From a bacterium (GTDB taxonomy: Bacteria > Patescibacteriota > Microgenomatia > UBA1406 > GWC2-37-13): DNA of 43,669 nt. Both the position numbers and the translations under genes were made by a program. Position 1 is the stretch's first letter. Each line of letters starts with the position of its first letter. Location: NCBI GenBank assembly GCA_027624795.1, contig JAQBTX010000002.1:1-43669 (forward strand), written 5' to 3'. The notes below the pieces were generated by a model. It was given only the letters and a program-made list of their open reading frames with translations, was not told where the DNA came from and did not search any database. This document shows, in pieces, positions 1-43,669 of the stretch.

Positions 1-3000
1 GGTGTTATGGTTGATGCGGTGTAACCTGTTCCGTTTCCGATGAGTAATGCTCCATTTGATGGATTGGTGGTGCCTATTCCTGTTCCTCCTCTTGCAAGTG
101 ACAGTTGACCTGTCCAGCCCAGAGTCCAGCTTCTGTCTGATGTTAAGTCTTGTGCTGCTCCCGAATTGGTAATGGTAACATTGGTATCAGATGTCAAAGT
201 CGAACTTCTATCTGCTCTTACTGCATGTGCTGTTGTGCTAGCTTGGGTGCCTAAACTTAATACTCCGCCTACATACCCTGTGCCAGCAACATTTAGATTA
301 TAAGAGCCTGGATTCGTCGTCCCGATTCCTACATTTCCATTTGCTCCGACATAGAGAGAAGGTATGACATTTGCTGCAGTTCCTCCTATTCCTACATTGT
401 TGCTTGAATCTATGTTAAATGAGATTCCTGTTGTTGCATTATCTACGAGCGTGCCATTTTCTATTCCTGTTCCGGCTGCATTCCAACGTGAAAGATAGTT
501 ATCAGTTCCTGTTCCTGTTACTAGTCCTGCACTTGCATATGATGTCCAGCTGAGTGTTCCACTTCCATTGTTTTGAAGAAGACTGTTTGCTGCTCCTTGT
601 GATGATGGGAATGATGTGGTGACGTTATTTAACTTGACGATGTTACCTGTTGAATCTACCTGAAACTGAGATGATGCTCCGACGGAGAGCATTGAAGCTG
701 GGTTCGTGGTGCCTATTCCTACATTTCCTGCAAATGAGTTGTTTCCGCTTCCTGTTTGAGTAAGAAGTCCTGAGGATAGAGTTAGGTTTCCAGATGTTAC
801 CGTTAGTGCATTACTTGCGGTGAGGAGTCCTCCAAAGGTTCCTGTTGTTGTGAAGTTTGATGCTCCTACGACATTTAACTGGTAGCTTGGATTGGTAGCT
901 CCTATGCCAAGTCCTGCAAAAAGAGGAATTGCTCCGGTGTGTATGTCTTGTGGAGTTGAAAGGGTGATGCTTCCCGATCCATTGGTCACATTTACCTGAT
1001 TGGTGGTACCTGTTAAGTTTGCAACTGTATAACCTGTTCCGTTTCCGATGAGTAATGCTCCATTTGATGGATTGGTGGTGCCTATTCCTGTTCCTCCATT
1101 TCCTACTGGTAAGGTCCCTGTTACGTCTGTTGTTAAGTCTATCTGGTTTAAGGTTATCTGTTGTCCACTTAATGTTAGGTAATCATAACTTCCTGCTAGG
1201 GTTACTGCTGTGTGACTGGTACTTTCTAGTATTGTTATGTCAGCATCCAAATCGTTTAGTACTCCTTGAACCGTTGAACTATTGCTGTTCGCAAATTCGT
1301 CATATGTTCCGATTAAGTAGGCTCCACTTGTTGTTTCATTTGGACCTGTTGAGCCGATACCAATTGAGCCTATTGTTAATCCTGCGAATGTTGGGGAATC
1401 ACTTGTTCCAAGCCCCAAAGATGTTCGAACAGTTGCTCCACTTTCGGTGGTCCATCCACTTCCGGTTCCTACAATAAAGGTGGAGTCTGCTGCTGTTAAT
1501 CCTGCTATTGTTGTTAGGTCTGCATCATATGCTTGTACGTTTGTTCCGATGACTAGTCCTAGTGTTGTTCGTGCAGTAGCCGCATCTGCGTCATCTATAA
1601 GGGTTCTTGCAAAGGAGGTAAGATCAGTAACTGCAGCAGTACCAGATCCAGTAAAGTAAGGAATCTTATCTGCAGCTGAGGTGAGTCCTGCTATGGCTGC
1701 AAGTTCTGCATCATATGCTTGGACACTTACTCCTATGTCTCCACTTGCGAGTATGCTTTCGTTTCCTATGTATAACGTGGTTGATCCTGCTCCGTTACTG
1801 GAGTCATCAATAAGGGAGTTTGAACTATCTGTTCCTATGTGAATACCAGCACTCGTAAGAATGTCTCCTACTACATGAAGGGTGTCTGTGGGGTTGGTGG
1901 TCCCGATGCCGACACGAGAGCTGGCTGTATCTAGACTCAATAGATTGGTTGCAAATGACAGAGCATTTTGTGTACTACTTTTTAAACTCACGTTCGTAGA
2001 TTGTGTAGAAAGATCAAGGGTAGATGCATTGATGTCTATACTTCCCGAACTGGGGGCAAAGGTCATCGTACCATTGCCATCAACGATGAGTTGACCCGCG
2101 TTCACATTGAGGTCGGCGGTTCCGGTGTTTATGACAATATTTTGATTGGCAGCAGAAGTAGTCATAGTCAAAATTCCTCCGGCCGTGAATGTTTGAGCAC
2201 CAGTCGTGTCTACCGTCACACTGGCGCCATCTATATCTACAGCGTCAACCGACGTGATCAGCACGTCGCCTCCCGTGCCGGTCGTTGATATGGTGAGGTC
2301 TTCTGAATCAGATGCGGAGCTTACCGTGAGTGTTGCTCCTTCATCACCGGTGAGGGTGAGTACGTCGCCAACAGCGGTTATGGATGCCGACCCGTTGGTG
2401 GTGGTGAAGGAATAGGTGCCCGTCCCCTCCACGGTCGCGCTATAATTTCCGCCGGATGTCACGGTCGTGGTTCCTTCTGTATCTATCACTAAATTTGAAT
2501 TTGCATCAAGGGTAAGCACCCCGTCGGCTTCAAGTTCTGCTGTAGATGAGAAGTCGCCCAAGAAGGTAGAGCCGATTATACTCGTGGCCACGCCCGCATG
2601 GCCAAGGTCAATGCTTGTGGCGTTAGTTTGTCCAATTTTGAGCGCTCCGGCCCCGGTAGTATCAAGTCCGTATCCGCCTTGTACCGCAATATTCCCCGTG
2701 GTTGCGATAGTTAAATTCCCTCCCGCAAAGCTCGCTGACCCATCGCTATTGATCCATCCGGCGGTGCCGGTATTGGTATTGAGGGTGATGGTGCCGTTGC
2801 CAAACGTGGCGGTGCCCGCAGACAACACGTCGCCATCTTCATCGACGGAAAACACAGAAGTAACCAAGCTGGCACCTCCATAGATATTGATGGCCTTGCC
2901 AGTGGTTATGTCGTCATCATCTACTTTGATCACAAGCGCATCACCCGATGTGAGCGCGTCGGCATTTATCACAAAGCCCGATCCGCTGGTTATAGATGTG

Positions 3001-4985
3001 GTGTTGAGAGTTGCGGCAGTATCTGCAGCGTCAAGCGTGGTGTCTACCACAAATATATCTGCCGTATCTCCATTTTTTCGAATAAGGAATGCTTCGGCGT
3101 TTGTGGCGTCGATTATGTTTGAGCCATCAAATATGGTGATGGTGCCATCATCTCCGACCGTGATATTTCCGTTATCGGCAATGCCTATACGCTCCGTGCC
3201 ATCGGTAAGGCTGAATGTGCCACCCGTTGCATCGTAGGTGATAGTCACTCCGTCTGCTGAGGTCAGAAGCAGATCGCCGGACGTAATAGTTGACACGGTT
3301 AGATTGCCGGACGTGGCAGACACATTTGAGGCACCGGTGCCATCGATGCTAAAACCAGCAGACGTAAGAATATCAAGTGTTGCACTGTCAATATCTATTA
3401 AACCTCCTGCATTGACGATATTGATGTCATTGGTTCCATCTCCATTTAAGGTTAATGCGCCGCTATCGGATGTGATGGTCACTGCCGTGCCCCCGATCGC
3501 AAAGGTGCTATCTGAATCAAGAACCACCGCGCCGGTGGCATCGATGGTATACGCACCAGAATTCATGGTAATTCCGCCGGTATTTGATATGGTGAAAAGG
3601 CCGGCGCCTGGGCCAGTAATGCTATCTGCCGTGCCAATGAATGCCAAGTCGCCCGTTGCGTTAAAACTCGCATAGTTGCTTATCTGACCATCACCAAAAG
3701 AAGAGGTGCCATTGATCGTGAGCTTCGAGTTGGGGTTGGTGGTTCCAATACCCACATTGCCGGTTGCTCCAATAAACAGTCTTTCTGTTCCGGCTGTAAA
3801 GAACCTTAATTGGTCGTTATCTGCACCGGCGCTGTTTTCTGCAATGATGTAGGTGTCTTGATCTACATCAATTAGGCCTCCCAGAGAGCCCCAAGATGCA
3901 GTGGCATACCCTTCAAACTGAGAAGTAGAAGAGTTATAACGAATGGTGCCTGTGGTCGGCGTGGTTGGTCGTTGCGCGGTAGTTCCTGCTGGTATCACGA
4001 GCCCTCCGGTATCATCTATGGTCAGTACTCCTCCTGGAGTTATAGTGGTGAGCCCGGTTATCTTTGTGACGGTTGTCAATGCAGATTTCAGATTGAATTT
4101 TGTTCCAGAAAGTTCAAGATCATTTCCTGCAGTATAGGTGGTGTCAGTATCAGCGGGACTCGTAGATGAGATGGTTATCTCTGAACCAGTTACCGACAAG
4201 CTCGTTGTGCCACCAGCTTTGAAGGTGAGTATATCTCCTACTGAATCAGCCACGATTTCTGTTGTACCAACTTTGATGGTAGAGAACGTTTGAACCGCAC
4301 TCGATATGGTTGGCGTCTGACCTCCGGTGATTATGATGCCTTCTCCTGCAGTAACACTATAAATCACGTTTGCGGCGGTTATACGTCCCTCAGCTAAGTT
4401 CAAATTCTGTCCAGGAGCTTCTATGTCATCTTCAAATATAGAAAGGCCGCGCACATTTAAGGTAGCGATTTCTACGTTTCTATTAAACTGCCATGGTACA
4501 TTCGTAGCTATGAGGCTAGCCAATCTCTTAGATTCTGCTGCAAGGACATCGGTAGCTGGTTTCACATATTTTTGAGCTATGGGACTTTTGTTAAATGCAG
4601 AATTAACCTGAGCTTTCAGATGATTGTGCATACCCATACTTACTGCCCCATAGGCAATTAAGGCTGCGCTGACTAGTATAAAAGCAATATATCCAAATCT
4701 GAAATGACCTACCAACGAATCAATTTCAGATCGGTTGTGCTTTATAGCTTCGGCAGTATAAATCACTTGATTACGCCCCCGTTCCATTTTTTGTTGCGCC
4801 TGAAGGTTCTTATGTCTTATTGCATCGGCCAATTCGCTTCCATTATATTTTCTGTATCCAGATTCTGTGCGAATTGAAGAAATAACCCCTTCTTCTTCCC
4901 ATCGGCGCACGGTAGAAGGCGAAACCCCTACTTTGTCTGCAAATTGTTTCGGCGATAAGGTAAATTTGTTCGTTTGAATGCTCAT
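1..4985 (-). CDS. Giant surface protein, 3'-truncated by the window edge: N-terminal MerR-like HTH, one TM helix, then phage-tail-fibre-like repeats (GIGTTNP)
   Basis: Read on the minus strand from ATG at 4985: [55 protein letters not shown]..., [24 protein letters not shown], then [21 protein letters not shown] and similar repeats. The frame was checked at about 3720, 2400 and 1-60 and is consistent. The ORF track omits it, apparently because it has no stop in the window. Confidence 0.9.
22..89. repeat. 68-bp direct repeat copy 1 inside the giant surface gene
   Basis: taacctgttccgtttccgatgagtaatgctccatttgatggattggtggtgcctattcctgttcctcc, identical to 1030-1097. Confidence 0.95.
1030..1097. 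repeat. 68-bp direct repeat copy 2 inside the giant surface gene
   Basis: Identical to 22-89; encodes [24 protein letters not shown] on the minus strand. Confidence 0.95.
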
Positions 4986-5351
4986 GAAAGTTTGGTATGT
5001 CCTTTCATTAAAGCACATACAAAGATCATTTGTCCAGTGGATTAAGGCTCCAAATAAGGGAGATGGGGATAATATCTTTCTATATATCCTATATTGTTCA
5101 TATTATATGATCTTTATAAAGACTTTTGTGAAAGGGTTTTTAATGTATTTGCTACTTTTTATGCAAATAAATTTAGGATTTTATGCATGGTGCATTAATT
5201 GTTGTCATGAGCCTCTGTAGAGCTCCAAGAAAATCTTTTTTTTGTCAGTTTTTTAATAAAATCTATGAAGAACTTACTATATCCTTTTGGTACAGTCTGA
5301 AGAGAAACAGAAAAATGACGAAAAATTGATCTTTTATTTTTTACTACCTCA

Positions 5352-5415
5352 TGTCATCCTCGCGGACGCGGGGATCCACCATAGAATATGGATTCCCGAT
5401 CAGGTCGGGAATGAC
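5352..5415. repeat. Dispersed palindromic intergenic repeat, short variant
   Basis: gtcatcctcgcggacgcggggatcc...gattcccgatcaggtcgggaatgac; ends are inverted (GTCATYC...GGAATGAC). Confidence 0.75.
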
Positions 5416-5452
5416 AAAGTATGTCGACAAGAGAGCGTCGGGGTATCTCCTT

Positions 5453-5545
5453 GTCATTCTGACCCCGAGCACTCGGGGGAAGAATCCATACCCTTCGTAT
5501 TAACGATACATGGATCCTTCCCCCGCTAAGCGGGGTCAGGATGAC
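5453..5545. repeat. Dispersed palindromic intergenic repeat, long variant
   Basis: gtcattctgaccccgag...gaagaatccat...atacatggatccttcccccgctaagcggggtcaggatgac; inverted ends; strongly similar to 10377-10470. Confidence 0.85.
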
Positions 5546-5710
5546 AGTATTCCTCAGTATGACAATCACGACGCAGTTCCTCCCGTGGTGAAATACACCC
5601 TTTATAAGCGAGAACTATCTAACTTGTTATAGAGCCTCACTAAAGTACATACTAACGTTTTTTTCCTTCATTCTATTACTATAGTATGTATTATAGGACT
5701 AGTAACTTTC

Positions 5711-6505
5711 TTATACCGTAATGATGATATATGCCACCACCACTCCTATCACCACCAGGATCACGGTAAGAACAGAGTTTACTATAATACCGGTCATGAT
5801 AGTGGTGCGCGCCAATGGATTTCTTCCCAGTGCTTCTATTCCCCGAAGGGCAATTCTCCCAAACATATAAAATCCACCAAATACAAATACGAGTAAGATG
5901 ATGGTAGAGAGCGAATATTTGACAAATGAAGATGTATTACTCAGTCCCTGAGGGCCAAACTTCAGCAGATCATTTGCCGTCCGTACAAATTGTTCAATAG
6001 GTCCCAAACTCGGGAGCGCGCGTACATCAATCCGCACTAAAATGGTGCCAACTTCTTCGGGGTCATCAGGCGCATAATCTTCCAATGCAGTGCCTATAAT
6101 CACTCCGCCTGACTTTGCTTTCATGCCTATGCCAGGGGTACTTGAAGAGGTAATAAAATCTCCTTTTGCTATTTCTCCAGACGATGTATTGACCAATACC
6201 AAAAGCTCTCCACTGGTTGCTATTATATGTTGCTCTCTATCTGATTCATCTGGGATTTGCACGACGATATCAGAGGTATCTACTATAACCCCGAGCACAT
6301 TTGCGTCATAGGCCACATCACTTAATCGGAATATATCGACCTGGCGAACTACTATCATGCCAGGACGTATGCTTGAGGGGTCTTCTGCCTGTATATACGC
6401 GGTCTCAGCCGCAGAAAAAGGCAGATATGCGTGTATTTGTTGAGGTGAGACAAGAGAACTTATTACGATGATGCATGTGGCTATTAAAAGTGACATATCT
6501 CTCAT
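5711..6505 (-). CDS. Secreted/membrane protein with Peptidase_G2-like domain and C-terminal TM helices
   Basis: 264 aa; signal-like N-terminus; GELLVLVNTSSGEIAKGDFITSSSTPGIGMKAKSGGVIIGTALEDY matches the C-terminal domain of the 8710-10317 product; C-terminal hydrophobic segments. Confidence 0.7.
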   Translation of the reverse strand: MRDMSLLIATCIIVISSLVSPQQIHAYLPFSAAETAYIQAEDPSSIRPGMIVVRQVDIFRLSDVAYDANVLGVIVDTSDIVVQIPDESDREQHIIATSGELLVLVNTSSGEIAKGDFITSSSTPGIGMKAKSGGVIIGTALEDYAPDDPEEVGTILVRIDVRALPSLGPIEQFVRTANDLLKFGPQGLSNTSSFVKYSLSTIILLVFVFGGFYMFGRIALRGIEALGRNPLARTTIMTGIIVNSVLTVILVVIGVVVAYIIITV

Positions 6506-6561
6506 TAAACCATATACTAAATAGACTGTCTACTGAGAAACCGCGTACTTAACGCGCTGCA

Positions 6562-8649
6562 TTATGGCTTCAACTTTGCTCCTGGAGATGCCTGCTCCTC
6601 ATCTAGCTCAATCTTATCATCTAACCGTGCGGGAGGAGGTTTTGGTAAATTTAATTCCTGCTCTGATTGCTGTTCTTGAAGCTGCTCTTGCTGTTCTTGA
6701 AGCTGCTGCTGTAATACAATCTGTTGCTCTTCAAATGCTTCTTTAAAGGTTTTAAGATCTGCCTGTGCTTGCTTAAAGTCTGCTTCTTGAGTAGCGGGAT
6801 CAAGCAAGCTTACCACGATCTGCATTTGGTCAAACGCTGGGCTATACAGTTCTTTTTTATAATACGTCCACGCTAAGTTATAGCGTGCGTTTGGCCAATC
6901 TGACTTCAGAGATACTGCCTGTTCAAATAACTGTTGCGCACTATCATAGTTTTCAAATAGGTAGAACACTCCTCCCAAATCTTGACGCAATATGGGATTT
7001 CTTGGGTCCAGGGCAATTGCTTGCTGATATGTTGACACTGTCCACGTTGGTGCATTTTCAGCTACATTGATAATTTGTCGATATATTCCTGCCAATACTT
7101 CCCAGTTAGCTACTTTATTTGGATTGAGATTTGCTGCAATCTTTGCTTGATCAATGGAGGCTTGGATAGCTTGTGAGATCGTTTGTCTATCTTGATCAGT
7201 GAGATCTTCAGCAGGTATAGAAGCAATATTGTTGGCCAAAATCAGATTCGTTTGAGCAAATTCTCTATGAAAATCTTCACTACTATTGTTAAATTGCAGA
7301 GCTTTTACTTGATTGTCATAGAGCTGTTGCAAGCTGTTTGAACTTATTGCATCTAACGATTTTTTAAAATAGAACTCACTCATAAAGTTTCTTCCCATAA
7401 AGTAGAACGAGCCACCGTACATCAAAGAAAATATCACAATAATGCCTATATATATAGGAACTAACTGTGAAGAAGAAAAGTCAATAATATATTCATCATG
7501 ATGCTTTTTGCCTCGCAAATCAGATGCCATGAGTGCAATACTTACAAAGAACAAGAAAAACGAGATGATTGAAGGAGGTAATAGAATAAGTATTAATACA
7601 GACACGATAAAATATCCGGCATGTTCTAGTTTTACGTTCTTTAACTGACGCATAAATATGCCAATAAGAAGCATATATCCAGTCAATCCAAGTACGCCAA
7701 GTTCAGTAAGAATATGCAATAGTGCCGAACGTGAAGTATTAAATGTATTGATCTGCCATAATTCAGAATTATTGTAACTTGCGGTGCGAACTTGCGTAAA
7801 CATTGAAGCAAAGTTGTCTACCCCTACTCCAAATATGCCTGTCATAGGATTTTTCAAAACTTCCACTGCAGCATGCCACGAAATCATAAGTGGTGGTAAT
7901 ATGATCTGTGCTCCTTCATTCATGATTTGCTGTGCAATCGTAAATATATAGAAAATAAGTGAAATGAGAGTAAAGGTAATAATTGAACCAAGAAGTATCA
8001 TCACAACCTTAGGATCACTGTCATGACTATGGCGGGTATTGTGGGTTCTCCACATGTATAAGCTTGAACCGACAAGTATAAACATGAGAAACGCTACGAA
8101 GTGTATCGATGAACCAACAGTATTAAAGGTGGTACCAGAAAGGAATGACCAATAACTTGGTAAAGTCACACTTTGAAATGGATCTACCATTATGATGAGT
8201 CCAAATACTGCAACGAGTAATCCAGATACCGATATTACTAGAGCAGGTGGTGTTGATACTTTTTCAAACACATGTGAGGCAAAAAAGTACATAATGATCA
8301 TTGCCACAATCATGACTAATCCATATTGAGGATTGTAAAGTGCTTGAAATTTGTTGGGAGACATTAACACTACAGAGAGCGTATATGCAAGAATGATAAG
8401 AATCAGAGATTGTGTTGCAGGATTATGAACCCATCGAAACTTTTTAGATACAATAAAGCCACCAACTGAAGCTCCCAATAATACAAGCATAGCAAACACG
8501 ATAAAGTAAAATTTGCTATAAACCAAAAAGTCTCTCGTAATAGGAAAGAAGATGAGCGGAAGAAGAAAAATAACTCCATACATGAACATTTTCTGAAGTG
8601 ACTGAAAAAGCTTTGCCGGCGATTGAAATTGATCTTGTAAATTATCCAT
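6562..8649 (-). CDS. O-antigen ligase/polymerase-like membrane protein with C-terminal TPR repeats
   Basis: 695 aa; multiple TM segments, then TPR-like AIALDPRNPILRQDLGGVFYLFENYDSAQQLFEQAVSLKSDWPNARYNLAWTYYKKELY; Q-rich C-terminus. Confidence 0.75.
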   Translation of the reverse strand: MDNLQDQFQSPAKLFQSLQKMFMYGVIFLLPLIFFPITRDFLVYSKFYFIVFAMLVLLGASVGGFIVSKKFRWVHNPATQSLILIILAYTLSVVLMSPNKFQALYNPQYGLVMIVAMIIMYFFASHVFEKVSTPPALVISVSGLLVAVFGLIIMVDPFQSVTLPSYWSFLSGTTFNTVGSSIHFVAFLMFILVGSSLYMWRTHNTRHSHDSDPKVVMILLGSIITFTLISLIFYIFTIAQQIMNEGAQIILPPLMISWHAAVEVLKNPMTGIFGVGVDNFASMFTQVRTASYNNSELWQINTFNTSRSALLHILTELGVLGLTGYMLLIGIFMRQLKNVKLEHAGYFIVSVLILILLPPSIISFFLFFVSIALMASDLRGKKHHDEYIIDFSSSQLVPIYIGIIVIFSLMYGGSFYFMGRNFMSEFYFKKSLDAISSNSLQQLYDNQVKALQFNNSSEDFHREFAQTNLILANNIASIPAEDLTDQDRQTISQAIQASIDQAKIAANLNPNKVANWEVLAGIYRQIINVAENAPTWTVSTYQQAIALDPRNPILRQDLGGVFYLFENYDSAQQLFEQAVSLKSDWPNARYNLAWTYYKKELYSPAFDQMQIVVSLLDPATQEADFKQAQADLKTFKEAFEEQQIVLQQQLQEQQEQLQEQQSEQELNLPKPPPARLDDKIELDEEQASPGAKLKP

Positions 8650-8709
8650 ATCTAAAGATTCTAAGGATTAATATCTTTCTTGTCAACCTCATTTTATACA
8701 GTTTCTAAT

Positions 8710-10317
8710 CTATCTTGTCACATCAAGCAATATACGTATTTTTCCACATGCTGTGTCACGTTGCTCGTCGTCTTCGCTTATATAATACATATGAGGACAG
8801 ACATCTTGAATTGATGTATTTTTATCAAAATCCTCAAGTGCAATTCCAATCGTATCAAATTCAGCCGATAATTCTTTTGCTCCATAACCAGGGATGAAAC
8901 TTGCAGAAATGACATCTCCTTTTTTTATTGATCCGTTTTCTGTAGAAACAAGCACCGTGACTTGACCCATGAGTCCGACAAGAATAGATGATTCACGTTC
9001 GTGATCATTTGAGTTCCCTACAAATCCCGGCGTGTCGGTAGTCACCCCAACAAGTCGATCCTCTCTCGTTGCCGGAACAATACCGTCCGTATTTATTCCA
9101 ACGATCATATGCGTGATAAACAAATCTCGATGCTCTGTTTCAAAATATTCTGCAAAATCTGCTCCTTTCGTTTCATACACCACCCCACCATTCCCCAAAC
9201 GTATTCTCCCCACATTAACTCCTGGGTCATCCCTACTTGCCTCAGCATTAAAATTTACGAACGTTGCATTTATTCCATCTTTGAGTGCACCAACAGACAA
9301 ATCAACTACAGATGAAGAGCGTACATCTTCTGGTGACAGATTAACTACGGACATAATTGATTCATAGGGCTCAATGCCTAAAACAGAGAATTTATGTTGT
9401 GGCTCCAAGATCCCTAACCCTACTTTCCCACTGGTAAAGAGTGTGTTTGCACCTATTGCAGGTTGAATCATTATATCTCCTCCTTGTTCAAGAGTAGTTT
9501 TTATTAATAATTTCTGACCTTCAAAAGTAAATAATCCGTTCGTACTCAATAGTTTAGGATTGCTCTCAGTAAGCTCTAATATATTAGACGCATTGATAAA
9601 TGGTATACTTCCAGCAACTGAACCTAATGATAGATTTTGTAGCATTGATGCATTTTCACCGGACTTTCCCGTAGAAACATGCGTTCTGGGCACAATCTCA
9701 GCTTCATCTCCTATTTGTACTCCCAGAAATAAAACGTCATGAGTATCAATAATGTCTTGAGAAATTGGACTCATACCACAATCTGATCCAAGTACAATGG
9801 TAAAAGACCCATCAACTTCTGGAGTTAAACCTTGCTCACCAATACATTCCCCACTATATACTGGTTGCCCCCCCTCTTCTTTTGGATACAAACGGAATAG
9901 TACATCACGCTTATCAGTAATGGGTATACCATCTATATCCTTAAGCACTCCATTAAAGGGTAATAATATGGGTGGTGATTTTTCACTGGTAATAGTATTT
10001 GAATTAAACGCATCCGAAAGACTAAAATAGAAGGAAATGAAAGAAATAATTAAGGCAAGGATTGAAATCCCAACAACAAAATTGCGATTAGATGATTGAC
10101 TGATATTTGATGACTTCAATACATTTGACACCTTACTTTGTAACATATTACGAGCTAAATGGTAATCAGATAAGCTTATTGAGTTATTTACCTTATGCCA
10201 GTCAAGCCAGTTAAATACTGATTTTAACTTCAGAGATTGTTTTGTCGTATCTAATTCATGAATAATCTCATCTATGTACTTATTTAAAGTAGATTGAGAG
10301 AAAAAAGTTTTTTTCAT
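8710..10317 (-). CDS. Membrane-anchored surface protein with tail-fibre-like region and C-terminal Peptidase_G2-like domain
   Basis: 535 aa; TM NFVVGISILALIISFISFYFSL; GKVGLGILEPQHKFSVLG (tail-fibre-like); GADFAEYFETEH...LVGVTTDT...GSIKKGDVISASFIPGYGAK...IGIALEDFD. Confidence 0.7.
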   Translation of the reverse strand: MKKTFFSQSTLNKYIDEIIHELDTTKQSLKLKSVFNWLDWHKVNNSISLSDYHLARNMLQSKVSNVLKSSNISQSSNRNFVVGISILALIISFISFYFSLSDAFNSNTITSEKSPPILLPFNGVLKDIDGIPITDKRDVLFRLYPKEEGGQPVYSGECIGEQGLTPEVDGSFTIVLGSDCGMSPISQDIIDTHDVLFLGVQIGDEAEIVPRTHVSTGKSGENASMLQNLSLGSVAGSIPFINASNILELTESNPKLLSTNGLFTFEGQKLLIKTTLEQGGDIMIQPAIGANTLFTSGKVGLGILEPQHKFSVLGIEPYESIMSVVNLSPEDVRSSSVVDLSVGALKDGINATFVNFNAEASRDDPGVNVGRIRLGNGGVVYETKGADFAEYFETEHRDLFITHMIVGINTDGIVPATREDRLVGVTTDTPGFVGNSNDHERESSILVGLMGQVTVLVSTENGSIKKGDVISASFIPGYGAKELSAEFDTIGIALEDFDKNTSIQDVCPHMYYISEDDEQRDTACGKIRILLDVTR

Positions 10318-10376
10318 ATAGGTAATTGTAACAACGATCGAAAGAAAACAATATAGGTATCATTAAATATGATCAT

Positions 10377-10470
10377 GTCATTCTGAGTAGGAGTGAAAAC
10401 GACGACCGAAGAATCCATGTTCCGACAATACATGGATCCTTCTCCCGACGAATGTCGGGGTCAGGATGAC
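10377..10470. repeat. Dispersed palindromic intergenic repeat, long variant
   Basis: gtcattctgagtagg...gaagaatccatg...aatacatggatccttctcccgacgaatgtcggggtcaggatgac; shares blocks with 5453-5545. Confidence 0.85.
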
Positions 10471-11117
10471 AGTATTCTGAGGTTATTTGTGGCTTCATAC
10501 AGCCATAAGACATATATTTTGCGATCGGATATATTTATAAATATGCCAAAAGTAGAATACAATAATATAAAATCAAAATGGAACTATATAAAGTACATAA
10601 TATATCAAATAATTACGTGTGTGAATTAATTATTTCAAGCTTTACATAGCCTTACTAAAGTATTTCATACGTAGGCAATATTTAGAATATTTTTGATCGA
10701 TGAGCTAATAATTTATCAATTAATTATCTAATAGCACTTGAAAATAATTAATTAAATCTTGTAATATATATGAATTAATTTGACTTATATTACCGCATTT
10801 AATTGTTGGGCTTTGTGTCAAACAATAATTAATTATTTGAAATATGTCATACTGTTAAGAAATTCAATATAGTATTTCTGTAGACTACTATGGGTTCTAA
10901 AGGGTATTTTTATTTCCATTTGATTGCTTTACTTCATATTAAACGTTCGCAATCATATCACAATACTGCTAGGGTACTGCTCTCTATTTTGATGATTAGC
11001 TTGCTAATATAACCCCCAAATAATCGTTTATATATTAGCATTCAACTATCACTCTTGCTAAAATTATGTATTTCTCATTGTTTTTATCTTATTTCAAAAG
11101 CCTAAATATATTTACAA

Positions 11118-11924
11118 TTGACAGACGTTCAATTCTCTGATAATTTATACACTATGGGAATTAAAGATAGACGAACGAAACTATTATTGTCACTTCTCTT
11201 TATGTCATCTAGCATGTATAGCGCGGTGGTATTTAATGATGATATCTGTAGAATATTTGATCTTACTCTTAATCGAAAGACTATCTCTACTTTAGATTCG
11301 CTCCAAAAAGATGGTTTTATTGTGGCAAAATCTGATGGTTCTACAGATTCTATCTCGTATATGCTTACTGATGCTGGTTTAGATGAAGTAGCGCTCAATT
11401 TTCCATTCTTTCGCTTTATAAATAATGTATGGGATGGTAAGTGGCGCATATTATCTTACGAGATTCCTGAAAAAAAGAGAGAGCTTCGTGATCGTCTCAG
11501 AAGAGATGTATCAAGTTGGGGTCTTGGGCCTTGGCATCGATCCTTTTGGCTTACACCACACCCTATTATCCCCTGGCTTAAAAAGAGGATATCTGATAAA
11601 GAAATTGAAATATATGTCCAGGCATTTGAATCTGACCATACCTTTGGAAACAAAGAAATATTAATAGAGAAAGTATGGCAAAAATCTCTAATTGAAAAGA
11701 AATATCGTGCTTTATTTAAATCTTGGCATTCCACATTATCTACCAATCAGGATAAAATAGATAAATTACAGCTCGTGGTAAAAGATTACGTATCAATCTT
11801 AAAAGATGATCCTGGGCTACCAAAAGAGCTCTTAGGTGACTCATGGATAGGATTTGAAGCACTCAACCTCTTCCGAGAGATTCGCAATATACTTCTTACT
11901 GAGCCTACTCCTGTACAAGCTTGA
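11118..11924 (+). CDS. PaaX-like family transcriptional regulator
   Basis: 268 aa; WDGKWRILSYEIPEKKRELRDRLRRDVSSWGLGPWHRSFWLTP and DPGLPKELLGDSWIGFEALNLFREIR are PaaX-like; start may be the internal Met at 11154. Confidence 0.75.
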   Translation: MTDVQFSDNLYTMGIKDRRTKLLLSLLFMSSSMYSAVVFNDDICRIFDLTLNRKTISTLDSLQKDGFIVAKSDGSTDSISYMLTDAGLDEVALNFPFFRFINNVWDGKWRILSYEIPEKKRELRDRLRRDVSSWGLGPWHRSFWLTPHPIIPWLKKRISDKEIEIYVQAFESDHTFGNKEILIEKVWQKSLIEKKYRALFKSWHSTLSTNQDKIDKLQLVVKDYVSILKDDPGLPKELLGDSWIGFEALNLFREIRNILLTEPTPVQA

Positions 11925-12480
11925 ATTTCCGAACATCGCCCAACTTCATAGGAATAAATGATGCGAGATCTTCCCGTGAATCTTTGATGACTAATTCTTG
12001 AATTATGGATTCGAGTTCTGGGCCTACTATAAAGGAATATTTAGTGTTTTTAACCGTTCGTATAAATTCAAATGGGTCAGTGATCTCTTTTGAGTATAAC
12101 GCATAAGTGATGCCCTGATTGCTTATTATTGTCCGTTCGTTGTTGTTTGATAGTTCAACTTCCTCAATCGTATATCTTTTTTTAAGTTGTGATAATACGG
12201 TGTCGTTTTCTTTAATTGCATAGAACACATCCACTGTTCGATCATAGAACATCATCCCTCGCCCCATGCACGTAATAGTGTCTTTGGCCGAGGAAGATGG
12301 GATTACTATTTCATACGTTCGACTTGTTTTAATGATATACGTTATCCCAGAAGCTTCATTGCACGCAATGATATGAGGAGAAAAAGATACATAATTAAAT
12401 ACTACAGACGTGATTAAAATTAAAATACCACATCCTATCACTATGACAAGAAGTTTTGAAGAAATAATATGGTGTTCCAT
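11905..12480 (-). CDS. Hypothetical protein with N-terminal TM helix
   Basis: 191 aa; LLVIVIGCGILILITSVVFNYV; convergent with, and overlapping the 3' end of, the PaaX-like gene. Confidence 0.6.
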   Translation of the reverse strand: MEHHIISSKLLVIVIGCGILILITSVVFNYVSFSPHIIACNEASGITYIIKTSRTYEIVIPSSSAKDTITCMGRGMMFYDRTVDVFYAIKENDTVLSQLKKRYTIEEVELSNNNERTIISNQGITYALYSKEITDPFEFIRTVKNTKYSFIVGPELESIIQELVIKDSREDLASFIPMKLGDVRKFKLVQE

Positions 12481-12489
12481 ACCTAGAAA

Positions 12490-13554
12490 CTACTGTAAAA
12501 ATCCAAGAGGACTTACGAGTGTGCCGCCTGATCGTATCTCAAAGTGTAAATGGGTTCCCGTTGATTGACCAGTAGATCCCATTAGTCCAATACGCTGACC
12601 TTTAGATACAGCTTGACCGGCTGCTACATCTATAGAAGATAAATGGGCATACAACGATTGATACCCATTCCCATGATCTACTATTATGTGACATCCATAT
12701 CCCCAACCCAGACATCCAGCGTATGTAACGGTCCCCGTATCTGAGGCAATGATCGCTGGCGCTGAACTATTAGCTATATCAAGTGCCATATGCCACCAAG
12801 ATGGGTAGGAAGTAATTGTTCCAGAAGCAGGCCATATGAAGCTTGATGTTCCTTGCAATCCTGCTTGTGCCTGAGCAAAATACTGTTGGCCGGTTTGTGT
12901 TGTAGGCTTTGGTGAAATGGTGCCATCTGGTAAATAGAGCGTCTGGCCGGGATTTAATTGAAATGTGTCTTGATCGACAAAGTCATTAAAGGGGAAGTTT
13001 ACAATTCCCTGTGCATCAATGTTGTATTTTTTTGCAATAGCATAGATGTTATCTCCAGCGGCAACGGTATATACAATTCCGGTAACGGGTGGAATATCAA
13101 GTATTTCTCCCGGCTTTATTAAATCTGAGCTTAAATTGTTCTCCCATTTGATGGTATCTACCGAAATGTCATATCGACTTGCCAGTGATGCGAGCGTTTC
13201 TCCATCTGCCACGGTGTGCTGTATTATTCTGTCGCGTGGTTTTGCCGAAATAATTGTGGTGACAGCATTTTCAAATGGATCAAATGCTATGGATGAGCTT
13301 TGAAAATAGGCTTCTTCATCTGGTGCTGCCTCATCATATAAGTTATTTTCAGCGATTATAGGACCTGCGACAAGAATAGTTATCATGAGAAGAAAAAATG
13401 AAGTGTTTATAAAAGAATTTGAGTACTTTCCACGCTTCACTACAAGGAGCGCTACAATCACATCTTTAACCTGTTCAAATCGTCTTCCCATAGAGATAGC
13501 ACGAGAAAAACTATACTCTTTGAGAAATTGCATATAACTGATTAGTGATTTCAT
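12490..13554 (-). CDS. LysM-domain M23 family metallopeptidase
   Basis: Two LysM motifs (HTVADGETLASLASRYDISVDTIKWENNL; YTVAAGDNIYAIAKKYNIDAQGIV) and M23 signatures (MALDIAN, HIIVDHGNGYQSLYAHLS, GSTGQSTGTHLHFEIR). Confidence 0.92.
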   Translation of the reverse strand: MKSLISYMQFLKEYSFSRAISMGRRFEQVKDVIVALLVVKRGKYSNSFINTSFFLLMITILVAGPIIAENNLYDEAAPDEEAYFQSSSIAFDPFENAVTTIISAKPRDRIIQHTVADGETLASLASRYDISVDTIKWENNLSSDLIKPGEILDIPPVTGIVYTVAAGDNIYAIAKKYNIDAQGIVNFPFNDFVDQDTFQLNPGQTLYLPDGTISPKPTTQTGQQYFAQAQAGLQGTSSFIWPASGTITSYPSWWHMALDIANSSAPAIIASDTGTVTYAGCLGWGYGCHIIVDHGNGYQSLYAHLSSIDVAAGQAVSKGQRIGLMGSTGQSTGTHLHFEIRSGGTLVSPLGFLQ

Positions 13555-13695
13555 AGAATGATTTAATTATAGTATATCTGATTTAAGGCTCTCTATGGTA
13601 AAACGGGTCATTATCTGAACTATTTTATTAGCAGTCGTGTGGCTTTAATGCTTTTCAATTTACCAATGAATGCAGATTATTGTTAAGCGCTATAC

Positions 13696-14709
13696 CTATT
13701 TTGTCGCTATCCAGCGCTCTGCATCAAGTGAGGCAGCTATCCCCATTCCGGAAGCTGTTCCCGCTTGACGGTAGGTATGATCAACACAGTCACCAGCCGC
13801 AAATATACCAGAAATTGAAGTCATTGATTGATATTTATAGTTAAACATACCCTCCATAGATCCCCCTTCAAGAAGGGGGTGCCCGTCAGGGTGGGGGATG
13901 TTCTTTGCGATATTAATTGCCGCCACTGCACTTGTTACTATATATCCTTTTTCATCAAGTATCACATTATCTTTAAATACTTCAGTATCCGGTTTGTGTC
14001 CAATGGCGATAAATAATCCATCAACCGATAATGATCGGGCATCAATCTTTGACGTACCCACTTCAAGCTTAATCCCCTCTACTCTCTGTTCACCAACCAC
14101 CTCACGAATAGATGCGTTCATAATAGTCTCAATTTTAGGATTTTCTTTCACCCGAGCCTGCATAATTATTGAGGCTCTGAAGCTATCTTTTCGATGAATC
14201 AGGTACACTTTTTTAGCAAACTTCGAAAGGGTCTGCGCTTCTTCCATCGCTGTGTCTCCGCCCCCAACTACAGCCACTATTTTATCTTTAAAAAAGAAGC
14301 CGTCACAAGTGGCGCAAGCAGACACGCCCTTACCCCTAAGTCTTGTTTCAGACTCAAGTCCGAGCCAGAGGGCTTTGGCACCTGTGGCTATAATGATAGA
14401 TTTTGTTGAGTATTCTGTTTTTGATGTCTTAATGGTAAAGGGTAATGAGGAGCTTACTATTTGTTTTACATTATCGTCGAGTATTTCCGTGCCGAATCTT
14501 AGTGCTTGTTTACGCAGTGTTTGAATCAAATCCGGACCCATTATTTCTTCGTATCCAGGGAAGTTTTCTACTTCAGTAGTAAGCATCAGTTGACCACCTG
14601 GAGGGGATCCTGCAAAAACAAGAGGGTTGAGCCCAGCTCGAGCAGTGTAGAGGGCTGCACTTAAGCCTGCAGGGCCTCCACCGATGATTATAACGTTACG
14701 TGTCTCCAT
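13696..14709 (-). CDS. trxB: Thioredoxin reductase, with an in-frame insertion near the C-terminus
   Basis: IIGGGPAGLSAALYTARAGL, CATCDGFFFKDK, VGGGDTAMEEA, GIFAAGDCVDHTYRQAGTASGMGIAAS. Confidence 0.93.
   Translation of the reverse strand: METRNVIIIGGGPAGLSAALYTARAGLNPLVFAGSPPGGQLMLTTEVENFPGYEEIMGPDLIQTLRKQALRFGTEILDDNVKQIVSSSLPFTIKTSKTEYSTKSIIIATGAKALWLGLESETRLRGKGVSACATCDGFFFKDKIVAVVGGGDTAMEEAQTLSKFAKKVYLIHRKDSFRASIIMQARVKENPKIETIMNASIREVVGEQRVEGIKLEVGTSKIDARSLSVDGLFIAIGHKPDTEVFKDNVILDEKGYIVTSAVAAINIAKNIPHPDGHPLLEGGSMEGMFNYKYQSMTSISGIFAAGDCVDHTYRQAGTASGMGIAASLDAERWIATK
13857..13902. repeat. Palindromic element inside trxB
   Basis: agatcccccttcaagaagggggtgcccgtcagggtgggggatgtt; core cccccttcaagaagggggt matches the tatD insertion 18/19. 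Confidence 0.75.
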
Positions 14710-14729
14710 AGGTATAGTATATATTATCG

Positions 14730-14960
14730 TCAGAGTTCTATGGCGCGATTGATGATCTTTTCAAATTTCTTTGCTTGATCTGGAGTTAGCTCTTTTTTCA
14801 TGTACAAAGATATAATCTCCAGTGATAGTCCATCTATTGCTTTTTTTACGGCAGACATTTGCTGAAGAATTTCAATACAATCGCGTTCTTCCTTTACCAT
14901 ATTTTGAATACCGCGCATTTGGCCCAGTATCCTGCTTACGCGCTTATCGAGTTGATCCAT
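14730..14960 (-). CDS. CsoR/RcnR/DUF156-family metal-sensing or redox regulator
   Basis: 76 aa; RVSRILGQMRGIQNMVKEERDCIEILQQMSAVKKAIDGLSLEIISLYM. Confidence 0.85.
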   Translation of the reverse strand: MDQLDKRVSRILGQMRGIQNMVKEERDCIEILQQMSAVKKAIDGLSLEIISLYMKKELTPDQAKKFEKIINRAIEL

Positions 14961-14977
14961 AGTATCATTCTACACTA

Positions 14978-16297
14978 TTACCCTTTTCGTAAGGTATCCA
15001 AGAATTCTTTGTTATTTTTGGTTTTGGGAAGCTTATCGATAAGAGCCATAATACCTTCTTCTGGTGTTCTTAACCCAATCATGCGACGAAGTGTAGTAAT
15101 AAGTTCGAATGTATCTTTATCATAAAGCAACTCTTCATGTCTGGTTCCCGATGCAACAATATCTATTGCAGGGTAGATGCGCTTTTCAGCTATCTTTCGC
15201 TCAAGGTGAATTTCCATGTTCCCAGTACCTTTGAGTTCCTCATAAATGAGATCATCCATGCGTGATTCTGTTCCAACGAGTGCAGTTCCTATGATGGTAA
15301 GACTACCCCCTTCTTCACAGTTACGCGCAGCTCCAAGAAATTTTTTGGCTGGGTACAATGCTTGTGGATCAAATCCACCAGAAAGCGTACGTCCGGAACT
15401 TGTTATAGTTAGGTTGAATGCACGAGCCAAACGAGTAATGGAATCAAGAAGTATAACCACATGTTTACCCATTTCAACTAACCGTTTTGCACGCTCAAGA
15501 GCAAGCCCTGCAACTTTTGTTTGCTGTTTGGGTGTTTCATCAAAATGAGATGCAGCAACTTCTCCTATCACACTCCGTTTGAGTTCAGTTACTTCTTCCG
15601 GACGCTCACCGATAAGGATTGCAATGATATAAGCGTCAGGGTAGTTCTTACTGAGTGATGCGGCAATTTCTTTCAAAAAGGTGGTTTTGCCTGCTTTTGG
15701 CTGAGAAACAATAAGTGCACGTTGGCCAAATCCTATTGGTGAAACGAGGTCAATTATGCGTGTTGACAATATATTTGAATCTGTTTCTAGCTTCATTTGT
15801 TCATGGGGATGAAGAGAAGTAAGTTGGTCGTACTTTTTACGAGTTCTACTTTCTTCTTCTGTCATCGCACGGCCGTTTATTTCTTTGATTAAAAGAAGGC
15901 TGTGAAAGCGTTCTCCGTCTTTTGGCGGACGTGCAAGACCTTTCACTTCATCTCCTTTTCGGAGCCAAAATCTTCTAATCTGAGAAGTGGACACATAAAT
16001 ATCCTCATCAGGATTAACCGTATAGTTTTTACGCAAAAATCCATAACCACCAAAGGTAATATCAAGTATTCCGTCGGCTTCATAACTGGATTTTAAATCT
16101 TCTTTCAATTTATCACTCATGCGACCAGATTGTGCCTGTGGAGCATGCGAGCTGGGGCGAGATGAAGCATAGGTGGGTTTGTGAGGAATCTCATCTATCT
16201 TTTCGATAGGCTTCTCTTCATATTTTTCTAACATAGTTGAAACGTCAAGCGACGTGTTTTGCTCTTCTGGGGAGCTCTTCAGATCTGAAGATGACAT
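14978..16297 (-). CDS. rho: Transcription termination factor Rho
   Basis: 439 aa; IIDLVSPIGFGQRALIVSQPKAGKTTFLKEIA, LIGERPEEVTELKRSV, LLDSITRLARAFN, SGGFDPQALYPAKKFLGAARN. Confidence 0.96.
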   Translation of the reverse strand: MSSSDLKSSPEEQNTSLDVSTMLEKYEEKPIEKIDEIPHKPTYASSRPSSHAPQAQSGRMSDKLKEDLKSSYEADGILDITFGGYGFLRKNYTVNPDEDIYVSTSQIRRFWLRKGDEVKGLARPPKDGERFHSLLLIKEINGRAMTEEESRTRKKYDQLTSLHPHEQMKLETDSNILSTRIIDLVSPIGFGQRALIVSQPKAGKTTFLKEIAASLSKNYPDAYIIAILIGERPEEVTELKRSVIGEVAASHFDETPKQQTKVAGLALERAKRLVEMGKHVVILLDSITRLARAFNLTITSSGRTLSGGFDPQALYPAKKFLGAARNCEEGGSLTIIGTALVGTESRMDDLIYEELKGTGNMEIHLERKIAEKRIYPAIDIVASGTRHEELLYDKDTFELITTLRRMIGLRTPEEGIMALIDKLPKTKNNKEFLDTLRKG

Positions 16298-16441
16298 AAA
16301 ATAAAAAAATTAATAATGAATTACGAGCGTATTCTCTAATATCGCAATAATCATACAAAATAAAATGGAGCTAAAAGAATAATCCTCCGCATGAATTTCT
16401 TTTCAGAATCTTTTTTTCTAGATCAACGGGTGATAAGTCTT

Positions 16442-16487
16442 GCGCGGTTGCCCTTGCAACGGCTTATATATTCTCGCTTTCGCGAGA
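16442..16487. promoter_or_regulatory. Two adjacent small hairpins in the divergent rho/hypothetical intergenic region
   Basis: GTTGC-CCTT-GCAAC at 16447-16460 and TCTCGC-TTTC-GCGAGA at 16472-16487. Confidence 0.4.
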
Positions 16488-16605
16488 CCTCCCTAGAAAT
16501 TTGAGTGTTCAAAAAAGATTTCATTGTGAAATTACACTTGGAGGATCATCTAACTATACTCTCAAGTATTTCATTTGTCAAGATATGTTGATATACTCAA
16601 ATGAT

Positions 16606-17010
16606 ATGAAAAAAGGCCCCATTATACTTATTGCGCTCCTCATTGTTATTATTGTATTTATCGGAGGAATGCAATACGGCAAACGTGTTGAGACAGCCGA
16701 TAAGGCGATCGCAATGATTCTAAAGATTACTCCACCCCCATATACTATTACCATTATTCCAGAACAATACATTACGATCACTGATGAGGATTGTAAGATA
16801 TCGTACTTATTGCCCGATTATGCACAAGATCAAAAGAATGTTGTTACCGTAATGTGTGGAGCTGAAATTGCCAGTGATTCTGCTTCGGTTAAAGATGATG
16901 AGTATTCACAACTTATCGTAAGTAATCCAAAGGATAAAACAAAAGTGCTCATGAGAGTTAAGAATGAATTGTTACCCCTCATTGAGCGTACATTTATGTT
17001 TTCAAAGTAA
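16606..17010 (+). CDS. Hypothetical protein, N-terminal TM anchor
   Basis: MKKGPIILIALLIVIIVFIGGMQYGKRV...; ORF track start at 16501 is probably over-extended; 2 bp upstream of fmt. Confidence 0.65.
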   Translation: MKKGPIILIALLIVIIVFIGGMQYGKRVETADKAIAMILKITPPPYTITIIPEQYITITDEDCKISYLLPDYAQDQKNVVTVMCGAEIASDSASVKDDEYSQLIVSNPKDKTKVLMRVKNELLPLIERTFMFSK

Positions 17011-17012
17011 TT

Positions 17013-17969
17013 ATGAATATCGCTTATTTTGGAAGTCCTAAGCTTTCTGAATTATTACTTACACAGCTAATCGATACTTATCACTTTTCGATATCATTAG
17101 TAGTAACTCAACCAGATAAACCTGCGGGAAAGCACCTTGCATTAACTCCTACTCCAGTAAAACTTCTTGCAAATGGCCATGCAATTGACGTATACGATCG
17201 TGAATCATTTGATGTACTCCCCACAATTCTTGAAAAAAACCATGTTGATCTCTGTATTGTGTTTGCCTATGGACGGATTATTCCAGCATCACTCCTTGCA
17301 TTACCTACCCATGGATTCTGGAACATACACCCATCATTACTGCCCAAATTCCGGGGACCTGCGCCCATAATCTACCCCTTGATATTAGGGGCAAAACAGA
17401 CAGGGATCACCCTTATGCGCATGGATCAAGGGCTTGATACCGGAGATATCATTCTTCAAGAAGTTATTTCCATAACCGATGCAGATAATCGAGAGTCTAT
17501 AGAAAACAAACTGATACCTCTCTCTGCCAAGCTCATAGCCAATGCAGTAAGTTCATTAGAGAACGGAACAATACAATACACAGTACAATCTCATAAAGAA
17601 GCAACGCAAACACGCCTTTTGAAAAAAAGTGATGGCTATATAGCTCCTCAACTCCTACGAGCTGCTTTAGAGGGAAATATGACACCTCCCGATCTCATTC
17701 CTGAAGTATTAAAAGAATATGGGAATACCTACAAAGCAGACGTGACAAAACAACAAGTACTTGCAAGCATAATCATTAATCATCTCTATAAAGGACTTCA
17801 TCCATGGCCAGGGCTTTGGACAAGTATAAATAAAGAAGGAAGCCAACTGAGAGTAAAGCTTTTGGAATTGCATATGTCAGAAAACGTACTTATTCTGGAT
17901 AAACTACAAGTAGAGGGAAAACAACCGGTTGATTTTGCTACATTTTCAAAAGCTTATAGCATAAATTGA
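17013..17969 (+). CDS. fmt: Methionyl-tRNA formyltransferase
   Basis: 318 aa; AYFGSPKLSELLL, VVTQPDKPAGK, HGFWNIHPSLLPKFRGPAPI, TGITLMRMDQGLDTGDII. Confidence 0.93.
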   Translation: MNIAYFGSPKLSELLLTQLIDTYHFSISLVVTQPDKPAGKHLALTPTPVKLLANGHAIDVYDRESFDVLPTILEKNHVDLCIVFAYGRIIPASLLALPTHGFWNIHPSLLPKFRGPAPIIYPLILGAKQTGITLMRMDQGLDTGDIILQEVISITDADNRESIENKLIPLSAKLIANAVSSLENGTIQYTVQSHKEATQTRLLKKSDGYIAPQLLRAALEGNMTPPDLIPEVLKEYGNTYKADVTKQQVLASIIINHLYKGLHPWPGLWTSINKEGSQLRVKLLELHMSENVLILDKLQVEGKQPVDFATFSKAYSIN

Positions 17970-18430
17970 ATATTATTGTTTCAGCTCTAAAACAATCTAA
18001 AAGAGAGTGATTACTTATAGTAATGCGCTTTACTAAGGTATATAGCATTTTTAAGAATTATTTTTATTTTAGGCTCTGCATAAGGTCAATATTTGTAATT
18101 AGATTGTTTCAACAGTATATATAGAAGCTGTAATTTATTTATTTTTGATGGTTATGAAATACTATGGTCGTGAGAAATAATAATAGTCATTTTTAAAGGA
18201 AGATTTAGCAAAAATTGTAGGTTACTATGACAAGTACCTACCCCTCGGATGCTCAATTTATCAGTATTCACTTTTATCAACAAGTCTCTACAACAACCTC
18301 TACAGAAATACAATAATCCTAGCAATTGCAGATTTATACTGCTATTTCAGACTCAAATATACATGTTACTCGAGAGGAACAGAAAAACCTTTTCTCCTAG
18401 AAGCCATCTCTAAACCTGTGGATATGGATT

Positions 18431-18524
18431 GTCATTGCGAGCTAAACTCTTTATAGCGAAGCAATCTCATAAGAATATGGGATTGCCGCGTCATCCGCCA
18501 GCTGGCTGACTCCTCGCAATGACA
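18431..18524. repeat. Second class of intergenic palindromic repeat (GTCATTGCGAG...CTCGCAATGAC)
   Basis: gtcattgcgagctaaactc...agcgaagcaatctc...gggattgccgcgtcatcc...ctcgcaatgaca; inverted termini. Confidence 0.75.
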
Positions 18525-18716
18525 TAGAATCATGTATAGAGACAACTTCTGAGGATATATACAACCATTGTGGGCTGATCTCTTTGTCACTTGATTTGGT
18601 GTTTAATATACTATACCCCCCTACTCTATAGAAATACATTACTTATTCCCCGCATAGTTATCCACAGTCATTCCACACCATACTTTATTTTGTCCACTTT
18701 TGACAATTATGATACA

Positions 18717-19157
18717 ATGATGCCTATGAATGTGAAAATCAAGCGCATAGACACCTCTTTACCCCTCCCTACTTACCAAACACCTGGCTCAGTTGCCTTT
18801 GACTTATATGCTCGTTTGACTACTACTGTTACCCCTTGGAAGCCAACTATTATCCCTGCAAATGTGGTCATAGAGGTTCCAGAAGGGTATTTCCTTATGT
18901 TGAGTAGTCGTAGCTCTACCCCCATGAAAAAGGGCCTTATGGTAGCTAATGGCATAGGAGTGATTGATCAGGATTATAATGGAGATGAGGATGAAATAGG
19001 CGTGCAAGTACTCAACTTCACCAAAAAAGATGTAATCATATCTAAAGGTGAGCGTATTGCACAGGCACTTTTGGTAAAAATTGCAAAAGTTGTAGAGTTT
19101 GATGAAGTTGAGCAGATGAGCTCAACATCGCGAGGAGGATTTGGAAGTACCGGTTAA
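18717..19157 (+). CDS. dut: dUTP diphosphatase
   Basis: [71 protein letters not shown] track start at 18591 looks over-extended. Confidence 0.93.
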
Positions 19158-19171
19158 CAATACAATTTCAA

Positions 19172-20083
19172 ATGACCAATACAAGTGAACAACAATATTT
19201 AGATCTTCTGACCGATATTCGTGATAATGGTTCCTATAAAGATGACCGCACGGGAACCGGCACCTATAGCTTATTTGGCAGACAAATGCGCTTTGATCTC
19301 TCTTCTGGTTTTCCTTTGCTGACAACTAAAAAGGTATTCTTACGCGGCATTATAGTCGAGCTTTTATGGTTTCTTAATGGCGAATCGAATATCAAATTTT
19401 TAGTAGATAATGATGTCCATATTTGGGACTCGTGGCCCTACCGATACTACACTCAGCAAAATAACAACAATGGGCCGCTGCTTAGCCAAAAAGAATTTAT
19501 ACAACAGGTCAAAGACGATGCGGGATTTGCCAAAAAATGGGGTGAATTGGGCCCCGTATATGGAGTTCAATGGCGTCATTGGAAAAAGCCTGATGGATCT
19601 GAAATTGACCAGATCAGAACCGTTATTAACCAGATCAAAACAGATCCAAATTCTCGGAGAATGATCGTATCTGCATGGAATGCTGCAGATATACAAGAAA
19701 TGGCAAAAGCTGGACTCCCCCCCTGTCACACAATGTTTCAATTTTATGTGCTTGATGGCAAGTTATCGTGCCAACTTTACCAGCGAAGTGCCGATGTATT
19801 TTTAGGAGTGCCATTCAATATAGCATCATATGCCCTGCTTACCATGATGGTTGCCCAAGTAACGGGCTTAAAACCTGGTGACTTTGTGCATACCTTTGGC
19901 GACGTGCATATATATAAAAATCACTTAGATCAGGTTAAAGAGCAACTGGGCCGTGAACCAAAAGATTTCCCAACAATGAAGATTAATCCTGATGTAACAG
20001 ATATCTTCTCTTTCAAACCAGATGATTTTGAGCTCATTGGCTACGATCCACACCCTCCGATAAAGGCCCCAGTTGCTGTCTGA
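19172..20083 (+). CDS. thyA: Thymidylate synthase
   Basis: 303 aa; [79 protein letters not shown]. Confidence 0.97.
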
Positions 20084-20246
20084 TAACCACTCCAAAGTAG
20101 ATCGTGTCGATTCTTATCTATTAATATTGCTATAAGATAGTAATAATATGATTTGACGAACCACTTTATTCCTTATCTTGTTTTGACAGTGTAAATAAAA
20201 ACTGTCATCATTTTTGACAAAATTTGCTCATATTTCTAGGCACTCA

Positions 20247-20302
20247 GTCATCCCAAACTTGATTCGGGATCCAGTCTGGATTCCCATTTTCATGGGAATG
20301 AC
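20247..20302. repeat. Dispersed palindromic intergenic repeat, short variant
   Basis: gtcatcccaaacttgattcgggatccagtctggattcccattttcatgggaatgac; related in termini to 5352-5415. Confidence 0.7.
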
Positions 20303-20326
20303 AAAAGAACCTGCTACAATTATCAT

Positions 20327-21523
20327 ATGAAGCACATATCGGTCTATGATCCTACTGCCAAAGATGCGCAAAGCCGTGTTCGTGGAATTGGACGCTACTA
20401 TCAAACGTTACGAGAAGCGCTTGACACGTTAGATCATATGGAGCCTAGCAACAAGGCAGATTCAAGTAACGTCGCAGCTGTATCACCGTTTCAAACGACT
20501 TCATCAAACCCTGCAGACAATCTCCTGATTCAATATACGTCAGATATCAAAAACATAAAAAAAGAAGATATTGCGGTAAATCCCTTTTTTAGCCCTATAC
20601 AAAAGCCAGTTTCAGTTCACAAAGTAGGAAGTAAACGGATAGCGGTAATTCATGACATTATTCCGCTCAAATACCCCAAGCGGTTCCCTCTTGGACTACG
20701 GGGAAAGTGGTATGAATTCTTATGTAATCGAGCGAAGAACAAATATGACGTAATTATTACTGATTCTGAGGCAAGTAAACAAGATCTCATAAACATATAC
20801 AAAATACCACAAAACAATATCAAAGTGATATATCCTACGGTACCTCGCATGTTTTTACCCCATGTAGATTCTCATTCTGCTCATCATCCGTTTCATACTG
20901 ATGAGGAAGGAATCAAGCCCGAATTTACTCCTTTAGATTTTGCGAAAATGAGCTCAAATAAAAATCTTACAAACCTGAATGACTTTGTAATCTACGTGGG
21001 AGATGCCACCTGGAACAAAAACCTGCCTGCCCTTGCTCAAGCAGTCAAACTCGCCAATGTAAACTGCGTTTGTGTAGGAAAGGTATTTGAGCCCAAACAA
21101 GGACAAACCAAACCACACCCATGGCATACATCACTTCTACAATTTTTAAAAATGGTCGAAGGTGATAAGCGCTTTATATTCCCAGGATTTGTATCAGATA
21201 TTGAACTTTTGACGCTCTATAAAAGGGCAAAAACAAATCTCCTTCTTTCACATGATGAAGGATTTGGGTTGTCATTTATTGAAGCTGGTTTTATGAGTAC
21301 GCCAAGCATTCTTTCGGATATTCCCGTATTTCGAGAGATAGCGGGTAACGCTGCAGACTTTGTTGGCGGGAATAATCCAAAAGATATTGCTCAAAAAATA
21401 GTTGAACATTATTATGACTCAGTTAGACAAGAAAAAATGAGCATAATGGCATTTGATCGAGCTCAAGACTATCACCCAAAGCGATTTCAACAAAAATGGG
21501 TAGAAGTATTAACGTTCATATGA
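20327..21523 (+). CDS. Glycosyltransferase, GT4-like
   Basis: 398 aa; IAVIHDIIPLKYP, YVGDATWNKNLPALAQAV, HDEGFGLSFIEAGFMSTPSILSDIPVFREIAGNAADFV. Confidence 0.85.
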   Translation: MKHISVYDPTAKDAQSRVRGIGRYYQTLREALDTLDHMEPSNKADSSNVAAVSPFQTTSSNPADNLLIQYTSDIKNIKKEDIAVNPFFSPIQKPVSVHKVGSKRIAVIHDIIPLKYPKRFPLGLRGKWYEFLCNRAKNKYDVIITDSEASKQDLINIYKIPQNNIKVIYPTVPRMFLPHVDSHSAHHPFHTDEEGIKPEFTPLDFAKMSSNKNLTNLNDFVIYVGDATWNKNLPALAQAVKLANVNCVCVGKVFEPKQGQTKPHPWHTSLLQFLKMVEGDKRFIFPGFVSDIELLTLYKRAKTNLLLSHDEGFGLSFIEAGFMSTPSILSDIPVFREIAGNAADFVGGNNPKDIAQKIVEHYYDSVRQEKMSIMAFDRAQDYHPKRFQQKWVEVLTFI

Positions 21524-21714
21524 CCCTCTTTTACTTTATCGTCATCGCAATAGTATATATCATGACTATGCATTTGGCAGTAAAATCTTCGAGTGGATTT
21601 AACAACTTCCAAATTGTGACGTTGTTTGTGGTGGGTGGTGTTTTAGGATGGGCATTAGATTCTTATCTTACTGGATTTGTATTTGCCATGATCATGCATC
21701 TCATGTTTTGGTAG
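21520..21714 (+). CDS. Small two-TM membrane protein
   Basis: MTLFYFIVIAIVYIMTMHLAVKSSSGFNNFQIVTLFVVGGVLGWALDSYLTGFVFAMIMHLMFW; ATGA overlap with the glycosyltransferase stop. Confidence 0.6.
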   Translation: MTLFYFIVIAIVYIMTMHLAVKSSSGFNNFQIVTLFVVGGVLGWALDSYLTGFVFAMIMHLMFW

Positions 21715-21718
21715 GATT

Positions 21719-22666
21719 TTACACAATATTAAACAGTCTTTTCCCATTTTCAGTAGTGATACGATCAACTTCCTCAACAGTCAATCCTTTGATTTTTGCC
21801 ACCGATTGGGCAATATAAGAGAGATTAGCTGGTTCGTTTGGGTATTTCTTTTGCGAGAGTAAGGGCTCAGGGAGAATGTATGGGCTGTCTGTTTCGAGCA
21901 CTAACATTTCGATCGGCACTGACCGAATAAAATCTTGCTTAACCTTATCATACGTTACGTCACCATCTACCCCTATGAACATATGATGGTCTTTGGCGAT
22001 AGATAAAAGACGTTCGTCTGCCTCACAACAATGAAGAACGCTTCGACCTTCAAGCTTTGGATCCCACGCATCACTTAGTATCGAAACGAGCTCATTGGCA
22101 GCTTCCCTGTTATGCAAAATGATACTTTTGCCATATTGAATGGCAAGCCGCATGTGTTTGCGAAATAACGCACGTTGTGTTTCTAAAAAGCGCTCGTCCA
22201 CCGCATATTGCGCATACTTAGTATTTTCATAAACATGCCTATCCATACCTACTTCACCAATGGCAACTACTTTTGGGTGAGAAAGGAGTGATTCAATTTC
22301 ATAAAGATCGTCTGAAATATATTTTTTGATTTCTTCTGAACATCCCTCCCCCTTCGGGTACTCCCTTTGTAAGGGAGATCTAGTAGCAGGTCCCCCTTCA
22401 GGAAGGGGGTCTCTCCCGACTTGTCGGGAGAGAGGGGATGTTTTCAATGAGTTTTTGAGATATTTAGCTACATGATGTGGATGTATGCCAACTGCCGCGT
22501 ATATATGATCGTTTTCTTGGGCAATTCTCACTGCTTCACGAGATGTTTTTACATCAGTTCCCGGAACCACCATGTGGGTAACTCTGGCTGCATGAGCACG
22601 GTCAATCACTTCTGCTACATTCTTCTTAAATCGCTTGAAATTGAGATGTGTATGAGTATCGAACAT
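21719..22666 (-). CDS. tatD: TatD-family metal-dependent DNase/hydrolase with an internal repeat insertion
   Basis: MFDTHTHLNFKRF, YAAVGIHPHHV, VAIGEVGMDRH, SIILHNREA, LVLETDSPYILPEP; ORF track start at 22843 overlaps rpiB and is likely too far upstream. Confidence 0.9.
   Translation of the reverse strand: MFDTHTHLNFKRFKKNVAEVIDRAHAARVTHMVVPGTDVKTSREAVRIAQENDHIYAAVGIHPHHVAKYLKNSLKTSPLSRQVGRDPLPEGGPATRSPLQREYPKGEGCSEEIKKYISDDLYEIESLLSHPKVVAIGEVGMDRHVYENTKYAQYAVDERFLETQRALFRKHMRLAIQYGKSIILHNREAANELVSILSDAWDPKLEGRSVLHCCEADERLLSIAKDHHMFIGVDGDVTYDKVKQDFIRSVPIEMLVLETDSPYILPEPLLSQKKYPNEPANLSYIAQSVAKIKGLTVEEVDRITTENGKRLFNIV
22341..22440. repeat. 100-bp palindrome-rich element inside tatD
   Basis: catccctcccccttcgggtactccctttgtaagggag...cccccttcaggaagggggtctctcccgacttgtcgggagagaggggatg; several nested palindromes. 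Confidence 0.8.
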
Positions 22667-22687
22667 GATATATAGTATACTAAACAT

Positions 22688-23134
22688 ATGACCATCTTCA
22701 TCGGCGCGGATCACCGAGGTTTTGAGCTTAAAAATAGGCTGGTTGAATACTTGCAAAACAAAGACATTCGTGTGGAAGATCTGGGAAATTACGAGTATGA
22801 ACCCGAAGATGACTACCCTGATTACGCACAAAAAGTAGCGCAAGCGGTACTACAACATCCCGATAACTTTCTTGGTATTGTGATCTGTGGTTCTGGTATA
22901 GGAGTGTGCATGGCAGCCAATAGAAATAAGGGGATTTATTGCGGCATGGGGGTGAATAAAGAACAGGTAAAGCATGGCAGAGAAAATGACCATATCAATG
23001 TACTTTCCTTATCATCTGATCTGTCGAGTCAAGAAGAAGCAGAACAGATGATAGATGCTTTTATTGAAACAAAGCCTATCGAGAAGGAGAAATATAAGAG
23101 AAGACTTCAAAAAATAGATGGGAATGAAGATTAA
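22688..23134 (+). CDS. rpiB: Ribose-5-phosphate isomerase B / LacAB family
   Basis: IFIGADHRGFELKNRLVEYL, VEDLGN, DYPDYAQKVAQAV, GIVICGSGIGVCMAANRNKGI. Confidence 0.93.
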   Translation: MTIFIGADHRGFELKNRLVEYLQNKDIRVEDLGNYEYEPEDDYPDYAQKVAQAVLQHPDNFLGIVICGSGIGVCMAANRNKGIYCGMGVNKEQVKHGRENDHINVLSLSSDLSSQEEAEQMIDAFIETKPIEKEKYKRRLQKIDGNED

Positions 23135-23155
23135 ACTCGTATCTGATAGTTCCTA

Positions 23156-24022
23156 CTAAACTCCAATCTTCCAAATCCCCTTTTCGCGAAACGCAGGGAT
23201 CGTCTGCCTTTTTGCAGCATTTAAAAGAGTATGAATTGATCTGTTGTTCTTCTTTGCGTATGCTGAGACGGGAATAATTTCTCTCCCATCTAAATAGGCT
23301 AGTCGTTTATGAAGCGACTCAAGAACAGCCATTTCGATAATAGCGTTCATACTTTCTAAGTGTTGTGAATCGTCATATAAGCGTAATGCACGATAATAGT
23401 GATTTTTTTCCTTATTTCTTAGCATGATTGGGGGAAAGCCCGCCTTAATCAAAAGATAATTGTTAATGACACGCCCTATTCTTCCATTACCATCAATAAA
23501 TGGATGAATGCTTTCAAATTGTGCATGAAATTTTGCTACTCTATGAATAATCGGGATTTCAATGTCTGACTCATATTGATCAAGTGCTTCTGAAATTCTA
23601 TCTATAATAAATTCAGATGGAAGTCCAATACGATTACCAACTCTTACCATTTCTCCACCAGTACGAAATCTTCCCGCAATGTCATTGGAAATATTGGTAA
23701 GAAGTATCTTATGCATGAGGAGAATCAAGTCTGTTGTCAGGGGTCTTTTTGAAGCAATGTTTGATACATACTCATACACCTGTGAAAGACTTTTTGCTTC
23801 AAACACCTCTCGTAGTGAAGTGTGTCTACCTATATCTTGTAATAGAAGTATCTTCTCTGTTTCTGGGAGAGTAAGTGTTGAATTTTCAATTGCATTTGAG
23901 TTGTATACTCGCTCAGCCAACTCCACTTCATCAACCATCTGCAATAGTGATTCTCTTCCTCTTCTTTTTAGAAGATACTGAGAAAAGAGCTCAGATATTT
24001 TTTTTACTTTCGTTAATCTCAT
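23156..24022 (-). CDS. Fic family protein (AMPylase-like) with N-terminal inhibitory motif
   Basis: 288 aa; Fic motif HPFIDGNGRIGR; SNAIEN fits the inhibitory (S/T)xxxE(G/N) motif; C-terminal HTH-like region. Confidence 0.9.
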   Translation of the reverse strand: MRLTKVKKISELFSQYLLKRRGRESLLQMVDEVELAERVYNSNAIENSTLTLPETEKILLLQDIGRHTSLREVFEAKSLSQVYEYVSNIASKRPLTTDLILLMHKILLTNISNDIAGRFRTGGEMVRVGNRIGLPSEFIIDRISEALDQYESDIEIPIIHRVAKFHAQFESIHPFIDGNGRIGRVINNYLLIKAGFPPIMLRNKEKNHYYRALRLYDDSQHLESMNAIIEMAVLESLHKRLAYLDGREIIPVSAYAKKNNRSIHTLLNAAKRQTIPAFREKGIWKIGV

Positions 24023-24091
24023 GGATAAATAATATCATATTAACGTTATTTTGTCAATTATCGTTAATTATTACTTTATTCTTATAAAGAT

Positions 24092-25180
24092 TCATACTCG
24101 TATCTGATATTTCCCTTGATTATTTTTCTCTACTATCCCCGAGAGCTCCATGGTAGATAATAAGGTGAGAATTTGATGGATGGGTGCTTTGACCAATCGG
24201 GCAAGTTCATCGGGAGTAAATGCTTCTTTAGCTAAAAGCTCTGCAAGTGCGCGCTCTTTTTCACCTAGTTGACTCATGACTCGTTCTACTGCCTGATTGT
24301 TTTCCATCCCATATTCTTCCAACACATCTGCGCCGGAGGTGATGAGTTTGGCTCCATTTTTAAGAAGCCTGGTAGGCGCTTCAGATTGACTTGAAGTGAT
24401 AGGGACCGGTGGTGCAAATACGTCTTTGCCTTGTTCGAGAGCGAGGCGAGCGGTGATGAGTGAGCCAGAATTTTTGAGTCCTTCGGTAACTATCACCCCG
24501 CGCGATAATCCAGACACGATGCGATTTCGTGATACAAACATCCCTTTAATGGTTTGCATATGTGATGGGAATTCAGACATTACCAGACCGCCCGACGCGA
24601 TGATCTTGTAGTAGAGCTCTTCATGGGTGGGTGGCGAGATGTAATTAATGCCAGAACCAAGCACGGCAATGGTACGCTTTCCTTCGTTTAAGGCTGCCCA
24701 GTGAGCAATACCATCAACTCCGAGTGCCATGCCAGATACAATCACGCAGCCCGCTTGTGCGAGTTCTCTACTAAATTTGGTTGTTATCTGTCTGCCATAA
24801 TCTGACGGCTTGCGGGTCCCCACAATAGCTATGAGCAGATCCTTTTCCCAATTATATGAAGAGATGTCCCCTTTTACATACAGGCAAATAGGCGGATCAT
24901 ATAAATTCATAAGCTGAGGTGGGTATTGTGGATGTTCGCGCGTAAGTACTGTGATACCTGATTTTATAATTGATTCAATTTCCTTTTGAGGATTAAATGA
25001 GTTACGAAATACGACAAACTTGTTTGCCAATGATACCCCAAGATACGTGGTGAGATCTTGTGGTGAAGCGTTATATGCAGATGCAGCATCACCAAAAACT
25101 CGCATCAAAAGATCAAATTTAATGGGACCAATACCCATAAAGTAGGAAAACCCTAAGTAATACTGAAGATTATCATCCAT
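24092..25180 (-). CDS. dprA: DNA-processing protein DprA
   Basis: 362 aa; IAIVGTRKPSDYGRQIT, CVIVSGMALGVDGIAHWAAL, IAVLGSGINYISP, RNRIVSGLSRGVIVTEGLKNSGSLITARLALEQGKDVFAPP. Confidence 0.95.
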   Translation of the reverse strand: MDDNLQYYLGFSYFMGIGPIKFDLLMRVFGDAASAYNASPQDLTTYLGVSLANKFVVFRNSFNPQKEIESIIKSGITVLTREHPQYPPQLMNLYDPPICLYVKGDISSYNWEKDLLIAIVGTRKPSDYGRQITTKFSRELAQAGCVIVSGMALGVDGIAHWAALNEGKRTIAVLGSGINYISPPTHEELYYKIIASGGLVMSEFPSHMQTIKGMFVSRNRIVSGLSRGVIVTEGLKNSGSLITARLALEQGKDVFAPPVPITSSQSEAPTRLLKNGAKLITSGADVLEEYGMENNQAVERVMSQLGEKERALAELLAKEAFTPDELARLVKAPIHQILTLLSTMELSGIVEKNNQGKYQIRV

Positions 25181-25246
25181 TCTTCATTCTACTATGTAAT
25201 TGTGTTATGATGGTGTAAAGGTATATATATTATACTTATGGAGCAT

Positions 25247-25268
25247 ATGTTATAATACGTTATAACAT
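25247..25268. promoter_or_regulatory. Perfect inverted repeat upstream of the abrB-doc operon, putative operator
   Basis: ATGTTATAA-tacg-TTATAACAT; 9-bp arms, 4-bp spacer, 17 bp before the antitoxin ATG. Confidence 0.6.
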
Positions 25269-25285
25269 TATTAATTAATACTATT

Positions 25286-25534
25286 ATGGAACAAAGAATA
25301 ATAAATATTGGGAACTCTCAAGGTATCATTTTGTCAAAAAAAATATTAGAAAAGATTGGTCTGACAACGGGTAACACTATTGTGATTGATGTTGATGAAA
25401 ATAATAAACAAGTGGTTCTACGAGACCCTGATTCTAAACCACCGGTAACAATAACTCCTCAACTTGTTAAATGGCTCGAGGGCTTCAATAAAAAGAATTA
25501 TGCGTTGTTAAAGGAATTGGCAAAAACACCATGA
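25286..25534 (+). CDS. AbrB/MazE-like antitoxin
   Basis: 82 aa; MEQRIINIGNSQGIILSKKILEKIGLTTGNTIVIDVDENNKQVVLR. Confidence 0.8.
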   Translation: MEQRIINIGNSQGIILSKKILEKIGLTTGNTIVIDVDENNKQVVLRDPDSKPPVTITPQLVKWLEGFNKKNYALLKELAKTP

Positions 25535-25920
25535 TTGTATACTTGTCTATTGAAGAGATCATGTATATTCATGACAATATGATTCAGATATATGGCGGAA
25601 GATCTGATGTCCATGATTTTACTCTGCTCCATTCTGCAACAGAAAGATCCAAAGCCACATTCAATGGTAAGGATTTGTACGATAGTCTTTTTGATAAAGC
25701 TTCCGCACTTATTCAATCACTTATTCTTAATCATCCATTTGATGATGGAAATAAACGGACTGCGTTTACTTCTTGTGCTGGTTTTCTCTATCTGAATGGT
25801 TATGAATTAGAATTTACAAAAAATGAGGCAATTGCATTTACTTTAAATATAGACGATCATACTCTTTCATTTGATAAAATCTCAGATTGGCTAAAAGTTC
25901 ATAGTAAGAAGTTAAGCTGA
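25531..25920 (+). CDS. Doc-like toxin (Fic/Doc family)
   Basis: 129 aa; HPFDDGNKRTAF Doc motif; 4-bp ATGA overlap with antitoxin. Confidence 0.9.
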   Translation: MIVYLSIEEIMYIHDNMIQIYGGRSDVHDFTLLHSATERSKATFNGKDLYDSLFDKASALIQSLILNHPFDDGNKRTAFTSCAGFLYLNGYELEFTKNEAIAFTLNIDDHTLSFDKISDWLKVHSKKLS

Positions 25921-25983
25921 TATTTACTTCCGTACTCCCCTATACTATCTCAAAGATATGCCGTTGCATTCGGATGAAGAGCT

Positions 25984-26382
25984 TTACCATAACACCGATA
26001 ATCCATGTTGTTCATACTTTTTCATTTCCTTATCTTTCGATATGAGAATATAGTTTGACTGTATGGCCTGCCATACCAGCATGCGATCAAATGGGTCTCC
26101 ATGCTCTCGGGGAAGTTGGTGCATGGATGCAGCAACTTCCGGTTGTAGATTGGTAATTGTTCCTCCTGCCGTCTGGAATTTTCTAACGATATCTTCAGGA
26201 TGTATACCTGATGGAAGCACTATTTTTCCAAGTGCGTATTTTAAAGAAATCTCCCATAAAGAAAGAGCACTCACATGCATGGTATTTTGAGGATCGGTTA
26301 TGGTAGAATGCACCTTCCCAGAAAGCTTTTTGGGAGAAAAAAGGCTCCATAGAAGGGTATGGGTATCGAAAAGATAATTCAT
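25984..26382 (-). CDS. PIN-domain VapC-like toxin
   Basis: 132 aa; MNYLFDTHTLLWSLF, ALSLWEISLKYALGKI, HGDPFDRMLVWQAIQSNYILISKD. Confidence 0.88.
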   Translation of the reverse strand: MNYLFDTHTLLWSLFSPKKLSGKVHSTITDPQNTMHVSALSLWEISLKYALGKIVLPSGIHPEDIVRKFQTAGGTITNLQPEVAASMHQLPREHGDPFDRMLVWQAIQSNYILISKDKEMKKYEQHGLSVLW

Positions 26383-26621
26383 AATCCAAGCAACTCTTCA
26401 TCAGACATTTTAAAATCTTCGTGAAATATGACCTCACCTTTGCTTTCAAGCAATCCCAATTTATACGGCTTCTTATGTGATATATAACGATCATAGGGAA
26501 TTACCACAGCAACTTTTTCCTTTTTTTTGCCATAAGTTACTATATAGCCCTTTCCTAAGCGTATGTGCGATAATATATCAGCAAATTGTGATTTAAATTC
26601 TCCGACCGGCAATGTGTCCAT
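26379..26621 (-). CDS. Phd/YefM-like antitoxin
   Basis: 80 aa; VGEFKSQFADILSHIRLGKGYIVTYGKKKEKVAVVIPYDRY; 4-bp overlap with the PIN gene. Confidence 0.8.
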   Translation of the reverse strand: MDTLPVGEFKSQFADILSHIRLGKGYIVTYGKKKEKVAVVIPYDRYISHKKPYKLGLLESKGEVIFHEDFKMSDEELLGL

Positions 26622-26642
26622 ATATCGGTATGTTACTCTTTT

Positions 26643-26659
26643 CTTGACAAGTTGTCAAG
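26643..26659. promoter_or_regulatory. Putative operator overlapping the -35 of the phd-vapC promoter
   Basis: CTTGACAA-g-TTGTCAAG; on the minus strand TTGACA (26658-26653), 17-nt spacer, TAACAT (26635-26630), antitoxin ATG at 26621. Confidence 0.55.
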
Positions 26660-26694
26660 TAAAATTATTTTTTCTTCCCTGCTATACTTACCTT

Positions 26695-28959
26695 ATGAGC
26701 CGTGACCAAATTATTCATCGTACCAAGGAGCTTGCAGAAAATGCAAAGGTGTTTGTCCTTGCACTTCCCAAACGATTCAAGCACCTAAGCCTTCCTATGA
26801 TGATTGCGATTATATCTGGCGGCATCATCATCGCCATCATTTTTGTAGTCACAACGTATTTATTTTTTGTAGGAGATTTGGCAACCCCTGAAAAACTCAT
26901 GAATCGTAATAATACCGGGCTCATACTCATGGATAGAAAAGGCAAGGCGTTTTACAAAACCGCCGAAGCGCGTGATATTGATATATACCCTATTGAGCGA
27001 ATACCTGATCATATGATCAAGGCCATAATTGCTATAGAAGATGATCAGTTTTATGAACATCCGGGATTTTCGCCCAAAGGGATAGCCCGTGCTTTTTGGG
27101 CAAATATTCGCGCGAGTGGATATGCTCAAGGGGGCTCTACGATAACCCAACAACTGGTGAAAAATGCGCTGTTGACCCCAGAGAAATCTATACATCGTAA
27201 ACTTCAAGAGGTGCTTTTGGCTTTAGAAGTTGATCGAAGATATACGAAAGATGAGATCCTTGAGATGTATCTTAACTCTATATACTTTGGGGCAGGAGCT
27301 TACGGCATAGAAGCCGCAGCTGCTACGTATTTTGATAAAGATGTAGCGGAACTTACGGTGGGTGAATCTGCCATACTCGCCGCGCTTCCCAAATCCCCTT
27401 CAGGACTTTCTCCCTTTGGCGGAGATTTGGAGCGGTTAGAAGCTCGGCAAACAATCATTTTAGAAAAACTGGGATATGACCCTAAAAAAGTAGGAAAGGT
27501 GAAGTATAAAGAACAAGAGGAAGAAACTCCTACTCTTGCACCTCATTTTGCCATCTGGGTTCGTGATTATTTATATGAAAAATATGGGGAAGATGAAGTT
27601 AATCGCCAGGGATTTCGGGTGATAACCACTATAGATAGAGACTATCAAACAACCGGTGAAACTCTCATTCGTCAGCATATTGGAAACTTGAACCGACGAG
27701 ATGCTACCAATGCAAGTTTAGTATCGTTAAATCCCATTACTGGTGAAATTATGGCACTCGTGGGTAGTGTGGATTGGACCGACGAAGAATTTGGAAAGTT
27801 TAATGTGGCTTTTGCCAAGCGCCAACCCGGTTCTACCTTTAAACCCATCGTATACACCCAAGCATTTACCGATGGGGCTCACCCAGAAGATAAAGTTATG
27901 GATGAAGCGATAAATATAGCCGGATATCAACCACAAAATTATGATGGCAAATTTCGCGGCGAAGTTACCCTCAGACGAGCTCTTGCCAATTCCCTCAATA
28001 TTCCCGCAGTTAAAGTCCTTCAAACGGTCGGGGTAAAAGATGCAGTAAAAATAGCTCATGATATGGGTATAACGTCTCTTGATAAAGATCAAAATTATGG
28101 ATTATCACTGGTGCTTGGTGGTGGCGAAGTAACGCTCTTTGAAATAACCCGTGCTTTTGGCGTCCTTGCTACCAATGGCGAGCTAGTTGCTTCTCATCCG
28201 ATATTAAAGATTGAAGATAAGTATGGAAAAGAAATTTACCGCTACACCTCACAAACTCGAAAAGAAATAAGCGAGAAAGAAGTAAAAGAGCCCTATGAAA
28301 AACAATTTATTGGCGGCACGTATGCAAAAAAGGTCATAGACAGTGCCGCTGCATTCCTTACAACATCAATATTGTCTGATAATGAAGCTCGTAAAGAAAC
28401 GTTAGGTGAGACCAATTGGCTCAATCTTGGTCGCCCTGCTGGAGCTAAAACCGGTACTACTAATGACTTTAGAGATGCATGGACCATAGGTTACACTCCA
28501 ACACTGGTCACTGGTATATGGGTGGGAAATAATGATAATACTCCCATGAATGGACTCTTTGGATCGGTTGCAGCAGCTCCCATATGGCATGGGTTTATGA
28601 CCGCGGCGCTCAAGGGAACTCAGCCGCGAGAATTTACCCGCCCAACATCGCTTATAGAAGTAAAGCTCTGTAAAGAAACAAATAAGTATTGTAGTTTGTG
28701 TAAAGAAACGTATTCACAATATTATTCAAAAAAACACGTTCCTGACGAAAATTGTAGTGATATAACTCCCACACCGACCCAGACTCCAACCCCACCTCCC
28801 ACCAATACTCCTGCCCCAACCAATACCCCACTTCCAACGGCAATACCAACCGCAACAACTGTTCCCAGTGCTACCTTAGTTCCTCCAACTGCAACTCCGA
28901 ATGAGCTACCAACCAATACACCAACTCCCCCTTCAGTTACCCCAACACCAACAATATAG
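26695..28959 (+). CDS. Penicillin-binding protein 1A-like (GT51 + transpeptidase) with Thr/Pro-rich C-terminal tail
   Basis: AIIAIEDDQFYEHPGFSPKGIARA, GGSTITQQLVKNALL, RKLQEVLLALEVDRRYTKDEILEMYLNSIYFG, RQPGSTFKPIVY, SLN, KTGTTNDFRDAW; ORF track start at 26563 probably over-extended. Confidence 0.95.
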   Translation: MSRDQIIHRTKELAENAKVFVLALPKRFKHLSLPMMIAIISGGIIIAIIFVVTTYLFFVGDLATPEKLMNRNNTGLILMDRKGKAFYKTAEARDIDIYPIERIPDHMIKAIIAIEDDQFYEHPGFSPKGIARAFWANIRASGYAQGGSTITQQLVKNALLTPEKSIHRKLQEVLLALEVDRRYTKDEILEMYLNSIYFGAGAYGIEAAAATYFDKDVAELTVGESAILAALPKSPSGLSPFGGDLERLEARQTIILEKLGYDPKKVGKVKYKEQEEETPTLAPHFAIWVRDYLYEKYGEDEVNRQGFRVITTIDRDYQTTGETLIRQHIGNLNRRDATNASLVSLNPITGEIMALVGSVDWTDEEFGKFNVAFAKRQPGSTFKPIVYTQAFTDGAHPEDKVMDEAINIAGYQPQNYDGKFRGEVTLRRALANSLNIPAVKVLQTVGVKDAVKIAHDMGITSLDKDQNYGLSLVLGGGEVTLFEITRAFGVLATNGELVASHPILKIEDKYGKEIYRYTSQTRKEISEKEVKEPYEKQFIGGTYAKKVIDSAAAFLTTSILSDNEARKETLGETNWLNLGRPAGAKTGTTNDFRDAWTIGYTPTLVTGIWVGNNDNTPMNGLFGSVAAAPIWHGFMTAALKGTQPREFTRPTSLIEVKLCKETNKYCSLCKETYSQYYSKKHVPDENCSDITPTPTQTPTPPPTNTPAPTNTPLPTAIPTATTVPSATLVPPTATPNELPTNTPTPPSVTPTPTI

Positions 28960-28986
28960 TTTAGATGACAGTTTTATTCAGATATA

Positions 28987-29280
28987 TCATTCCTTTCGAT
29001 AAATATCTTTCCTATGACCAATGCGCAAGATCAGTATAACAAGATCCTCATCATACCTATCATAAAGTATGCGATAATCACCAACACGTGCACGATATTG
29101 GGCGATATTTCTCCCCTTGAGTGCTTTGTATTGATTGGAGTACCGGCGTGAAGTAAGATTTTTTATTGTTTTGAGTATTGGTTTTTGAATCGAAGGATCC
29201 AGTTTTTGAAAGTCTTTTTGTGCTCGTCTGGTAAGTTGAATGGAAAAAGAACTACTCATCAGAAATAACCAATTCATCAA
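28987..29280 (-). CDS. RelE/ParE-family toxin
   Basis: 97 aa; FSIQLTRRAQKDFQKLDPSIQKPILKTIKNL...YRARVGDYRILYDRYDEDLVILILRIGHRKDIYR. Confidence 0.9.
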   Translation of the reverse strand: MMNWLFLMSSSFSIQLTRRAQKDFQKLDPSIQKPILKTIKNLTSRRYSNQYKALKGRNIAQYRARVGDYRILYDRYDEDLVILILRIGHRKDIYRKE

Positions 29281-29521
29281 TTGAAATTGTTTTTCCTTTT
29301 TTATACTCCGCTCTTCCCTGCTTTATTTCTTTCTGTAGCGTTGGTGAATTTAATTCAAGTAAAATATCTTCGATTTCCTGATAATCTTCAAATGGGATTG
29401 CCACCATAGCTGGCTTACTTCTGTTCGTAACAAGATAATGACCTCCTTGCTGTTTTATTTGAGCAGCAATTTTCGGTAGGTTAGTTTGAAATTCTTTAAT
29501 GCCGAAAACGTCTTGTATCAT
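29252..29521 (-). CDS. Phd/YefM-family antitoxin
   Basis: 89 aa; FGIKEFQTNLPKIAAQIKQQGGHYLVTNRSKPAMVAIPFEDYQEIEDIL; 29-bp overlap with the toxin ORF. Confidence 0.85.
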   Translation of the reverse strand: MIQDVFGIKEFQTNLPKIAAQIKQQGGHYLVTNRSKPAMVAIPFEDYQEIEDILLELNSPTLQKEIKQGRAEYKKGKTISIDELVISDE

Positions 29522-29555
29522 AGTACGAAAAGGATACCGTAAAGAGAGTACTTTG

Positions 29556-31232
29556 TCAACCCTCCCGCTTCTCTAAATGAGCCATATGTTTACTTCGATG
29601 CACATGGTATTCTTGCTTGTCTAATCCTGCTCTGTTTATGAGTCTGGTTGCATATTGAGCCCCCAAGTAATGAGGCATGATGACGTATGATGCACCTTCA
29701 GCGTACAATGCAAGGGTGTCTTCTCGACTATGTGAAAGCATTACCATGATGGCCCGTTTATTTACCGAACGAATGGTTCGAAGGAGAAACATATTGGTTT
29801 CAAAATCGGGAATTGTAGTTACCATATATTTCAGACCTTTTAAGTCAAGTTCGGCTAAAAATTCTGGATCTTTTGCATCACCGTATTTACAAGGAATTTC
29901 AGCTTTTTCGAGTTGTATTATGGAATCTGGATTAAAATCTACTACGATAAAATCCAATCCCAATCGTTCAAGAGAGGTGACAAAATCACTCCCTACCCGT
30001 TGGTATCCAAAAAGGATGGCATTGTACTTTTCGTTCTCTCCTCCTTTTTTATTATTACGTCGTATTTCCAAAATACTAAGGAGCTTCTCAACTTTCGGGT
30101 AAATATGGTCTGAGTATAAAATGAGATACGTTGATCCGGCTATGGTTATAAGACCAACCAAGGTAATGAGCGACAAAATATCTTGTGGAATATGCCCGAT
30201 CTGAAATCCAAGGGTAGCCAGAATAAGGGAAAACTCACTGATTTGAGCCACGGTAAGCCCCGCCTGAAAAGCAGTACGTTTACTATAGCCAAGTAAATTC
30301 ATAAGAACTACTACGATGATGGGGTTACCTATGAGCACAAAGACAGAAAGCACCAGTGCCGGAACTAAGAGTGACCCGATGTCGGTAAGCACCATCTGCG
30401 AACCCAATAAGATAAAAAATAACAAAATGAAAAAATCTCGAAGGGGTCGCATGCGAGATGCTACTTCATATGCATACGGCGTCATGGAAAGTGATACTCC
30501 GGCAATGAGTGCTCCAATTTCTACTGAAAATCCAAACACACTAAACAAGCTTGCCAACCCCAATCCCCAAGCAATAGAAAAAAGGAACAAAAGCTCTTGA
30601 GATTCAGCTATATATCTACTTACTCGTGGCAGAATATAATGACTGATTGCAAGCATAAGCCATATCAGAAGTGCTCCTTTAAGAAGGGTTATTCCGGCAA
30701 TATAGAGCACGCTTTCTCCGCTACTTGAGGCAAATGCTGATGTAACAAGTAGTATGAGTGTAGCCACAATATCTTGTACCAATAAAAATCCGATGGCAAT
30801 TTTTCCATATAACGTATTCAAGTCTCCTTTGTCTGATAACAGTTTGAGAATGATGATGGTACTACTAAAGGTAAGTGCAATTGCTACGTAGAGAGCGGCT
30901 ATTCGATCTATTCCTAACAATAATGCGATCACAAAACCCACTGCAGAGGTAAAGACCACCTGACCGATTCCAGTGATAAGAGATACTTTTCCCACTTCTC
31001 GAATCACATTCGGACTCAAGTTTAACCCAACAATAAACAAGAGGATGGTGATGCCAATTTTTGAAAAGAGCTCAATCATATCGCCATTATGAAGAACGTT
31101 GAGCATGTAAGGACCAACGATGATGCCGGTGAGGATGTAACCTACTATGAGGGGCTGCTTCAAGAGACGCATGATAAGAGATACGCCCAATGCAAGTGCA
31201 ATGATGGTACTAAGTTCATTGAATATCTCCAT
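29556..31232 (-). CDS. KefB-like monovalent cation:proton antiporter with TrkA-N domain
   Basis: 558 aa; CPA2 TM domain (GYILTGIIVGPYML, LLFIVGLNLSP), then YNAILFGYQRVGSDFVTSLERLGLDFIVVDFNPD. Confidence 0.88.
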   Translation of the reverse strand: MEIFNELSTIIALALGVSLIMRLLKQPLIVGYILTGIIVGPYMLNVLHNGDMIELFSKIGITILLFIVGLNLSPNVIREVGKVSLITGIGQVVFTSAVGFVIALLLGIDRIAALYVAIALTFSSTIIILKLLSDKGDLNTLYGKIAIGFLLVQDIVATLILLVTSAFASSSGESVLYIAGITLLKGALLIWLMLAISHYILPRVSRYIAESQELLFLFSIAWGLGLASLFSVFGFSVEIGALIAGVSLSMTPYAYEVASRMRPLRDFFILLFFILLGSQMVLTDIGSLLVPALVLSVFVLIGNPIIVVVLMNLLGYSKRTAFQAGLTVAQISEFSLILATLGFQIGHIPQDILSLITLVGLITIAGSTYLILYSDHIYPKVEKLLSILEIRRNNKKGGENEKYNAILFGYQRVGSDFVTSLERLGLDFIVVDFNPDSIIQLEKAEIPCKYGDAKDPEFLAELDLKGLKYMVTTIPDFETNMFLLRTIRSVNKRAIMVMLSHSREDTLALYAEGASYVIMPHYLGAQYATRLINRAGLDKQEYHVHRSKHMAHLEKREG

Positions 31233-31287
31233 ACTTCCATGGTACCGAAATTTGTGCTATTTTACCACTTCAAGTGGTGCAATTTCC

Positions 31288-32383
31288 GGCATAATAGTCA
31301 AAATGTGTGGTATTTTTGATTTTATTTTAACTTCAGATAGAAGTACCAATTAATAAAATTAATCTTCCTTTTTCTGGTTAATCCTTTATGAACTGCAAGC
31401 TTCTGTTTTAGGTGTTTAAACTCTGCTTCAAGTCCGTTTGTATCTTTACAAAGTTGAGGATAATCTAGGTAAAGAAATAGGTTATTTAAAGACATTTTTA
31501 ATGCTCTAAACGATCTCCTTACATTTTTATGAGTGTACCACCAGTGTTTGCAATCAACAGCGTAGGATCTTTCATTTAATTGGTCTTTGTGTTTTTCTTC
31601 AAATCTTTGTAACCAGCGTACCCAAATTGTCTTTTCATTTCTCGTTTTAACCTGATTTAAAAACTTCACAATTTCTAAAAGTTGTATTCCTGCCTCAGTC
31701 TCTGGATATTGTGTTAAATACGTCTGACAGAACCTTTGAGTATGTATCAAACATCTCTGATGAGGAATGTCAGGATACCTGTTTTTTGAGGCTGAAGTGA
31801 TGCTTCCATGCCAGTCACTGGTTATTCCAATCACCTTGTATCCAAGTTTATGTAACCTTGAGAAATTATCAAGATAACTAAAGTAACTTTCCCTCTGTAC
31901 AAAATCCCACAAGATAATATTTTGTTTTTCTTTAAATACTAAAACACAACCCCATCGACCAAAATATGTACCATCAACTTTTAGATATATTTCTTTACTG
32001 TTACTTAGTGGTTTTAATGTAAAAGTTTTATCCAAGAATGTATCAAAATGTCGTCTTAACGTACTTGGATATACTTTTACACCTCTGAATTTACTTAACG
32101 ATTCAATCGTTACGCTAGTTAAGATCCAGGACTTAAACAGACTGAAATAGCGGTTTGATTTTATCCTCTTTCTTGGAGTAAATGTCTTTCTGCATGTTAA
32201 GCATTTGAAGCGAAGTGTTCCTGACTTTGATCTTCCGTGACTTACTAACTTTTGACTACAAACTGGACAGTGAAATCGATACCTTTTTTAAAATTTGAAA
32301 TGTTCATATTTGAATTGTACAGGTTCAGCGCGTATTTACAAGCTATATCTCTGATTTATACCACACTTATTGAGTATTGTGCC
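31288..32383. mobile_element. IS256-like (variant zinc-ribbon) insertion element with about 26-bp imperfect terminal inverted repeats
   Basis: ggcataatagtcaaaatgtgtggtat at 31288-31313 versus reverse complement of 32358-32383 ggcacaatactcaataagtgtggtat (22/26 match), flanking a DDE transposase; no target-site duplication seen. Confidence 0.7.
31322..32307 (-). CDS. Transposase (IS256/Mutator-like with N-terminal zinc ribbon), split by an apparent -1 frameshift at an A6 run
   Basis: Main ORF 31322-32035 (...LKVDGTYFGRWGCVLVFKE..., PHQRCLIHTQR). Upstream in the same frame: KRYRFHCPVCSQKLVSHGRSKSGTLRFKCLTCRKTFTPRKRIKSNRYFSLFKSW. The ATG at 32307 (MNISNFKK) joins by -1 shift at 32284-32289. Confidence 0.7.
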
Positions 32384-32409
32384 AATAATGACATACTGCA
32401 GGATACAAG

Positions 32410-32781
32410 TCAATGAATGAATTTCAGTCCCTCTACTTTCTCAAAATCTTTAATATTCAGTGTAGCAACAGGAATATCAAGTGCGAGAGCTGTTGTGGCA
32501 ACAATAGCATCTATAAGAGATATATGAGTCATCCGTCTGATTTCTCCGGCAGATTTGAGTAATTCGTAATCAATAGCTGTCATGCTGCTCATATCAAAGA
32601 GTTTGACAATTTCCTCTTCATGCTCAGGTGAACTTTTGCCACTATATATTTCACCTACCGTAATGAGTGAAAAATATAAATTGTATTGCTTCTCTATATA
32701 GCCTGCAAGTATGGTTTTCTTGCCTGGAATATAAGTTCTCAAATGTTCAATCAGTATTGAAGTATCTATAAGAATATTCAT
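32410..32781 (-). CDS. PIN-domain VapC-like toxin
   Basis: 123 aa; MNILIDTSILIEHLR, LITVGEIYSGK, ISLIDAIVATTALALDIPVATLNIKDFEKVEGL. Confidence 0.9.
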   Translation of the reverse strand: MNILIDTSILIEHLRTYIPGKKTILAGYIEKQYNLYFSLITVGEIYSGKSSPEHEEEIVKLFDMSSMTAIDYELLKSAGEIRRMTHISLIDAIVATTALALDIPVATLNIKDFEKVEGLKFIH

Positions 32782-33122
32782 ATTTTGTCGTATTCCTGCA
32801 GTCTTTTTTCAATCATATCTCTTCCCTCTTGATAAAATTTCATATCTTCATCGTTCCATAATGGTTTCTTTGTTTTTTTTGAAAGTATTTTAAGCCCTTC
32901 TTCTTTGCTTATTAAGGGTTTTCTTGCAATCAGGGTTCGCTTTCTGTTGATTTGTGTATCTTCTTGAACGATATGTGGGGTAAGTACTATCTGATCGTCT
33001 CTCATAACTGCAGTTATGTAATCTCCTTTTTTGAGCCCAAGTTCATTGCGAAGTCGAATAGGTATCACCATCATGCCCCGATCCATAAGTTTCACAAAAT
33101 CTATGGTTGTTTGATTTTTCAT
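32778..33122 (-). CDS. AbrB-family VapB-like antitoxin
   Basis: 114 aa; DFVKLMDRGMMVIPIRLRNELGLKKGDYITAVMRDDQIVLTPH; 4-bp overlap with the PIN gene. Confidence 0.82.
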   Translation of the reverse strand: MKNQTTIDFVKLMDRGMMVIPIRLRNELGLKKGDYITAVMRDDQIVLTPHIVQEDTQINRKRTLIARKPLISKEEGLKILSKKTKKPLWNDEDMKFYQEGRDMIEKRLQEYDKI

Positions 33123-33170
33123 ACTTTCATGATAATATGCATATTCAGATTTGTCAATGTGAACTTCGAC

Positions 33171-33704
33171 TTACCTTAACTGAAACCCAACTCCTCGCAC
33201 GGTTTGAATATGATGTTTGCCGATCCCCCCGCTATCGAGCTTGTCTCTCAAGCGCTGTATCCGTTTTGAAATACTGTACAAGCTGAATGCCTCATCTTTC
33301 TGCAGGACAAGACTTGCAATGTCCTCATAGGTCACGACAGCCTCTTTATTCTCAATAAGAGCCGTAAGAATACACTTTTCTCCAAAAGTTAAATTACTGA
33401 TCTTTTTCCCTTTATATAATACTTCCCCACTGAGCACATAAAACTCCGTCTGAACCCGCCCAATCTCGAGCTGTTCATAGATAGATTTGGACTCTGCTGT
33501 TATAGATCGGTCGTACCCACTGCGAATATTAGCAAGAAGTGTTTTATAGTCATCACAACCAATTTCTTTAAATACCGTACCCATTGCCGTATCAGATATG
33601 ATCCAATCTACCAATAACTGAGCTTCTTCCCAGGTATTGTGATGTCGTCTCATAAGCTTGGAACGAAGAAGTGCGGAAAGAATGGAAAAGACCAAATCAT
33701 ACAT
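33171..33704 (-). CDS. Winged-helix (OmpR/PhoB C-terminal type) regulator lacking a receiver domain
   Basis: 177 aa; ISNLTFGEKCILTALIENKEAVVTYEDIASLV...SLYSISKRIQRLRDKLDSGGIGKHHIQTVRGVGFQLR. Confidence 0.8.
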   Translation of the reverse strand: MYDLVFSILSALLRSKLMRRHHNTWEEAQLLVDWIISDTAMGTVFKEIGCDDYKTLLANIRSGYDRSITAESKSIYEQLEIGRVQTEFYVLSGEVLYKGKKISNLTFGEKCILTALIENKEAVVTYEDIASLVLQKDEAFSLYSISKRIQRLRDKLDSGGIGKHHIQTVRGVGFQLR

Positions 33705-34012
33705 TTGTGCGTCAACACGAAGGTATATGGTTATTGTAGTATCGTTTTTTTTACATAACTCAAAACTGGCCCGAGTACCATAATGAGTGAGACTTATATC
33801 GGTAGGAAATATTAAAGGGTGTCGTACTCTTGCTCAAATTTTTGTAGGTGCTGGTGGTATAGCAGGACTTCTTGGGTTGGGATTCTCACTTTTAGATAAA
33901 TAAAAACCGAATACTCATTGACGTGTTTTCTGCATCAATATAGGTAAATAAAGCTGTTACACGAGAGTTGAGTAAAACTAAAACTCACTTAGATAATACA
34001 AATATATCTTCC

Positions 34013-34450
34013 CTAAATCTCTCCCCTCTTCCTCATCTTCTCCCGAATCTTTTTCCCTTCATAAATATGTCGTTTATAAAACGGCAGCTCGATAACATCA
34101 AATCCCTCACCCCGGAATATGTCGGTCACCCAATCATTATTAGATATTACGACGTCAAATTCTTGAGCGCGACCAAGCACATCTTGAAGCCATATACCAT
34201 CATCACTGAGGGTGTCGGGAATGTCAAAGATTTGACTAATGCGATCTTCCCACCCTTCCTGCTTAGCAACTTGCTCGATCATGCTATGCACCTCATGGTA
34301 TGAAAATGGATTGTTCACCTTGTCTTCTGAATTGGTACTGCCAATGCCGATGATGATTTTTCCAACGTGCTTGAGCGCCTCGCAAACTACAAACAAATGA
34401 CCCTTATGAAATGGTTGGAAGCGGCCGATGATGAGACCCTTTTGATACAT
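34013..34450 (-). CDS. Nicotinamide-nucleotide adenylyltransferase, archaeal NadM-like
   Basis: 145 aa; KGLIIGRFQPFHKGHLFVVCEALKHVGKIIIGIGST...NPFSYHEVHSMIEQ...VVISNNDWVTDIF. Confidence 0.82.
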   Translation of the reverse strand: MYQKGLIIGRFQPFHKGHLFVVCEALKHVGKIIIGIGSTNSEDKVNNPFSYHEVHSMIEQVAKQEGWEDRISQIFDIPDTLSDDGIWLQDVLGRAQEFDVVISNNDWVTDIFRGEGFDVIELPFYKRHIYEGKKIREKMRKRGEI

Positions 34451-34467
34451 ACTTATTAATATAAACT

Positions 34468-34575
34468 CTAAATCCTAAACTCTAAACAAATTCCAAATTC
34501 AAATTATCATATGGTTAAAGCGTTTTGAATATTTACTATTAAAATTTTGAACATTATTTCGGATTTAGGATTTAG
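34468..34575. repeat. AT-rich intergenic inverted repeat
   Basis: CTAAATCCTAAA at 34468-34479 and exact reverse complement TTTAGGATTTAG at 34564-34575. Confidence 0.7.
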
Positions 34576-36158
34576 GGCTTTGAAATGTTAATCTTCAACA
34601 GCTCCCGTGATTGTTCACCTCTGCTAAGCCGTAACGCGTCACCTTTATATTCCAAGGTATCTCGTACGGTCCAGGCATGAAATAATATACGGTACATCTC
34701 AAGTATGCCGAATTGTTCAGGTGTGAGCTTTTTAGCAATCATCTCTTTCCAAACTAATGCAACTTCCTCATGTTCTCGCTCTAACCAGCCCCAATAATAA
34801 GCATAATCCCACAGCGCATCCCCTATGCGTGCCCATTCAAAATCAATAATCCGTACAAAACTACAGGTATCTTTTTTGTCAATGTGTAAGATGATATTGT
34901 CAGTCGCTAGATCTCCGTGTATAGGAACCAGCTCAAATGACTTGGATCGAGTATATTTCTTGAGCTCTGTGAGTGCTTCGGTTATACGTTTTTGAGCTTG
35001 CAAAGACAAAGATAACTCCGTAAGATGATGAAGGGTAAAATTGATGTTGTAGATCATAAATGGATTCCACTTTTTAAAGGAACCATTGATCGGTGGTATC
35101 CAAAAATTACGAACTTCTGAGATTTTGAATGAATGGATGTGTTGCAAATTCTTCAAAACCTGACGAAGAATCGGCGTCATGGAGCGTGAATGGGCATGCA
35201 AACATTCTTTTTGAGATGTACCCTTAATAAAGTCCTGGATAAATACATCAGTTTTATAAAATACCTTACTCTTGTCGTGAAAGACTATATGTGGAGCGGA
35301 AATATTTTGGCTGTGTAAATAATCATAAAGCTCAGCCTGGCGCTCCACTGCATTGGGATCTTCGGCATGGAGTACTTTCAAAAGATAGTCACTACCATTG
35401 CTCAAATGAAACATAGCATTTTTCGATGCCGTTTCTTGCTTATGAATCTTTAATTCGGTGTTTGATTTGAGTATTCCTGTTGCATAAAATGCAATATTGT
35501 TCTTCCGCTCTGTAATGGGTTCAAAATCATTTTTTATATCAATATTTGAAAATTCCCGACCCTTGTACGTTGCCTCAATATAGGCTCCATTCTTCATACG
35601 TAAGCTATGGATATGTTTGAGAAATGCTACTTGTTGTTTTGAGGAATATGAAGCGGGATCACCATGCTGAAGAAGATAGTGCATCGTTACAATAGGGGCC
35701 TGATGACTTACGAGGATAATTTTTGAATCCGTAGCCAAAGAGGAAATGAATGAATCCACCCCTTTCCAAAGACGTGTTGCCATCATGCTCACACTTTCTC
35801 CTCCACCTGGGTATGGTGTATCGTATTCTTCACGTTTTATGCGCCATGCGGGAGGAACTTTATGAATTACTTCCCACCAATAATTTCCTTCAAATATACC
35901 ATGATCAAGCTCGGTTGCCCAATCAACTGTCTGAACCGTTAGGTTGAGGGACCGGGCAATGATATGAGCGGTTTCTTGAGCACGTGCTACCGGGCTTGAG
36001 TAGATGTGAGTAATGCCGGCACTGCGCAATTCATACGCGCTTCTTATAATCTGTACTCTACCAATAGGTGTGAGTTCACTCATGTCGGATCGGCCTGCAA
36101 TAAAGCCCTGTTTGGTATTACTCACGCTTTCCCCATGGCGCATGATGAAGAGTGTCAT
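34572..36158 (-). CDS. Fusion protein: N-terminal histidine phosphatase (phosphoglycerate-mutase-like) + C-terminal APH/choline-kinase-like phosphotransferase
   Basis: 528 aa; N-term MTLFIMRHGESVSNTKQGFIAGRSDMSELTPIGRVQ...ILVSHQAPIVTMH; C-term LVPIHGDLATDNIILHIDKKDTCSFVRIIDFEWARIGDALWDYAYYWGW. Confidence 0.88.
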   Translation of the reverse strand: MTLFIMRHGESVSNTKQGFIAGRSDMSELTPIGRVQIIRSAYELRSAGITHIYSSPVARAQETAHIIARSLNLTVQTVDWATELDHGIFEGNYWWEVIHKVPPAWRIKREEYDTPYPGGGESVSMMATRLWKGVDSFISSLATDSKIILVSHQAPIVTMHYLLQHGDPASYSSKQQVAFLKHIHSLRMKNGAYIEATYKGREFSNIDIKNDFEPITERKNNIAFYATGILKSNTELKIHKQETASKNAMFHLSNGSDYLLKVLHAEDPNAVERQAELYDYLHSQNISAPHIVFHDKSKVFYKTDVFIQDFIKGTSQKECLHAHSRSMTPILRQVLKNLQHIHSFKISEVRNFWIPPINGSFKKWNPFMIYNINFTLHHLTELSLSLQAQKRITEALTELKKYTRSKSFELVPIHGDLATDNIILHIDKKDTCSFVRIIDFEWARIGDALWDYAYYWGWLEREHEEVALVWKEMIAKKLTPEQFGILEMYRILFHAWTVRDTLEYKGDALRLSRGEQSRELLKINISKP

Positions 36159-36225
36159 AGAGGATTATTATACTCGTTCTTTAGCCTATCTATAATGTAT
36201 TCATTTAATTTGATATCATATTCTT

Positions 36226-37470
36226 ATGAACATATCACTCATCCAAGCCATAGAGATCCTTGATTCTCGCGGCAATCCAACCGTTCGCACTTTTATAACC
36301 CTTCATGACGGTTCAGTTCACCATGCATCGGTGCCTAGTGGCGCTTCTACCGGCACCTATGAAGCATGGGAGCTTCGGGATGGAGATAAAGCAAGATTTG
36401 GCGGAAAAGGGGTAACAAAAGCAGTTGAGAATGTAAATACCACAATTGCTCAAGCTCTCAAAGGTCAAGATGTGAGTGATCCACGAAAGTTAGATGAAGC
36501 AATGTTGAAACTGGATGGCACGGAAAACAAAGCCAATTTGGGTGCTAATGCAATACTAAGTGTAAGCATGGCGCTCACCCGAGCTGCTGCATATGCCAGT
36601 AGAAAGCCGCTTTGGAAATTTATCAATGAATATTATATGAGCGGTACAAAGCCATCATTCCCCCGCCTCATGGTAAATGTGGTCAATGGGGGCGCTCATG
36701 CCAACTGGAATTTTGATATTCAAGAATTTATGATCATGCCCAAACCCACAAAGCCGACTGAAAGCGTACGTATGGCAGCTGAAATCTTCCAATCGTTGGG
36801 TAAAGAAATTAAGGGTCGGTCCCTTTCAACCTTAGTGGGAGATGAGGGGGGATTTTCTCCGAAACTTGCCAGCAACGATGAAGTGTTTGAACTCATAGAG
36901 CACGCTGCAAAAGCTGTAGGATACCATCGAAATGAGCACTATGAGTTTGGTGTTGACTGCGCTGCAAACGAATTCTACCACAACGGGAACTATCACTTTC
37001 AAAAAACAAATGAAGATAAAACATCTGTGGAATTGATCGAATACTATGCAAATCTTGGTCAAAAATACAACATTCAATCGTTTGAAGATGCATTTGCTGA
37101 AGATGACTGGGATGCATTCAGCAAGTTTAATGCCATGGCAACAGAACACAAATTTCAACTAGTAGGGGATGATTTATTTGTAACTAATATGAAGCGGATT
37201 CAAAAAGGCATTGATGAAAAAGCCGCAAATGCCGTGCTGGTGAAAGTAAATCAGATTGGAAGTGTGTCAGAAGCCATAGATGCAATAAACATGACTAGAA
37301 ATGCCGGATGGAATGTGATTGTTTCTCACCGGTCTGGAGAAACAGAAGATGCATTTATAGCCGACCTTGCCTACGGCGTGGGAGCCGACTTTATAAAGAC
37401 GGGGTCTATGTCCCGGAGCGATCGACTTGCAAAGTACAATAGACTTATCGAAATACAAAATGGAATATAG
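36226..37470 (+). CDS. eno: Enolase (phosphopyruvate hydratase)
   Basis: 414 aa; EILDSRGNPTVRTF, VPSGASTGTYEAWELRDGD, VVNGGAHANWNFDIQEFMIMP, GDEGGFSP, SHRSGETEDAFIADLA, IKTGSMSRSDRLAKYN. Confidence 0.95.
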   Translation: MNISLIQAIEILDSRGNPTVRTFITLHDGSVHHASVPSGASTGTYEAWELRDGDKARFGGKGVTKAVENVNTTIAQALKGQDVSDPRKLDEAMLKLDGTENKANLGANAILSVSMALTRAAAYASRKPLWKFINEYYMSGTKPSFPRLMVNVVNGGAHANWNFDIQEFMIMPKPTKPTESVRMAAEIFQSLGKEIKGRSLSTLVGDEGGFSPKLASNDEVFELIEHAAKAVGYHRNEHYEFGVDCAANEFYHNGNYHFQKTNEDKTSVELIEYYANLGQKYNIQSFEDAFAEDDWDAFSKFNAMATEHKFQLVGDDLFVTNMKRIQKGIDEKAANAVLVKVNQIGSVSEAIDAINMTRNAGWNVIVSHRSGETEDAFIADLAYGVGADFIKTGSMSRSDRLAKYNRLIEIQNGI

Positions 37471-37484
37471 TACAATGAAGATGT

Positions 37485-38072
37485 ATGGATACACCTGCAT
37501 CATTATCACTGGGTCCAACCTCAATATCAGCCTCACAAGGGGATCAAATTCCCGTAGATCTTCTGATCTATTCAGGTAATAATAAAACTATTTCTACCGA
37601 TGCCTATATAACGTATGACCCACAAATTCTTGAAATAACCACGCAGATAGATGGTGGGGACTTATTTCAGTCTGTTGGTGTAAAGCAAATTACTCCGGGA
37701 AAAGCATATGTGTATGGTATTAATTTAGATCTGGCTCAGGCCAAACCAATGGAGGGTAATGTTGCGCGCATCTATTTTCAGGCAATTTCTTCGGGAACTA
37801 CAAAACTTCAGATTGATTGTGTACCATTTAGTGAAAAGACATCTCAAATTGTGAGTCAAAAAGAGGAACTAACCAACATCATTCATTGTGATAGTACGCG
37901 CACTCATACTTCAACCGTGACTATTTCGGGAGACAATGTGCTCGGAACAAGCACGGAGAATATGTTCGGTTTGTATAAATGGCATATCAGCGCAGCGGTA
38001 TTGGTAGCTGTTCTGACGGCCACATTATATATACGTTACCGCAACCTTACCAAACAACTTAAATCAACGTAA
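37485..38072 (+). CDS. Cohesin-like domain protein with C-terminal TM anchor
   Basis: 195 aa; LGPTSISASQGDQIPVDLLIYSGNNKTISTDAYITYDPQILEIT...; C-terminal HISAAVLVAVLTATLYIRYR. Confidence 0.6.
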   Translation: MDTPASLSLGPTSISASQGDQIPVDLLIYSGNNKTISTDAYITYDPQILEITTQIDGGDLFQSVGVKQITPGKAYVYGINLDLAQAKPMEGNVARIYFQAISSGTTKLQIDCVPFSEKTSQIVSQKEELTNIIHCDSTRTHTSTVTISGDNVLGTSTENMFGLYKWHISAAVLVAVLTATLYIRYRNLTKQLKST

Positions 38073-38076
38073 TACC

Positions 38077-39588
38077 ATGCAAATAGCTACTTCCCTACCA
38101 AAGTCGATGAGTAAGAAAAATATCTCTGTCATTGCTACAGCAGTAGGGATACCAATTGTTCTTGCGGCAGTTGTCATGGGGTTTTTTATCATACAAAGTG
38201 GTACCACAAGCGCAAGTGAACTTGCTCCAAGTAATGTAGACATACGAGTGCGCGAGGATGGATCGGCTCATGTAACCTGGGAAACGGGACAAGATACCTT
38301 GGCAGTTATTGAATACGGAGAAAGTCCGGATGCACTGAGCGAAGTTGCATTTTCTGAACTGGAAACAACATCTCATAATGTAACATTGCCGGGTTTGAAG
38401 CCAAACACAAAATATTATTTTCAAATTAGAAGTGGCGACACTGTCTATAATAATGGTGGATCATTTTGGGAGTTCCAATCGAGCGCCAATACAACTTCAT
38501 CTTCTAAAGATTCATTTCCCGAGGTGTCTAATGCCTCCTCTGGGGCTGAGTTGGTAAGCCCAACAGTAAGCCAAAGTGCCAGTCCTTCTGCAACTATTGC
38601 TCCTACTCCATCGCCCATTGCTTCAATAAGTGCTACCCTTACGCCAAGCGCTTCATCAAGTGCTACACTTACGTCCGCATCTTCATCGGTGTGTAAATCG
38701 AGCAATTGTATATCTATACTTCAACAATTAGGAAGTCAATGTAATACACAAGATTACGTACAGTGTCTTTTGAATGTCAGTTTATCTATCACGCAAGGAG
38801 CCACAAACACTCCTACTCCTACCGCTATTTCTGCTGCAACTAAAAACTCATGTGCTATAAGCTCATTCCAATCAAATAGTTGTACTTCTTGGTTATGGGA
38901 AGATATGAGTGCAAAAGAAAAATCATGCTCAGACACGTTCACTAAGTATTTTGTCCAATGTAAAAGTAGTAGTTTTACTTCTAGTGATGCTTCAACCTGG
39001 TATTGTAATGAAACCGTAACAAGTAATGAGCTCACACTTCCTTGTGGTACTGCACCAACCCCGGCTCCAGGACAATCAATTTTCTGCCGTGTTCGTGCAG
39101 AAGCAGAACTTGGTGGAGATACTAATTCAACTGATTGGATTTACACCAATGGTTCCTGTTCAAGCTATGGGAATCTTTCAAGTGTAAGTAATTGCCAAAT
39201 TGGGTATATGCAACAAAATGTGTGTGGCGCTTGGAGTTGGAGCCTGAATAACGCTACTGATCCCCAATGTACAAGCGCATTAAATCATTATAAAGTGCAA
39301 TGTACCAGTAACGGCATTTTTACTACCCCCGGAGCTACTACACCTACCCCCTATTGGTACTGTAATACTACTTCAGAAACAAATTCGCTTGATATGCCTT
39401 GTGGAAATGCTTTAACTCCTGCAGATGGTCAAACATTGACTTGTAGAGTACGGCCTGAAGATGCGTATGGCACCGATTCTCATGCAGGAGATTGGACAAC
39501 TACCACCGCGACATGCCCAACATCAACGCCAACTCCAACCAATACCCCAACACCAACTAACACCCCAACAAATACCCCAACTCCTTAA
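38077..39588 (+). CDS. Membrane-anchored surface protein: Fn3-like domain, S/T-rich linker, two Cys-rich modules, TPT-rich C-terminus
   Basis: 503 aa; TM ISVIATAVGIPIVLAAVVMGFFI; NVDIRVREDGSAHVTWETGQDTLAVIEYG...GLKPNTKYYFQIRSGD; duplicated WYCN.T..N.L..PCG.A.TPA.GQ...CRVR. Confidence 0.75.
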   Translation: MQIATSLPKSMSKKNISVIATAVGIPIVLAAVVMGFFIIQSGTTSASELAPSNVDIRVREDGSAHVTWETGQDTLAVIEYGESPDALSEVAFSELETTSHNVTLPGLKPNTKYYFQIRSGDTVYNNGGSFWEFQSSANTTSSSKDSFPEVSNASSGAELVSPTVSQSASPSATIAPTPSPIASISATLTPSASSSATLTSASSSVCKSSNCISILQQLGSQCNTQDYVQCLLNVSLSITQGATNTPTPTAISAATKNSCAISSFQSNSCTSWLWEDMSAKEKSCSDTFTKYFVQCKSSSFTSSDASTWYCNETVTSNELTLPCGTAPTPAPGQSIFCRVRAEAELGGDTNSTDWIYTNGSCSSYGNLSSVSNCQIGYMQQNVCGAWSWSLNNATDPQCTSALNHYKVQCTSNGIFTTPGATTPTPYWYCNTTSETNSLDMPCGNALTPADGQTLTCRVRPEDAYGTDSHAGDWTTTTATCPTSTPTPTNTPTPTNTPTNTPTP

Positions 39589-39606
39589 TGCTCGAACTAG
39601 GCTCGA

Positions 39607-40428
39607 TTAGATTGCTCCGTACTTTTGGATTGTTAATGCTGCAGATTTGGTAGCTTGTTTCATAGCAAAAGATAGATCACCCGACTGAAGATACGACACA
39701 AAAAAAGTTGCAACATAACTATCTCCTGCACCCGTTGTATCTACCACCTTCACTCGCTGAGCAGGTTCTAAATATTTCTTGCCATTATGAATAACCATGG
39801 ATCCATCAGATCCTAAAAGTGCCAAACCAGATGTATGATTGTCTTTCATGAGCTTTTCAAACGCATCTGATTGTCCTTCTCTCCCCTCCCGTTCTATGCT
39901 AAATATATACCAATTGAATTGTGGAATGTATTGCTTGATGAATGATGTATCTCCATGATGTTCCGACAAGTCAGTAAAGTCAGCAATTTTGATGGTAGAT
40001 GACACATTCATACCTGCAAATACTTCAAAAAAGTGCTTGAATTCCGGCAGGTAAAACGAGATGGCAGCATCTTGAGTAGATATGAATTGCTCATGGATTT
40101 TGGAAGGTATAAATTCTGCCATCACCCCCAGGTTCCAGTTTTGATACTGTTGAACTTTGTGATCATCGAGCACAACTTCAATAGATTGTGTTTCTCCTCC
40201 TGGAATGATAGTAACATTTTGGATGTTGATATGTTCTTTCTGAAGCATTTTGAGAGATTTTTTACCAATACGGTCATCTCCAACTGCACTTATGATGCTT
40301 GCTTGTGCCCCGGCACGTGTGGCATGAATGGCATTATTGAGGGCCATGCCGCCAGGAAATTGCTTTCCAGTTTGAGGGTATACATCAACGCCAATATCGC
40401 CTATTGCCGTGTAGGAATGTTGTTTCAT
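39607..40428 (-). CDS. PfkB-family carbohydrate kinase
   Basis: 273 aa; GDIGVDVYPQTGKQFPGGMALNNAIHATRAGAQASIISAVGDDRIG; VVDTTGAGDSYVATFF. Confidence 0.88.
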   Translation of the reverse strand: MKQHSYTAIGDIGVDVYPQTGKQFPGGMALNNAIHATRAGAQASIISAVGDDRIGKKSLKMLQKEHINIQNVTIIPGGETQSIEVVLDDHKVQQYQNWNLGVMAEFIPSKIHEQFISTQDAAISFYLPEFKHFFEVFAGMNVSSTIKIADFTDLSEHHGDTSFIKQYIPQFNWYIFSIEREGREGQSDAFEKLMKDNHTSGLALLGSDGSMVIHNGKKYLEPAQRVKVVDTTGAGDSYVATFFVSYLQSGDLSFAMKQATKSAALTIQKYGAI

Positions 40429-40452
40429 AATATTTTCAATTATAATGTATAT

Positions 40453-41085
40453 ATGTCACACCTTATACTTGTCCGACATGGAATATCGGAATATAACAAA
40501 CTGGGCTTGTGGACTGGTTGGATCGATGTTGAACTTTCACCAGAAGGGTACGAAGAAGCAAAACGAGCTGGCACTACCATACAAGACTTCACTTTTGACA
40601 AAGCATATGTGGCAGATTTGAAACGCTGCACTGAAACCTTAAAAGAGATCTTGAAGGTGATTGGTCAAGAAGACGTGGAAACCGAAATAACCCCGGCACT
40701 GCGCGAGCGCAATTATGGCGACTTGTCAGGGAAAAATAAATGGAAGATCAAAGAAGAATACGGTGAAGAACAATTTATGAAATGGAGAAGAGGGTGGGAT
40801 GAGCCGATTAATAACGGCGAGTCATTGAAAGATGTGTATGATCGACTCGTTCCCTATTTTGAGGAGCATATTAAACCCGATCTTTCCGCAGGTAAAACCG
40901 TGCTCATTGCTGCCAGTGGCAATTCGCTTCGAGCTATGGTGAAGTATTTGGAACAGATACCTGATGATGAGATATCAAAGTTAGAGATAGGCACGGGAGA
41001 AGTGTTGGTTTATGAGCTAAATGATGATGGAAGTATAAAATCCAAAGAAACCCGAAGCACCAATCTGAAGAAGGGAAAAGTATGA
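40453..41085 (+). CDS. gpmA: 2,3-bisphosphoglycerate-dependent phosphoglycerate mutase
   Basis: MSHLILVRHGISEYNKLGLWTGWIDVELSPEGYEEAKRAG...LRERNYGDLSGKNK...GESLKDVYDRLVPYFEEHI...GNSLRAMVKYLE; ORF track start at 40033 is antisense to pfkB. Confidence 0.93.
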   Translation: MSHLILVRHGISEYNKLGLWTGWIDVELSPEGYEEAKRAGTTIQDFTFDKAYVADLKRCTETLKEILKVIGQEDVETEITPALRERNYGDLSGKNKWKIKEEYGEEQFMKWRRGWDEPINNGESLKDVYDRLVPYFEEHIKPDLSAGKTVLIAASGNSLRAMVKYLEQIPDDEISKLEIGTGEVLVYELNDDGSIKSKETRSTNLKKGKV

Positions 41086-41171
41086 ATAGGTTCAAATAAA
41101 CTATTGTATACTACGTTTTAATATAAATATGTAGCTTGACATACTACAAATTAATGATAATATGGTACTAT

Positions 41172-42332
41172 ATGCATGTATTTAAGCGCGCTATTGAACA
41201 TAACATTACTGCCTATCTTAAAAATAAGGATACTAAAATCCTGTTCATCTGGGGTCCTCGACGTGCGGGAAAAACGACACTCATAGATAAATATGCTAAA
41301 GAACTTGGGGTGGCAAAGTTTAATTTCGATTTCATATCTGATCGGGACAAATTTGTGCCAAGAAAAGAAATGCTTGAAAAAATTGTCAAGGACAATAAAG
41401 TAATTCTAATTGACGAAGTACAAAGTTATCCTGAGGCAACAATCATACTCAAACTGCTCCATGACGAGTTTAATGTCAAAGTAATTGCTACTGGTAGCTC
41501 TGAACTCCGACAAAAATCCTCTAAAGAATTTGATTCATTGGCGGGAAGGTTTGATGAAATCTATTGCCTCCCCTTTACTATTGCTGAAATTGTAGATAAT
41601 GAAGATATAAAAGATTCAGAAAAGGAACAACTTAAGAAAAAATTGGCAACTTCTGCACAGATTTGGGGTACTTATCCAGAAGTATATACGAATGACAGCA
41701 ATAAAGAGACAGCAAACATAGACCTTTTACAACGAATGGTCGATACGTATGTGCTTAAAGACGTAATTGATATATATGAACTGAAAAATCAAAAGCTTGC
41801 AAAAGATATATTAACCAAAGTTGCCCTTCAGTTAGGATCTGAAGTTTCAATACGCGAAATAGCAAACTCTTTGGGAGCATATCCGTCTACTGTCTCAAAT
41901 TATATTGAGATATTTATAAAAAATTACATCCTCATTCCCCTTCCATCATTTAAAACAAATATGAGGAGGGCAGTATCAGAAAATAGAAAGCTCTACTTCT
42001 TTGATCTTGGGATTCGAAATACTCTCATAAAAGACTTTCGCGATCTGGAACTTCGCCCAGATAAGGGAGGCGTATTTGAAAATTTTATCATATTGGAGCT
42101 TGAGAAGTTGCGAAGGATTACTAATGCAAAAATAAATATGTATTTTTATAGAGAATATGGAGGCAAAGAAGTAGACCTTATTATTGAAGACTACAAAAAA
42201 AACTATACCACAATAGAAATAAAGTCGAAAAAGGGAAACATGAGGGATATTTTTCCTCTCAAAAATACATCAGAGATGATACATTCTGAAAATTATTTTG
42301 AAAAACTTACATCTCTATTGAAGGAGAAATAA
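41172..42332 (+). CDS. ATP-binding protein, AAA_14/DUF4143 family
   Basis: FIWGPRRAGKTTLIDKYAKEL (Walker A), KVILIDEVQSYPEA (Walker B), ATGSSELRQKSSKEFDSLAGRFDEIYCLPFTIAEI, C-terminal KEVDLIIEDYKKNYTTIEIKSKKG. Confidence 0.88.
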   Translation: MHVFKRAIEHNITAYLKNKDTKILFIWGPRRAGKTTLIDKYAKELGVAKFNFDFISDRDKFVPRKEMLEKIVKDNKVILIDEVQSYPEATIILKLLHDEFNVKVIATGSSELRQKSSKEFDSLAGRFDEIYCLPFTIAEIVDNEDIKDSEKEQLKKKLATSAQIWGTYPEVYTNDSNKETANIDLLQRMVDTYVLKDVIDIYELKNQKLAKDILTKVALQLGSEVSIREIANSLGAYPSTVSNYIEIFIKNYILIPLPSFKTNMRRAVSENRKLYFFDLGIRNTLIKDFRDLELRPDKGGVFENFIILELEKLRRITNAKINMYFYREYGGKEVDLIIEDYKKNYTTIEIKSKKGNMRDIFPLKNTSEMIHSENYFEKLTSLLKEK

Positions 42333-42372
42333 GGATGGATACGAACAGAGGGTCGATGAGTCAGTACCTGTT

Positions 42373-43047
42373 TTAATTGCCCGAAAGCTGTTCAACCTTC
42401 TGTAATGCTATGATATTTTTTGGATCTATTGCGAGAACATTTCTATATTGCTGAAGAGCTAGTTCTTTCTCTTGGATCTGTTCGTAAAATGAGGCGAAGA
42501 GGATACGGATTGAAGTGTCTTGAGGATTGGCTTGAATACCTCTGGTATATGATTCTATGACTTTTGTTTTGTTAGGTTGTTGCCTTGTATAAAGATTGGC
42601 GAGTTGAATATATGGTTGTGTGCCAGCATTCTCTTGAGTGGTTGATTGCTCATATGCCACAATTGCTTCTTCTAATTTATTCAGTTGTAAAAATACATTA
42701 CCCAAACCCAGATGCAGGGCAGGATCAGTATTATTTATTTCGATCGCTTGTTGATACTTTAATGCTGCTCTATCATATTCTCCCAATAGAAAATGCGCTT
42801 CAGCTTGTTCCTGCAAGAGTTTTGCATTCCCAGGTTGTGCCAAACTATCAATTTCAAGGTTTTTAATATCTGCCCGCGCTTTAATTTCAATGGGTGCCTC
42901 AGGGGTAGGTGTGGGAGTGATTTGTTGTTCTTTAATTTGTTTTACTGCTTGATATTGGCGCGTATTTAAATAAAGCCCAGCTGACACTATAATAATGCCA
43001 ATTATAATAAGTGCAATAAAAATATAAAGTTTAATATGAGTATTCAT
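42373..43047 (-). CDS. TPR-repeat protein with N-terminal TM anchor
   Basis: 224 aa; IFIALIIIGIIIVSAGLYL; AEAHFLLGEYDRAALKYQQAIEINNTDPALHLGLGNVFLQLNKLEEAIVAYEQ. Confidence 0.85.
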   Translation of the reverse strand: MNTHIKLYIFIALIIIGIIIVSAGLYLNTRQYQAVKQIKEQQITPTPTPEAPIEIKARADIKNLEIDSLAQPGNAKLLQEQAEAHFLLGEYDRAALKYQQAIEINNTDPALHLGLGNVFLQLNKLEEAIVAYEQSTTQENAGTQPYIQLANLYTRQQPNKTKVIESYTRGIQANPQDTSIRILFASFYEQIQEKELALQQYRNVLAIDPKNIIALQKVEQLSGN

Positions 43048-43057
43048 ATGGTACTAG

Positions 43058-43669
43058 CTATAATCCTTTGCATTGGTCTAAGGAATATGAATCACTTCCA
43101 TCTGATCCAATACCTCCCCATCCTGAGTTAACTAATAACGCCTTAAGATTCCCGTTGCCGTAAACTTCTCTCAGGTCACAAAATGCTGACCAATTACCTT
43201 TAGCTGCAAGTTCAAAATTTCCAGATTGCCTATTCTGCCCTGCCCATGTTTGTAATGAATTATATAAATTTCTGTGTTTTGCATAATAACTACCTCCAAC
43301 CTGTGCGCAAGCTAACTCAGCATATCCTTCAACTAATGACTGGTAAGTTTTGTTAATATTTTCTTTACTTTGCGCAGCTTTTGTATGCTCTGCAAGTCGT
43401 GGGTCATGCTGCGCTTGTTCGTTATGGCATAATTCATGTTTAAAAATATTCAATTGTGAAGCCTCGCTACGTTTTACTCCACCGATACATCTGCCTGTTT
43501 CGAGCTCGTCAATAAACCAAAACTGACAATATGGTTTAGTTCCACATACGTCTTTTGATTCAGGAATATCTTCAAACGTCATTGCTACAAAACAATAATT
43601 ATTCAAATAATTCGATATTGGACCACTTGTTACAGGAGTCTCGTGAATAACGTTTCCATATTTACTTTT
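43058..43669 (-). CDS. Truncated (5' end outside window) putative zincin-like protein with HExxH motif
   Basis: Open minus-strand frame runs past 43606 to the window edge (...KYGNVIHETPVTSGPISNYLNNYCFVAMTFEDI...); NIFKHELCHNEQAQHDPRLAEH. Confidence 0.6.
   Translation of the reverse strand, partial: KSKYGNVIHETPVTSGPISNYLNNYCFVAMTFEDIPESKDVCGTKPYCQFWFIDELETGRCIGGVKRSEASQLNIFKHELCHNEQAQHDPRLAEHTKAAQSKENINKTYQSLVEGYAELACAQVGGSYYAKHRNLYNSLQTWAGQNRQSGNFELAAKGNWSAFCDLREVYGNGNLKALLVNSGWGGIGSDGSDSYSLDQCKGL

Follow-up and report, generated by a model that had tools for sequence, protein, structure and literature searches.

A giant fiber gene at one end of the 43,669-nucleotide stretch of patescibacterial DNA analyzed here (the window) belongs to a conserved locus with a second F1-type ATPase (F1-2), an association strongly supported by related loci. 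We consider it reasonably probable that this locus encodes an autoregulatory membrane fiber serving an ATP-driven F1 machine that does not pump ions. Patescibacteria are largely uncultured, and their attachment to and movement on other cells are poorly known. If the proposal is true, this conserved surface-fiber locus and its own ATP-driven motor would offer one candidate for such an attachment or movement machine.

Architecture and conservation of the fiber gene

On the minus strand, the frame from 4985 to 3 contains no stop and runs off base 1, encoding 1661–1672 aa when an alternative upstream ATG at 5018 is included. The window spans contig G000:C15 from end to end, so the gene is truncated. 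The start at 4985 is more likely on sequence grounds because a promoter-like pair (TGGACA/TTTAAT, 18-bp spacer) overlaps 5018. The original prediction had described one continuous minus-strand frame in which a helix-turn-helix (HTH) domain, one transmembrane (TM) helix, and a repeat-rich fiber follow one another, and both the frame and the order were borne out (Table 1).

Table 1. Features of the window discussed in the text
Feature	Position	Strand	Basis
HTH-TM-giant fiber gene	3..4985	-	Open frame; 1661 aa present; 3' end cut by contig end
Fiber-like low-complexity ectodomain with GIGTTNP repeats	3..4631	-	Composition, repeats
Single transmembrane helix	4632..4697	-	Hydropathy maximum 2.1; helix 96-127 in structure model
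BldC/MerR-type winged HTH, predicted cytoplasmic	4803..4955	-	Pfam MerR and BldC sequence/fold matches; pLDDT ~97
Candidate fiber promoter	5007..5039	-	TGGACA 5031-5036, TTTAAT 5007-5012, 18-bp spacer; contains TGTCCAGTG
Fused c subunit, with an F-type c hairpin that lacks the ion-binding carboxylate, preceded by signal peptide and ectodomain	5711..6505	-	Profile, structure model
c-type hairpin with GRNPLA loop, residues 193-263	5717..5929	-	Foldseek, profile
Fused-c ectodomain, residues 32-163, phage decoration/phi29 gp12 C-terminal-like fold	6017..6412	-	pLDDT >90 mostly; Foldseek
Polytopic membrane protein, TPR tail, O-antigen ligase-like layout	6562..8649	-	Conserved in G004, G006; beside F1-2 in G036
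535-aa single-TM protein, Peptidase_G2-like domain, first gene of cluster	8710..10317	-	PF11962 3.5e-9

The sole hydrophobic segment of the protein spans residues ~97–118 (numbered from MSIQ...). Summed over 37 proteins, the 15-residue stretch preceding the helix holds 86 Lys/Arg and the one following it 42; by the charge rule, this excess supports the cytoplasmic location of the HTH proposed earlier. The ectodomain consists of ~38–56% Ser/Thr/Asn/Gly per 100 residues, lacks Cys, and carries seven G-I-G-[TA]-T-N-P motifs. Toward the fiber C-terminus, where phage tail fibers typically have an intramolecular chaperone domain, complete relatives contain Peptidase_S74 (L162, L161) or a gp12-like/fused-c-type domain (L135, L188). 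The presence of such domains in the fibers and in the fused-c ectodomain recalls phage tail fibers and decoration proteins (phi29 gp12, Peptidase_S74), although the fiber is anchored in the cell membrane and has no phage context.

The combination of HTH, TM helix, and fiber, which the prediction had proposed to look for across Patescibacteria, occurs in at least 40 relatives in Microgenomates/WWE3. Three genomes of the same genus (G004, G005, and G006) show the same in-frame order, as do 37 aligned proteins; the fiber genes of G004 and G006 shift frame only later, ~980 and ~1200 aa into the protein, within the repeats. Truncation at a contig end and the use of MAG data could suggest a chimeric assembly, or a chance frame fusing unrelated HTH and fiber genes, but other genomes of the genus and many further families carry the same fusion, which makes this explanation vanishingly improbable. 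A join artifact was rejected because relatives keep the same order, and the junction between the HTH/TM part and the repeats, where a frameshift or assembly join had been envisaged, is in frame across them.

The probable DNA-binding domain and promoter repeats in relatives

The N-terminus of the fiber matches Pfam MerR (E=1.9e-12; PF00376 scores 47.2 bits, above its cut-off of 28.2, and PF13411 scores 32.9, above 21.6), confirming the MerR-type HTH first recognized by eye; the Pfam search returned MerR-type and generic HTH families only, with no OmpR-type Trans_reg_C or HTH_25. The domain also matches the DNA complexes of Streptomyces BldC (PDB 6amk/6ama) in sequence (E=3e-5) and in predicted fold (TMt ~0.7, rmsd 1.2). 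Its score against the NCBIfam BldC model NF033787 (34.6 bits) falls below the cut-off of 77, and it is therefore BldC-like rather than BldC itself. Both have a wHTH fold and the DNA-contact residues and lack the MerR dimerization coil, but BldC is a soluble protein of 68 residues (PMC5859096), whereas the domain here forms the N-terminus of a membrane fiber exceeding 1,000 residues.

Among the aligned HTH proteins, S22, R28, and R45 occur in 37/37, Y/F47 in 37, R27 in 36, and R39 in 35. Alignment equates R28 with BldC Arg30 and R45 with the BldC wing Arg47, and the R30A substitution abolishes DNA binding by BldC (PMC5859096). While the linker varies freely across these 37 divergent proteins, the exposed DNA-contact Arg residues are invariant, and the sequence strongly suggests a domain functional for DNA binding.

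Candidate operators sit between divergent fiber and fused-c genes, and in two lineages the fiber's promoter repeats match its recognition-helix type. Upstream of KTLRR-type fibers (Levybacteria), TGTCCAAGT is enriched 48-fold, with 10 bp as the commonest same-strand spacing; upstream of DTLRR-type fibers (Daviesbacteria), AATCTATGYA is enriched 47-fold and lies in tandem in the -35/-10 spacer. In new genomes, loci were positive for the two motifs in 7/7 (ratio 26; p 9e-14) and 4/4 cases (ratio 52; p 4e-16), compared with 0/4 and 0/7 when the motifs were swapped between lineages. An unbiased count of direct repeats upstream of HTH fibers was only modestly above that of other promoters (p=0.015), in a subset of loci; the basis of the operator claim is therefore the pair of out-of-sample tests, one for each motif. 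Because the motif–helix match tracks lineage, shared promoter ancestry contributes to it. The likeness to BldC may extend to the use of tandem direct repeats (9 bp for BldC, mostly 10 bp in the relatives); in sequence, AACTTGGACA is similar to BldC's AATTCGGACA. A palindrome-like TTTGATAAGG near the start in the WWE3 lineage is weakly supported. In the window's genus, a Gibbs search gave TGTC[CA]AGTG, the form in which TGTCCAGTG recurs at three other loci of the genus; this single copy may serve as an operator in the window's lineage, but it is ambiguous in that role because it coincides with the probable -35 box.

The invariant contact residues and the helix-matched repeats in relatives back the earlier suggestion that the HTH can bind DNA, and the fiber HTH probably grips its own promoter in those relatives. 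We infer that it binds repeated operators there, often facing the fused-c operon. Such binding would control, in whichever direction, the amount of fiber, or of fiber and motor, and would also tether the fiber gene to the membrane. A fiber apparently binding its own promoter would represent an unusual membrane-tethered autoregulator with a directly testable operator code.

Three other accounts of the HTH were weighed. RodZ combines an HTH, a TM helix, and a periplasmic domain and binds MreB, although its HTH is of another family and it has no fiber. By this precedent, the fiber HTH could have been repurposed as a structural or protein-binding plug, docking the fiber to F1-2 or the cytoskeleton without binding DNA. 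Several F1-2-linked fibers without any HTH fit such a role, and their existence indicates that the HTH is not essential to the motor. Nevertheless, we regard the plug as quite unlikely given the invariant DNA-contact arginines beside a freely varying linker, the out-of-sample match between promoter repeats and recognition helix, and the replacement of the HTH at the same place in other giant fibers by an integrase SAM, a different type of DNA-binding domain. It is very unlikely that a small BldC-like protein encoded separately is the one that uses the operators, with the fiber HTH as a bystander copy. A stand-alone HTH gene of 72–92 aa does follow epsilon2 in eight loci (e.g., L135, L138, L144, and L162) and could own the sites in some Levybacteria loci, but the repeat-richest loci (L142, L146, L147, and L153) and the Daviesbacteria loci lack such a gene in the stretch examined, and the motif type tracks the fiber's own recognition helix.

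Alternatively, fiber contact, load, or stalling might alter HTH oligomerization and thereby switch fiber and motor transcription, as in a ToxR/CadC-like sensor. The topology is that of CadC, with an inner N-terminal DNA-binding domain, one TM helix, and an outer C-terminal ectodomain; operators lie between the divergent fiber and fused-c genes; and the Davies-type repeats lie between the -35 and -10 boxes, where MerR activators classically bind. However, no sensor domain or signal was found, and constitutive autoregulation or gene tethering fits the same pattern, which renders the sensor unlikely. ToxR and CadC also differ in that their wHTH is OmpR-type and their sensor domain compact, in place of the MerR-type HTH, giant ectodomain, and ATPase link of the fiber. 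When activated, CadC clusters on DNA (PMC6320335). The original prediction knew of no characterized system with this architecture, which goes too far for the layout alone: it is already present in ToxR/CadC (PMC6320335), from which the BldC-type domain, giant fiber, and motor set the locus apart.

The second F1 operon and the fused c subunit

In 72/80 related loci, the fused c is adjoined by F1-2 genes (b, delta, alpha, gamma, beta, and epsilon) and stands at the head of their operon. HTH proteins are found in 41/80 fused-c loci, 19 of them directly divergent, and the fused c co-occurs with a second gamma (13/13 versus 3/44, p 2e-10). The Walker A motif, catalytic Glu, and Arg finger of F1-2 are intact in 67/67 and 72/72, and gamma, delta, epsilon, and b are present. 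No subunit a was found for F1-2: each fused-c genome has one PF00119 gene, located in the canonical operon. One genome (G028) has a second subunit a and no fused c, and the F1-2 operon and fused c lie on separate contigs in the window's genome (G000).

In Foldseek comparisons, the hairpin of the fused c resembles c subunits, with TMt values reaching 0.86 and an rmsd of 1.4, and its profile matches the canonical c genes that these genomes also carry. The canonical c genes inspected together with the fused-c set have AFAE, whereas the ion-binding carboxylate of c helix 2 occurs in 0/69 fused c proteins, with no acidic residue in either helix. The ectodomain matches phage decoration and phi29 gp12 structures (E 1.8e-4 to 1e-3) and is homologous to assembly domains near fiber C-termini. 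In the window, the fused c is the gene next to the fiber gene; the original prediction overlooked it and the rest of the locus linking the fiber to F1-2.

In the proposed autoregulated, motor-linked fiber, the alpha2, beta2, gamma2, delta2, and epsilon2 head and the peripheral stalk b2 would be cytoplasmic, and the rotor ring would be built of fused c, each bearing an extracellular domain and binding no ion. The fiber itself would be a membrane-anchored surface fiber with its BldC-type domain at the cytoplasmic N-terminus. As the fused c has no ion site and no subunit a was found for it, ATP hydrolysis by F1-2 is proposed to do mechanical work on the extracellular part instead of pumping ions. 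More tentatively, the F1 motor could turn a c-ring with extracellular phage-decoration-like domains beside a giant trimeric fiber gripping its own promoter, such that the assembly of motor or fiber, the number of copies, and the place of the gene at the membrane would be physically coupled. Here we infer the rotation, the contact between fiber and ring, and the biological role.

F1-like ATPases also drive export and other force-generating machines. This precedent, and the homology between the fused-c ectodomain and the fiber assembly domains, would suit a device for secreting or folding fibers, or a scaffold that does not move, instead of a motor turning an extracellular structure. We consider this somewhat unlikely: shaft and stator (gamma2, delta2, epsilon2, and b2) are kept along with the catalytic motifs, which suggests rotary catalysis.

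Compared with F-type ATP synthase, F1-2 retains the alpha, beta, gamma, delta, epsilon, and b operon, a GRNP-loop c hairpin, and the catalytic residues, but lacks subunit a and the c carboxylate, carries an ectodomain on c, and stands apart from a separate canonical synthase in the genome. The Mycoplasma F1-like ATPases of gliding and MIB-MIP (PMC8406192, PMC11864180) likewise seem to employ an F1 catalytic core for mechanical, surface-linked work beside a canonical synthase; the patescibacterial system differs in keeping a modified c and a standard stalk and in its pairing with HTH/fiber genes. If the proposal is true, a c-ring without ion sites but with an outward domain would constitute a further non-bioenergetic use of F-type ATPases beside the Mycoplasma machines. 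In the open-access full text searched, no description of an HTH-fiber combined with an ectodomain-fused-c F1 was found.

Two further genes lie beyond the fused c. The polytopic protein may act in glycosylation. The 535-aa protein, in which no integrase-SAM domain was matched by Pfam, is kept in G004, G006, and G036.

A BldC-type domain on a membrane fibre

The window encodes a BldC-type domain carried on a membrane fibre and, by prediction, located in the cytoplasm. The continuous minus-strand frame proposed in the original prediction was borne out, and the gene is truncated because the window is the entire contig C15 of the 1.07-Mb genome G000 (80 contigs). The proposed architecture also held: a MerR-type helix-turn-helix (HTH) at residues ~10–60 (Pfam PF00376, E=1.9e-12) precedes the sole hydrophobic helix (residues ~97–118), and the S/T/N/G-rich remainder carries GIGTTNP repeats. 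The AlphaFold model of the HTH (pLDDT ~97) was matched by Foldseek to SoxR, BldC–DNA, HiNmlR and RacA, and the nearest solved structures by sequence are the BldC–DNA complexes 6amk and 6ama (E=3e-5).

This fusion is real and conserved, being present in the same-genus genomes G004, G005 and G006 (named records of same-genus genomes, L131–L133, are labelled Candidatus Roizmanbacteria). The data are MAGs, some with truncated contigs. The window, G004 and G006 (the G005 contig is partial) have one and the same gene order, with a 535-aa Peptidase_G2-like protein followed by a polytopic TPR protein, a fused c subunit and the HTH-fibre; frame changes occur within the repeat region of the G004 and G006 fibre genes. 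Summed over 37 proteins, there are twice as many K/R residues immediately ahead of the transmembrane (TM) helix as immediately behind it (86 vs 42), which therefore places the HTH on the predicted cytoplasmic side. Among 137 class-level genomes, a fused c gene lies within 10 kb of 15/15 best HTH matches and of 21 of the 33 strongest tabulated matches, although the search alignment was built from fused-c loci and biases these counts towards them.

Coordinates of features in the window and in the compared loci
Feature	Location	Strand	Description
HTH-fibre gene	window, ATG 4985 (upstream ATG 5018) to first bases	-	one frame, 1661 aa, no stop
Fused c	window 5711-6505	-	264 aa: signal peptide, ectodomain, two helices flanking GRNPLA
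GC-rich inverted repeats	window 5350-5560, 10400-10445		GTCATTCTGACCCCG..., GAAGAATCCATG...
Transposase-like ORF	window 31322-32035		
Six-TM protein	L033:10794-11438 (G000:C20)		214 aa, no Pfam match
Second synthase	G028:C1:2217-7376 (L103)		apparently complete, own subunit a
SAM-TM protein	L097:919-1956		Phage_int_SAM 1.3e-9
Fic/DOC protein	L142:4607-5560, L147:3040-3975, L153:2612-3553		C-terminal DeoR-type HTH
Stand-alone BldC-like HTH	L135:16170-16400, L138:16023-16241, L144:12987-13205, L162:17808-18068, similar ones		small gene after epsilon2
Intein-containing HTH-fibre	L022:1-2484		intein splicing domain, Pfam E=1e-22
dCache protein	L113:6845-8779		HTH_17, several TM helices, dCache sensor

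Promoter repeats and DNA contact

In two lineages, the fibre promoter carries repeats matched to the recognition helix. BldC uses Arg30 to read a guanine (R30A abolishes binding), its wing residues Arg47 and Arg48 dock in the minor groove, and 9-bp direct repeats are bound head to tail (PMC5859096). The fibre counterparts of Arg30 and Arg47, R28 and R45, are invariant in 37 fibres, across which the linker from the HTH to the TM helix varies freely. Upstream of fibres with a KTLRR helix (Levybacteria-type), a Gibbs search recovered TGTCCAAGTTTT (13.1 bits vs 8.8–9.1 in shuffles); TGTCCAAGT is enriched 48-fold there, with up to 5 copies per promoter and a commonest same-strand spacing of 10 bp. 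Its complement, AACTTGGACA, resembles the AATTCGGACA of BldC. Upstream of DTLRR fibres (Daviesbacteria-type), AATCTATGYA is enriched 47-fold in place of TGTCCAAGT, and several promoters carry it as a tandem pair between the -35 TTGACA and the -10 box.

Because these motifs had been discovered on the original sequences, both were retested unchanged on 14 new loci, for which no 60-mers common with the old loci were found (sampled every 500 bases). The KTLRR motif was present in 7/7 new KTLRR loci (ratio 26, p 9e-14) and the DTLRR motif in 4/4 new DTLRR loci (ratio 52, p 4e-16), whereas swapped motifs gave 0/4 and 0/7. The sequence case for the fibre HTH as a predicted DNA-binding domain with a helix-matched motif is strong; since helix type is confounded with lineage and the motif loci are phylogenetically non-independent, the match is not binding evidence. 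The window's genus has only a single TGTCCAGTG, at 5031, inside a probable -35 box.

In other giant fibres of these genomes, the position ahead of the TM helix, where the MerR HTH otherwise sits, is taken by a Phage_int_SAM domain (L120, 3.8e-10; L122, 1e-5; L124, weaker). The occupation of one place by two unrelated DNA-binding domains argues that DNA contact is the purpose of the fibre N-terminus. This tyrosine-recombinase DNA-binding domain replaces the HTH in the L118, L120, L122, L124 and L126 fibres, and a SAM-TM protein also occurs. Several proteins carry a tandem HTH pair in one open frame (G157, G124, G117, G074, G135, G075 and G089), which would suit direct-repeat operators. Additionally, one HTH-fibre contains an intein domain, visual inspection showed intein/Hint-like stretches in the fibres of L121 and L127, and a dCache protein presents another membrane-bound HTH layout.

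Fused c and a second F1 operon

The conserved locus includes an F1 whose catalytic motifs are kept and whose ion-translocation parts are missing. The C-terminal part of fused c matches the canonical F-type c subunits (75–90 aa) encoded in the same genomes, and c subunits are its only solved relatives by sequence (E 0.005–0.1). In the model (pLDDT 91), the hairpin superposes on c subunits (Foldseek TMt up to 0.86, rmsd 1.4). The modeled ectodomain is similar to capsid decoration proteins of phages and to a phi29 gp12 C-terminal fragment; domains close to the C-terminal ends of giant fibres are its homologues. Neither helix contains an acidic residue in any of 69 proteins; ion translocation by a fused-c ring is therefore not expected.

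In G000, C3 carries the canonical ATP synthase. A second operon, divergent and located on C20, encodes b, delta, alpha, gamma, beta and epsilon, with subunits a and c absent from it. A six-TM protein is encoded directly upstream of b2, at the site held by fused c in other genomes. Among 57 genomes, a second gamma is present in 13/13 with fused c vs 3/44 without (p 2e-10); each of these 13 has just one subunit a, and G028, without fused c, has a second synthase with its own.

Scanning GTDB genomes yielded 80 fused-c loci, from Roizman-, Levy-, Woese-, Davies-, Shapiro-, Ames- and Collierbacteria, WWE3 and some Sungbacteria/Parcubacteria, plus one record labelled Saccharibacteria. Second-F1 genes accompany fused c in 72/80, usually ordered c-b-delta-alpha-gamma-beta-epsilon, and 58/80 have a fibre-like gene within the examined stretch. 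HTH proteins occur in 41/80 (40 with a TM helix, 38 with second-F1 genes), 19 loci having the HTH gene directly divergent from fused c. Walker A and the catalytic Glu of beta2 are preserved in 67/67 cases, as is the Arg finger of alpha2 in 72/72. A stand-alone BldC-like HTH gene follows epsilon2 in several of the second-F1 operons, and in Levybacteria a Fic/DOC gene lies between the HTH-fibre and fused-c genes.

Proposed mechanism and precedents

We infer that the HTH acts on its own gene by repression or tuning and, where the loci are divergent, may act on fused c as well; it could also tether the fibre gene to the membrane. The second F1 would rotate a decorated c-ring, with which the fibre may interact, perhaps via the homologous extracellular domains. 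BldC, CadC-type topology, F1 and phage fibres each resemble one part of this system, and Mycoplasma F1-like ATPases are a precedent for a surface-linked F1 (PMC8406192). No description of the fibre combined with the second F1 and fused c was found in the open-access literature. We regard their assembly as a whole as categorically new, and the fibre alone as a new form of the already known membrane-integrated regulators. The window also contains a transposase-like ORF and inverted repeats that look like dispersed REP-type elements.
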